The notes below the pieces were generated by a model. The model was given only the letters and a program-made list of their open reading frames with translations, did no database searches and had not been told where the DNA came from. From NCBI GenBank assembly GCA_040752815.1, contig JBFMGC010000023.1:1-44865 (forward strand): a stretch of 44,865 bases of DNA, in the 5' to 3' direction. The position numbers were made by a program, and so were the translations under genes. This document shows positions 1 to 44,865 of this stretch, in pieces (position 1 is the stretch's first letter; the number at the start of each line of letters is the position of its first letter). The DNA comes from Candidatus Zixiibacteriota bacterium. GTDB taxonomy: Bacteria > Zixibacteria > MSB-5A5 > GN15 > FEB-12.

Positions 1-63
1 GTCGCGCCGGCCCCCCGGGGCCGTCACCCCTGTGGCGGGGAGTATTGAAAGTTCCTTGGATGC

Positions 64-192
64 GTCATCGCGAGTCCCGGCCGCACTTCGCGGACGGGAC
101 GTGGCGATCTCAACCAGCACCTACGTAACATGTTGAGATTGCCGTGCTGCGATGCGGCCGCTTGGACCCGGCGCATCGTCGCCCGCAATGAC
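64..192. repeat. Large imperfect palindromic intergenic repeat
   Basis: The outer arms GTCATCGCGAG (64-74) and CCCGCAATGAC (182-192) are imperfect inverted repeats. Inside lie two back-to-back hairpins. One pairs GTCCCG (74-79) with CGGGAC (95-100), continued by CCGC/GCGG. The other is a 12-bp stem, 103-114 with 132-143, containing one G-T wobble and a 17-base loop. From memory, GTCATTGCGAG...GGCAATCTC elements are dispersed palindromic repeats in many bacterial genomes; I cannot count copies here. No U-tract follows, so it is not an obvious terminator for the minus-strand pump operon ending at 450. Confidence 0.55.
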
Positions 193-449
193 CCTGCGAT
201 AGGCTCTTCCAACAGGCCCGGCGACAGGGGTCCAGACGAGATGGCCGATCAGCCACGTTTGTTGTGTGGGATATTCTCGCTTCGACGCTATGTTTGATGA
301 TGACGTCAATCGGCATAATGACTATGACTATATGCAGATGTCGAAACCGCACCGCGCGCCTACGGCGCCCAGGCACAGGTTCCGACCTACGAGTCTTTTG
401 AGACAACCCCCAAAGGATGGGCCACCAGCTCCAATATCGGCTGTCAAAC
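193..449. other. Non-coding stretch downstream of the RND pump gene
   Basis: Between the palindromic repeat and the stop codon of the RND pump gene I see no convincing gene. Short reading frames exist on both strands, but they lack ribosome binding sites and recognisable protein sequence. An inverted pair TGGACCC (about 167) and GGGTCCA (about 229) suggests the structured repeat may extend a little past position 192. Confidence 0.4.
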
Positions 450-3400
450 TCAGCTTTCCGACGCGCTGCGCGCACCGAAGAGCGAATACAGCACCGGCAG
501 CACAAACAGCGTAAGCGCGGTGGAGGTCACGATCCCGCCGATGACCACTGTCGCCAGCGGCCGCTGTACTTCTGCACCAACCCCCTGCGACAGCGCCATC
601 GGTACAAACCCGAACGCAGCCACCAGAGCGGTCATCAGCACCGGGCGCATACGCACTATTCCGGCGCGCTGGACCGCCGCGTCGAGTTCCGTGCCCTCGG
701 ATCGCAGCCGCTTGATGTGCGAGACCAGCACCAGCCCGTTCAGAACGGCTATGCCGGAGAGTGCGATAAAGCCCACCGCCGCCGAAATGCTGAACGGCAT
801 CCCCCGCAACGCCAGTGCGGCTACGCCGCCGAGCGCCGCCAGCGGAACCCCGGTAAAGATGAGAATAGCGTCGCGGAAGGAACCGTAGGTCCAGTAGAGC
901 AGGCCGAAAATCATGAACAGGGCCAGCGGCACCACCACCGCCAGCCGGGTTCGCGCCCGCTCAAGGTTTTCGAACTGCCCGCCGAACCGCACGAAATAAC
1001 CGGGATCGAGCGGGACTTGCGCGTCGATTCGCTCCCTGAGATCATTGACGAATGAAAGCACGTCGCGATCGCGCACGTTGCACTGTACAACTACCCGCCG
1101 CTTGCCCCATTCGCGAGTGATGGTCGAACGTCCGGAGGCCAGCACCGGTGTGGTGACCCGGTCGAGAGTCAGTTGCGCACCGGTGACCGATTGAATCGGG
1201 ACGCGTTCGATGTCCTCGGGTACGGACGCATACCCCGGGTCGAGGCGGACCTGCAAATCGAAACGGCGCTGTCCCTCGAAAACCTCGCCCACTTTGATAC
1301 CGCCGATGCTTTCTATGTAATTGAGTACTTCACGGGCGGGGAGACCGAACCGGGACAGCTTGCCGCGGTCGACTTCGATGAGGAACTCCGGCTGGCCGGT
1401 CAATTGCTCCACCGAAACATCGGCGCTGCCCGGAATCCGCTCGGCCAATAAGGCGATCTGTTCGGCTTTCTCCTCGAGAACGTCCAGATCGTCGCCGAAG
1501 AGCTTGATGCCGACATCGGTGCGAATTCCCGCGAGCAGTTCATTAATGCGCATTTCAATTGGCTGGGTGAACACTTTGTTCATCCCTGGAAGGTCAGCCA
1601 GTTCCCGGTCCATGAGGGCGACCAGCTCCTGCTGGTTGCCGGCGCGGGTCCACTCCGAGCGCGGTTTGAGCGTGGCGTAGACATCGGTAAGTTCGAGACC
1701 CATCGGGTCGGTGGCCAGCTCGGCCGTGCCGGTGCGTGACCAGATCTGGTCTATTTCGTCGGGGAAAGCGGCCAGCAGGGCGCGCTCGATGGTCTCGCCC
1801 CCCGAGGATGATTGCTCCAGCGAGATTCCGGCGAGACGAATCACGTTGATAGTCACCGTCCCTTCGCTCAAGCGCGGAACGAATTCAGCACCCAGCCGAG
1901 TGAAGAGGAGCAGACCGCCCGCCACCATTATGACGGCTGTGCTCAGAACTGCCGGGCGGTGTTTCATGGCGAACCGCAAGGCGGGCTGATACAGGCGCTG
2001 CACCCAGCGCACCAGGAACGGTTCGCGCTCGCTTCCGTGACGCTTGAGAAACACCGCCAAAAGCGCGGGGATAACGGTGAACGAGAGCACCAACGAGCCA
2101 AGCAGGACGAAAATCACGGTCAGCGCCATCGGGCGGAACATTTTCCCCTCGACACCCTGCAGGGTTAGTATCGGCAGGTAGACGAGCATGATGATCAGCT
2201 CGCCGAACAGAGTCGGTTTGCGCACCTCGAGGATGGCATTTCGAAGTATTTCGAGCCGGGACCCATTCGCCTGCGGCTGGGTGAGTCGTCGCACCGAGTT
2301 TTCTACCTGGATCACGGCGTTGTCGACCGCGAGTCCGAAATCGATCGCGCCCAGGCTCATGAGGCTGCCGACTATTCCGAATCGGCTCATCATATCAAAG
2401 GCAAAGAGCATCGAAAGCGGTATGGCCGAGGCGACAATCAAGCCGGCCCTGATGTTGCCGAGGAACATGAACAGCACGGCGATTACCAACACTGCGCCAT
2501 AAGTCAGGTTGTGGGTCACGGTCGAAAGCACCTGATCGACCAGGTGAGTGCGGACATACACCGGGCGGGTCTCGACACCGGCGGGAAGTGACTTCTTGAT
2601 TTCTTCGAGACGTTCGGCCAGCCGGGCCGCTACTTCGTGCGAATTCTGGCCGGAGATCATGAAACCGAGTCCGAGCACAACCTCGCCGGTTCCCATGTAG
2701 GTGGCGGCGCCTCGTCGGATCTCGTGGCCGATTAGAACGTCTGCGACATCATCAACATGAATCGGAACATCGTTGCGAGTCTCGACCACGAGGTTTCTGA
2801 TGTGATCCAGGCGATTGACGACACCGATCCCGGCAACAATTGTCTGCTCGCCGGCGCGTACCATCTGGCCGCCGGGGACATTGCCGATGCTCTCCTGCAC
2901 GGTCTCGATGAGATCCGTCAGGCTGAGGCGATACTGGGCGAGCCGGTTGGGGTCGACAAGGATATGGTACTGGCGTTCGAAGCCACCCCAACTGTTGATT
3001 TCCGCCACGCCGGGGACAGATTGAAGCTGCGGTTTGATGATCCAGTCCTGAATGGTGCGGAGTTCGGTGTGGTCCTCGGTCTTCCCCAGGACGACATAGT
3101 GGAAGATTTCTCCGAGACCGGTCGATATCGGTCCCAGCCGGGGCGCCTCGACATCATCGGGGAGATCGATACCCGGCAGCCGTTCGGCGACCTGCTGGCG
3201 GGCGCGATAGATATCTACTTCGTCATCAAAAATGAGATTGACCTGCGAGATGCCGTATTTCGAGATCGAGCGGACATCGCTCAGACCGGTCAGGCCGGAG
3301 AGTTCGCGCTCGATGGGGAAAGTGATCTGGCGCTCTACTTCTTCCGGCGCCCAGCCGGGAGCCGAGACATTGACCTGCACGAGGACCGGTGTGGTATCCG

Positions 3401-3518
3401 GGAAGGCGTCGAACGGCAGGTTTACCAGCGCCGTCAGTCCCAGCACGATCAGGAGCAGGGTTAGAGACAGAATCAGCCACCGGCGGCGAATACTGAAGTC
3501 GATTAAGCTGGTCAGCAT
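450..3518 (-). CDS. Heavy-metal efflux RND transporter, CusA/CzcA family
   Basis: This 1022-residue inner-membrane pump has the usual length for the HME-RND family. It exports metal cations by proton antiport across the envelope through a trimeric complex. The N-terminus (LTSLIDFSIRRRWLILSL) is the first transmembrane helix. The helix-4 motif GAIDFGLAVDNAVIQVEN contains the acidic proton-relay residues typical of CusA/CzcA, and a second bundle of helices lies in the C-terminal half, as expected from the internal duplication. It starts 8 bases after the adaptor gene, so the two are cotranscribed. No outer-membrane factor gene is next to it; the operon ends here. The metal cannot be told from sequence: Cu/Ag and Zn/Co/Cd are both possible. 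Confidence 0.93.
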   Translation of the reverse strand: MLTSLIDFSIRRRWLILSLTLLLIVLGLTALVNLPFDAFPDTTPVLVQVNVSAPGWAPEEVERQITFPIERELSGLTGLSDVRSISKYGISQVNLIFDDEVDIYRARQQVAERLPGIDLPDDVEAPRLGPISTGLGEIFHYVVLGKTEDHTELRTIQDWIIKPQLQSVPGVAEINSWGGFERQYHILVDPNRLAQYRLSLTDLIETVQESIGNVPGGQMVRAGEQTIVAGIGVVNRLDHIRNLVVETRNDVPIHVDDVADVLIGHEIRRGAATYMGTGEVVLGLGFMISGQNSHEVAARLAERLEEIKKSLPAGVETRPVYVRTHLVDQVLSTVTHNLTYGAVLVIAVLFMFLGNIRAGLIVASAIPLSMLFAFDMMSRFGIVGSLMSLGAIDFGLAVDNAVIQVENSVRRLTQPQANGSRLEILRNAILEVRKPTLFGELIIMLVYLPILTLQGVEGKMFRPMALTVIFVLLGSLVLSFTVIPALLAVFLKRHGSEREPFLVRWVQRLYQPALRFAMKHRPAVLSTAVIMVAGGLLLFTRLGAEFVPRLSEGTVTINVIRLAGISLEQSSSGGETIERALLAAFPDEIDQIWSRTGTAELATDPMGLELTDVYATLKPRSEWTRAGNQQELVALMDRELADLPGMNKVFTQPIEMRINELLAGIRTDVGIKLFGDDLDVLEEKAEQIALLAERIPGSADVSVEQLTGQPEFLIEVDRGKLSRFGLPAREVLNYIESIGGIKVGEVFEGQRRFDLQVRLDPGYASVPEDIERVPIQSVTGAQLTLDRVTTPVLASGRSTITREWGKRRVVVQCNVRDRDVLSFVNDLRERIDAQVPLDPGYFVRFGGQFENLERARTRLAVVVPLALFMIFGLLYWTYGSFRDAILIFTGVPLAALGGVAALALRGMPFSISAAVGFIALSGIAVLNGLVLVSHIKRLRSEGTELDAAVQRAGIVRMRPVLMTALVAAFGFVPMALSQGVGAEVQRPLATVVIGGIVTSTALTLFVLPVLYSLFGARSASES

Positions 3519-3526
3519 CGGCTGCT

Positions 3527-5017
3527 CTACTCTCCGGCGCAGCCGGCGCCGAGACTTTCTTTCTTCAGCTCAGTCTTGAGCAGGAAGCTCCCGTCGGTTA
3601 CCACCAGATCCCCCGCCGCGAGTCCGGAGCGGACCATATAATGGTCACGATCACCGCGATCAATAGCCACTTTGTGCGGGCGATAGCGGTCAACCGCCTC
3701 CTGCAAAAACACAATGTGGCAGCAGCCTTCCCACTGCACGGCATCCTTGGAGACCAGCAAGGCCGAGGAACCGCCCGGCTGCTGCAACTGAATGCGTCCG
3801 AAGAGATGAGCGCGCAGTTCCGGATCGGGGCGCGTCACCCGGGCCCGAACGATACCGGTGCGCGTGTCCGGTTCGAGATACTGCGACACCCAGATAACCT
3901 CGCCCTCGGTGCGAGCGAGCGCTTCACCGTCGACCGAGAATGTCACCTTCTGACCGAGGCGAAAAGCGGTCAGGTCCTGTTCACGGACATGAGCCTGGAT
4001 CCAGAGGGCGCTCGGTCGGCCCAGCAGTCCGAATGCCGAACCGGCCGGCAGTTGCTCGCCCAGGGGAGCGCGGCGCTCGAGGATAGTACCGGCCATGGCG
4101 GCGCGAATAAGCCAGCGGGGGCCGGTATCGCGGGAATCCAGCAGGTTTTGCAGGTCGGATTCGCCCAGACCTGCCGCACGAAGCCGCCCCACCGCGCCGT
4201 TGACCTCCGACAAGGCCGCCTTCTCCGACGCCTCAACGTCCTGGAGCTCGGACTGGCTGATGAGATCTTTGAGGGCAAGTTCTCGGGCGCGTGTTAACTG
4301 CTGCTGGTCGCGGGTCCAGTCGGCGTGAGCGGTCAGGTAGTCTGACTTTAGCTGCGCCACCTCAGGGGATTCCACATCGGCCAGAGGCTGTCCCTCGCCA
4401 ACCTGCTGCCCGGGATCTACCAGCCACCGGATGACGGTGGCGGGCACGGTGGTAGTAACCGCCGCAGTTCTGGTTTCGTCAAACACGATCTCCGCCGGAG
4501 CCTCAATCATAACCGCCGCCGCCATAGCGGGCATCGCCGGTTCGACCTTGAGGCCAACGCGCTCGGCTGTACGTTGGGAAGCAAAGCGGATCACCGCCTT
4601 ATCCGACGTGCAGCCCGGTTCGTTGGCGGGGAAGAAAACTGTCGCGGTCACCGGCTCAGCAGTCACGACTTCGACCGGTTCCTGCGGAAACGTCAATGAC
4701 GGATTGCACTGACGGCAGTGCGACTCGGGCAGATTATGCTCGCCGCACCAGTTGTGGTTCGCTCTGAAAACGTCGACCAGTTGCGGATTACACTTCGTGC
4801 ACTCAGATTCCGGGACGCGATGCTCGGCGCACCAGTCGGTTCCACGGTCGGCGATGTCCAGCGCAGCCTCCTCGGCCCTGGGCTCTTGCCCGATAGCGCG
4901 CGCTTCGCTGATTTCCGGGCGCATGTTAACCGTATTGCCGCGAAACAGCCCGGAAAGGCCCGTGCCGATCACGATTCCGAGCGAAATGAGCGCCAGGTAT
5001 GCCAATGTTCTTCGCAT
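3527..5017 (-). CDS. RND efflux periplasmic adaptor (CusB/CzcB family) with tandem Cys/His motifs
   Basis: This 496-residue membrane-fusion protein would bridge the RND pump and an outer-membrane channel. An N-terminal membrane anchor or signal (about 5-25) is followed by two 28-residue repeats of the form WCxEHxxPESxCxxCNP. Their ligands are C63/H66/C73/C76 and C91/H94/C101/C104, plausible metal sites. Barrel-sandwich, alpha-hairpin and beta-barrel regions follow (AAVTTTVPATVIRWLVDPG, AQLKSDYLTAHADW, then a C-terminal MVRSGLAAGDLVV stretch). The start has GGAG about 11 bases upstream. The downstream pump gene begins 8 bases after the stop. The Cys/His repeats may capture metal in the periplasm; this is inferred from the ligand pattern. 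Confidence 0.9.
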   Translation of the reverse strand: MRRTLAYLALISLGIVIGTGLSGLFRGNTVNMRPEISEARAIGQEPRAEEAALDIADRGTDWCAEHRVPESECTKCNPQLVDVFRANHNWCGEHNLPESHCRQCNPSLTFPQEPVEVVTAEPVTATVFFPANEPGCTSDKAVIRFASQRTAERVGLKVEPAMPAMAAAVMIEAPAEIVFDETRTAAVTTTVPATVIRWLVDPGQQVGEGQPLADVESPEVAQLKSDYLTAHADWTRDQQQLTRARELALKDLISQSELQDVEASEKAALSEVNGAVGRLRAAGLGESDLQNLLDSRDTGPRWLIRAAMAGTILERRAPLGEQLPAGSAFGLLGRPSALWIQAHVREQDLTAFRLGQKVTFSVDGEALARTEGEVIWVSQYLEPDTRTGIVRARVTRPDPELRAHLFGRIQLQQPGGSSALLVSKDAVQWEGCCHIVFLQEAVDRYRPHKVAIDRGDRDHYMVRSGLAAGDLVVTDGSFLLKTELKKESLGAGCAGE

Positions 5018-5126
5018 AGCTTTTGATTCTCCACGCGGGAGTCGGGCCGGGCAACGTAGATGCGCCGGGGCCGATGTACCCGCTACAATTGTTGATTGGG
5101 TGTCCGCCGCGAAGGCGGAAATAGAG

Positions 5127-5420
5127 CTACGCGATCAGACGAGGAGGGTGATCGCGCCCATCGATATGGGGCGGACGCAAGTCGACAAGAATATCGCTGA
5201 CAAGCCGTTCAGCCTGCAGGAAAATCTCGGACCCGACAGGACTCCCGGGTGAGGTGGCCAGTGGCTGGTAATGGCAGCCACAGCGCCAGTAATCGCTGCA
5301 TTCGCTTTCGGCGCAGCAATCGTCGGGGTGAGCGAGCGCTCCGAAAGTCGGAGCTACCAGGGTCAGGATGACCAGAACAGCCGCCAGGCGATGGTAGATT
5401 ATGTTAGTCGGTTTTGCCAA
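5127..5420 (-). CDS. Small exported Cys-rich protein heading the metal-efflux operon
   Basis: I do not recognise this 97-residue protein. A hydrophobic stretch (about 11-30, ending GALA) looks like a signal peptide. It is followed by a cluster C35/C36/C41/C47/C49/H50, a possible metal-binding patch; the rest is unremarkable. The start is TTG, with GGAGAG about 12 bases upstream. A good promoter (-35 at 5472-5477, -10 at 5450-5455) places the transcript start just before that ribosome binding site, which supports a real gene. It is followed after about 110 bases by the RND adaptor gene. A periplasmic metal chaperone or sensor role is only suggested by position and cysteines. Confidence 0.5.
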   Translation of the reverse strand: MAKPTNIIYHRLAAVLVILTLVAPTFGALAHPDDCCAESECSDYWRCGCHYQPLATSPGSPVGSEIFLQAERLVSDILVDLRPPHIDGRDHPPRLIA

Positions 5421-5449
5421 AGTGCTGACTCACTCTCCAATCAAGACTG

Positions 5450-5477
5450 AATATATATTAATTGTTCAATCAGTCAA
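5450..5477 (-). promoter_or_regulatory. Sigma-70-type promoter of the metal-efflux operon
   Basis: Read on the minus strand, TTGACT (5472-5477) and TATATT (5450-5455) are separated by 16 bases. Predicted transcription would start near 5443, about 20 bases before the TTG start of the small Cys-rich gene. The A/T-rich spacer carries ATTGAACAAT, which resembles half of an ArsR/SmtB-type operator, but no full dyad is present. Confidence 0.5.
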
Positions 5478-5679
5478 GTGTTCCCGTTGAGAGAAGGTGA
5501 CAGATCCAGCGACGGGCCTGCTTGCGCCAACGAATCTTATTGATGTCCAGTTGGTTACATCCGTAGTGCAGAGGCTCGAGAGCCTGCAAGCCGGCTGGCG
5601 ACTGCAAGAACAAAGGATGGCTCTCTAATGGCATGATAAAATTTCGCCGACAAATAGGACCGAAAAAAGAAGATTTGTC

Positions 5680-5734
5680 TTGATTGCGAGTAGCGGCTGA
5701 GTTTATATTCGCAGCGATTGTGTCACAGTACTGT
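5680..5734 (+). promoter_or_regulatory. Promoter and palindromic operator of the multihaem cytochrome operon
   Basis: TTGATT (5680-5685) and TATATT (5704-5709) have an 18-base spacer and point toward the cytochrome gene at 5768. A perfect 10-base palindrome ACAGTACTGT lies at 5725-5734, just past the predicted transcript start, where a bound repressor could block transcription. The rest of the gap 5478-5679 between the divergent operons shows only a short GGCTCGAGAGCC dyad near 5571. Confidence 0.4.
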
Positions 5735-5767
5735 CATGATGCGTGCTGTGCTGACTGGTTGGACTAA

Positions 5768-6721
5768 ATGATCACAACTCGACTGACTTCCGCTCGGACC
5801 GTGCGCCGCCGTGAACTTACCGCGCACACGGTGACCATCGTTCTTATTACGCTCTTGTCTCTTCCACTTAAGGGCGAGGAACCGGCCGTTGATGACGGCA
5901 GCTGTCTTTCCTGCCACGAGGAATATGATGCCGGGTTAGCAAGAACTGCCCATGCACTCGGACCTACGGGCAGCGGCAAAGTCTGGTGTGTATCCTGTCA
6001 TGAGGGTGGCCAGATACATTTAGAAGATCCGACTAAAGACAATATCACTAATCCGAGCCGGATGGTTGGCGCGGAAGCGCGGGCTGTATGCTCAGCCTGT
6101 CACGACGCCCACAAGCAGCTCGATGATTCTGGTTTCGACGTTCACTCCCAGCAGCAGCTTAACTGCGCCAGTTGCCACAAGGTGCATGGCGGATCGGCGG
6201 CGCTTCTGCTGAGCGATCGCGCCGAGTTTTGTCGACCCTGCCATGAAGATGTTGTCGGCTCGATGCATCGCCGCTCGCAACACCCGGTGAATCAGCGGGC
6301 TGTTACCTGTTTAAGTTGTCATAGCTTTGTCAAGAGGTCAGACCATGGTGTGGCCTATGACCAGGCGCGTGTTTGCCAGAGTTGTCATCCGGTCCAAAGC
6401 GGTCCGTTTCCGTACGAACATCCCGCAACGAGCGCGTCTCTGGTCGAAGGGGGCAGTTGCCTTGAGTGTCATGCGCCGCACAGCAGCGAGAATGACCGCT
6501 TGCTGCGCCAGCCCGGAGCGGCGCTGTGCAGACAGTGTCACGTCGAACCGCCGGGCCATCGCAATCTACCGGCCCTGCACGGATTCGTGCGCGATATCGA
6601 GGACTGTTTCGCATGTCACACCGGCGTACACGGTTCGATGACGAGTCACAAACTGCTTGACCCGATGCTGCAGGCCCGGCTGGGCAGCCCGCAGGATTGC
6701 ACTCAGTGTCACGAACTATAA
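5768..6721 (+). CDS. Periplasmic 11-haem c-type cytochrome, MtrA/DmsE-like
   Basis: The 317-residue protein has a basic N-terminus and hydrophobic segment (TVTIVLITLLSLPL) that fit a Sec signal peptide. It then has eleven CXXCH haem-binding motifs: CLSCH, CVSCH, CSACH, CASCH, CRPCH, CLSCH, CQSCH, CLECH, CRQCH, CFACH and CTQCH. Dense evenly spaced haems in a protein of this size are typical of MtrA/DmsE/PioA decahaem cytochromes, which insert into an outer-membrane barrel and carry electrons across it. The next gene, 19 bases downstream, encodes such a barrel, and the third an additional multihaem cytochrome. The family normally has ten haems; here one more is present. Donor and acceptor are not shown by the sequence. 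Confidence 0.85.
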   Translation: MITTRLTSARTVRRRELTAHTVTIVLITLLSLPLKGEEPAVDDGSCLSCHEEYDAGLARTAHALGPTGSGKVWCVSCHEGGQIHLEDPTKDNITNPSRMVGAEARAVCSACHDAHKQLDDSGFDVHSQQQLNCASCHKVHGGSAALLLSDRAEFCRPCHEDVVGSMHRRSQHPVNQRAVTCLSCHSFVKRSDHGVAYDQARVCQSCHPVQSGPFPYEHPATSASLVEGGSCLECHAPHSSENDRLLRQPGAALCRQCHVEPPGHRNLPALHGFVRDIEDCFACHTGVHGSMTSHKLLDPMLQARLGSPQDCTQCHEL

Positions 6722-6740
6722 GACTGGGGTGCGGAGAGCA

Positions 6741-8360
6741 ATGAACAGGACAGAGTGTCGAACAAGACATAGCATCAGTTGCCTTCCGGTGATCATCATG
6801 ATCGGCTTGCTGCCATTCAAATCGCTGGCATCGGCAGGCTCGGGCACCGTCAAAGCCGGATACCTATTTACCGATGAAGTGGGTGACCGTGCTCTGAACC
6901 AGGAAACATTCAATGTCTATTCCGGAATGGGGCTCTCACTGGAACGGTTTTCATTCCAGTTTCAAAACGGCGTAAGGGTGACATCTGATCTGACGGACCT
7001 GACTCTAAACAACCGCAACCTGACATTCGGAATCGAGAAAACCGGCAAGTTCCGCCTGGACCTGCATAACGATCAGTATAGGAGATTCTACGACTTTGAG
7101 GGTGGTCGGTTTACAAGGCGACGCACCACGAGCGCACAACTCTCCGTCCGGCCGATCCGCGAAGTGGAGTTGTACGGCGGCGTTTACCTGATTGACCGTC
7201 ACGGCGACTATCAGGACGCGCTTGCGGTGACCAGAGGCATTGCGCCAATGGACTTCCGCTACTCCACCGTGACCACCGGGGCACACGTCGCCCACCGGGG
7301 GAGAAACATCGATGTGTCTTATCAGCGTTTCAAACTGACCCAGGAGATTCAGTCCGACCCGTCGCAGGTTGATCGAACCGCAGACGCTTTCCGTTTCGAC
7401 GCTTCCACTCCGGTGCCGAAACTTGATCAGGTCTCTCTCTCCGGCGGATATCAATATCGAAAGGACTACGGCGATCTTCCCGGTGAGATAAAGACCAATC
7501 TCGGCTGGGGAGCGGCAAGGTGGGACCTCCCCCGCGATTATCAACTCGAGTATCGCCTGGTATTCGCCCGCACCGATCAGACTACTTTGGACAGGGAGAC
7601 GGACAACGCCACCAACACCGTCACCATCGGTAAACTCTGGCGCACCGGATATGGGATCAGGGTGGGTTACGAAAACCGGATCGCCGATGATCTGACCAAT
7701 CGAACCGAAGCGCACGGTCTCCTTGTATCTACCTGGGGACGCATTGGCGCCCGCTTCACCGCGAAGGCGTCAGCTTCGTTTCTGGACAAAGATGTGGTCG
7801 ACGGAACGACTCTTACAGGCGATCAGTCCTCCAGTCGCTTTAAGATCTCCGGACGCTATTCGGTCCCTGAATACGGCGACCTGTGCGTTCAGTGGTCCAG
7901 CCGGGTGACCACGCACGATCCGGTGCCGGTTCTACGTGATTCGGCGGGATACGAGAGCACTGAAACCCGCGTTGATTACCAGGTCTGGTCGACGGTGGCC
8001 AACATCAAAGTCAAGCGTCTTGGCTCAGTCAATGTGTCGTATGCTTACTATGTAGGGGAATACCAGAACAACAGCCGTGGTGTGAATTATGAGTTCTCAG
8101 ACCATATAGTTCAGGGATCGGTGCATCCCAGGCGGTACGAGAACATCGAAGTATCGGCGAGGGGTGTCTATTACCGGAGCCGCCGTGATCAGAATGCTGA
8201 GAAATTCAGCGTCGGCTTCGACGCCGCCTATTTCCTCAAGGACGACTACGTGTTGGGTGCGTCCTATGACGCCTTCAATGCCGACGATCTGCTGTTTGTC
8301 GGCCAGTACTATACCGCAAACATCGTTAGAGTTTATATCGCCAGAAACGTGACGTTTTAA
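6741..8360 (+). CDS. Outer-membrane beta-barrel of a porin-cytochrome conduit (MtrB/PioB-like)
   Basis: The chosen ATG has GGAGAG just upstream; an earlier in-frame start at 6657 would overlap the cytochrome gene and lacks a signal peptide at the right place. The 539-residue product has a signal peptide (about 12-33, ending SLASA). It is then built of alternating polar/hydrophobic strands rich in Tyr, Arg and Asp, ending in ...YIARNVTF, the terminal aromatic typical of outer-membrane barrels. Family assignment rests mainly on context: it sits between an 11-haem periplasmic cytochrome and an 8-haem probable lipoprotein, the gene order of Mtr/Pcc conduits. MtrB proteins are usually somewhat longer (about 650-700 residues), so this is a compact or distant member. 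Confidence 0.75.
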   Translation: MNRTECRTRHSISCLPVIIMIGLLPFKSLASAGSGTVKAGYLFTDEVGDRALNQETFNVYSGMGLSLERFSFQFQNGVRVTSDLTDLTLNNRNLTFGIEKTGKFRLDLHNDQYRRFYDFEGGRFTRRRTTSAQLSVRPIREVELYGGVYLIDRHGDYQDALAVTRGIAPMDFRYSTVTTGAHVAHRGRNIDVSYQRFKLTQEIQSDPSQVDRTADAFRFDASTPVPKLDQVSLSGGYQYRKDYGDLPGEIKTNLGWGAARWDLPRDYQLEYRLVFARTDQTTLDRETDNATNTVTIGKLWRTGYGIRVGYENRIADDLTNRTEAHGLLVSTWGRIGARFTAKASASFLDKDVVDGTTLTGDQSSSRFKISGRYSVPEYGDLCVQWSSRVTTHDPVPVLRDSAGYESTETRVDYQVWSTVANIKVKRLGSVNVSYAYYVGEYQNNSRGVNYEFSDHIVQGSVHPRRYENIEVSARGVYYRSRRDQNAEKFSVGFDAAYFLKDDYVLGASYDAFNADDLLFVGQYYTANIVRVYIARNVTF

Positions 8361-8375
8361 GATAGTGAGGATGAT

Positions 8376-9572
8376 ATGCGTACCAAGTTAATCTGGTTGA
8401 CAGGGCTTCTGCTCGCGGCGCTGCTGATGCAGTTCGGGTGCGAGCGCAAGACGGTCACGACCACTGAAGTGATCAAGGAGGTGAGTCCGCAAGATGCGGC
8501 GTATGTCGGCAGCGCCGAATGCGGCACCTCAGGTTGCCATGAGGGTGTGCTCGCGACGTTTCGCAACACCGGGCATCCCTACAAACTGAATGACGCCGAC
8601 TCGGCCAGGTTGCCGGTCGGCCAATACTACCCGTTCACGTCGGTCCCGAATCCCTCCGATGTCAGTTGGGATAACATCTCGATGGTGATCGGGGGCTTTT
8701 GGTGGAAAGCGCGCTATATCGACAATGAGGGGTACATCCTCACCGGCGCTAACCGCCAGTACAACTTTGAAACCCAGCAATTTGTCTCTTACGATGCAGC
8801 CACGGCGCCGCGCAAACCGTACGACTGTGGACCGTGCCATATGACCAATTATGTGGATACGGGCCATCAGGGAGGCCTGCCAGGTCTGGTGGGTACCTGG
8901 ACATTCAACGGGGTTCAGTGCGAGGAATGCCATGGTCCGGGCGAATTCCATGCCGCCGAGCCATATAAGTTTGCGATGGAGATCGATCGATCATCGGAGG
9001 CGTGTGGCAAATGCCATATAAGAGGCAGCGTACAGAAGATTCCTGCGAAGAGCGGCTGGGTCGAACATCACGAACAATGGAACGAGATGTTCCGCACCAA
9101 GCATGCCGCGCTGGAATGCGTGGACTGCCATAATCCTCATATAGGACTGCATGCCGATAATCCGGAGCGAGAATCCGCGATAAAAGTGGCGTGTGAAAGT
9201 TGCCACCTCGCGGAGACCCAGGGCTTTCTGGCCAGTGGGATAGGCCATGCGGCAAGTGAGGCCGGTCCGGATTGTATCGATTGCCACATGGCTAAAACCG
9301 GTAAGTCGGCGGTCGCTAATGCTACCACGTTTACTGGCGATGTGCGCAGTCATAGCTGGACGATCAACATGGATCCGAACGCGGCGATGTTCACCCAAGA
9401 TGGACTTTTCGCCAACGGCTATATCACGCTTGACTTTGCCTGTCTGCAGTGCCACACATCAGAAACCAAGGAGTGGGCTGCGACCTATGCCCCGCTCGTT
9501 CACACTCCGATTGGATCTCCGTCTAGTGGCGATTTCTCGCAACTGGCAAGTTCAACCTTGAAGGGTCACTGA
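8376..9572 (+). CDS. Octahaem c-type cytochrome, probable outer-membrane lipoprotein
   Basis: The 398-residue protein begins with a short basic and hydrophobic signal ending LLMQFGC, a lipobox-like site whose -3 residue is not canonical. Haem motifs are CGTSGCH (CX4CH), CGPCH, CEECH, CGKCH, CVDCH, CESCH, CIDCH and CLQCH: seven standard plus one CX4CH. The VQCEECHGPG region resembles cytochrome c554-type multihaem proteins. It lies 15 bases after the barrel gene and is followed by a strong terminator, so it closes the operon. By analogy with MtrC or OmcB it could be the outer-surface terminal reductase or oxidase of the conduit. A periplasmic location is the alternative if the lipobox is not used. 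Confidence 0.8.
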   Translation: MRTKLIWLTGLLLAALLMQFGCERKTVTTTEVIKEVSPQDAAYVGSAECGTSGCHEGVLATFRNTGHPYKLNDADSARLPVGQYYPFTSVPNPSDVSWDNISMVIGGFWWKARYIDNEGYILTGANRQYNFETQQFVSYDAATAPRKPYDCGPCHMTNYVDTGHQGGLPGLVGTWTFNGVQCEECHGPGEFHAAEPYKFAMEIDRSSEACGKCHIRGSVQKIPAKSGWVEHHEQWNEMFRTKHAALECVDCHNPHIGLHADNPERESAIKVACESCHLAETQGFLASGIGHAASEAGPDCIDCHMAKTGKSAVANATTFTGDVRSHSWTINMDPNAAMFTQDGLFANGYITLDFACLQCHTSETKEWAATYAPLVHTPIGSPSSGDFSQLASSTLKGH

Positions 9573-9601
9573 TAGTCTTTTAGGAATCGAGTCTGAGTTC
9601 G

Positions 9602-9629
9602 GGCCCCGTGAATTCAACGGGGCCTTTTT
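9602..9629 (+). terminator. Rho-independent terminator of the cytochrome operon
   Basis: GGCCCCGT (9602-9609) pairs perfectly with ACGGGGCC (9617-9624) around a 7-base loop and is followed by TTTTT. It lies 30 bases after the octahaem cytochrome stop codon and separates it from the convergent aldehyde dehydrogenase gene. Confidence 0.9.
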
Positions 9630-9638
9630 CTTGCTACC

Positions 9639-11078
9639 TTACAACGTTTCGCGGCAGCCCGGTTCGAGATTAGCCGCAGTGACCGATTCGTTCAAATACA
9701 GCGCAATCGCCTCGGGGGAGATACACGGACTCACCTTGCGGCGGGCGATGCGCTGGATGTTGAGCAGATGCATGGCGCTGATATTGTCGGTCGTGATGTT
9801 CTTGCCGCCGGTGCCGCATCCCAGGGTGAGCGACGGCCTCAGCGCGTTGTAGGTCCCGCCGAGCGCGCCGTGTGATGCCGGCGTATTGATTAGAATGCGG
9901 CCGGCGTTCATGGTCGAGGCAAAGTACCGTATCCTCTCCTCGTTGGTAGAGAACATGCTGATGGTGTGCCCCAGGCCGCCATTGACGTTGATCTTGCGGC
10001 AGAGCTCGATGGCGGTTTCGATATCGTCAGCCCGATAAAACGCCAGAATTGGCGCGAGTATCTCCAGCGAGAGTGGCGATTGCAGGCCGACCTCGTCCAA
10101 TTCGGCAATTAGCAGCGTGGTATCGGGTGGGACGTTGATACCGGCCATTTCGGCTATCTTAGTTGCGGGCTGGCCGATCACCTCGGGGCGCATGGTCCGA
10201 TGCTCGACGTTGAAAGCGATCGGTTCGAGACGCTTGATCTCTTCTTGGGTCAGGAAGTACGCCTTGCGCTCGAGTAAAAGCCGCTTGACCTGCTCGACAT
10301 GGCACCCTCTGACTACGAGCGCCTGTTCGCTTGCGCAGATAGTCCCGTTGTCAAAGGTTTTGGAGAGGAAGATCTGTTCCACCGTAAACGGCACGTCGGC
10401 GCTCATACCGATAAACACCGGCACGTTGCCGGGGCCGATACCGATTGCCGGATTGCCGGAACTGTATGCCGCGCGAACGAGCGCAGTCGAGCCGGTGGCC
10501 AGAACCATGGCGGTTTTTTTGTGGCTCATCAGGGTCAAAGTCTCCTGCTCGGTTGACCTGGCCACCCATTGGATGCAGTGATCCGGCGCGCCGGCGCTGA
10601 GCGCGGCGCCGTAGCAGATTCGGGCCGCCTCGATGGAGCATTTCTTCGCGGCTCCGTGCGGGCGGATGACAATCGGGTTACGCGATTTGAGAGAAATGAG
10701 TATTTTGAACAGGACAGTCGAGGTTGGGTTGGTCACGGGCGTGATTGCGAATATCGGACCGATCGGCTGAGCGATCTCCACAATCCCTTTTTCCGCGTCC
10801 TCCGATATCACCCCCACCGTCTTCATATCCTTGATGTCCTCGTAGACGATGCGGGTGGCGATGACGTTCTTGATGACTTTATCGCGCCAGATACCGAGCC
10901 GGGTCTCGTCGCACGCCATCTTCGCCAACCGGATGCGGTTGTCGAATCCGGCTTCATAGACAGCCCGGACAATCCGGTCGGTCTGCTCCTGGTTGAGTTT
11001 TCGGAAGGCGGCCGCGGCCATCGTCGCGCGGTCCAGGATAGCGTCGATATCGAGCCCAGGGGGGCGTTCGTCGGTCAT
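9639..11078 (-). CDS. CoA-acylating aldehyde dehydrogenase (AdhE N-domain type)
   Basis: This 479-residue enzyme would interconvert an aldehyde such as acetaldehyde with its acyl-CoA using NAD. It matches the N-terminal half of AdhE closely: LAKMACDETRLGIWRDKVIKN, PVTNPTSTVLFK, ATGSTALVRAAYSSGNPAIG and the active-site motif KTFDNGTICASEQ with the catalytic Cys. No alcohol dehydrogenase domain follows, so it is monofunctional. The start at 11078 is set by GGAGAGG about 10 bases upstream; a reading frame further upstream has no such site. It is convergent with the cytochrome operon and divergent from the antiporter gene. The physiological substrate is unknown; a propionaldehyde- or succinate-semialdehyde-type role cannot be excluded. 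Confidence 0.85.
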   Translation of the reverse strand: MTDERPPGLDIDAILDRATMAAAAFRKLNQEQTDRIVRAVYEAGFDNRIRLAKMACDETRLGIWRDKVIKNVIATRIVYEDIKDMKTVGVISEDAEKGIVEIAQPIGPIFAITPVTNPTSTVLFKILISLKSRNPIVIRPHGAAKKCSIEAARICYGAALSAGAPDHCIQWVARSTEQETLTLMSHKKTAMVLATGSTALVRAAYSSGNPAIGIGPGNVPVFIGMSADVPFTVEQIFLSKTFDNGTICASEQALVVRGCHVEQVKRLLLERKAYFLTQEEIKRLEPIAFNVEHRTMRPEVIGQPATKIAEMAGINVPPDTTLLIAELDEVGLQSPLSLEILAPILAFYRADDIETAIELCRKINVNGGLGHTISMFSTNEERIRYFASTMNAGRILINTPASHGALGGTYNALRPSLTLGCGTGGKNITTDNISAMHLLNIQRIARRKVSPCISPEAIALYLNESVTAANLEPGCRETL

Positions 11079-11275
11079 AATCACATACCTCTCCGGCGAT
11101 AAGCTGGCCAAAAATACGGCATTGCACGAGGGCCGGACAAGCGGAAAGGGGGCGAGCTTTCTGGTTGATTCGGCCGGCGGCAGCGGACTATTATTGGTTG
11201 CCCTCGATACCGAACGGTTCCTGCGATACGCGCAGGCTACAAGCGAGGGCAATTCCAATTGGCCGGTCTGAAAAC

Positions 11276-13258
11276 ATGTACATTTTGCAGGACCTGGTAC
11301 TGATCTTCGCCGCGTCGGTGGCCGGCCTGCTGGTGTGCCATCGCCTGAAGCTCCCGCCGATAGTGGGGTTTCTAATTGCCGGGCTGGCTATCGGCCCGCA
11401 CGGCTTCAGTCTGATTCACTCCCCACACGAAGTCGACATGCTCGCGGAGATCGGGGTCATTCTGCTTTTGTTCGCCATCGGGATCGAGTTCTCCGTCAAG
11501 GACCTTCTGCACTCCAGCCGCTCCGCTCTGTTGGGGGGTGGGCTGCAAGTGGTGCTCACGATCGTTGTGGTCACACTGCTGGTGGCCTGGCTCGATTTCA
11601 CGCTCAGCCAGGCGGTGTTCGCCGGTTTCCTGGTGTCGCTCAGCAGTACCGCTATCGTCCTGAAGGCCCTTCAGGACCGGGCCGAGCTGGACAGCGCCAA
11701 CGGGCGCGTCACCCTGGCGATATTGATCTTTCAGGACATAATAATCGCTCCGATGATGATCATCACGCCGGTGTTGAGCGGCGCCGACAGCGGTTTGACT
11801 GAGTCGTTGTTCAGGCTGCTCTTCAAAGGTCTAATTGTTGTGATCCTGGTGGTGGTACTGGCGCGATATCTCGTGCCGACCGTGCTCTACCAGGTGGCGC
11901 GCACACGGAGTCGCGAGCTGTTCCTGCTCAGCGTAGTGCTGATCGGCATGGCGGTGGCGTGGTCTACGTTCGAACTGGGGCTGTCACTCGGATTGGGAGC
12001 GTTCTTGGCCGGGCTGATTATCTCCGACTCGGAATACAGCAGTCAGGCGCTCGAGGGAGTTCTGCCGTTCAAGGCGGTGTTCACCGGGTTTTTCTTCGTC
12101 TCGATCGGGATGTTGCTGGATACCTCCACGGTTCTGTCCCATCCGGGTGCGGTTTTCGGCGGAGGTCTGCTGGTCATTCTCATCAAGACGATTATCGCCG
12201 CAGGCGTGGCGCTGGCCCTGGGGATGTCATCGCGGGCGGCGATCATAATCGGCCTGGCGCTCGGCCAGGTGGGGGAGTTCAGCTTTATTCTCTCCAAAGT
12301 TGGATTGTCATCGGGCCTGATTGACTCCGGGCATTACCAGCTCTTTCTGGCGGTCGCCATTCTGACCATGGGCCTGACCCCGTTCCTGATAAGCCTCGCG
12401 CCAAGCGTGGCCGCGGCGGTCTCGAGCTGGCCGTTCCTGCGGCGGTTTGAATCGGGATCGTATCGCGGCCTGGCGGGCGGGCGCGAGGGCGATCAGGCGA
12501 TTGAAAACCACCTGGTGATAATTGGATTCGGGCTGAACGGCCGTAATATCGCCCGCGCGGCCAAGGCGGCGGGGATCAGGTACGTCATTGTGGAAATGAA
12601 CCCGGACACCGTCCGTGCGGTGAAAGCCGAGGGGGAACCGATCCGCTACGGCGACGCGTCCAGTCGCGAGCTGCTCAAGGAGGTGGCAATCGAACGCGCC
12701 CGGATTGTCGTGATCGCGATATCCGATCCGATTACCTCCCGCCGCATCACCCACACCATTCGCGAGCTCAGTCCGCGCGTGTACATTATCGTGAGGACGC
12801 GCTTTGTGATCGAAATGGCCGCCCTGTACGAAAACGGCGCCAACGAGGTCATTCCTGAGGAATTTGAGACCTCGGTTGAGATCTTCACCCGCGTTCTGAC
12901 CAAGTATCTCGTGCCGCGGGACGATATCGAGAAACTGACCGCGGAGCTCCGCTCACACAGTTACGAGATGTTCCGAAGCCTGACTCCGCGGTCGCCGAGC
13001 CTGGGTGACCTGCAGGTGCACCTGTCGGAGATTGAAATAAGCGCCGTCAAAGTGGGGTCAACCTGCCCGGCGCTCGGCCAGACACTCGCCGAGGCGCGGC
13101 TGCGCAACCGGTTCGGCGTGAACGTGCTGGCGATCATGCGAGGGGCGAAGTTGATCAGCAACCCGGCCGGTGACGTCCGCCTCGAACCAGGCGACCTGCT
13201 CTATGTGGTCGGTACGGCCGCGCAGTGCAACGAAGTGGCTTTGGCGCTGGCGGATTGA
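11276..13258 (+). CDS. Kef-type CPA2 cation/proton antiporter with TrkA domains
   Basis: The 660-residue protein has about twelve membrane helices in residues 1-390 (GFLIAGLAIGPHGFSL, LSSTAIVLKALQDR, ASLSLGLGAFLAGLIISDSE-like segments), typical of the Na/H exchanger fold. A TrkA-N/RCK NAD-binding domain begins near 411 (NHLVIIGFGLNGRNIARAAKAAG, then VEMNPDT). A TrkA-C domain fills about 570-655. KefB/KefC-type proteins export K+ in exchange for H+ under nucleotide or thiol control. The start at 11276 gives a membrane helix directly at the N-terminus; its ribosome binding site is weak. It is divergent from the aldehyde dehydrogenase across a gap of about 200 bases, in which I see no clear site. 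Confidence 0.9.
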   Translation: MYILQDLVLIFAASVAGLLVCHRLKLPPIVGFLIAGLAIGPHGFSLIHSPHEVDMLAEIGVILLLFAIGIEFSVKDLLHSSRSALLGGGLQVVLTIVVVTLLVAWLDFTLSQAVFAGFLVSLSSTAIVLKALQDRAELDSANGRVTLAILIFQDIIIAPMMIITPVLSGADSGLTESLFRLLFKGLIVVILVVVLARYLVPTVLYQVARTRSRELFLLSVVLIGMAVAWSTFELGLSLGLGAFLAGLIISDSEYSSQALEGVLPFKAVFTGFFFVSIGMLLDTSTVLSHPGAVFGGGLLVILIKTIIAAGVALALGMSSRAAIIIGLALGQVGEFSFILSKVGLSSGLIDSGHYQLFLAVAILTMGLTPFLISLAPSVAAAVSSWPFLRRFESGSYRGLAGGREGDQAIENHLVIIGFGLNGRNIARAAKAAGIRYVIVEMNPDTVRAVKAEGEPIRYGDASSRELLKEVAIERARIVVIAISDPITSRRITHTIRELSPRVYIIVRTRFVIEMAALYENGANEVIPEEFETSVEIFTRVLTKYLVPRDDIEKLTAELRSHSYEMFRSLTPRSPSLGDLQVHLSEIEISAVKVGSTCPALGQTLAEARLRNRFGVNVLAIMRGAKLISNPAGDVRLEPGDLLYVVGTAAQCNEVALALAD

Positions 13259-13267
13259 TGTCAGACT

Positions 13268-13807
13268 TCAGCCCGGGGAGCGCCGGAAGTAGGTTCGATA
13301 TTCGCCGGCCGAAACCGCGCGCGTCCACGTGTCGAAGCCCTTTGCTCTGGCCTTGTCGATTAGCGGCGCGGGCTCAAAAGGCGTGATCAGTTCGTATATG
13401 ACGTCGTGGGGTAGACTTTCGAGATCGCCCAGCACCCGCCCGATTGGTTGAAGACCGGCCTCGATAAGCGGGCGGGCATCGTGGCTCTGTTTTATCGGTT
13501 CCTGCCTGAACCACTCCGGCGGGGTGCTCGACACGGCGCTCTCCGAAGGCGGCTCCGCTGATACATCGATGTCGGGCTGTCCCACCGCCTGTCTCAACTG
13601 CCGGACCAGATCGCCGACCGGCACGCCGCCTACCCGCGCAGCCTGCGCGAGGCTGGTGACTCGGGCCACTGTTCTGAGCAGGATCGGATTGCGCAGCTTC
13701 TTGAACTCCGGGGCGATCGCGATAAGTACTTCCTCGATCTCCGGGTACGCTTTCAGTAATTCGCCGACTTTGGTTTGTGGCGTGATCAGCAGTTTCTCGT
13801 CGCTCAC
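13268..13807 (-). CDS. DUF1858-DUF2249 two-domain protein
   Basis: This 179-residue cytoplasmic protein has an N-terminal DUF1858-like segment (about 5-60: ITPQTKVGELLKAYPEIEEV, then the LRTVARVTSLAQAARVGGVP helix pattern). It has a C-terminal DUF2249-like region (about 112-175: DARPLIEAGLQPIGRVLGDL, ending AGEYRTYFRRS). The first domain occurs in ScdA/hybrid-cluster-type proteins and the second beside hemerythrin-type proteins. Translation starts at GTG inside a GTGA overlap with the stop codon of the upstream DUF438 gene, so the two are translationally coupled. A joint role in sensing or handling oxygen, nitric oxide or a metal is inferred from partner domains only. Confidence 0.75.
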   Translation of the reverse strand: MSDEKLLITPQTKVGELLKAYPEIEEVLIAIAPEFKKLRNPILLRTVARVTSLAQAARVGGVPVGDLVRQLRQAVGQPDIDVSAEPPSESAVSSTPPEWFRQEPIKQSHDARPLIEAGLQPIGRVLGDLESLPHDVIYELITPFEPAPLIDKARAKGFDTWTRAVSAGEYRTYFRRSPG

Positions 13808-15048
13808 AAAGACTCTTCCTTCACATACGAAAGCAGCCGCTGCTGGCCGGTCAGTGAACGTTTTTCGGTCAGGTCCTGACTCACCTCAAGCGTCCCCAGG
13901 TACTTCCCCTCGCGATCACGAACCGCAAAATACTCTATATGAATGAACTTCCCGTTCAGCGTGATCCAGAACGGCGCCCGATCCTGACGGCCGGCTTTGA
14001 AGTCGGCTATGATCTGCTCCACCACATGCACGCTGTTGGGCGGGTGGCACATCTGCACCTGGCGGCCTATGATCGCCCGGTTGCGCGCGAAAATCCGCTC
14101 CCGCCCCTGCGTGAAATACTTCACCGTGTCATCGGCGCCGACAAAGGTCAGATCGAACGGAATTGTGTTGAGGATGACCTCCAGTTCGGTCGGAGTCAGG
14201 CTGCCGGTGTCAAAACGGACTCCGGCTTCGTCTACCGGTTCGCGCTGAACCTCGGGCACTCCGCCGGGCGACCACGTGGCTGACGGGTCATAGATGCAGT
14301 AGCCGATTTCGGGACTCTGGACATAGATTGCGTACCACTCGGCATCGTTCAGCTTATCGAGACACATCGGAAGGAGGATTTCTTCTTCCTTGAAAATCAT
14401 CTCTTTGATCGCCTCGGTGGTTGGTTTCAGGACCAGCTCGATCACCCCCTGGGCTTCGCCGGCAGCAAAACTGGGCGCGCCGGCCAATGCTTCTATCGCT
14501 CCCTTCAGTAGCTCACGGACTTCGTCATCCTTGCCCCACATGACAGTCGGCGGGCCGGTTATCCCCTTCTTCTCGAGAAACGGAAACAACAGGTTCTCTT
14601 TGCGACGGTAGTGTTTGTCGATATCGCTGAGGCGACTGAAACGCACGCGAAGCTGCCCCATCGGCTCGGTGGCATCGGCCTGTTCGGGCAGTCCCGCTAT
14701 TTCCGAAAACAGCTTGTCGGTCAGGGCAAGTTCACCGGCCAGGGCCTGGTTTTCCATCTTGAACGTGTGCACCGGGTGGCCCGGAGGAACGCTTTTGGCC
14801 CCGGAGGTATCTATCGCCCCTTTCATAGCGGCGGAGTGCAGATCGCAGAGACTGAGGATCTCCGACGCAGGCATGCCGTCGGATATCAGTTCCTGCTCCA
14901 CGGCGACTACCTCATCGTAGGGGACCCGCCCCAGCAGGCGGACCAGTTGCGGCCGGACCTGCTCCGGGGCCTGGCCCTGGTGAAGCTGGAGAATCAGATG
15001 CTTTAGAACATTGCGTCTGGCGGTAGTATTGTCCAATAATTCACTCAT
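13804..15048 (-). CDS. DUF438/hemerythrin-like/PAS sensor protein
   Basis: The 414-residue protein begins with a DUF438 region (about 10-80: ARRNVLKHLILQLHQGQAPE). A hemerythrin-like four-helix region follows with candidate iron ligands in HPVHTFKMEN, HYRRKENLLFPFLEKKG and FKEEEILLPMCLDKL. A C-terminal PAS domain (about 285-414) includes LEVILNTIPFDLTFVGADD and EYFAVRDREGKYLGTLEVSQ. Such proteins are thought to bind O2 or NO at a diiron site and haem or ligand in the PAS. The start at 15048 has GGAG 7-8 bases upstream. It is the first gene of a two-gene operon and its TGA overlaps the GTG start of the DUF1858 gene. No output domain is present, so any signal must pass to a partner. Confidence 0.8.
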   Translation of the reverse strand: MSELLDNTTARRNVLKHLILQLHQGQAPEQVRPQLVRLLGRVPYDEVVAVEQELISDGMPASEILSLCDLHSAAMKGAIDTSGAKSVPPGHPVHTFKMENQALAGELALTDKLFSEIAGLPEQADATEPMGQLRVRFSRLSDIDKHYRRKENLLFPFLEKKGITGPPTVMWGKDDEVRELLKGAIEALAGAPSFAAGEAQGVIELVLKPTTEAIKEMIFKEEEILLPMCLDKLNDAEWYAIYVQSPEIGYCIYDPSATWSPGGVPEVQREPVDEAGVRFDTGSLTPTELEVILNTIPFDLTFVGADDTVKYFTQGRERIFARNRAIIGRQVQMCHPPNSVHVVEQIIADFKAGRQDRAPFWITLNGKFIHIEYFAVRDREGKYLGTLEVSQDLTEKRSLTGQQRLLSYVKEESL

Positions 15049-15285
15049 TACTACGTCTCCTGTGTCTGCAAAACCAGTGTGCAAAACTCCCAGGTGCGAC
15101 CGGCTCGGAGTGGCTCGGGGCTAATTCGTGACTGTTATCGTTGCCAGGCCACGCCTGGTCCCTTTATAGCATTCACAAGGCACGTAGTCAAGGTATGGGG
15201 CGGCGCTGACAATTTCGTGGCCCGGCAGACCAATACGCCTTGCTGAACAGTAAAGTTTTAGGGGTCTCGCTACCGAATGATTGGT

Positions 15286-15313
15286 TTGACAATTAACATT
15301 AGTTGGTTATTTT
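15286..15313 (+). promoter_or_regulatory. Promoter of the arsR operon
   Basis: TTGACA (15286-15291) and TATTTT (15308-15313) are 16 bases apart and lie 30-60 bases before the ArsR start. The surrounding sequence is A/T-rich. An ArsR-type repressor would be expected to bind here, but I do not see a clean dyad. Confidence 0.5.
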
Positions 15314-15345
15314 GCCAAACAGCAAATATCGATTTCGGAGGTTCT

Positions 15346-15669
15346 ATGAACGCACGGATGAAAACCACCTACGCGGCTCGCGCCCGGATCATCAAGGCGC
15401 TGGCGCACCCGACCCGACTGCTCATTGTCGATCAACTAGCCCGCCAAGAACGCTGTGTCTGCGAGCTGCGGGATATGGTCGGCGACGATGTCTCGACAGT
15501 TTCCAAGCACCTGACAGTGCTCAAGCAGGCCGGTGTGGTGGAAGACGAGAAGCGCGGTTTGCAGGTTTGGTATCGCCTCAGGGTGCCGTGTATCCTGAAT
15601 TTCTTCGGATGTGTCGAGAGCGTGCTGCAGGCCAACGCGCGGCAGGCGGCCGCTGCGGCGAAGCGGTAG
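15346..15669 (+). CDS. arsR: ArsR-family metalloregulator
   Basis: This 107-residue winged-helix repressor would release DNA on binding a metalloid or metal. It carries the conserved ALAHPTRLLIVDQLA helix, the recognition helix DDVSTVSKHLTVLKQAGVV and the wing (KRGLQVWYRL). C37 and C39 in ERCVCEL match the ELCVCDL site that binds As(III) in classical ArsR. A third Cys at CILNFFGC could complete the site. The ATG has GGAGG 6 bases upstream. It heads an operon with a permease, a small thioredoxin, arsF and arsG, so autoregulation in response to arsenic-type compounds is likely. Antimonite or another soft metal is the alternative. Confidence 0.85.
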   Translation: MNARMKTTYAARARIIKALAHPTRLLIVDQLARQERCVCELRDMVGDDVSTVSKHLTVLKQAGVVEDEKRGLQVWYRLRVPCILNFFGCVESVLQANARQAAAAAKR

Positions 15670-15735
15670 CGGGGCAGGCGAGGACCGCCGATCGAGTTGG
15701 GGCAGGCTCTGCCGCCCACATTAAGAAGCTTGACT

Positions 15736-17037
15736 ATGACTGACTGGAAGCACGAATGGAAACCACTGGCAGCTATCGCAGCTGTTTTCCTGCTCGTCTA
15801 TCACTTGCCGAACGAAAGCGCCCGTTTCAACGGCGCGGTCACGGAAGCTCTTGAATTGACGAGATGGTACGCGCGTGAGCATGTGCTGCTCTGCTTGATA
15901 CCGGCGTTTTTCATCGCCGGGGCGATCGCCGTATTTGTCAGCAAAGCATCCGTTATGAAGTACCTGGGAGCCGGAGCAAACAAAGTTCTGGCGTATGGGG
16001 TGGCATCCGTGTCGGGCACGGTGCTGGCGGTCTGCTCCTGCACGGTGTTGCCCTTGTTCGCGGGTGTTTATCGCATGGGCGCCGGGCTCGGTCCGGCCAG
16101 TGCGTTTCTCTATTCCGGCCCGGCGATAAACGTGCTCGCGATCATTCTCACAGCGAGGATTCTCGGGCTGGAACTTGGGGCTGCCCGAGCCGTCGGGGCA
16201 GTCGTGTTCGCCATTCTGATCGGTCTCCTCATGCATGTCATCTTTCGGAAGGATGACACCGAGCGCGTGAACGCCCAGATGGCGCTGCCCGAAGAGAAGC
16301 CGGGACGCCCACTCTGGCAGACTGGTGTGTATTTCGGCCTCATGATTGCCATCCTGGTCTTTGCCAACTGGGCCGAGCCCGAGGCAGGCGCCGGTTTTTG
16401 GACGTGGGTCTATTCGTTCAAGTGGTGGATCACCTCGGTTGCGGCTGCACTTCTGGGGCTGGTGCTCGTGCTCTGGTTTGGATTCAGGGTCTGGCGTGTC
16501 GTCGCGGTCGGGCTGGCCGCGGCGCTGACGGCGGCAATTTTCCCGGAGACCCGGCTCACTCCCTTTTCTGTGGCGGTGGTCGGTTTGTCAGTCATTTCGG
16601 CCCGCAATAAAGGCGAAGGCGGTGAGTGGTTCGACCAGACCTGGGGTTTCGCTAAACAGATTTTGCCGCTGCTCCTCGCCGGAGTGCTGTTGTCAGGTCT
16701 GTTCCTGGGAAGGCCTGGCCACGAAGGGTTGATCCCGTCGGAGTGGATCGCCGCCTCCGTGGGCGGCAACTCCCTGGCGTCGAACCTGTTCGCGTCGGTG
16801 GTTGGAGCCTTCATGTACTTCGCGACACTGACCGAGGTACCAATCCTGCAGGGGCTGATCGGCAGCGGTATGGGCAAGGGTCCTGCACTGGCGCTGCTGC
16901 TCGCGGGACCGGCGCTGTCGCTTCCGAATATGCTCGTTCTTCGGTCGATCATGGGCACAAGAAAGACAATTGTGTATATTGTCCTGGTGGTGGCCATGGC
17001 CACTTTCACCGGAGTCGTGTATGGTGCGTTGTTCTGA
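15736..17037 (+). CDS. Permease of the ArsP/DUF318 family
   Basis: This 433-residue protein has eight to ten membrane helices in two halves, typical of the DUF318 permeases that include ArsP, an exporter of trivalent organoarsenicals. The motif TVLAVCSCTVLPLFAGVY (near residue 100) supplies a CxC pair expected to bind soft-metal or arsenical substrates. GPASAFLYSGPAINVLAI and the C-terminal GPALALLLAGPALSLPN are the repeated helix-hairpin motifs. Between arsR and this gene lies a short GGCAG/CTGCC hairpin (15701-15713). The start at 15736 is chosen because membrane helix 1 begins directly; its ribosome binding site is poor. Its stop codon overlaps the ribosome binding site of the next gene. 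Confidence 0.8.
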   Translation: MTDWKHEWKPLAAIAAVFLLVYHLPNESARFNGAVTEALELTRWYAREHVLLCLIPAFFIAGAIAVFVSKASVMKYLGAGANKVLAYGVASVSGTVLAVCSCTVLPLFAGVYRMGAGLGPASAFLYSGPAINVLAIILTARILGLELGAARAVGAVVFAILIGLLMHVIFRKDDTERVNAQMALPEEKPGRPLWQTGVYFGLMIAILVFANWAEPEAGAGFWTWVYSFKWWITSVAAALLGLVLVLWFGFRVWRVVAVGLAAALTAAIFPETRLTPFSVAVVGLSVISARNKGEGGEWFDQTWGFAKQILPLLLAGVLLSGLFLGRPGHEGLIPSEWIAASVGGNSLASNLFASVVGAFMYFATLTEVPILQGLIGSGMGKGPALALLLAGPALSLPNMLVLRSIMGTRKTIVYIVLVVAMATFTGVVYGALF

Positions 17038-17049
17038 GGAGATGGTACA

Positions 17050-17283
17050 ATGAAAGACATAAAAGTCCTCGGCCCCGGATGCGCCCGGTGCCAGGAATTG
17101 CTCAGCCAGACTGAACGGGCCGCCCGCGAAATCGGCCTGGATTGCCAGGTCCAGAAAGTGACTGACATTCGTGAAATTACAACCTACGGCGTGATGATGA
17201 CACCGGCGCTGGTGGTCGACGGCCAGGTCAAAGTGTCCGGAAAGGTGCCATCGCTCGACGACTTGAAAAAGTTGCTGAAATAG
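17050..17283 (+). CDS. Small thioredoxin/glutaredoxin-like protein (TM0996/MTH895 type)
   Basis: This 77-residue redox protein has an N-terminal strand and active site GPGCARCQ (CXXC at 11-14). It then has a cis-Pro-type motif MMTPALVVDGQV and a short C-terminal helix, the compact fold of the MTH895 family. It has GAGGAG just before its ATG and lies 12 bases after the permease gene. These proteins regularly accompany ArsR plus DUF318 permeases. A role in delivering electrons or holding the metalloid for the permease is inferred from that association. Confidence 0.85.
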   Translation: MKDIKVLGPGCARCQELLSQTERAAREIGLDCQVQKVTDIREITTYGVMMTPALVVDGQVKVSGKVPSLDDLKKLLK

Positions 17284-17315
17284 TTCAATCCCGAACGGCT
17301 TTTCGAGGTGATCAA

Positions 17316-17807
17316 ATGAGGAATCGGATGTGGTTGTCGGTTGCGATTATGTTGTCAACAGGCGTGGTGGCTGTCGCTGAACAGCCCGCTGATGACAAGG
17401 CGGTGCGTGCGGTGGATACGGCAACTCAGGCACAAGAAGTGAGTACCGATTCCGCGACGGTCGTAAGTATCATCTACGCCACTTACTTTCACGGCGACGT
17501 CCGCTGTGCTACCTGCACCAAATTGGAGGCATACTCGCGCGAGGCGATTGAGGTCGGACTCGAGAAAGAGGTCAGGGACAGTCTGGTCGTTTTTCGAACG
17601 ATCAATTGGGATCGGGAGGAAAACGCACATTATATTGATGATTATCAGCTCTACACCAAGGCGCTGATTCTGTCGCGGGTGGGCGGAGGCAAGGAGATTG
17701 CGTGGATAAACCTCGACAGCATCTGGCAGTTGGTGGGCGATAAAGAAGCTTACGTCAATTTCGTACAAAGGCAGACCAGGGCATTTCTGGCGGCGCCGAG
17801 CAAGTGA
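17316..17807 (+). CDS. arsF: ArsF-like exported thioredoxin-fold protein
   Basis: This 163-residue protein has an N-terminal signal segment (LSVAIMLSTGVVAVAEQ) and the family core YATYFHGDVRCATCTKLEAY with a CATC pair. The conserved tail YQLYTKALILSRVGGGKE and IWQLVGDKEAYVNFVQ also fits proteins annotated as ArsF (nitrophenyl-arsenical nitroreductase subunit). It has a near-perfect GAGGTGATC ribosome binding site and is followed by arsG with the stop and start overlapping. ArsF with ArsG and ArsE was linked to aromatic arsenical reduction and export in Shewanella; no arsE-like gene is visible here. The periplasmic location is inferred from the signal. Confidence 0.75.
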   Translation: MRNRMWLSVAIMLSTGVVAVAEQPADDKAVRAVDTATQAQEVSTDSATVVSIIYATYFHGDVRCATCTKLEAYSREAIEVGLEKEVRDSLVVFRTINWDREENAHYIDDYQLYTKALILSRVGGGKEIAWINLDSIWQLVGDKEAYVNFVQRQTRAFLAAPSK

Positions 17808-18502
17808 TGGACACGCTGCTGCTTGCGGTCGGGTCGGCGTTCACGCTGGGGTTTCTTACATCGATTTCCCCCTGCCCGCTGGCGACCAATGTCGCGGCCA
17901 TTTCGTATATAGGCAGACAAGTGACCAGCCCGGCTCGGGTGATTGCGACCGGCCTGATGTACACGCTGGGGCGGAGTGCGGTCTATGTGGCGGTAGGTGC
18001 GTTGACTGTAGCCGGAACCATGGCGGTGCCGAAGCTGTCGTTCTTCTTGCAGAATCACTTCAACGAATTTCTCGGGCCGATTCTTCTGGTGGCCGGCTTG
18101 ATCCTGCTCGGCGCACTGCGCTTCAAAGGAACCGGTCCGGCTGTCGCAGAGGGCACGCAGGAGCGACTGGCTCGCCAAGGTCTTTGGGGCGGCGGTTTGC
18201 TCGGTGTTCTGTTTGCATTGTCCTTCTGTCCGGTTTCGGCCGCGCTTTACTTTGGCAGCCTGATACCACTGGCCGTGAAAAGCCAATCGACAATTCTGGT
18301 GCCCACCGTGTTTGGAATCGGCACGGCTATACCGGTGGTGGCGTTCGCGGTGCTGATTGCCGTCGGAACCCGGTTCATCGGCGGTGTGTTCAACCGCCTG
18401 ACTGCGCTGGAACGCTGGGCACGCCTCACGACTGGTGTGGTCTTTGTACTGATCGGACTTTACCTTAGTGCGGTCCATATTCTGGGCGTGCAGTTGTTTT
18501 GA
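17807..18502 (+). CDS. arsG: ArsG-family CcdA-like membrane protein
   Basis: This 231-residue protein has six membrane helices in the DsbD/CcdA style. The paired cysteines are in ISPCPLATN and LSFCPVSAALYFG, the two symmetric redox sites of the family. CcdA-type proteins carry reducing power from cytoplasmic thioredoxin to an exported thioredoxin-fold partner, here most simply ArsF. ATG at 17807 overlaps the arsF stop as TGATG; a GTG at 17804 would add one residue. It is the last gene of the arsenic-type operon. The NCBI family name calls it an efflux permease, so electron transfer versus transport is unsettled. Confidence 0.75.
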   Translation: MDTLLLAVGSAFTLGFLTSISPCPLATNVAAISYIGRQVTSPARVIATGLMYTLGRSAVYVAVGALTVAGTMAVPKLSFFLQNHFNEFLGPILLVAGLILLGALRFKGTGPAVAEGTQERLARQGLWGGGLLGVLFALSFCPVSAALYFGSLIPLAVKSQSTILVPTVFGIGTAIPVVAFAVLIAVGTRFIGGVFNRLTALERWARLTTGVVFVLIGLYLSAVHILGVQLF

Positions 18503-18693
18503 AATCGACAATAGAGAGCAGTCGGGAGCGATAAGGTCTGTTGTTGCGCTGTGCGTCTTGCGGCGGCGGGCTGCCCGACCAAAGGGGAGGGTCACCGGGG
18601 CGAATTTTCCTGTAAACAGTTGGTCGGGAATTCCCGTATTTGGAATGCGTATCAGAACTACGACAAACTACTACCGACAAAAGGAGTTCACTC
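18503..18693. repeat. Intergenic gap with a fragment of the dispersed repeat
   Basis: The stretch around 18560-18608 (GGCGGGCTGCCCGACC... ending CACCGGGGCGAATT) shares its end with the repeat copy at 19214-19275 (TACCGGGGCGAATT). It looks like a degraded copy of the repeat family found at 20129 and 22585. No gene or clear promoter is seen apart from the AAGGAG ribosome binding site of the VOC gene. Confidence 0.4.
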
Positions 18694-19083
18694 ATGGCTG
18701 ACAACATGCCCAAGCACGGGACCTTCTGCTGGAACGAACTGGTCACCCGCGACACCGGCGCGGCCGGCAAGTTCTATTCCCAGCTCCTCGGTTGGAAACT
18801 GAACGATTCCGGCATGCCCGGTATGAACTACACGATGTTCAAAGTCGACGGGATGGAACAGAGCGCCGGCGGCATGGTGGCCATGCCGGCCCAGGTCCCC
18901 AAGGAGGTGCCGTCGCACTGGATGGCGTACATAACCGTGGACGATATCGACGCCACCTGTGCCAAAGTCAAGGAGTTGGGTGGACAAGTGCTGGTCGGCC
19001 CGATGCCGGTGCCGAACATGGGGCGGTTTATCACGGTGCTGGATCCCACCGGCGCGGCAGTTTCGTTCTTCCAGTTCGAGTAA
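18694..19083 (+). CDS. VOC-superfamily (glyoxalase/bleomycin-resistance fold) protein
   Basis: This 129-residue protein has the paired beta-alpha-beta-beta-beta modules of the VOC fold. It starts with GTFCWNELVTRDTGAAGKFYSQLLGWKL and ends in MGRFITVLDPTGAAVSFFQ. The second module begins HWMAYITVDDIDATCAKVKELGGQVLVGP. It belongs to the single-domain group related to bacterial hydroxylase/dioxygenase homologues; the substrate is unknown. The start is set by AAGGAG 8 bases upstream. It stands alone between the arsenic-type operon and the repeat-rich gap, with no evident operon partner. Confidence 0.8.
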   Translation: MADNMPKHGTFCWNELVTRDTGAAGKFYSQLLGWKLNDSGMPGMNYTMFKVDGMEQSAGGMVAMPAQVPKEVPSHWMAYITVDDIDATCAKVKELGGQVLVGPMPVPNMGRFITVLDPTGAAVSFFQFE

Positions 19084-19213
19084 GCGCTGAACGAAGGTGA
19101 CATGGTTGCTGGTGCCCTCCGCGGCGCACGCTGCGCCGGTCACCTGTAAGTCACCCCAGGCCTGCCGAAGAGTGGCTTTGGCTGACGTGCTATCGAGATC
19201 CCTTTACGAGGCG

Positions 19214-19275
19214 TTGTCGCGCGAGAGTTGTCCCAATCCCACCTTAAATGGTGGGCTACCGGGGCGAATTGCGTG
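19214..19275 (+). repeat. Dispersed intergenic repeat, copy 2
   Basis: The copy contains CGCGCGAGAG, then a perfect hairpin CCCACC (19238-19243), TTAAAT loop, GGTGGG (19250-19255), then CTACCGGGGCGAATT. The same order of motifs is seen at 22628-22675, where the hairpin is imperfect. It ends about 20 bases from the stop codon of the shortened DUF523/DUF1722 gene, so it may have been inserted there. Confidence 0.55.
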
Positions 19276-19293
19276 GGCGGCGCCCGTAGCCGG

Positions 19294-20043
19294 CTAGGCC
19301 AACCCCTCCATGAAAAGCGCCAGGTACCGATCTCTGAATTCAGATGCCGACATGCTTTCTATTGATGCCGACAGGCGATCCAGTTGACGGCAACGCGCTC
19401 GACTTTGCTCCAACACCAGGTGTCGGTGCTCCGAATGAAAGCGCAGCATTTCCCGGCGGCTGAATCGCTTTCGATAAAGCTGCTGCAGTCGATGATAGAC
19501 TGCCGCGCGGATCAGGAACCTGTCGCGTCGTGCAGGGTAGGCCAGTTCATGTTCTTCCACGACCGGGAGATGCGGGAATCGTTCCGTAAGAGCACGGGCA
19601 AATAACCCCACGCCATCCTCTCTTATCCTGTTCCGGGCGCGATAGAGCTTTACGCGCTCGAGACCGCACGATGGCGACCGGCTTTTGAGAATGAAACCGC
19701 TCAAATCGGCGATATCGTCGCACCGCACACGCCCGCGGGCATAACGATTCATTTGCACGGTCCAATCGGTACCGCTGAAAACGCTAACCATGCGGGGTTC
19801 GTCGGGCGTTCCCTCGAGGCGCACCGGCTCTCTTGGGACGGGCAGCCCCATCTCGACTTCAGGACACACCGCCACGAATTCTACACACGACCTGAGAGTG
19901 TCGGTGATGTACGAATTCCGCTTGTCGCCGCCGTCAAAACGTACCGCGTGGCCCAGCAGGCAGGAACTGACGCCGATTTTGATGGTCGAGTTCTGGGGGG
20001 ATCGCTTGCTGACTGTGGTCCATGTTGTCTGTTTGTTGGCCAT
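19294..20043 (-). CDS. DUF523-DUF1722 protein, apparently C-terminally shortened
   Basis: The 249-residue product begins with a complete DUF523 domain (about 20-170) with conserved GVSSCLLGHAVRFDGGDKR, CPEVEMGLPVPREPVRL and KSRSPSCGLERVK, including the family cysteines. It continues into DUF1722 (from about 190: FLIRAAVYHRLQQLYR, then FHSEHRHLVLEQS). It stops at ASEFRDRYLALFMEGLA, where family members usually run on for roughly 60-70 more residues. The stop lies next to an intergenic repeat copy, so truncation by repeat insertion or by a local mutation is plausible. The function of the family is poorly defined. It is transcribed against the VOC gene. Confidence 0.75.
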   Translation of the reverse strand: MANKQTTWTTVSKRSPQNSTIKIGVSSCLLGHAVRFDGGDKRNSYITDTLRSCVEFVAVCPEVEMGLPVPREPVRLEGTPDEPRMVSVFSGTDWTVQMNRYARGRVRCDDIADLSGFILKSRSPSCGLERVKLYRARNRIREDGVGLFARALTERFPHLPVVEEHELAYPARRDRFLIRAAVYHRLQQLYRKRFSRREMLRFHSEHRHLVLEQSRARCRQLDRLSASIESMSASEFRDRYLALFMEGLA

Positions 20044-20401
20044 GGTACGGTACGAAATATACAGATTTCCGCAGAGACAGCCAAGATGACGTTTCGTGGA
20101 TGACAGTTTGGCGGAGGGGGTATGCCTGGTGCCCGGCAGATGCCCTCGTCTGCCGGCGGAGGGCAGGACCTCACGCGAGAGGCTTATCCACTTTGTGCGA
20201 GGGTCGTTTCAATCCCACCCGCAAGCTGGCGGGGCACAGTGGCGACCGGGGGCGCCCGAGTCGTCTGGCATCATGAAGGTGAATTCCACGGCCCAAAATG
20301 CCGATAATAACGTAAAGTATTCCCCGATGCCAGATTATTGCGTCTCGTGTTGGTGCTTCAAGACGGGCCGTACATGAGCTCCGGGGTCAACAGGTTTCGA
20401 T
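20044..20401. repeat. Intergenic gap with dispersed repeat, copy 1 (20129-20250)
   Basis: A 38-base unit at 20129-20166 starting GTGCCCGGCAGATGCCCTC recurs at 22585-22622 with one mismatch and folds as an 8-bp CCGGCAGA/TCTGCCGG hairpin. It is followed, as in the other copies, by CACGCGAGAGGC and a more diverged CCCACC...GGCGGGG segment up to about 20250. The remainder, 20251-20401, shows no gene. The histidine kinase start at 20402 has only a weak upstream ribosome binding site. Confidence 0.6.
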
Positions 20402-22471
20402 TTGTCTGAGCAGAAATCAAAACAGAACCCGCTGGTGGCCGAGTTAGATCGGCTACGGTCGCGGCTCGCCGCATTACAAAATGCGATAGGTTGCCAACTG
20501 TCCGCGTCGCACTCTTGCGCGATCGACCCTCCTCCCGCCACATATACGTCCGGACGCTGTATCGGCCATTCGATAGTCGATCTCAGCTACGAGGAACTGT
20601 TCAACGCCATAGAGGAGGGAATTGGGATCGTTGACGAGAATGAAGTATTCATATTTGTCAATCCGGCATGCGCCGCCATTTTCGACCAGCCATACTGCGA
20701 TGCGGTTCTGGGAACAACGGTTTTCGACTACATCAACGACGATTATAGGCCGGTAATCGATCAGCAAACCGCCCTTCGCAAAAGCAACCACGCCACTCGC
20801 TACGAGCTACCCATTATCTCCAGGAAAGGCGTGCACAAGCACGTTCTCGTGTCTGCGACCCCCAGGTTCGGTCGGGACGGAGAGTATCTCGGCGCTATTG
20901 GCGCGCTGCTTGATATCACCGCGCGGAAGAAGATGGAAGGTTCCGTTCGGAAGGCGGAGGAACGGTACCGCCTGTTATTCGAGGGAGCGGAAGAGGGGAT
21001 CGTGGTGGCGCAGGGGAGCGCCGTGCGTCTGGCCAACCCGGCGTTTACAAAACTAATCGGGTACAGCCTCGAGGAATTGATGTCCTTGCCGTTTGCGGCT
21101 GTTATTCACCCGGACGATCGAGACATGGTTATCGATCGCTACCGGAGGCGGCTGGCAGGCCAACAAGTACCCACCGGCTACGATTTCCGGATTATCACCC
21201 GATACGGCGAGACGAGATGGGTGAGAATTCATGCAAGTCTGATCAGGTGGGAAGGTGAAGACGCTATTCTGTGTTTTCTGGCCGATGTCACCGAGTTGAA
21301 GAGGTTACAGGAGCAGGCCGAGCGCGCCCAGCGGCTGGAAGCTGCGGGCCGAATTGCCGGCCAGGTGGCTCATGACTTCAACAATCTACTCGGCCCACTG
21401 GTGGCCTATCCGCAGATTGTCAGGGAGGAACTGGGAAAAGACCATCCGGCGACGGTCTACCTTGATACCATCGAGTCGGCGGCCGAGCAGATGGCCGAGA
21501 TCAACCAGCAGCTCCTTGCACTCGGAAGGCGCGGCCATTACGACCTGGAACCCGTTAACATCAATGACGTGATCAGGCTGGTGCTCGACCAGATAGGCCC
21601 ACGGAGCGCGAGTCTTGTGATAGATACCAGGCTTGCCGATGATCTGCTCGCCATCAAAGCCGGCGCCTCACAGATGATGCGCGTGCTTTTGAATGTGGCA
21701 ACCAACGCGATCGACGCCATGCCCGAGGCCGGCCTCCTCACAATCTCGACAGAAAACTGGTGCGTGAATAATGCCATTGACTCCCAACTTCAGATTGAGC
21801 CGGGGGAGTATGTCAAAGTGACTATCTCTGATACCGGCCCCGGCATTCCCGAATATATATTGGACCGGGTGTTCGAACCCTTCTTTACAACTAAGAAAGC
21901 CGATAAGAAGCGCGGCTCGGGACTGGGGCTGAGTGTGGTTCACGCCATTGTGCAGGATCACAAGGGGTACATCGACATCGCCGGCACGCCCGGCGAAGGC
22001 ACCTCGGTGCATCTGTACTTTCCAGCGACACGGGAAGCAGTCGCCGGACCTGACGAGACAATGATAGTCGGTGGCACAGAGTCTGTGCTGGTGATCGATG
22101 ATGATGCACTGCAGCGAGAGGTGGTGCAGAATCTGCTTGACCGGCTCGGGTATCGTGCGGAAGCCGTGAGATCCGGCGAAATAGCCGCAACTCTGCTTGG
22201 GTCGAGGAAATTCGACCTGCTCCTCATCGATATGACCATGCCGTCGGGAATGGACGGGGTGGATGTCTTCCGACGTGCCGTGCAGTTGAATCCGGAACAA
22301 AAGGCGATCATCATATCCGGCTTTGCCGAATCCGAGCGCGTAGAAGAAGCCAGACGCCTGGGGGTGGGCGCGTTTGTAAAGAAACCGCTCACGCTCCGAT
22401 CGCTCGCTACGGCAGTACGTCGAGAGCTTGATTGCGTGATCGGGAAAACCGAAATCACAGCGACGCCATAA
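20402..22471 (+). CDS. Hybrid sensor histidine kinase: PAS-PAS-HisKA-HATPase-receiver
   Basis: The 689-residue protein has no membrane segment, so it should sense a cytoplasmic signal. An N-terminal coiled coil (LVAELDRLRSRLAALQNAIG) leads to two PAS domains (about 62-180 and 190-305). The HisKA box AGRIAGQVAHDFNN has the phosphoryl His at 324. ATPase boxes follow: VATNAIDAM, ISDTGPGIP and GSGLGLSVVHAIV. A C-terminal receiver (about 560-680) has acidic residues in VIDDD, phospho-accepting D610 in LLIDMTMP and the late Lys in KKPL. The best start is TTG at 20402; there is no in-frame ATG just upstream. No separate response regulator with an output domain is adjacent, so its target is unknown. 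Confidence 0.85.
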   Translation: MSEQKSKQNPLVAELDRLRSRLAALQNAIGCQLSASHSCAIDPPPATYTSGRCIGHSIVDLSYEELFNAIEEGIGIVDENEVFIFVNPACAAIFDQPYCDAVLGTTVFDYINDDYRPVIDQQTALRKSNHATRYELPIISRKGVHKHVLVSATPRFGRDGEYLGAIGALLDITARKKMEGSVRKAEERYRLLFEGAEEGIVVAQGSAVRLANPAFTKLIGYSLEELMSLPFAAVIHPDDRDMVIDRYRRRLAGQQVPTGYDFRIITRYGETRWVRIHASLIRWEGEDAILCFLADVTELKRLQEQAERAQRLEAAGRIAGQVAHDFNNLLGPLVAYPQIVREELGKDHPATVYLDTIESAAEQMAEINQQLLALGRRGHYDLEPVNINDVIRLVLDQIGPRSASLVIDTRLADDLLAIKAGASQMMRVLLNVATNAIDAMPEAGLLTISTENWCVNNAIDSQLQIEPGEYVKVTISDTGPGIPEYILDRVFEPFFTTKKADKKRGSGLGLSVVHAIVQDHKGYIDIAGTPGEGTSVHLYFPATREAVAGPDETMIVGGTESVLVIDDDALQREVVQNLLDRLGYRAEAVRSGEIAATLLGSRKFDLLLIDMTMPSGMDGVDVFRRAVQLNPEQKAIIISGFAESERVEEARRLGVGAFVKKPLTLRSLATAVRRELDCVIGKTEITATP

Positions 22472-22537
22472 TTCATCATTCAGTAGTGGAGTGGGGATCA
22501 AAACCCAAGTCGGGTTCCACGCCTGAAAAGTGCCCGG

Positions 22538-22561
22538 CCCCGCGCAGAAGCGCGGGGTCTT
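22538..22561 (+). terminator. Terminator-like hairpin after the hybrid kinase
   Basis: CCCCGCGC (22538-22545) pairs perfectly with GCGCGGGG (22550-22557) around AGAA and is followed by TCTTC, a weak U-tract. It lies about 65 bases after the kinase stop. Confidence 0.6.
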
Positions 22562-22584
22562 CATGTGCCGGTGGCCTTATAACC

Positions 22585-22735
22585 GTGCCCGGCAGATGCC
22601 CTCATCTGCCGGCGGAGGGCAGTTCTTCGCGCGAGAGGCATCTCAACCCTGCCATAAATGGTGGGCCACCGGGGTCGGTTTTGTAAAAGAGGCTTGTCCA
22701 TCCCCCTCCAAGGGTGGGGCATCGGGGCAGGAGCC
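22585..22735 (+). repeat. Dispersed intergenic repeat, copy 3, plus trailing fragment
   Basis: The 38-base unit 22585-22622 has a perfect 9-bp hairpin CCGGCAGAT/ATCTGCCGG and matches 20129-20166 with one mismatch. CGCGCGAGAGGC and an ATAAATGGTGGGCCACCGGGG tail (to about 22675) follow, matching the copy at 19214. A further hairpin-rich fragment (CCCCCTCCAAGGGTGGGG, about 22702-22719) continues to about 22735. The rest of the 470-base gap up to the pilin gene (22736-22941) shows no gene; a clear GGAG precedes the pilin start. Confidence 0.6.
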
Positions 22736-22941
22736 GACAGCGTTGTTCACTTGTAGTTTTCGCTCTCTTGAGTGTGGGAAGGTGCCCATAGTCTCTGTGT
22801 ACGGTTTAGCGGCGGTACGGGGCGGTCACCGTGATAACCCTGAACCAGAACGACTTGAGGAATCTTTGGGGCACCACCCGATCGGCACGCCTTTTGTCAC
22901 TACAGGCTTGACCGGCATACTGAATAAGGCTGGAGATATGT

Positions 22942-23322
22942 ATGAAAAATGAACATGGCTTATCGCTTATCGAGGTTTTGGTGTCGATGATCATCCTGGC
23001 TGTCGGACTCTTGGGACTGGCGCCGCTGGTGGTTATGTCTATCGAGTCCAACAGCATGTCGCAGGACGCGATGACGGTCAGCAACCTGGCCAAGGAGACG
23101 ATCGAGACCTACGAAAACGCCCCGTCGCTGCCCCTCCTGCCGTTCGAGAACGAGGAGACCGGCCTGGAGGGCTGCTATAATCGCGCCACTCGCATTTGGG
23201 ACAACACAGTCGATACGCTGGTGCCGTCGGGCCTGTGTCGCGTGGAAGTGGTGATCTCCTGGGAGGACAAGATGGGCGTGTCGCGCTCGGCGACCTACTC
23301 GACTCTGCTTGATAAAGATTAG
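22942..23322 (+). CDS. PilV-like minor pseudopilin
   Basis: This 126-residue protein has a class III prepilin signal MKNEHG followed by LSLIEVLVSMIILAVGLLGL. It is cleaved after G6, with the conserved Glu at mature position 5 and a hydrophobic assembly helix. The Cys pair in the rest (EGCYNRA, SGLCRVE) may form a disulfide. It has GGAG 6 bases before ATG. It starts a four-gene pseudopilin operon. The PilV-W-X order is known from minor pilins that prime type IV pilus assembly; a type II secretion-like or other pilus use is possible, since no pilus ATPase or major pilin lies here. Confidence 0.8.
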   Translation: MKNEHGLSLIEVLVSMIILAVGLLGLAPLVVMSIESNSMSQDAMTVSNLAKETIETYENAPSLPLLPFENEETGLEGCYNRATRIWDNTVDTLVPSGLCRVEVVISWEDKMGVSRSATYSTLLDKD

Positions 23323-23336
23323 TCGGAGGTTTACAG

Positions 23337-23900
23337 ATGTTCAGCAAAAAGCTTCGAAATACGGCGGGTGTCTCACTCATAGAAGTGATGATATCCCTTA
23401 TTCTGACCGGCCTCCTGGCGACCGCGTCGTTTCAGTTCTACTCGTCTATGAACGGCAGCACGCTGACCCAGCAAAACGTCTCCGATCTGCAGCATATCTG
23501 CCGCACGACGGTGTACGAGCTGAAGAAGTGCCTGCGCATGGCCGGCTACAAGATCGGCGCCCACGTGCCGTACCAGGTTTCCGGCGATACTCTCTTCGTA
23601 TATCAGCAGGGCACCCAGCCGGTAGATACGATTAGCTACTTTCTGGTTCCCGCAGCCGTTCCTGACCTGGAAGGCGAACGGGGGCGGCAGTTGTACCGTC
23701 TCGTGCGGAGGGTCAACGGCGCGAGCCCCGCGGTGATGTCCGACCAGTTGGTGGGGATTGACTATCAAATAGTCGACTCCGCGAACGTGAATATCACCGT
23801 GACCGCGGAGTCGGTGCGCCGCGACCACGAGTATACGGAAAACGACGGTTACAAGAGATACTCGCTCGTGGAGCGGGTGAAAATCAGGAATGTCAATTAA
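23337..23900 (+). CDS. PilW-like minor pseudopilin
   Basis: The 187-residue protein has the prepilin signal KKLRNTAG, cleaved before VSLIEVMISLILTGLLATAS, with Glu at mature position 5. The globular part contains CRTTVYELKKCLRMAGY, typical of PilW-type proteins where this helix follows the assembly helix, and a YRLVRRVNGASPAVM strand region. It has GGAGG 7 bases before the ATG and sits 14 bases after the pilV-like gene and 15 before the first pilX-like gene, clearly one operon. Confidence 0.8.
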   Translation: MFSKKLRNTAGVSLIEVMISLILTGLLATASFQFYSSMNGSTLTQQNVSDLQHICRTTVYELKKCLRMAGYKIGAHVPYQVSGDTLFVYQQGTQPVDTISYFLVPAAVPDLEGERGRQLYRLVRRVNGASPAVMSDQLVGIDYQIVDSANVNITVTAESVRRDHEYTENDGYKRYSLVERVKIRNVN

Positions 23901-23915
23901 CCCGGAGTGACTGCC

Positions 23916-25073
23916 ATGGCAGGCTTGAAGAATTCGCAGGGATCCGCGCTGCTGGTAGTGCTGGCGTTGATACTGCTGGCATCGGTGGCCGCGATGATTT
24001 CATTCGATGCGGCCAGTACGGAGATAGAGTTGTCATACAATCAGATACATGAAGACCAGGCGTTCTATGTCGCCGAATCGGGCGCGATCAAGGCCTTCTC
24101 GGCGGTCAATGTCGACTCGTCGTGGCGCGCTGGGTTCGAAAATGAGCCGTTCAGCGAGGGGATCTTCACGGTCACGTTGAGAGACTCTGTTGACGACCCT
24201 GCCCTGGCGGACACGGTAATTGTTCTCTCAACGGCCGAAGTGGACGGCTGCCGCTCGACGGTCGAATTGACTTTAATTCCCGACATCATATATCCATTCT
24301 CGTACGCTCTGTTCGCGGACAGTGCGATAGACATCAAGAACAGCTTCGTGACCGACTCTTACAATTCGGATTCCGGCAAGTACGCCACGACCTATCTCAA
24401 TGAAGGCGGCGACGTGGGGTCTAATGGCACGATAAGTGTCAACCTGGGCGCGTCTATCGGCGGGGACGTGGCTACGTCGCTCACCGGCGGAGCGCAGGTT
24501 CAGTCCGGAGCCACTGTCACCGGTACGGTGACCGATGCCGCGCCGGAAGTCGAACTACCGCGTATATCAGACGAAGAGTTTACCTGGGCGGAATCCGTCA
24601 ATGCCGCCAAGACCGGTTTGTCCGGCAACTGCACCTACAAATCGGGGACCAACGAGCTTCAGGCAACGGGTCCGTTCACCCTTAAGTCTGGCGTGTACTT
24701 TTTCTCAAGCATTACGCTCTGGAACTCGGCTTCGCTGCATCTGGCGCCCGGGGCCGAGGTGACCATCTACGTCACCGGCAATATCGAAGTGAAGAACTCG
24801 GGAGAGATCAATCCCGGCGGCGATGCCGGCGACCTGATGATCTATTCCCGCGGAGATCTGATTCTGAAGAACAGCGGCAATATAAGCTGCGTCTTTTACA
24901 ACCCCGACGGGACCGCCGATCTCCGGAACACCGGTGAATTGTACGGTTCCATTGTGGCCGGTGATATCGTTGCGCACAACAGCGCGGAGTTTCATTACGA
25001 TCGCAGCCTGGCGACAATCAAGAGAAAAGGCATAGACAACTACGACATGGTAGCCTGGCGCGAGGTTCTGTAA
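23916..25073 (+). CDS. PilX-like pseudopilin with C-terminal beta-helix-like domain, copy 1
   Basis: The 385-residue protein starts at ATG 23916, placed by GGAG 8 bases upstream; a GTG at 23907 overlaps that ribosome site and is less likely. The N-terminus GSALLVVLALILLASVAAMI followed by IELSYNQIHEDQAFYVAESG is the PilX pattern, lacking the Glu-5 of other prepilins. The C-terminal half (about 220-380) consists of short repeated strands: LKSGVYFFSSITLWNSASLH, VTIYVTGNIEVKNSGEI and GDLILKNSGNISCVFY. It resembles the DUF7305 region of PilX-like proteins and a bactofilin- or beta-helix-like fold. It could form the exposed tip of a pilus. Confidence 0.75.
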   Translation: MAGLKNSQGSALLVVLALILLASVAAMISFDAASTEIELSYNQIHEDQAFYVAESGAIKAFSAVNVDSSWRAGFENEPFSEGIFTVTLRDSVDDPALADTVIVLSTAEVDGCRSTVELTLIPDIIYPFSYALFADSAIDIKNSFVTDSYNSDSGKYATTYLNEGGDVGSNGTISVNLGASIGGDVATSLTGGAQVQSGATVTGTVTDAAPEVELPRISDEEFTWAESVNAAKTGLSGNCTYKSGTNELQATGPFTLKSGVYFFSSITLWNSASLHLAPGAEVTIYVTGNIEVKNSGEINPGGDAGDLMIYSRGDLILKNSGNISCVFYNPDGTADLRNTGELYGSIVAGDIVAHNSAEFHYDRSLATIKRKGIDNYDMVAWREVL

Positions 25074-25116
25074 AGCATGTCCACATGTCCTGGTGACATT
25101 GAATGGAGATACTACT

Positions 25117-26286
25117 ATGAAGAGGTTAAGAAGTAACAGCGGTTCGGCGCTCCTGGTAGTGCTGGCTCTGATGTTGCTGGTGTCGGCGGTGGGTATCATC
25201 ACGATCGACACTGCCAATACCGATATTGAGCTGTCCTACAACCAACTCCACGAGGACCAGGCCTTCTATGTCGCCGAGGCAGGCGCCAAGCAGGCACTCT
25301 GGGCGATCAACGACAGCAACGCCTGGCGCGACGGCTATGCGGAAAAATCTTTCGGCTCGGGCGTGTACTCTGTGACTCTTACCGATTCGCTGGTAGACAC
25401 CCTGCTGTTCGATACGGTGATTATACGATCCACCGGTGAAGTCCAGGGTTCGCGAACGACTATCGAATTGACGACCGTGCCGGTATACCGGTACCCGTTC
25501 CGGTATGCCATGTTTGCCGACGCCGGAATTGTCCTGGACCGCGAGACCTGCACGGACTCGTACGACTCGGATTCCGGAACCTATGCGGCGACCGTGATGG
25601 ACTCGCTGGGTGATATCGGCTCAAATGGTACCATCACTTCAGCGCAGCTGGTCGAATTCGGTGGAAACGTATCGGTTGCTACTCCGGGCGGAATCACGCT
25701 GGGAGCCGGCAACACCGTCCACGGCGACACGACCTCGACAGCGGATTCGGTAGCTCTCGATCCGGTCCCGTCGACGGAAATGGACTGGGCGCGATCTAAC
25801 AGCATCGCCCAGTCCGGCCTGAGCGGCGTGGGCTATACTTATAATAACGGTACCAAAACGCTCACCACCGGCCAGAGCGGTACCATAACAATGCAGAGCG
25901 GAGTGTACTACTTCTCCAGCATTACCCTGGGGAAGAACTCGAGCATCACTCTTGCACCGGGGGCAAATGTAAGAATCTATGTGGCAGGTAATATTCTGTT
26001 CAACCAGGGTTCTGTATTCAATGCCACTGGAACGCCGTCCGACGCTTTGATTTTCTCGACCGGCACCTCGCTTACCTTCAACCAGGACAACGTTTTCAAC
26101 GGAGCCTTCTACGGACCGGACGCTCACATACAGTATGACCAGACGACCCAGGTCTTCGGAGCCCTCGTGGGCAACACGATCAAACTGGACCGGTTCGCCT
26201 GCTTCCACTATGACCGCAGTCTCGCCAAGGTGACCTACGGTACCACCGGTGAGATGATTGCCGTCGCGTGGGGGGAGACTTACTAA
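25117..26286 (+). CDS. PilX-like pseudopilin with C-terminal beta-helix-like domain, copy 2
   Basis: This 389-residue protein is a close paralogue of the preceding one. It shares GSALLVVLALMLLVSAVGII, IELSYNQLHEDQAFYVAEAG, the YPFRYAMFADAGI region, SGVYYFSSITLGKNSSIT and the final FHYDRSLAKV. The start at 25117 is fixed by GGAG 8 bases upstream; a GTG at 25093 has none. The pair arose by tandem duplication and has diverged through the central region. The gene is followed by a strong terminator and ends the pseudopilin operon. Confidence 0.75.
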   Translation: MKRLRSNSGSALLVVLALMLLVSAVGIITIDTANTDIELSYNQLHEDQAFYVAEAGAKQALWAINDSNAWRDGYAEKSFGSGVYSVTLTDSLVDTLLFDTVIIRSTGEVQGSRTTIELTTVPVYRYPFRYAMFADAGIVLDRETCTDSYDSDSGTYAATVMDSLGDIGSNGTITSAQLVEFGGNVSVATPGGITLGAGNTVHGDTTSTADSVALDPVPSTEMDWARSNSIAQSGLSGVGYTYNNGTKTLTTGQSGTITMQSGVYYFSSITLGKNSSITLAPGANVRIYVAGNILFNQGSVFNATGTPSDALIFSTGTSLTFNQDNVFNGAFYGPDAHIQYDQTTQVFGALVGNTIKLDRFACFHYDRSLAKVTYGTTGEMIAVAWGETY

Positions 26287-26317
26287 CTCGGCGCGCAAAA
26301 CCAGACTGCCATAGCAG

Positions 26318-26349
26318 GGGCAGAGCCGAATTGGGGCTCTGCCCTTTTT
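26318..26349 (+). terminator. Rho-independent terminator of the pseudopilin operon
   Basis: GGGCAGAGCC (26318-26327) pairs perfectly over 10 bp with GGCTCTGCCC (26335-26344) and is followed by TTTTT. It lies about 30 bases after the second pilX-like stop. Confidence 0.92.
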
Positions 26350-26516
26350 ATTGTCGCAAAGCTGCACCGTGAGTGGGGACCCCTGTGGTTTCGACAACCC
26401 ATCTTGCCGAAAAGTGATTCCTTCCTCCCTGTGGATTCATTATTAATAATGCGAAACGCGGCTAGGGATCAGTGTGATCCAGTCAACCAGAGTGACCATC
26501 GGAGAATGTACTACTT

Positions 26517-26816
26517 ATGACCCCCAATCATTTTATTATCGTGTATCGACCACCAAGGCCGACCTTTGCCGAAGATGCAACCGAAAAGGAATCGGCTATA
26601 ATCGGTGAGCATTTCGAGTTTCTCAAAAGGCTGCTGGCCGACAAAGTGCTTTTGATCGCCGGCCGCACCGACGATGCCAGCATGGGGATTGCGGTTTTTC
26701 AAGCTCCTGATCGCCCGGCGGCGGAGAAGATCATGCGGGCCGATCCGGCCGTGAAGGCCGGGGTGTTCAGCGCCGAGCTGCATCGGTATCGGCTGGCTCT
26801 GTTTGCGGGGAAGTAG
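26517..26816 (+). CDS. YciI-like protein
   Basis: This 99-residue cytoplasmic protein has the YciI alpha-beta fold (ferredoxin-like): HFIIVYRPPRPTF, then EHFEFLKRLLADKVLLIAG and a second half MGIAVFQAPDRPAAEKIMRA with DPAVKAGVFSAELHRYRLAL. These carry the His-Asp-type pair (EHF..., RADPAV) of the family. Family members are small enzymes or binding proteins of mostly unknown activity. GGAG precedes the start by about 12 bases. It is a single gene, convergent with the TonB receptor; a 7-bp hairpin TCACGCG/CGCGTGA (26854-26874) lies between them without a U-tract. Confidence 0.75.
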   Translation: MTPNHFIIVYRPPRPTFAEDATEKESAIIGEHFEFLKRLLADKVLLIAGRTDDASMGIAVFQAPDRPAAEKIMRADPAVKAGVFSAELHRYRLALFAGK

Positions 26817-26878
26817 GGCTGGACGACCGAGGCCGGACGAATTCCTGTCATCATCACGCGTCGAGTCCGCGTGACCTA

Positions 26879-29743
26879 CTAAATCGTCTGCGTCACGCGG
26901 GCGATTGCCAGGCGACCCAGTTCCGGCGCGCCGACAAACTCGATATGGCGATTGTCCAGGACGTTCTGTACAGTCAGCGTGAAGCGCGTATCCGCCAGCA
27001 GGTCGATACCGGATGTCAAATCCACCAGAACATACGAATCCACCCGGCTGCCGATAAACGGGCTGATCATGTTGAAGGCGTCAACATAGCGCAACCGCGC
27101 CTGAGCCTCAAATTGCCGCTTCGGACTATTGTACTGCAATGACAGGCCGAACTTGTTCCGCGGAGAGTTCAGGTAGATGTCATGCACCTGTTCGGCGTCT
27201 TTGGCGAAAAAGTTCTTGCTGATATACGAATAGCTCCCGCCGATGTCCCAATGGCGATTCAGATGGTAGGCGAAAGAGAGATCGACACCGTAAAGGGTCA
27301 CGTCGCCGAAGTTGCGATAAGTGACGAGCAGGTCGGTCGGATCGAGCGACTCTTCGGGGCTGACCGTGCCGAACGGGATACGCGCCGCGCCGGAGGTAAA
27401 CATAGTAGTCAACTCATCGACCGGCGTGCCATTGCCGTTGCCGCCGAAGGAGGGATTGTCTAATTGGTCCAGGGTGGCGCGTGTGGTGGGATCTTCAGCC
27501 ATGTAGTTGTTCAGGAATTGCGGGCCAAGGTATCCTCCCAGCGTAGTCGGATCAAGAAAGACGTTGGGTGTTTCGACAGTCAGCGGCCCTACAAAACTGT
27601 GTTTCTTTGTGCGGTAGGCATCGACAGAAAATCGCAGTCGGTCGCGCAGCACACCTTTATAGCCAATTTCAAAAGTCTGGGTAAACGACGGTTCAAGGGG
27701 ATCGATATCACCAATATCGCTGACATCCGAGGGATCAAACGTCCGCGTATCGGGATTGAATGTCATCATCGTATTGTTGACACCGGCCACGCTGGCTGGG
27801 GTTACACTGTCAACGGCTGCCATCATGGCACCGACCGTGACGGGATCGAGACCGGCCGCGGTCAGGCGCTGCTGCAGACCGGCCCTGACCGCGCCACGCC
27901 CAGCCGACCACATAACGTTGGTGAAAACAGGGTCGTCAAATTCGATGTAGTCACTCGTGGTGAGTTCACGCGGATCGAGCGGTGCAAATGGAGAGCGAAA
28001 CAGGGGGCCGTTTTCGTCTATCCGCCAGTGGAACCCGGTTTCAGGCACGCCATGCACGCGCACGTTTATGTCCGGCCGAAACCCGAGGGCGGGTTCGAAA
28101 CTTGCGCCTATCCCAAACGGGTCGTATGACTGCATGATATCCAGGTACAGATTGTTAATATCCGGCGTGGCATAGGCGCGGTTGTAAGTAAACCGTAGGC
28201 TGTTGTTTTCATCGGGTTGGTAGACGACCGCCGCGCGCGGCGAGAAGACCAGGTCCTTCAGGCGGTTGTGATCGTCTACACGAGCCGCGCCCAGCAGTTT
28301 GACATGATCCGAAAGCCGGTGCTCGGCCTGAACGTACGCGCCGACTTCGTCGACATTGTCGTTATCCTCGTTGCGGCCATTGATCGTGTAATCGGTATTG
28401 GGGCGGGTGAAGATACCATCCGCGCCATAGGTCAGGCTCCACCGCTCATCGGGTTGATAGCTGTGTTGTACCTGGGCGACCCAGGTGCGCGAGCGATCGA
28501 CAATCAACTGCCCGGTGTTCAGAAGATAGGTATCACCGGCGTCGCTGGCGTTAACATACCCCTGCACGAACAGATCTTTGTAGCGAAATCGTGTCTGAAA
28601 ATAGGTATAGGCCCAGTCGATCGCCTGCGCCGCGCTAACGCCGGTCAGCTCGATGCCGTCGCCGCGATTGTAGCCGCCGTTGACAATCAACGATGTGTTC
28701 TCGTTGATAAGGAAATCCACCCGCGCCTCGCCGGCCAGCTTCTTGATCTTGAAATCACGCGCGTTGCTCACCAGTCCGCTAACCGTGTCGGGTCCCTGCG
28801 GGGTGGGGCGGAACTTGGCGACCTGGTCCGGCTCGGACGGCTCATGGTGTTTCCAGTCGAGTCCCTCGTAGTACTGGCCGCTGAACTTGTAGCCGACCCG
28901 GTTATTCACGTTGCCGGCGTGGCGAAACGACCCGAGCATCAGCTCGCGCTCGCCGCCGCCGAGACTGACCGTGGTTCCCTCCGACTCGAACGGCGATTTT
29001 GTGATCATGTGCATCACTCCGGCGGCGGAATTCGGCCCGTAAAGGGCCGAGCCCGGACCGGAGACCATTTCGATGCGTTCGATATCGGCATCGACAGTCG
29101 GGATGAAATTGTAGGCGTTGTAACGCAGCGATGGCACCCGCGCGAAACGGTTGTCCACCAGCACGAGCAGCGCCGTGGAGAAGATGTTGTTGAATCCGCG
29201 CGTGACCATGTTGGTCTGGTTCAGGCCGGTGCGAGCCATGTCCACACCGGGCAAGTTGGAGACATGGTCGGTGGGGGTAAGCGTAGTGCGCTCCTGGATG
29301 GTTTCGGCGCCAACCACGCTGACCGCGGCGGGAGCATCGTTAAGCTTCTCGGGTCGGCGCGACGCCGTCACTGAGATGGTATGCAGGTCGATCGCCCGAG
29401 GCGTGAGGCCGATCTCACGGCGAATCTGCTCGGAGTCGCTGCTGAACGTCAGCTGAATCGTTGCTGTAGAATATCCCACAAAAGAAATACTGACCAGATA
29501 TTCGCCCGGCGGAATATTCTCTATATCGAATGAGCCGTCATCGGCCGTGGCCATACCGAGAGTCTTACCGGCCATGCGCACGGGGTGCAGACTCACGGTG
29601 GCGCCCAGCAATGGCCGGCCATCGGTTTCGTCAGAGACCACGCCGCTGAACCCGGCGCACAGCGCGCTCAGGGGCGCCGCGACCACCGCCGCAGTGAGAA
29701 TGGCCACGCACGAGGATTCGAAGGAAGGGAAAGAGAACATCAT
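26879..29743 (-). CDS. TonB-dependent outer-membrane receptor with N-terminal carboxypeptidase-like domain
   Basis: The 954-residue protein has a signal peptide (about 1-30, ending ALCAG). A CarboxypepD_reg-like domain follows (about 31-115: VSDETDGRPLLGATVSLHP). Next come a TonB-box-like THTISVTASRR-type segment and a plug domain (about 135-255: DAPAAVSVVGAETIQERTTL, SGPGSALYGPNSAAGVMHMI). A large beta-barrel with long external loops (for example the Pro/Val-rich region near 650) reaches the C-terminus, which ends ARVTQTI rather than in an aromatic. It imports a ligand across the outer membrane with TonB energy; no ligand clue is nearby. The AGGAG ribosome site is 8 bases from the start. I see no cobalamin or other riboswitch in the upstream 290 bases. 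Confidence 0.88.
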   Translation of the reverse strand: MMFSFPSFESSCVAILTAAVVAAPLSALCAGFSGVVSDETDGRPLLGATVSLHPVRMAGKTLGMATADDGSFDIENIPPGEYLVSISFVGYSTATIQLTFSSDSEQIRREIGLTPRAIDLHTISVTASRRPEKLNDAPAAVSVVGAETIQERTTLTPTDHVSNLPGVDMARTGLNQTNMVTRGFNNIFSTALLVLVDNRFARVPSLRYNAYNFIPTVDADIERIEMVSGPGSALYGPNSAAGVMHMITKSPFESEGTTVSLGGGERELMLGSFRHAGNVNNRVGYKFSGQYYEGLDWKHHEPSEPDQVAKFRPTPQGPDTVSGLVSNARDFKIKKLAGEARVDFLINENTSLIVNGGYNRGDGIELTGVSAAQAIDWAYTYFQTRFRYKDLFVQGYVNASDAGDTYLLNTGQLIVDRSRTWVAQVQHSYQPDERWSLTYGADGIFTRPNTDYTINGRNEDNDNVDEVGAYVQAEHRLSDHVKLLGAARVDDHNRLKDLVFSPRAAVVYQPDENNSLRFTYNRAYATPDINNLYLDIMQSYDPFGIGASFEPALGFRPDINVRVHGVPETGFHWRIDENGPLFRSPFAPLDPRELTTSDYIEFDDPVFTNVMWSAGRGAVRAGLQQRLTAAGLDPVTVGAMMAAVDSVTPASVAGVNNTMMTFNPDTRTFDPSDVSDIGDIDPLEPSFTQTFEIGYKGVLRDRLRFSVDAYRTKKHSFVGPLTVETPNVFLDPTTLGGYLGPQFLNNYMAEDPTTRATLDQLDNPSFGGNGNGTPVDELTTMFTSGAARIPFGTVSPEESLDPTDLLVTYRNFGDVTLYGVDLSFAYHLNRHWDIGGSYSYISKNFFAKDAEQVHDIYLNSPRNKFGLSLQYNSPKRQFEAQARLRYVDAFNMISPFIGSRVDSYVLVDLTSGIDLLADTRFTLTVQNVLDNRHIEFVGAPELGRLAIARVTQTI

Positions 29744-30032
29744 AACAGCATCTCCTGAAAGTGGGACCTACCTTTACAGACGACAGACTGCACGGCAGAA
29801 CGTGAAACCGGCTTCGTGCGATCATCAGTCAGGCTGGTAGGTTGTTTTGATAGAAGAGAATATCAGTTAAGGCGAGGACAGGCGCAAGCGGTTTTGCATG
29901 GACCAGAATGGGGCGAAAACGCCCTTTCTCGTGGGCCGTTGAATGGGGCGTGTCAAGACGAAGGGCGGCGCTTCCGAGAATGCTCGGGCGGCGCCGCCCA
30001 TGGGGTAGAAGGGCGCCTTGTGAAGAGCACCT
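29744..30032. other. Intergenic gap between tmcB-like gene and TonB receptor
   Basis: No gene is recognisable. There is a small GGGCG/CGCCC hairpin with AAAA loop at 29911-29924 followed by TTTCTC on the plus strand. A perfect GGGCGGCGCCGCCC palindrome lies near 29986-29999, downstream of the tmcB-like stop codon. Neither is a textbook terminator for the minus-strand operon. Confidence 0.35.
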
Positions 30033-31382
30033 TTACATCATAAGGGCGCGAAACACGACATCATGTACCCCGCCGATCACAACGTCGCGATTATGGTGCT
30101 CCATTAGCTGCGCCAACTGACGCTTGCAATTCGAACAGGGGGCGGCGCAGAATTTCGCGCCGGTGTCATCGATCTGTTTCAGTTTCATCTTGCCCGATAC
30201 TTCCATCCGAAAAGCCTTGATTTCGTCCATGGCCGACAGGCCGCCACCCCCGCCGCAACACCAGTTCAAGTGGCGGTTGGGGGTCATCTCGCGGAAATCG
30301 GCGCAGGCCGCTCTCATGATGATTCGCGGCTCTTCCACAATTCCACAGCTGCGGCCGAAGTTGCAGGGATCGTGATAAGTAACCGGTTCGGGATTCGCGC
30401 TCCGGTCGAACCGGAGGGCGCCCCGCTTCACCATGTCGGCCGTGTACTGAAGGACATTGGTGATCTCGAAAGGCAAATCGCCCCACCATTTCCCCTTTTC
30501 CATCATGAATTTCATGATCCGGTGAGCATGCCCGCATTCGCCCATCATGAGGGTGTTGCAGCCGAGCCGCTTAGCCTCGTCGATGTACAGCTTGTTGTCC
30601 TCTTTCATCGACTTGTCGTCGCCCGTGAACAGGCCGTAGTTGGCTCCGTCAAAGGCTCTCGAACTAAGCGTCCAACTCTGTCCCAGCTTGTGAAAAACTT
30701 TGGCGATGCCCATGACCGCCTCGGGATTTACGAGGAGATCGCCCGACGGCGGCACGAAGAAGATTTCCGCGCCCATCTCGTCGTACGGTATGCGGACGTC
30801 TATGCTGCACTGGTCCTTGATTTCTTCTTCGAGAAAACGCACGGTATCTTTCAGCGCGGCCTCATTGGCGCCATCGGTATTTCCGGTTTCCAGCGATATT
30901 TTGACCACTCTTTGCAATCGTTCCGGGGTCCAGCCCAGGCCATCGGCGATCGCCCTGCCCTTGCGCGTGATCACCGAGTTGTCGATACCCATGGGGCAGA
31001 AGGTGGCGCAGCGGCGGCATCCCGTACACTCGTAGAAAGCAGTGACAAAGCGCTCCATATCGCCGTTGAAATCCTGAGCGCCGACTGCAGAACCAAAGAG
31101 CTTTCCTGAGGTTGTGCAGTGTCGCTTGTAGACGCCGCGCACCAGGTCGGAGCGCCTAACCGGGTTGCGCAATTCGGTCGGCTCACCGTGATAGACCGGA
31201 CACACCTCGGCGCACGTACCGCAGCGAATGCAGGTTTCCATGTAGAGCCGAAGAGCTTTTGGCCCTCCGCGGATCGCCCGGCAGGCGGCGGTGACGGACT
31301 GTTTGAGTGCCTCGCCCTGCACTTTGGGGCGGAGGAGCGGCTCGCTTCTTAGCGTTGATACCGGAACTTCCGAGTGTGACAT
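30033..31382 (-). CDS. tmcB: HdrD-like iron-sulfur subunit, TmcB/DsrK family
   Basis: The 449-residue cytoplasmic protein has two [4Fe-4S] ferredoxin motifs, C51/C54/C57...C61 (CIRCGTCAEVCP) and C119/C122/C125...C129 (CTGCRRCATFCP). Two heterodisulfide-reductase cysteine-rich (CCG) regions follow, ending YHDPCNFGRSCG, NWCCGGGGG and CAAPCSNCKRQ. This is the HdrD plan shared by DsrK and TmcB, which pass electrons between a membrane cytochrome b and a thiol/disulfide protein such as DsrC. Length is nearer TmcB than DsrK (about 540). ATG 31382 is preferred over GTG 31385. It follows the cytochrome b gene by 15 bases and dsrC-like lies upstream in the same direction. The symbol is tentative. Confidence 0.8.
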   Translation of the reverse strand: MSHSEVPVSTLRSEPLLRPKVQGEALKQSVTAACRAIRGGPKALRLYMETCIRCGTCAEVCPVYHGEPTELRNPVRRSDLVRGVYKRHCTTSGKLFGSAVGAQDFNGDMERFVTAFYECTGCRRCATFCPMGIDNSVITRKGRAIADGLGWTPERLQRVVKISLETGNTDGANEAALKDTVRFLEEEIKDQCSIDVRIPYDEMGAEIFFVPPSGDLLVNPEAVMGIAKVFHKLGQSWTLSSRAFDGANYGLFTGDDKSMKEDNKLYIDEAKRLGCNTLMMGECGHAHRIMKFMMEKGKWWGDLPFEITNVLQYTADMVKRGALRFDRSANPEPVTYHDPCNFGRSCGIVEEPRIIMRAACADFREMTPNRHLNWCCGGGGGLSAMDEIKAFRMEVSGKMKLKQIDDTGAKFCAAPCSNCKRQLAQLMEHHNRDVVIGGVHDVVFRALMM

Positions 31383-31397
31383 CACGCACCTGCCTTT

Positions 31398-32096
31398 CTA
31401 AGCTCTCTGAATCAAGGTTTGAGTGAAGAAGATTCCTCCCAGATGCAGAATCTTGCTGAACGGGAGAAACACGAACAGGAGCTGGGCCAGCAGGAAGTGC
31501 AGCGTGAACATCGGGCTGCCCGGCAGCGACTCTGCGCTTAGCGAGAACCCGGCCAGTTGCGAGAAGTACCGGCGGGTCAGCTCCAGGTTGAAGTGTTCGC
31601 CGAAGCGCAAGGCGTTGCCGGTAACGAGTACGGCAATTATGAGCAGCAGAACCAGCGTGTCGGCAAAATTGGTAACCTCCCTTACGCGTCGAATCGCCAG
31701 GCGCCGGGCCAGGAGGACAAGGGCCATGGCCAGGATTAGCAGCCCGGCGGTTCCACCGCTTATTGCGCTCATGCGGTCGGCGTTGATTCCGAGTGCCGCC
31801 CACAGGCCGGGGAAATCTGTGAACACGCGTATGTGGCCTACGACGATCAGCGCGAGCGTGGCATGAAATATCCACGCCGACGCCCAGAGAAACTTGTCAC
31901 CGAGGAACAAACCGGGGAAGAACAAGGACTCCCTGAACACTCCCCAGAACGTAGCCGCCTTTCCGACCGGGGCGGGGAAGAGGGTGATCGCGGCGGGTTG
32001 GGGCGTTTTGATCCAGACGCGGATGCGATAAGCCATCGCCGGGATGAAAACCAGTAATGTCAAATAGGGTAAGAACCCGAGGATAAAGAATTCCAC
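31398..32096 (-). CDS. tmcC: Membrane cytochrome b subunit, TmcC/DsrM (NarI-like)
   Basis: The 232-residue protein has five to six membrane helices and no ferredoxin domain. Its haem ligands are probably H78/H88 in IFHATLALIVVGHIRVF and H200/H218 in LHFLLAQLLFVFLPFSKILH, the two-His-per-helix pattern of NarI/DsrM cytochromes b. It would exchange electrons with menaquinol and the adjoining HdrD-like subunit. Start is GTG with AAGGAA about 9 bases upstream. It is shorter than DsrM (about 330) and matches TmcC size. A GC-rich inverted pair GGCCGGC/GCCGGCC lies in the 90-base gap after dsrC-like (about 32129-32157). The symbol is tentative. Confidence 0.8.
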   Translation of the reverse strand: MEFFILGFLPYLTLLVFIPAMAYRIRVWIKTPQPAAITLFPAPVGKAATFWGVFRESLFFPGLFLGDKFLWASAWIFHATLALIVVGHIRVFTDFPGLWAALGINADRMSAISGGTAGLLILAMALVLLARRLAIRRVREVTNFADTLVLLLIIAVLVTGNALRFGEHFNLELTRRYFSQLAGFSLSAESLPGSPMFTLHFLLAQLLFVFLPFSKILHLGGIFFTQTLIQRA

Positions 32097-32186
32097 AATC
32101 AGTTTTCCTTTCTACGGCCCTCAGAAGCGGCCGGCCATTTAGCGGCCGCCGCCGGCCTGTTGGTCAATATGTCTCCAGCCGCGCTC

Positions 32187-32501
32187 TCAAAGACAACCGT
32201 GTGGTCTTGGCAAGCCCGCCAGGCGATACGCCCCCCGGGCGACTCCGCACGGGAACATCTGGCAGACATAGCGGGAACTGAAGCCGGTTGCCTTGCAGAT
32301 GCGCACGATCGGCGGCCCTTCGCCGGTTTCGACGTAGTAGCTTCTCACGAAGTCGATCACTTTCCAGTGGTCCTCGGTCAAGGGATCGATGTCGTTCTTG
32401 CGTGCCAGCTCCTCGGCCACCTCACGTGTCCAGAGCGACATCTGTTTAAGAAAGCCGTCGTTGTCCTCGATGCTTCCCGACGGCATAGCGGCTTGTACCA
32501 T
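32187..32501 (-). CDS. DsrC/TusE-family protein lacking the upstream redox cysteine
   Basis: This 104-residue protein has the family length and helix-turn-helix core (DPLTEDHWKVIDFVRSYYVETGEGPPIVRI) and the conserved arm GLPRPHGCL. The penultimate Cys103 (CysA) is present. The residue eleven before it, which is CysB in true DsrC, is Tyr92 (RGAYRLAGLPRP). The codon is TAT on the coding strand, so this is not a translation slip. Two other cysteines stand nearby, C80 and C85 (YVCQMFPCG). DsrC carries sulfite-derived sulfur as a CysA-CysB trisulfide; proteins with CysA only are classed with TusE. Next to TmcBC-like genes a redox partner role is expected, but the chemistry must differ. Start fixed by AGGAG 6 bases upstream. 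Confidence 0.85.
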   Translation of the reverse strand: MVQAAMPSGSIEDNDGFLKQMSLWTREVAEELARKNDIDPLTEDHWKVIDFVRSYYVETGEGPPIVRICKATGFSSRYVCQMFPCGVARGAYRLAGLPRPHGCL

Positions 32502-32823
32502 GACAACTCCTGTTATAGAGGCGTTAGCTATCGTCCGCGCTGAAACCCGGGCGGCAGCAAATGGATTCGCGATTGGCGATCTTGCGATGGGCGCCGGCGC
32601 CCCGCGCACCGGGGCGGGAGTTGACCGGCAAGGCAAAAGACGTATATTATGGACCAAGAAGAGCGGCCGCCGGGCCGAGGCCCGGCCGGTTGCTGCTTCG
32701 CGACGCGACTTGGCGGGTCGGTTTTAAGCTGCTGATCCCGCCGAGTTGCGTTCTTTTTCTTTCGTCTGTGTCCTGCCGGCTCCTGCGTCCGGCTGCCCTC
32801 GAATCCTCCTTTCTGTCCTCGCT
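32502..32823. other. Gap between the HTH regulator and dsrC-like gene
   Basis: No gene is seen. A 7-bp GC hairpin (32669-32675 with 32680-32686) could slow transcription leaving the regulator gene but lacks a U-tract. On the plus strand TTGACC (32621-32626) and TATTAT (32645-32650) are 18 bases apart, which would fire antisense to the regulator; nothing supports its use. No copy of the qmoA/dsrA operator is visible here. Confidence 0.35.
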
Positions 32824-33654
32824 TCAGTGCGTGGACAGGTGGCTATCGCCCGACGAGCTTTGTGCCTGACGCCGGGATCCGGCTATCAGCGCCATCAATG
32901 TCGAGGCGTCAAAACTCGAATCGACCACCGCGAATACAAGACGATCGCATTCATCCGGCAAATCGCTACGTTTGCCGACCAGTATAATTCTGACGAACGG
33001 GATGCGGGGGTCCTCATATATGAGCCGGGCAAACTCCAGACTTCGCTCCGCACCCAGGGAGCAGTCGATCACCATGTAATCGGGCCGGAATTCCTCGACA
33101 CACATCGAGCAACGGTATTCGCAATCGGTCACTTTCAGGTTGAATCGCGAGGGGTCTATCCCCTCGCGCATTCGTGTGGTAAAGGCGTCGCGGTTCGACA
33201 CGACCAACACATTCGGCCGCTGGCCGACTACACGTGCGTAGTAGTCGCACTCCTGACACGATCCTTTGCAGAACAAACCGACATACCCGGCCTGCGCGGG
33301 AAGATCGTGCAACTCGTAACAGCGGAGCGTGCCCGAGCGATATACGATACACTCGCGGCAGCCGTCGGGGATGCGGCCATCGGTGGAATTGAACTCCCAG
33401 CAATACTGAAATCGCGCCGGGCTGTCAGGCGTGGGTAAGGTCACCGGCCGGCCCTCGAGAACCGGCGCCAATGCCGAGCGCGGCACGCGATGGTGCCCGC
33501 CCGGCGTGCGCAGCGCTTCGATTTTGCCTGATCTTATCCACTTTAAGACCGTGTCCGAGGTCACCCGGCAAAGGGCCGCTGCTTCGCCGGTCGAGAGCAA
33601 GTCGGAGCGCGCTTCAGCTATAGGGGATCTTCTATTGATGCTGGGTCGTGACAT
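32824..33654 (-). CDS. Cys-rich transcription factor: MerR/excisionase-type HTH plus receiver-like domain
   Basis: The 276-residue protein starts with a winged HTH of the excisionase/MerR type (about 18-62: LLSTGEAAALCRVTSDTVLK then TPGGHHRVPRSAL). A central Cys-rich block follows with C85, C99, C102, C112, C129, C133 and C136, enough for an Fe-S cluster or zinc sites. The last part (about 147-260) resembles a response-regulator receiver (NVLVVSNRDAF, PDYMVIDCS with D197, IILVGKRSD) and carries another trio C178/C182/C185. I do not know a characterised homologue. Position between the dsrC-tmc and qmo operons suggests a redox- or sulfur-responsive regulator of them. The ribosome binding site is weak. 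Confidence 0.65.
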   Translation of the reverse strand: MSRPSINRRSPIAEARSDLLSTGEAAALCRVTSDTVLKWIRSGKIEALRTPGGHHRVPRSALAPVLEGRPVTLPTPDSPARFQYCWEFNSTDGRIPDGCRECIVYRSGTLRCYELHDLPAQAGYVGLFCKGSCQECDYYARVVGQRPNVLVVSNRDAFTTRMREGIDPSRFNLKVTDCEYRCSMCVEEFRPDYMVIDCSLGAERSLEFARLIYEDPRIPFVRIILVGKRSDLPDECDRLVFAVVDSSFDASTLMALIAGSRRQAQSSSGDSHLSTH

Positions 33655-33692
33655 CGGTATCGACTTTATCGGTTTTATTGATTCTATCGGAT

Positions 33693-33721
33693 AACCTATG
33701 CTGGTTGCTTGCTGCTGTCAA
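33693..33721 (-). promoter_or_regulatory. Candidate promoter of the Cys-rich regulator
   Basis: On the minus strand TTGACA (33716-33721) and TAGGTT (33693-33698) are spaced 17 bases and lie about 40 bases upstream of the regulator start. The -10 is a weak match. The stretch 33722-33910 between this and the qmoA promoter shows only an isolated TATAAT on the plus strand (33811-33816) with no -35. Confidence 0.4.
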
Positions 33722-33913
33722 GAAGAAAATGGGCAATTAAGTCTTTGTATGTCTGTTTAGTCTATGATTGCCGAGTTGGTGGCAGAGGCTGGTGTTCCGT
33801 AAAGTATATGTATAATCGGCACTTAGCTAAGGCGTAAAGGGTGCCCGCCAGCCTCGTTTCTTCCTGTCAATAAACGAGTTATCAAGTTCACCGGCGGACG
33901 GGCTACTGATTTT

Positions 33914-33966
33914 ATGTGAAAAAAATAACAAACAACCTTGACAGGACTCTCCATCGCCGCTATTAT
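33914..33966 (+). promoter_or_regulatory. qmoAB promoter with adjoining CRP/FNR-like operator
   Basis: TTGACA (33938-33943), a 17-base spacer and TATTAT (33961-33966) form a near-consensus promoter. Directly upstream, TGTGA-N6-TAACA (33915-33930) has the half-site spacing of CRP/FNR-family operators. The 15-base string ATGTGAAAAAAATAA (33914-33928) recurs exactly, inverted, upstream of dsrA (40764-40778), and CCTTGACAG around the -35 is also shared. The regulator is not identified. Confidence 0.65.
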
Positions 33967-33998
33967 CATATCAAGTTGCCTCAGGGTCTTTTGAGAGA

Positions 33999-34135
33999 GA
34001 CACCAGGTGGTGTCGACCCGCGCTGCGGCGGGCTGGCGAGCTCCGTAACGTGCAGCGCCGTCGGGCACGGTAGCCCGTCGGCACACGAGGAGTCGGGCGG
34101 AGTCGCCCGACAGAATGTTAGGCGACGGGCTTTTT
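33999..34135 (+). promoter_or_regulatory. Structured qmoA leader, candidate attenuator
   Basis: The roughly 220-base leader holds GACACC/GGTGTC (33999-34004 with 34009-34014). Next is a hairpin 34057-34066 with 34073-34082 (10 pairs, one T-T mismatch), then GTCGGGCG/CGCCCGAC (34092-34099 with 34104-34111). GCCCGTCG (34073-34080) can instead pair with CGACGGGC (34123-34130), which is followed by TTTTT (34131-34135), giving a terminator exclusive of the second hairpin. This is attenuator architecture, though the region could also be a dispersed repeat. Position 34136-34195 has the AGGGAG ribosome site. Confidence 0.4.
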
Positions 34136-34195
34136 CGACAGACCCCTTGATACGGACTGTTGTGCGAACGATGTGGTGATATAGGGAGTTTCCAG

Positions 34196-35482
34196 ATGGC
34201 CTACTTTGAACCTTCGGTCGGCACCGACGAGCATATCAAAGCGGACACGCTGGTGGTAGGCGGCGGTATCGCCGGCATGACCACGGCAATCGAAACCGCC
34301 GAGCTCGGTCGGCATGTCGTGCTCGTCGAACGGGAACCGTCGATAGGCGGCCGGGTAGCCGCTATGAATCAGTATTTTCCCAAGCTCTGCCCACCGCAAT
34401 GTGGTATTGAGATTAACCTCAAACGGATGCGCATCAATCCGTTCATCCGCGTGCTTACCCTTGCCGATATCGAAAGCGTCTCCGGCAAACCCGGCGATTT
34501 CGATATCCGCCTGCGTCTGAAGCCGCGCTTCGTAAACGAGCGGTGCAACGCCTGCGGCGATTGCGAGAAGGTGTGCGAGATCGAGCGCGAAGACACCTTC
34601 AACTACGGCTTGAAGAACACCAAGGCGATTTACCTTCCGCACCAGTTGGCGTATCCGTACCGATATGTGGTCGATCCGCAATACGTGTCAGACGACCGCA
34701 TGAAAAAGTGTGTGGAGGCCTGCCAATACGGGGCGATTGATCTCGGTATGAAGGCCCGCACCGTGACGGTCAAGGCCAAGGCGGTAGTGTGGGCGACCGG
34801 GTGGCGGCCCTACGATGCCGCCCGGCTGGACAATCTCGGATTCGGCAAATTCCGCAATGTGGTCACGAATGTCATGATGGAGCGGATTGCATCGCCGACC
34901 GGTCCAACCGAAGGGAGAGTAGTGCGGCCCTCGGACGGAGCTAATATCGCCAGGATCGGTTTCGTGCAGTGCGCCGGATCGCGCGACGAAAAACACCTGC
35001 CGTACTGTTCGGCGGTTTGCTGTCTGGCGTCGATGAAACAAGCCACTTACGTGAGAGCGCAGTACCCCGAGGCGGAGATACATATGTTCTATATCGATGT
35101 CCGCTCGCCGGGACGCATGGAAGATTTCTACACGAAAATGCAGCAGGACCAGAAGTTCTACTTCCATCGAGGCAAGGTGGCGAAAGTCACGGAGAACCCG
35201 GCCAACGGAAATGTTATCCTCGAGGCGGAAAACACGCTTACTGGTCAAATAACCAGTACCGAAGTTGAAATGGCGGTGCTGGCGGTAGGGATGGTGCCGA
35301 ACAGCGCCGACAATCCACCGCCGCTCGATACAACGCGTGACGAATTCGGCTTCGTAGTAAATGATCATGGGCGCGGCGTAATCGGCGCCGGCACGACTGT
35401 GCGGCCGTTCGATGTCGCCTGTTCAGTGCAGGATGCCACCGGCGCGGCCCTGAAGGCGATTAACGCGGGCGGAGGGAGGTAA
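34196..35482 (+). CDS. qmoA: QmoA, flavin/Fe-S subunit of quinone-interacting oxidoreductase
   Basis: The 428-residue HdrA-like flavoprotein belongs to the complex that carries electrons from menaquinol to APS reductase during sulfate reduction. It has an FAD dinucleotide motif (LVVGGGIAGMTTAIETAELG, about 20-40) and IGGRVAAMNQYFPKLCPPQCG typical of QmoA. One [4Fe-4S] motif is CNACGDCEKVCE, and conserved segments include IGFVQCAGSRDEKHLPYCSAVCC and LAVGMVPN. Start 34196 is set by AGGGAG 8 bases upstream. QmoB follows after 5 bases. The promoter upstream is strong and shares an operator with dsrA. Its length is normal. Confidence 0.95.
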   Translation: MAYFEPSVGTDEHIKADTLVVGGGIAGMTTAIETAELGRHVVLVEREPSIGGRVAAMNQYFPKLCPPQCGIEINLKRMRINPFIRVLTLADIESVSGKPGDFDIRLRLKPRFVNERCNACGDCEKVCEIEREDTFNYGLKNTKAIYLPHQLAYPYRYVVDPQYVSDDRMKKCVEACQYGAIDLGMKARTVTVKAKAVVWATGWRPYDAARLDNLGFGKFRNVVTNVMMERIASPTGPTEGRVVRPSDGANIARIGFVQCAGSRDEKHLPYCSAVCCLASMKQATYVRAQYPEAEIHMFYIDVRSPGRMEDFYTKMQQDQKFYFHRGKVAKVTENPANGNVILEAENTLTGQITSTEVEMAVLAVGMVPNSADNPPPLDTTRDEFGFVVNDHGRGVIGAGTTVRPFDVACSVQDATGAALKAINAGGGR

Positions 35483-35487
35483 GAGCG

Positions 35488-37749
35488 ATGGAACCGAAAA
35501 CCGGTGTTTATATCTGCAGGGGATGTGATATCGCCAAATCGATAGATTGCGACAAACTGGTTAAAGTCGCCACCGAAGAGGCCAAGGCTGAAGTGGTCAA
35601 GGTCTGCGACATTCTGTGCGGACAAGAGGGCATCAATCTCATTAGAGGCGATATCAAAAACCAGGGAATCAATCGTGTGGTAGTGGCGGCCTGTTCGACG
35701 AGGGTTTTCCCGGAGCTGTTTGATTTCGGTAAGGACGTGCTGGTCGACCGCACCCCCCTGCGCGAGCAAGTGGCGTGGTGTCACCCGCCAAATCACGAAG
35801 ACACCCAGATGCTGGCGGAGGACTACGTCCGCATGGGTGTAGCTAAAGTCAAAGCAACCGAGCCGCCTGAGCCGCTGATCGAGAAGACAAGCAAGGACGT
35901 ACTGGTTATCGGCGGCGGAATGACCGGACTGACCGCGGCGAAGGCGGCCGCCGATGCCGGATACATAGTCACGTTGGTCGAGAGAGAGGCGAATCTCGGC
36001 GGCTGGGCCAACCGGTTCAAGAAGATCTTCCCCAAGCAACCGCCGTATCGTGAACTGGAAGACATCGGACTTCCGGAATTGATCGAACAGGTCGAGCATC
36101 ACCAGAACATCACGGTGCGGAAGTCGACGGAAGTCGCGAAAACAGCCGGCCAGCCGGGGAAGTTCACGGTCGCGCTCCAGAACGGAGGTCAGGCCGAAGA
36201 GCTCACAGTCGGTTCGATCATACTCGCCACTGGATGGAAACCGTACGAAGCGGAGAAGCTGGTGCATCTTGGGTATGGGTCATCTCCCAATATCATTACC
36301 AATGTCGCGATGGAGGAGATGGCTGCCAACGGCGGAATCAAACGGCCGTCTGATGGTAAGCCGATCGATAGCATCGCGTTCATCCAATGCGCCGGTTCGC
36401 GCGATCGAGATCATCTGCCATACTGCTCGGCGGTGTGCTGCCGTGTCTCGCTAAAGCAGGCACTCTACGTCCGGGAGCAGTATCCCAACGCGAAGATCTA
36501 CATTATTTACAAAGACCTCCGCTCGCCCGCTCAGTACGAACGATTTTATGCACGGGTGCAGGACGACGACGCGGTGTTCTTCACCAAGGGTGAGATTGCG
36601 TCGGTGTCCTCAGACGCGGACGGCAAAATCGCCGTTGACGTGAAAGAGACTCTTCTCGGCGAGGATATTCGCATCAAGGCGGACATGGTCGTGCTGGCAG
36701 CAGGCATGGTGCCGTCGACCAAGGTCCCTGATGAGTTAGTAGAGGCCGCCAAGCGGGCTGCCGAACCACAGCAGCAAGGAGCCGAACAGCCGCAAACGGC
36801 CACCACTGCTGACGGCAAAAAAGAAGCAGCCGGGGCCGAGCTTGGGGCGAAGATACTCAATCTGGCCTATCGCCAGGGAACCGACCTACCGACTCTCAAA
36901 TACGGCTTTCCGGATTCGCATTTTATCTGTTTCCCATACGAAACCCGTCGCACGGCTATCTATGCCGCGGGTGCAGTAAGAGCGCCAATGGATTTCTCTT
37001 CGGGAGCGAATGACGCTTACGGCGCCGCCATGAAGGCGATCCAGGCGGTCGAGGCGATCTCCCAGGGGCGATCGCTGCATCCCAGGGCAGGTGATCTGAG
37101 TTATCCGGACTTCTTCCTACAACGCTGCACGCAGTGCAAACGGTGCACGGAGGAGTGCCCGTTCGGAGCGCTCGACGAGGACGACAAGGGTACACCCAAG
37201 CCCAATCCACTCAGGTGCCGCCGCTGCGGTGTCTGTATGGGCGCCTGCCCGGAGCGGATTGTCTCGTTCAAGAACTACAACATTAACATGGTCTCACAGA
37301 TTATCAAGGCAATTAACATCCCGGACGAATTCGAAGAAAAACCGCGCATTCTCGCGTTCGTGTGCGAGAACGACGCCATGCCGGCGCTTGACGCCGCCGC
37401 CATGAAGCGGCTGCAGTACAACGCCATGCTGCGCATTATTCCGCTGCGGTGTCTCGGTTCCATGAACACGGTGTGGATCAGCGACGCGCTGGCGTCGGGA
37501 TTCGACGGCGTGATTCTGCTCGGCTGCCGCAAGGGTGACGAGTACCAGTGCCATTTCATCCGCGGCTCCGAACTGGCCGAATACCGTATGGGGAACGTGC
37601 GCGAGAAGTTGAAGCAACTGGTTCTCGAAGAAGAGCGGGTGTTGGTGCAGGAAGTTTCGATTGTTGATGGGGACAAGATCCCGAAGATATTCGATGATTT
37701 CCTGGCGACAATAGAGTCGGTCGGCCCGAATCCGTACAAGGGAATGTAG
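35488..37749 (+). CDS. qmoB: QmoB, HdrA-like subunit with MvhD-like C-terminal domain
   Basis: The 753-residue protein has an N-terminal cysteine region (YICRGCDIAKSIDCDK). It then has an FAD domain (LVIGGGMTGLTAAKAAADAG, about 138-157, with LGGWANRFKKIFPKQPPYRE). Two [4Fe-4S] motifs, CTQCKRCTEECPFG (near 546) and CRRCGVCMGACPERI (near 576), follow. An MvhD/FrhD-delta-like domain (about 624-735: FVCENDAMPA, RCLGSMNTVW, LLGCRKGDEYQCHF) comes last. This domain order is diagnostic of QmoB. A Gln/Ala/Thr-rich linker (about 421-451) separates the FAD and Fe-S parts. The gene is followed by a terminator, and no qmoC is present downstream. Confidence 0.95.
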   Translation: MEPKTGVYICRGCDIAKSIDCDKLVKVATEEAKAEVVKVCDILCGQEGINLIRGDIKNQGINRVVVAACSTRVFPELFDFGKDVLVDRTPLREQVAWCHPPNHEDTQMLAEDYVRMGVAKVKATEPPEPLIEKTSKDVLVIGGGMTGLTAAKAAADAGYIVTLVEREANLGGWANRFKKIFPKQPPYRELEDIGLPELIEQVEHHQNITVRKSTEVAKTAGQPGKFTVALQNGGQAEELTVGSIILATGWKPYEAEKLVHLGYGSSPNIITNVAMEEMAANGGIKRPSDGKPIDSIAFIQCAGSRDRDHLPYCSAVCCRVSLKQALYVREQYPNAKIYIIYKDLRSPAQYERFYARVQDDDAVFFTKGEIASVSSDADGKIAVDVKETLLGEDIRIKADMVVLAAGMVPSTKVPDELVEAAKRAAEPQQQGAEQPQTATTADGKKEAAGAELGAKILNLAYRQGTDLPTLKYGFPDSHFICFPYETRRTAIYAAGAVRAPMDFSSGANDAYGAAMKAIQAVEAISQGRSLHPRAGDLSYPDFFLQRCTQCKRCTEECPFGALDEDDKGTPKPNPLRCRRCGVCMGACPERIVSFKNYNINMVSQIIKAINIPDEFEEKPRILAFVCENDAMPALDAAAMKRLQYNAMLRIIPLRCLGSMNTVWISDALASGFDGVILLGCRKGDEYQCHFIRGSELAEYRMGNVREKLKQLVLEEERVLVQEVSIVDGDKIPKIFDDFLATIESVGPNPYKGM

Positions 37750-37781
37750 CCGGGATAATCAGACAAGTCCTATCCTCTCTA

Positions 37782-37807
37782 AGCCCCCGATGAGGGGGCT
37801 TATTTTT
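37782..37807 (+). terminator. Rho-independent terminator after qmoB
   Basis: AGCCCCC (37782-37788) pairs with GGGGGCT (37794-37800) around GATGA and is followed by TATTTTTT. It lies about 30 bases after the qmoB stop and shows that the transcript ends without qmoC. Confidence 0.92.
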
Positions 37808-38146
37808 TGCCGCCGCCTGCTGGAGCCAGCACCCTGCGCTTTTTCGCTTTACACGTCGTGGGATATGATGTACTGTGTGATCAGATCAAGCAACTTGGCA
37901 GGACAAGCGAGAATGAGCACTCACCAGTGTGACTGGTAACCGTCAGGATATGGGTGTGAGCTTCGCGGCTGAAGTGATTCATGGATTGGTGCGGGCGACT
38001 CTGTCGTGCTACTCTGCCGGCTCGGTCGGTATAGGCAGCTGCTGTGTTCCACATCCCTCGCGGCCGCCTCCGCAGCGACCCTCTCAACGGCCCTTACAAT
38101 CTGTCTTCTAAACAAGAGCAAACTAGCTGCGAATAAGGAGGCAACT
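37808..38146. other. Gap before the secreted sorting-tail protein
   Basis: I see no gene or riboswitch signature in this stretch. Reading frames entering it from the downstream gene have no ribosome binding site; the AAGGAGG at about 38136 marks the true start at 38147. No convincing -35/-10 pair was found. Confidence 0.4.
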
Positions 38147-40459
38147 ATGTACATACTGCGAATGCGCGCGGCACACTTAGTCATACCGTGCTTCGCCGTA
38201 CTGCTTCTCGCCGGACCGGTGTTGGCGGGCGCGGAGAATCTAGTCGCTGACCAGGTGAGGTTCACACTAACATATGACTGGGTTGAGATTGACTCGACTA
38301 CTGACAATCGGAACGAACAGATCGGAACTGTCAGCTTCCAAGTTCGGTTTGACCAGGCCAGGGCGGGCTATTTGCAGGGAGCAACGATCCGACTGCTGTA
38401 TAACCCTGCTTACTTGGATCTGGTCGATGCCCGTCCTGTCCCCGGTTGGGGCAGTGTGGTTCCGCCGGATCCAATTGAGGAGGCAATCGGTGAACTGATG
38501 CAGGTTACTTACCTAATCGATCCTGCTCCCGGCGCCTCTACGATTCCCATACTTACCACACCCACCGATCTGGCCGAGTTCGATTTTGTCGCAAAGTGCC
38601 AACCCGGTGCACAAACGAATGCGGTGCAAATTGTCTATTCGTCGGTAATGACCACTGTAGACGATGGGACCGACGTGCATCATGTCACCACACTATCACG
38701 TATTACCCATGGCTGGATCAGGACCCGGTCCGATTTGGTCTGGCAATTCAACATTGCTGCTGTCGACTCCAACCGGATTGTCTGTCCTGGCGCCCTTGGG
38801 ACGGAAATCCCGGTGCCGATCTATGCCCTCACCAATTTCAGGCTGGGTGATATCGAAATGTATATCTCATTTGATAACACCAAACTCACCTTCCTCGGAC
38901 TGGCGAACTGGGAAGGTTATTTCTCAGATGCTCAGTATGGCTTGGTGGAACCTGGGCTGCTCCAAGTAATACTAAACACCGATGAGGCAGTGCATGCGCG
39001 CCATGAGTTTGCCGGCGGCACCAAGATGCTCGACATGCTCTTCTACGTGCTTGGGAACTGGCAAGGATCTTCGGCCAATGTGATATTCTCCACCGTCCCG
39101 GACGTTATGATAGCTCAGGGCTCTGGCTATTGCACCGAGATGGAGTTCGGGGGTGTCTACCCCTTTAGCGGCCAAGTGCACATCCCGGCCTACCATGCTA
39201 CATTCTCCACCGAATTCACCGACGGCGGGACATTGTCGCTGGTCGACGATGAAGTATCGATGATGATCAATCTGACCAACAACTTCCCGGCGGGAGGTGC
39301 ATGGCACTCGATCATCGCGAACCTGTGCCTGGGTCTGAATCTTGAGAAATCCGGTCTGCTCACTTACGAGGCGATCAACTTCGGACCGACGACCTACGAT
39401 GGTGAGCTCGGGCAGGAGTTATCGCTGTGGGCCGAGTACAATCCGGGTTTCCTTGGTATGACCGAGACTCCTCAGGATATGGTTTCGTTCAATATCAGGA
39501 CTGTTTCCGGCTTTACCCCGCCGACCAGCTATGATAACCGGTTTTACCCAATCGTGTATCAAACGGTTTGGGACTCGGACCCGAACTACAATGCCCGCGT
39601 GACAGATACAACTGGGCGGGTTACCTTGAACAACTCTGCAGGTACCCTAACGTGGGACAATCCCCAGGTCGAGTACCTCATGGGCGAATACTACTGCAAT
39701 CCTGTGCAAGTGGGATCGGGTTATATAACCCAGGACTACTTCACCCGCAGTGCTTTCGCGCTTCATGACTTCAGAGTGAAGATCACCGTGACCGGCGATC
39801 ACCACATGTGGGATATCGCGCCCCAACCCGGGGTAATGGTCGAGAGCTTTGACAATGTCAATTTCAAGTGGGCGATCCTGAAAGCCGGCCCCGAGTGGGC
39901 CGATCAGGCGCCGACAAGCACACGCACCAAGTTCGCCAGCATCACTTACGCGTACTGGGGCGGAAGCAACCTAGTGATGGCGCTGGCAGGTCCGCCTCCG
40001 CAGGGGCATTGGGTAACCAAGGTCTCGACTGTCGCATTTCAGTTCGATGCCGCATCGGGATACTACATGAAAGACCCGGACTTGGTGGATCAGCACGAGG
40101 TGGCGATCGGCAATTCGATTGTCAACCGGTGGTGGGTCAACAACGACGATCCGCCATACGACAACATGACACGTCTGGGTGAATTCGGCACTCCGGTGGC
40201 TTATGAGCTGGAGCAGAACTACCCGAATCCTTTCAATCCGTCGACCGAATTCTGGTACGGTCTGCCGGAAGGCGCTTTCGTCGAATTGTGCGTCTACAAC
40301 ATCACCGGCCAAAAGGTGGCCACGTTGGTGAGCGGCTGGCAGGACGCCGGCTATTATCACCAGGTCTGGGACGGCACCGATCTCGCGAGCGGCGTATATT
40401 TTTACCGGTTGCAGGCCAACAGCTACGTCCAGACCCGGAAGATGATCTTGCTCAAGTAG
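38147..40459 (+). CDS. Secreted protein with cohesin-like modules and C-terminal sorting tail
   Basis: The 770-residue protein has a signal peptide (about 1-28, VIPCFAVLLLAGPVLAGA). Two cohesin-like beta-sandwich modules may follow: ISFQVRFDQA.. GATIRLLYNPAYLDLVDARP near 75-110 and LGDIEMYISFDNTKLTFLGL near 230-260. The C-terminal about 80 residues are a Por-secretion/FlgD-Ig-like tail: YELEQNYPNPFNPSTEF, VYNITGQKVATLVSG, VWDGTDLASGVYFYRLQ and final RKMILLK. In FCB bacteria such tails direct export through type IX secretion and surface attachment. The middle (300-690) is not recognisable. Start set by AAGGAGG. It stands alone between qmoAB and dsrAB. Confidence 0.75.
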   Translation: MYILRMRAAHLVIPCFAVLLLAGPVLAGAENLVADQVRFTLTYDWVEIDSTTDNRNEQIGTVSFQVRFDQARAGYLQGATIRLLYNPAYLDLVDARPVPGWGSVVPPDPIEEAIGELMQVTYLIDPAPGASTIPILTTPTDLAEFDFVAKCQPGAQTNAVQIVYSSVMTTVDDGTDVHHVTTLSRITHGWIRTRSDLVWQFNIAAVDSNRIVCPGALGTEIPVPIYALTNFRLGDIEMYISFDNTKLTFLGLANWEGYFSDAQYGLVEPGLLQVILNTDEAVHARHEFAGGTKMLDMLFYVLGNWQGSSANVIFSTVPDVMIAQGSGYCTEMEFGGVYPFSGQVHIPAYHATFSTEFTDGGTLSLVDDEVSMMINLTNNFPAGGAWHSIIANLCLGLNLEKSGLLTYEAINFGPTTYDGELGQELSLWAEYNPGFLGMTETPQDMVSFNIRTVSGFTPPTSYDNRFYPIVYQTVWDSDPNYNARVTDTTGRVTLNNSAGTLTWDNPQVEYLMGEYYCNPVQVGSGYITQDYFTRSAFALHDFRVKITVTGDHHMWDIAPQPGVMVESFDNVNFKWAILKAGPEWADQAPTSTRTKFASITYAYWGGSNLVMALAGPPPQGHWVTKVSTVAFQFDAASGYYMKDPDLVDQHEVAIGNSIVNRWWVNNDDPPYDNMTRLGEFGTPVAYELEQNYPNPFNPSTEFWYGLPEGAFVELCVYNITGQKVATLVSGWQDAGYYHQVWDGTDLASGVYFYRLQANSYVQTRKMILLK

Positions 40460-40527
40460 ACATCACGTCTTGCGTCGGCATCCGTCCGGGCACGGCTGAC
40501 TGACGGCATGACCACGCAATTGTGATT

Positions 40528-40553
40528 AGACCCTCCAATTGGGGGGTCTTTTC
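40528..40553 (+). terminator. Rho-independent terminator after the secreted protein gene
   Basis: AGACCCTCC (40528-40536) pairs with GGGGGGTCT (40541-40549), with one T-G wobble, around AATT, followed by TTTC. It separates the secreted protein gene from the dsr upstream region. Confidence 0.8.
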
Positions 40554-40588
40554 ATATGGTCAATACGCAAAATAGGATAAAAATAGCC

Positions 40589-40696
40589 ATATCTTCTTAC
40601 AAGATATAGCTAACTTTTCATCGAAGCGACGGCACTAAGCAGTCGGATTTTGTGCAATTCCAGTTGGACACATATAAGTACTATATTATGTGTCAA
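40589..40696. promoter_or_regulatory. Two dyad elements upstream of dsrA
   Basis: ATATCTT (40589-40595) and AAGATAT (40601-40607) form a 7-bp hairpin. Further on, GACACATA (40667-40674) and TATGTGTC (40687-40694) are perfect inverted repeats, flanked by TTG and CAA and enclosing TATA pairs, a dyad of about 30 bases. Such long A/T-rich symmetry suggests an operator for a dimeric or tetrameric regulator; it lies about 280 bases before dsrA. Confidence 0.45.
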
Positions 40697-40761
40697 TACG
40701 TTACGGAGGGACTTAAGGTATATCGGGGAATTGACGATACACTTAATACGGATTGGGAGCA

Positions 40762-40841
40762 AATTATTTTTTTCACATTTTCGCCTTGACAGAATCACGA
40801 GATTGTGTTACCAAGATAGTGCGATAGTGAAAAATGTAACT
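40762..40841 (+). promoter_or_regulatory. dsrA promoter region with shared operator and second operator-like site
   Basis: The inverted form of the qmoA operator (TTATTTTTTTCACAT, 40764-40778) sits just upstream of CCTTGACAG. The -35 is TTGACA (40786-40791); a weak extended -10 TGTTACCAA (40806-40814) follows at 17 bases. AGTGA-N6-TAACT (40826-40841) downstream repeats the qmoA half-site pattern TGTGA-N6-TAACA. A weak -10 with an upstream site fits activator-dependent transcription, and the downstream site could repress. The leader to the dsrA start is about 150 bases, without further recognised structure. Confidence 0.5.
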
Positions 40842-40972
40842 AACTTCGGCCGACGGCTCGTCCGCTTCTGACAGGTGGTTGTCAGGCCTCACGGGAGCGC
40901 CGACCGCAGCCTTTTCCGGCGATGTGGATAACTAAGCGACTCTAAGATACTCAATCAGATTCAGGAGCTATG

Positions 40973-42187
40973 ATGGCAAACGCATTTCCGAAAACTCCCA
41001 AGCTCGACGAGCTTGAGAAGGGTAAATGGCCAAGCTTCGTAACCGAGATCAAAATGGCGGCCAGAAAGAACCCGATGAGTCGGGACCTTCTGGGGCTGCT
41101 GGAACGGTCATACGACGAAAAGCTCGGCCACTGGAAACATGGGGGGATTGTCGGGGTGATGGGATATGGTGGCGGCGTTATCGGCCGGTACTCCGACCTG
41201 CCGGACGAGTACCCGAATATATCGCACTTTCATACGATGCGTATCAATCAGCCCGCCGGCTGGTTTTACACCAGCGATGCCCTGCGCAAGATCTGTGACA
41301 TTTGGGAGAAGCACGGTTCGGGTCTTACCAACATGCACGGCTCGACCGGCGACATAATTCTGCTGGGGACCAGCACCGATCATCTCGAGCCGGTCTTCTC
41401 CGAACTGCAGAAAATCGATTTCGATATCGGCGGTTCCGGGTCGGATGTACGTACGCCGAGCTGCTGCTGCGGCATGGCGCGGTGCGAGTGGGCCTGCTAT
41501 GACACGATGGCTGCCTGCTATGACTTTACCATGGCGTTCCAGGACGAAATCCACCGCCCGGCGTTCCCGTACAAATTCAAGTTCAAATTCTCCGGATGCC
41601 CGAACGACTGTGTGGCGTCGATTGCGCGTGCCGACATGTCAATTATCGGCACCTGGCGCGACAACATCCAGGTCGACCAGGCGGCAGTCAAAGAATACGC
41701 CGACAAAGGCATGAACATCCAACGCGACGTAGTGGGCAATTGTCCTGCCAAGTGCATGGACTGGGACGGCAAGCAGCTCAAGATCGAGAACGCTTATTGC
41801 CGTCGCTGCATGCATTGTATCAATGCTCTGCCCAAGGCTCTGGCTCCCGGTAAGGACCGTGGTGCCACCGTACTACTCGGTTCAAAGGCGCCGATTGTCG
41901 AAGGCGCATTGCTGTCTTCGGTGCTCATACCGTTCGTGAAGATGGAGCCACCCTACCAGGAGATCAAGGATGTGATTGAGAACATCTGGGAAATCTGGTG
42001 CGAGGAAGGCAAGAACCGCGAGCGCGTGGGTGAGTTCATCCAGCGCGTGGGCATGGGCAATTTCCTCGAAGCGATCGGCCTGGAGCCGACGCCCGAGATG
42101 GTGGCGCATCCGCGCGAGAACCCCTACGTCTTCTATGAAGAGTATTTCGAGGAAGATGAGGGCGAGACGGAAGCCGCCAAGGCCTGA
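40973..42187 (+). CDS. dsrA: Dissimilatory sulfite reductase alpha subunit
   Basis: This 404-residue subunit of the sirohaem enzyme reduces sulfite to a sulfur bound on DsrC. Sirohaem-[4Fe-4S] ligands are visible as C165...C171 (CCCGMARC) and C209...C213 (SGCPNDC). An inserted ferredoxin domain carries CPAKC and YCRRCMHC (about 257-283). The N-terminal [20 protein letters not shown] and [17 protein letters not shown] segments are typical. ATG 40973 is 5 bases from AGGAG; the ATG at 40970 is only 2 bases away and less likely. dsrB follows after 38 bases. The dsrD gene in the same operon argues for the reductive rather than the sulfur-oxidising type. Confidence 0.97.
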
Positions 42188-42225
42188 ACCTGAACCCGGA
42201 AACGAAGAAAAGCAAAGGATACCAT

Positions 42226-43308
42226 ATGGCTGATGTGATGCAAGACCGGCGGACCGACTACGGACCGCCTCATTACGAGCAGTTCCTGCCGCCGATCATC
42301 AAGGAAAACTACGGCAAGTGGAAGTACCACGAAGTGCTCAAGCCGGGCGTGATGGTGCACGTGTCGCATTCCGGCGCGAAGCTCTACACCGTCCGGGCGG
42401 CGTCGAGTCGACTGCTCAGTATCGACAAGATCAGGATGTATTGTGACCTGGCCGACAAATACTGCGGCGGCCATTTGAGATTTACCAGCCGCCACAATGT
42501 CGAGTTTCTCACGGACAAGTTTGAAAATATCGAACCGCTTATCAAAGACCTGAAAGCGATCGGTCACCCGGTGGGCGGGATCGGCAACTCGATCTCGGCG
42601 ATTGTCCACACCCAGGGCTGGATTCACTGCCACTCGGCGGCCACCGATGCGTCGGGGATTGTCAAGGCGGTCATGGATGATGTGATCGATCACTTCGAGA
42701 ACATGAAACTGCCGGGCAAGCTGCGGATTGCTCTCGCCTGCTGCCTGAATATGTGCGGTGCGGTGCACTGTTCCGATATCGCCATTCTCGGTATCCACCG
42801 CCGTCCGCCGCGCATTCAGCACGACAAGGTCAAGAAGATGTGCGAGATACCGAACGTGAGCGCCTCCTGCCCGACCGCAGCGATTCGGCCGGCGCGGGTT
42901 GGCGGTCACGAGTCGATCGAGATTATCGAAGAACAGTGCATGTTCTGTGCGAACTGCTTTACGGTCTGTCCGGCGCTGCCGATTGCCGACCCGCTGAACG
43001 ATGGTGTATCGATCTGGGTGGGCGGCAAGGTGTCGAATGCGCGGCACGAGCCGATGTTCTCCAAGCTGGCGATTCCGTTCCTGCCGAACAATCCGCCGCG
43101 CTGGCCCGAGGTGACGACGGCCATTTCCAATCTGGTCGAACTGTGGGCGGCCAACGCTCGCAAGTATGAGCGGATGGGCGAGTGGATCGAGCGCATCGGC
43201 TGGCCGAAGTTCTTCAAGATGGCCGGAATCGAGTTCCAGAAGGAGCATATCGACGACTTCAAGCATGCCGGCTTGACCTATAAGCGCTCAACGCATCTAA
43301 CTTTCTAA
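42226..43308 (+). CDS. dsrB: Dissimilatory sulfite reductase beta subunit
   Basis: The 360-residue partner of DsrA in the alpha2beta2 core has the conserved [34 protein letters not shown] and [18 protein letters not shown] (starting near 172). [17 protein letters not shown] follows, then a ferredoxin domain ([19 protein letters not shown]). The C-terminal segment ending THLTF matches the family. It lies between dsrA and dsrD, with AAGGA before its ATG. Length and motifs are intact. Confidence 0.97.
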
Positions 43309-43318
43309 GGAGTGTCAG

Positions 43319-43561
43319 ATGGCAAAAACGGCCCAGGAAGTTGCCGAGACCATGTACAAGATGGTCAAAGAGGCTCAGGGCGTGAAGAAACTCAAGGCCA
43401 TGGACCTCACCAAGGCTGTAACCCAGCTTTTCGGCGATGATGTTGACAAGGCGACCTGCAAGGAAGCGATCAAAGAGCTGATCAACTCCGGTCGCTGCGT
43501 CTACACCTATTTCGGCGGCAGCTATATCGAGCTGCCCCACAAAGAGGGCGCGGCCAACTGA
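43319..43561 (+). CDS. dsrD: DsrD, allosteric activator of DsrAB
   Basis: This 80-residue winged-helix protein has the usual DsrD length. Recognisable segments are KTAQEVAETMYKMVKEAQG, MDLTKAVTQLFGDDVDKATC and CVYTYFGGSYIELPHKEG. DsrD is restricted to organisms that run the pathway reductively and has been shown to stimulate sulfite reduction by DsrAB. It has AAGGAG upstream, begins 10 bases after dsrB, and is followed 19 bases later by dsrN. Its presence is the best sequence argument for sulfate or sulfite respiration here. Confidence 0.95.
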   Translation: MAKTAQEVAETMYKMVKEAQGVKKLKAMDLTKAVTQLFGDDVDKATCKEAIKELINSGRCVYTYFGGSYIELPHKEGAAN

Positions 43562-43580
43562 GCGAGCGGGGTTTTCGCGC

Positions 43581-44865
43581 ATGACGCTGAGTTGTCCAAG
43601 GCTGGTTATCGCCGGGCTCTCCGGAGATTCGGGCAAGACGATAGCCAGCCTCAGCCTTGTGCTGGCCTTAAGACAGCGAGGCCTGCGCCTCTCTGTTTTC
43701 AAGAAAGGGCCGGACTATATCGATGCTGCCTGGCTTGCTTGGGCGGCCGGTTCGGTTTGTCGCAACCTTGACACTTACATGGTGGCGGCTGAAAGAGTGT
43801 CGGCGTCTTTTGCAGCGGCGGCCGGGAACTCGGACCTTGCCATCATTGAAGGCAACCGCGGACTGTTCGACGGCAAAGACAACGAGGGAACACACAGCAC
43901 CGCCAACCTGGCGAAGCTGCTCAGGGCTCCGGTTGTTTTGGTTGTCAATTGCACCAAGACCACCCGCACGGTCGCGGCGATCGTGAAGGGCTGTCAGGTG
44001 TTCGACGCCGATCTGCGCCTGGCAGGAATCATTCTCAATCAAGTGGCGGGGAAGCGGCACAGGCAGGTCATCACCGATGCCATCGAGCAGACCTGCCGGA
44101 TACCGGTACTCGGTGAGATCCCTCGTCTGTCGGCGAGCGATACGCTGATCCCGGGGCGGCACCTTGGACTGGTAACGCCGGCTGAGTTCGGCGAGAGTGA
44201 TTCGCTTGCGGGGCAACTGAGAACGCTGGGCGAGCGGCATCTCGATCTCGATCGACTGCTCCAGATCGCTCGGAACGTCGAACCGCTGCCGGCGCCTGAC
44301 GTCAGTGAGACCGCACCGTCGCCCTCGCGGGTTCGAATCGGATATTTCCGTGACCCGGTGTATACGTTCTACTATCCGGAAAATCTGGAAGCGATCGAGC
44401 ACGCCGGTGCCGAGCTGGTCACGATATCATCGTTTGCCGACACGCACCTGCCGGATATCGCTGGCCTTTATATTGGCGGCGGGTTTCCTGAGACTCAGGC
44501 TGACAAGATCTCCAAGAACCAGACGCTGCTTCGGGCTGTGCGGTCGGCGATCAACAACGGTCTTCCGGTCTACGCCGAGTGCGGCGGTTTGATCTACCTG
44601 TGTCGTACTCTGCGGAGCGGCTGTGTGATCTATCCGATGGCCGATGTTTTCCCGGTGGATCTTGTCATGGCAGGGTCGCCGGTGGGTCATGGATACACTG
44701 AATCGACGGTTGATCGACCCAATCCGTTTTTCGAGATCGGCGCGGTGCTGCGCGGCCACGAGTTTCATTACTCGGGACCGGACCGCCCGCTCCCGGAGAA
44801 GGTTGGCTGCCTGGTCATGCAGACGGGCACCGGTCTCGGCAATGGCCGGGACGGGCTGGTCTACA
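43581..44865 (+). CDS. dsrN: DsrN, cobyrinate a,c-diamide synthase-like amidase (cut by window end)
   Basis: This frame is open from ATG 43581 to the window end (428 codons seen). It matches CbiA-family glutamine-dependent amidotransferases. The P-loop is GLSGDSGKT (12-20), KKGPDYID and EGNRGLFDGKD are ATPase motifs, and the C-terminal amidase domain contains LYIGGGFPE and the nucleophile C334 in YAECGGL. HEFHYS near the end carries the expected His. In dsr operons this enzyme is DsrN, proposed to amidate sirohaem for DsrAB. It follows dsrD by 19 bases. True cobalamin synthesis is less likely given the operon. The last residues and stop lie beyond the window. Confidence 0.9.
   Translation, partial: MTLSCPRLVIAGLSGDSGKTIASLSLVLALRQRGLRLSVFKKGPDYIDAAWLAWAAGSVCRNLDTYMVAAERVSASFAAAAGNSDLAIIEGNRGLFDGKDNEGTHSTANLAKLLRAPVVLVVNCTKTTRTVAAIVKGCQVFDADLRLAGIILNQVAGKRHRQVITDAIEQTCRIPVLGEIPRLSASDTLIPGRHLGLVTPAEFGESDSLAGQLRTLGERHLDLDRLLQIARNVEPLPAPDVSETAPSPSRVRIGYFRDPVYTFYYPENLEAIEHAGAELVTISSFADTHLPDIAGLYIGGGFPETQADKISKNQTLLRAVRSAINNGLPVYAECGGLIYLCRTLRSGCVIYPMADVFPVDLVMAGSPVGHGYTESTVDRPNPFFEIGAVLRGHEFHYSGPDRPLPEKVGCLVMQTGTGLGNGRDGLVY

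Follow-up and report, generated by a model that had tools for sequence, protein, structure and literature searches.

Background

It is accepted that DsrC function centres on a CysA-CysB trisulfide. Canonical DsrC takes up sulfur on CysA and forms with CysB a trisulfide that is reduced by DsrMK (PMC10504309; PMC6470260), and HdrD-like complexes have been postulated as DsrC partners (PMC6470260). In the DsrC of A. vinosum, sulfur binds at CysA only and its transfer is independent of CysB (PMC3397948). At the CysB position, proteins of the TusE type have Ala, Ser or Thr, and the genomes that encode them lack DsrAB (PMC3397948).

Here we analyzed a contig of 44,865 nucleotides from a Candidatus Zixiibacteriota genome (this whole stretch is hereafter called the window), in which an earlier note, made from the sequence alone, had pointed out a DsrC homologue devoid of CysB. 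The features of this locus are listed in Table 1.

Table 1. Features of the DsrC variant and of its cassette, with positions in the window
Feature	Position	Strand	Remarks
Predicted DsrC-fold variant, 104 aa; CysA kept, CysB replaced by Tyr92, additional C80 and C85	32187..32501	(-)	
C80 codon TGC	32262..32264	(-)	Conserved in 19/19 variants; Tyr or Asn in canonical DsrC
C85 codon TGC	32247..32249	(-)	Conserved in 19/19 variants; Ser/Thr/Gln in canonical DsrC
Tyr92 codon TAT, CysB column	32226..32228	(-)	
C103 codon TGT, CysA, penultimate residue	32193..32195	(-)	
AGGAG, putative ribosome-binding site of the DsrC variant	32507..32511	(-)	Sequence; 5 nt before ATG
NarI/DsrM-type cytochrome b, 232 aa, four conserved His	31398..32096	(-)	PF02665 and alignment
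DsrK/HdrD-like iron-sulfur protein, two 4Fe-4S motifs, one full CCG motif (CX..CCGGGGG..CxxC)	30033..31385	(-)	
Cassette regulator: MerR-type HTH, Cys-rich middle, receiver-like C-terminal domain	32824..33654	(-)	Domain searches, synteny

A DsrC homologue with tyrosine in place of CysB

The variant is encoded on the minus strand, a detail that the earlier note had left unsaid, and the frame read from the plus strand over the same positions is meaningless. Its product scored above the cut-offs of both the Pfam DsrC family (PF04358; 97.4 bits against 24.9) and the TusE/DsrC/DsvC superfamily model TIGR03342 (86 bits against 53.5). Since the alignment to DsrC runs without gaps through the arm, Tyr92 falls exactly in the CysB column, which together with the TGT and TAT codons bears out the claim of the earlier note that CysA is kept and CysB is replaced. 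The penultimate position, where dissimilatory DsrC carries CysA, is occupied by C103, whereas the position eleven residues before it, where CysB would complete the CX10C pattern, is Tyr92 here and Tyr or Phe in all variants. Because CysB is absent, an intramolecular CysA-CysB trisulfide is impossible in this protein. The AlphaFold model (mean pLDDT 76.5, falling to about 49 at the end of the arm, which is poorly predicted) superimposed on 2v4j_C, the DsrC of the D. vulgaris DsrABC crystal, with a TM score of 0.82 (Z 15.8 over 99 residues, rmsd 1.8), so that the variant is predicted to adopt the DsrC fold.

The earlier note had described CysA-only members of the family as TusE-like, but the variant is not a TusE. 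The TusE equivalog model NF008562 gave 61.6 bits against a cut-off of 191, the CysB residue is Tyr92 instead of Ala, Ser or Thr, and dsrAB are present in the window; the TusE assignment was therefore rejected on score, CysB residue and gene context. The variant is a member of the DsrC/TusE superfamily that departs from dissimilatory DsrC at CysB, and from TusE in both score and residue.

A single clade of variants across uncultured lineages

At least 19 variant homologues, from Zixibacteria and from genomes labelled as several other phyla, share the signature ICxLFPCG...[Y/F]RLAGLPRPxGC. C80, C85 and C103 are invariant in 19/19 of them, a count affected by ascertainment bias in that one of the two peptide patterns of the genome-wide scan contained C80/C85; the Pfam-based and regulator-based searches recovered variants without relying on these residues. 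Position 92 is Tyr in 18 variants and Phe in one. Conversely, C80 or C85 occurred in 0/39 DsrC comparators (36 locus proteins and three PDB sequences). The two cysteines that the earlier note had seen just before the arm are thus a family trait, and their strong conservation makes its suggestion of a redox partner plausible. The variants formed a single clade (support 100/99), for which SH-aLRT support was still 98 after removal of columns 80, 85, 92 and 103.

A Pfam search covering the window genome together with 60 relatives, 61 genomes in all, retrieved four orthologues with the same residues in other genera, and a degenerate DNA pattern retrieved four further variants within the class. The genome-wide scan added variants labelled Zixiibacteriota, Myxococcota, Acidobacteriota, Chitinivibrionia, Latescibacterota, LCP-89, Planctomycetota and Elusimicrobia, along with a Calditrichaeota-labelled one cut off at a contig end, labels that come from metagenome bins and may carry binning errors (three of the bins derive from one groundwater sample). 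Every member comes from an uncultured genome. A search of plasmids returned TusE-like matches only. The Tyr92 codon is both TAT and TAC among variants of different phyla, which speaks against the sequencing error that the earlier note had considered. One variant (L165, G139:C4:84631-84924) contains a single in-frame TAG at a site of Lys, Arg or Glu in its homologues, in an otherwise intact cassette.

The variant belongs to a conserved cassette

The cassette starts with the regulator gene, followed by those of the DsrC variant, the cytochrome b and the DsrK-like protein, all on one strand, and recurs in unrelated surroundings. Order and strand were the same in nearly every complete cassette. 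Of the few incomplete ones, L048, L050 and L061 are truncated by the ends of their contigs, and others are missing an intact regulator: none turned up in the extracted L056 and L080 loci, and L057 and, at the place of L080, G125 yielded fragments only. The regulator has invariant cysteines and is a near-constant member. Within the window, the variant is separated by 90 bp from the cytochrome b gene and the latter by 12 bp from the HdrD/DsrK-like gene. Both neighbours named by the earlier note do lie beside the variant, but its placement directly upstream of the HdrD-like gene was loose because the cytochrome b gene sits between them. The conserved synteny suggests that these genes form an operon and that their products are physical partners.

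As for the identity of the pair, the DsrK-like protein scored 346 bits with the DsrK model (cut-off 400) and 232 with TmcB (cut-off 735), and the cytochrome b scored 79 bits with DsrM (cut-off 300) and 32 with TmcC (cut-off 240). By comparison, the genome's own DsrK and DsrM, on contig C55, reached 714 and 520 bits. A TmcBC assignment, to which the earlier note had pointed by calling the genes TmcBC-like, was rejected on these scores; the neighbours are nearer to DsrK/DsrM than to TmcB/TmcC, yet they lie under every equivalog cut-off. The CCG site of the DsrK-like protein has a complete CxxC, whereas the true DsrK of the same genome has Asp at the last cysteine. The four conserved His of the cytochrome b are presumably ligands for two hemes.

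Because the cysteine change recurs with the same neighbours in sulfite-reducing bacteria of many phyla, we regard the cassette as a conserved redox module rather than the product of a sequencing error. The module is apparently undescribed: none of the CC-licensed papers searched describes it, although key reviews may mention it.

A paralogue of the regulator heads a second conserved cluster (L128:7742-13083 on contig C31 of the window genome; similar in L121, L122, L124, L126, L129, L130, L133 and L135). This cluster encodes a macro-domain protein, a 225-aa protein without Pfam match, a CCG/HdrD-like protein fused to a receiver domain, a PAS histidine kinase and, often, a receiver protein.

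Coexistence with dsrAB and canonical DsrC

The description of the surroundings as a dsr-bearing region was confirmed by dsrAB at 40970-43308 of the window, 8.5 kb from the variant. The window genome (3.19 Mb, listed as 100% complete) yielded exactly two DsrC matches, namely the variant and a canonical protein on C55 (...GACKVAGLAKPTGCV) that has both cysteines. The second DsrC for which the earlier note had proposed a search is thus present, and the variant is not the only DsrC of its genome. The canonical gene adjoins a DsrL-looking flavoprotein (identified by eye); DsrMK are also encoded on C55, and AprA is present outside the window. Given canonical DsrC, DsrMK, DsrAB and AprA in one genome, the variant is neither the main DsrC nor TusE.

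The same association was observed elsewhere. We detected dsrA in 14/15 other cassette genomes and, within the phylum, in 9/9 variant-bearing genomes versus 47/132 overall (hypergeometric p 5e-5, relatedness ignored). A canonical CysA-CysB DsrC was found in 15/15 cassette genomes examined and in the four relatives from the Pfam search, so the variant is an addition to the canonical system.

Other redox genes were also observed in the window. A pair of HdrA-like flavoproteins resembling QmoA and QmoB, of which the second carries an FlpD/MvhD-like domain, is encoded at 34160-37749, divergent from the cassette and between it and dsrAB. Judging by the sequence, multiheme cytochrome c genes flank an outer-membrane porin-like protein at 5768-9572, an arrangement suggestive of an extracellular electron transfer conduit.

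Proposed function and alternatives

CysA is kept, the CysA-CysB trisulfide is impossible and two new invariant cysteines precede the last helix; for these reasons our preferred reading, held with moderate confidence, is that the variant is a paralogous thiol/disulfide (or persulfide) carrier for its own quinone-linked DsrMK-type complex, with C85/C80 replacing CysB. The small membrane complex would consist of the two-heme cytochrome b and the DsrK-like CCG iron-sulfur protein. CysA, on its mobile arm, would carry sulfane sulfur or form a mixed disulfide, C85, just before the last helix, would act as the resolving thiol in place of CysB, and C80 would be the second thiol of a CX4C pair with C85. 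The CCG cluster in the DsrK-like subunit would then undergo exchange with this disulfide and link it to the quinone pool, and the co-encoded Cys-rich regulator would control the module. C80 and C85 could instead have a metal-binding or structural role.

A structural role for both cysteines is also assumed if the variant is a TusE-like single-thiol relay that hands on a persulfide from CysA. The behaviour of A. vinosum DsrC provides a precedent, a CysA-only arm is the hallmark of TusE, and the variants stand beside four TusE-like rows in the tree (95/83), although this join is between long branches. Those four rows, however, lack C80/C85, and the score and CysB residue given above, as well as the tie of the variant to dsrAB genomes and to the cytochrome b/DsrK-like pair, make such a relay rather unlikely.

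Another type of DsrC protein accompanies many cassettes. Downstream sequence was present for about 17 cassettes, and in 10 of them a two-domain tandem DsrC follows the DsrK-like gene, sometimes after an extra gene (e.g., an Rrf2 regulator in L054). Both of its domains keep the CysB-type cysteine (GAC[RK]) and lack the CysA arm, so that the cysteine losses of the two proteins are exactly complementary. The CysA of the variant might therefore pair with the CysB of a tandem or canonical DsrC in an intermolecular disulfide or trisulfide reduced by the DsrK-like subunit. We consider this split arrangement unlikely: a tandem DsrC is absent from the window genome and does not adjoin the cassette in several others, the Pfam search found tandem proteins without the variant in many genomes, and C80/C85 would be left unexplained. 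Its absence from the window genome also led us to reject the tandem DsrC as a requirement for the cassette.

Tandem proteins with two domains (three in one case), no CysA arm and mostly one CysB-type cysteine per domain were encountered at L036:6686-7339, L045:6395-7486, L049:6660-7322, L065:5962-6618 and many other places, and Zixibacteria relatives encode several of them per genome. At L065:5962-8839, the tandem gene lies directly 5' of one for a 736-aa protein in which a class-V aminotransferase of the cysteine desulfurase type is fused to an AIRS/AIRS_C (SelD-like) part, which suggests a sulfur or selenium relay.

The constancy of the regulator, with its invariant cysteines and receiver-like domain, would also fit a sensor module in which the variant and the DsrK-like/cytochrome b proteins signal quinone or thiol redox state to it, and its paralogue does adjoin a CCG protein-receiver fusion and a PAS histidine kinase. 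The DsrK-like protein of the cassette, however, lacks a receiver and, with its complete CCG motif, looks catalytic. A kinase is not regularly encoded nearby, and the cytochrome b provides a respiratory link; signalling as the main task is quite unlikely. Lastly, a decaying or mis-sequenced paralogue without function, for which the in-frame TAG of the G139 member might speak, is extremely improbable given the synonymous Tyr92 codons and the motif and synteny conserved across phyla, and this conservation led us to reject sequencing error or a pseudogene for the family as a whole.

A conserved DsrC lineage that is tied to DsrAB, never has CysB, invariably carries two further cysteines and comes with a DsrMK-like pair of its own would mean that many uncultured lineages of the sulfur cycle have adapted the DsrC scaffold to a second redox role. 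Annotation pipelines that score any PF04358/TIGR03342 match as DsrC would also have to be corrected. More speculatively, and with considerable doubt on our part, the cassette may represent another DsrC-type respiration or relay module that has spread horizontally and works alongside DsrC-DsrMKJOP. Its resolving cysteine would then have moved to C85/C80, the CysB-only tandem DsrC would complement roughly half of the cassettes, and a quinone-linked protein heterodisulfide/persulfide cycle would operate, distinct from the trisulfide cycle.

Comparison with known systems

Canonical DsrC, the CysA/CysB sulfur carrier (D. vulgaris 2v4j_C; A. fulgidus 1sau), shares with the variant its predicted fold, arm length, CysA, the GLP[RK]PxGC arm and an occurrence in dsrAB genomes. 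On the other hand, the variant has Tyr/Phe for CysB, C80 and C85 in addition and V/I for P87, and it forms a separate clade, as a paralogue of the canonical DsrC in the same genome. TusE likewise has CysA only, but it differs in its residue at CysB, in the lack of C80/C85 and in its gene context.

As regards the neighbouring pair, DsrMK (and DsrMK2 paralogues) similarly combine a CCG iron-sulfur protein with a two-heme cytochrome b. The cytochrome b of the cassette is shorter (232 versus about 330 aa), both subunits score below the DsrK/DsrM cut-offs, and the cassette has its own DsrC variant and regulator, with no J/O/P genes seen beside it. TmcBC and HmcEF also pair an HdrD-like subunit with a cytochrome b; in contrast to them, no TmcA cytochrome c3 or TmcD was seen next to the cassette, and its proteins score far under the TmcB, TmcC, HmcF and HmcE cut-offs.
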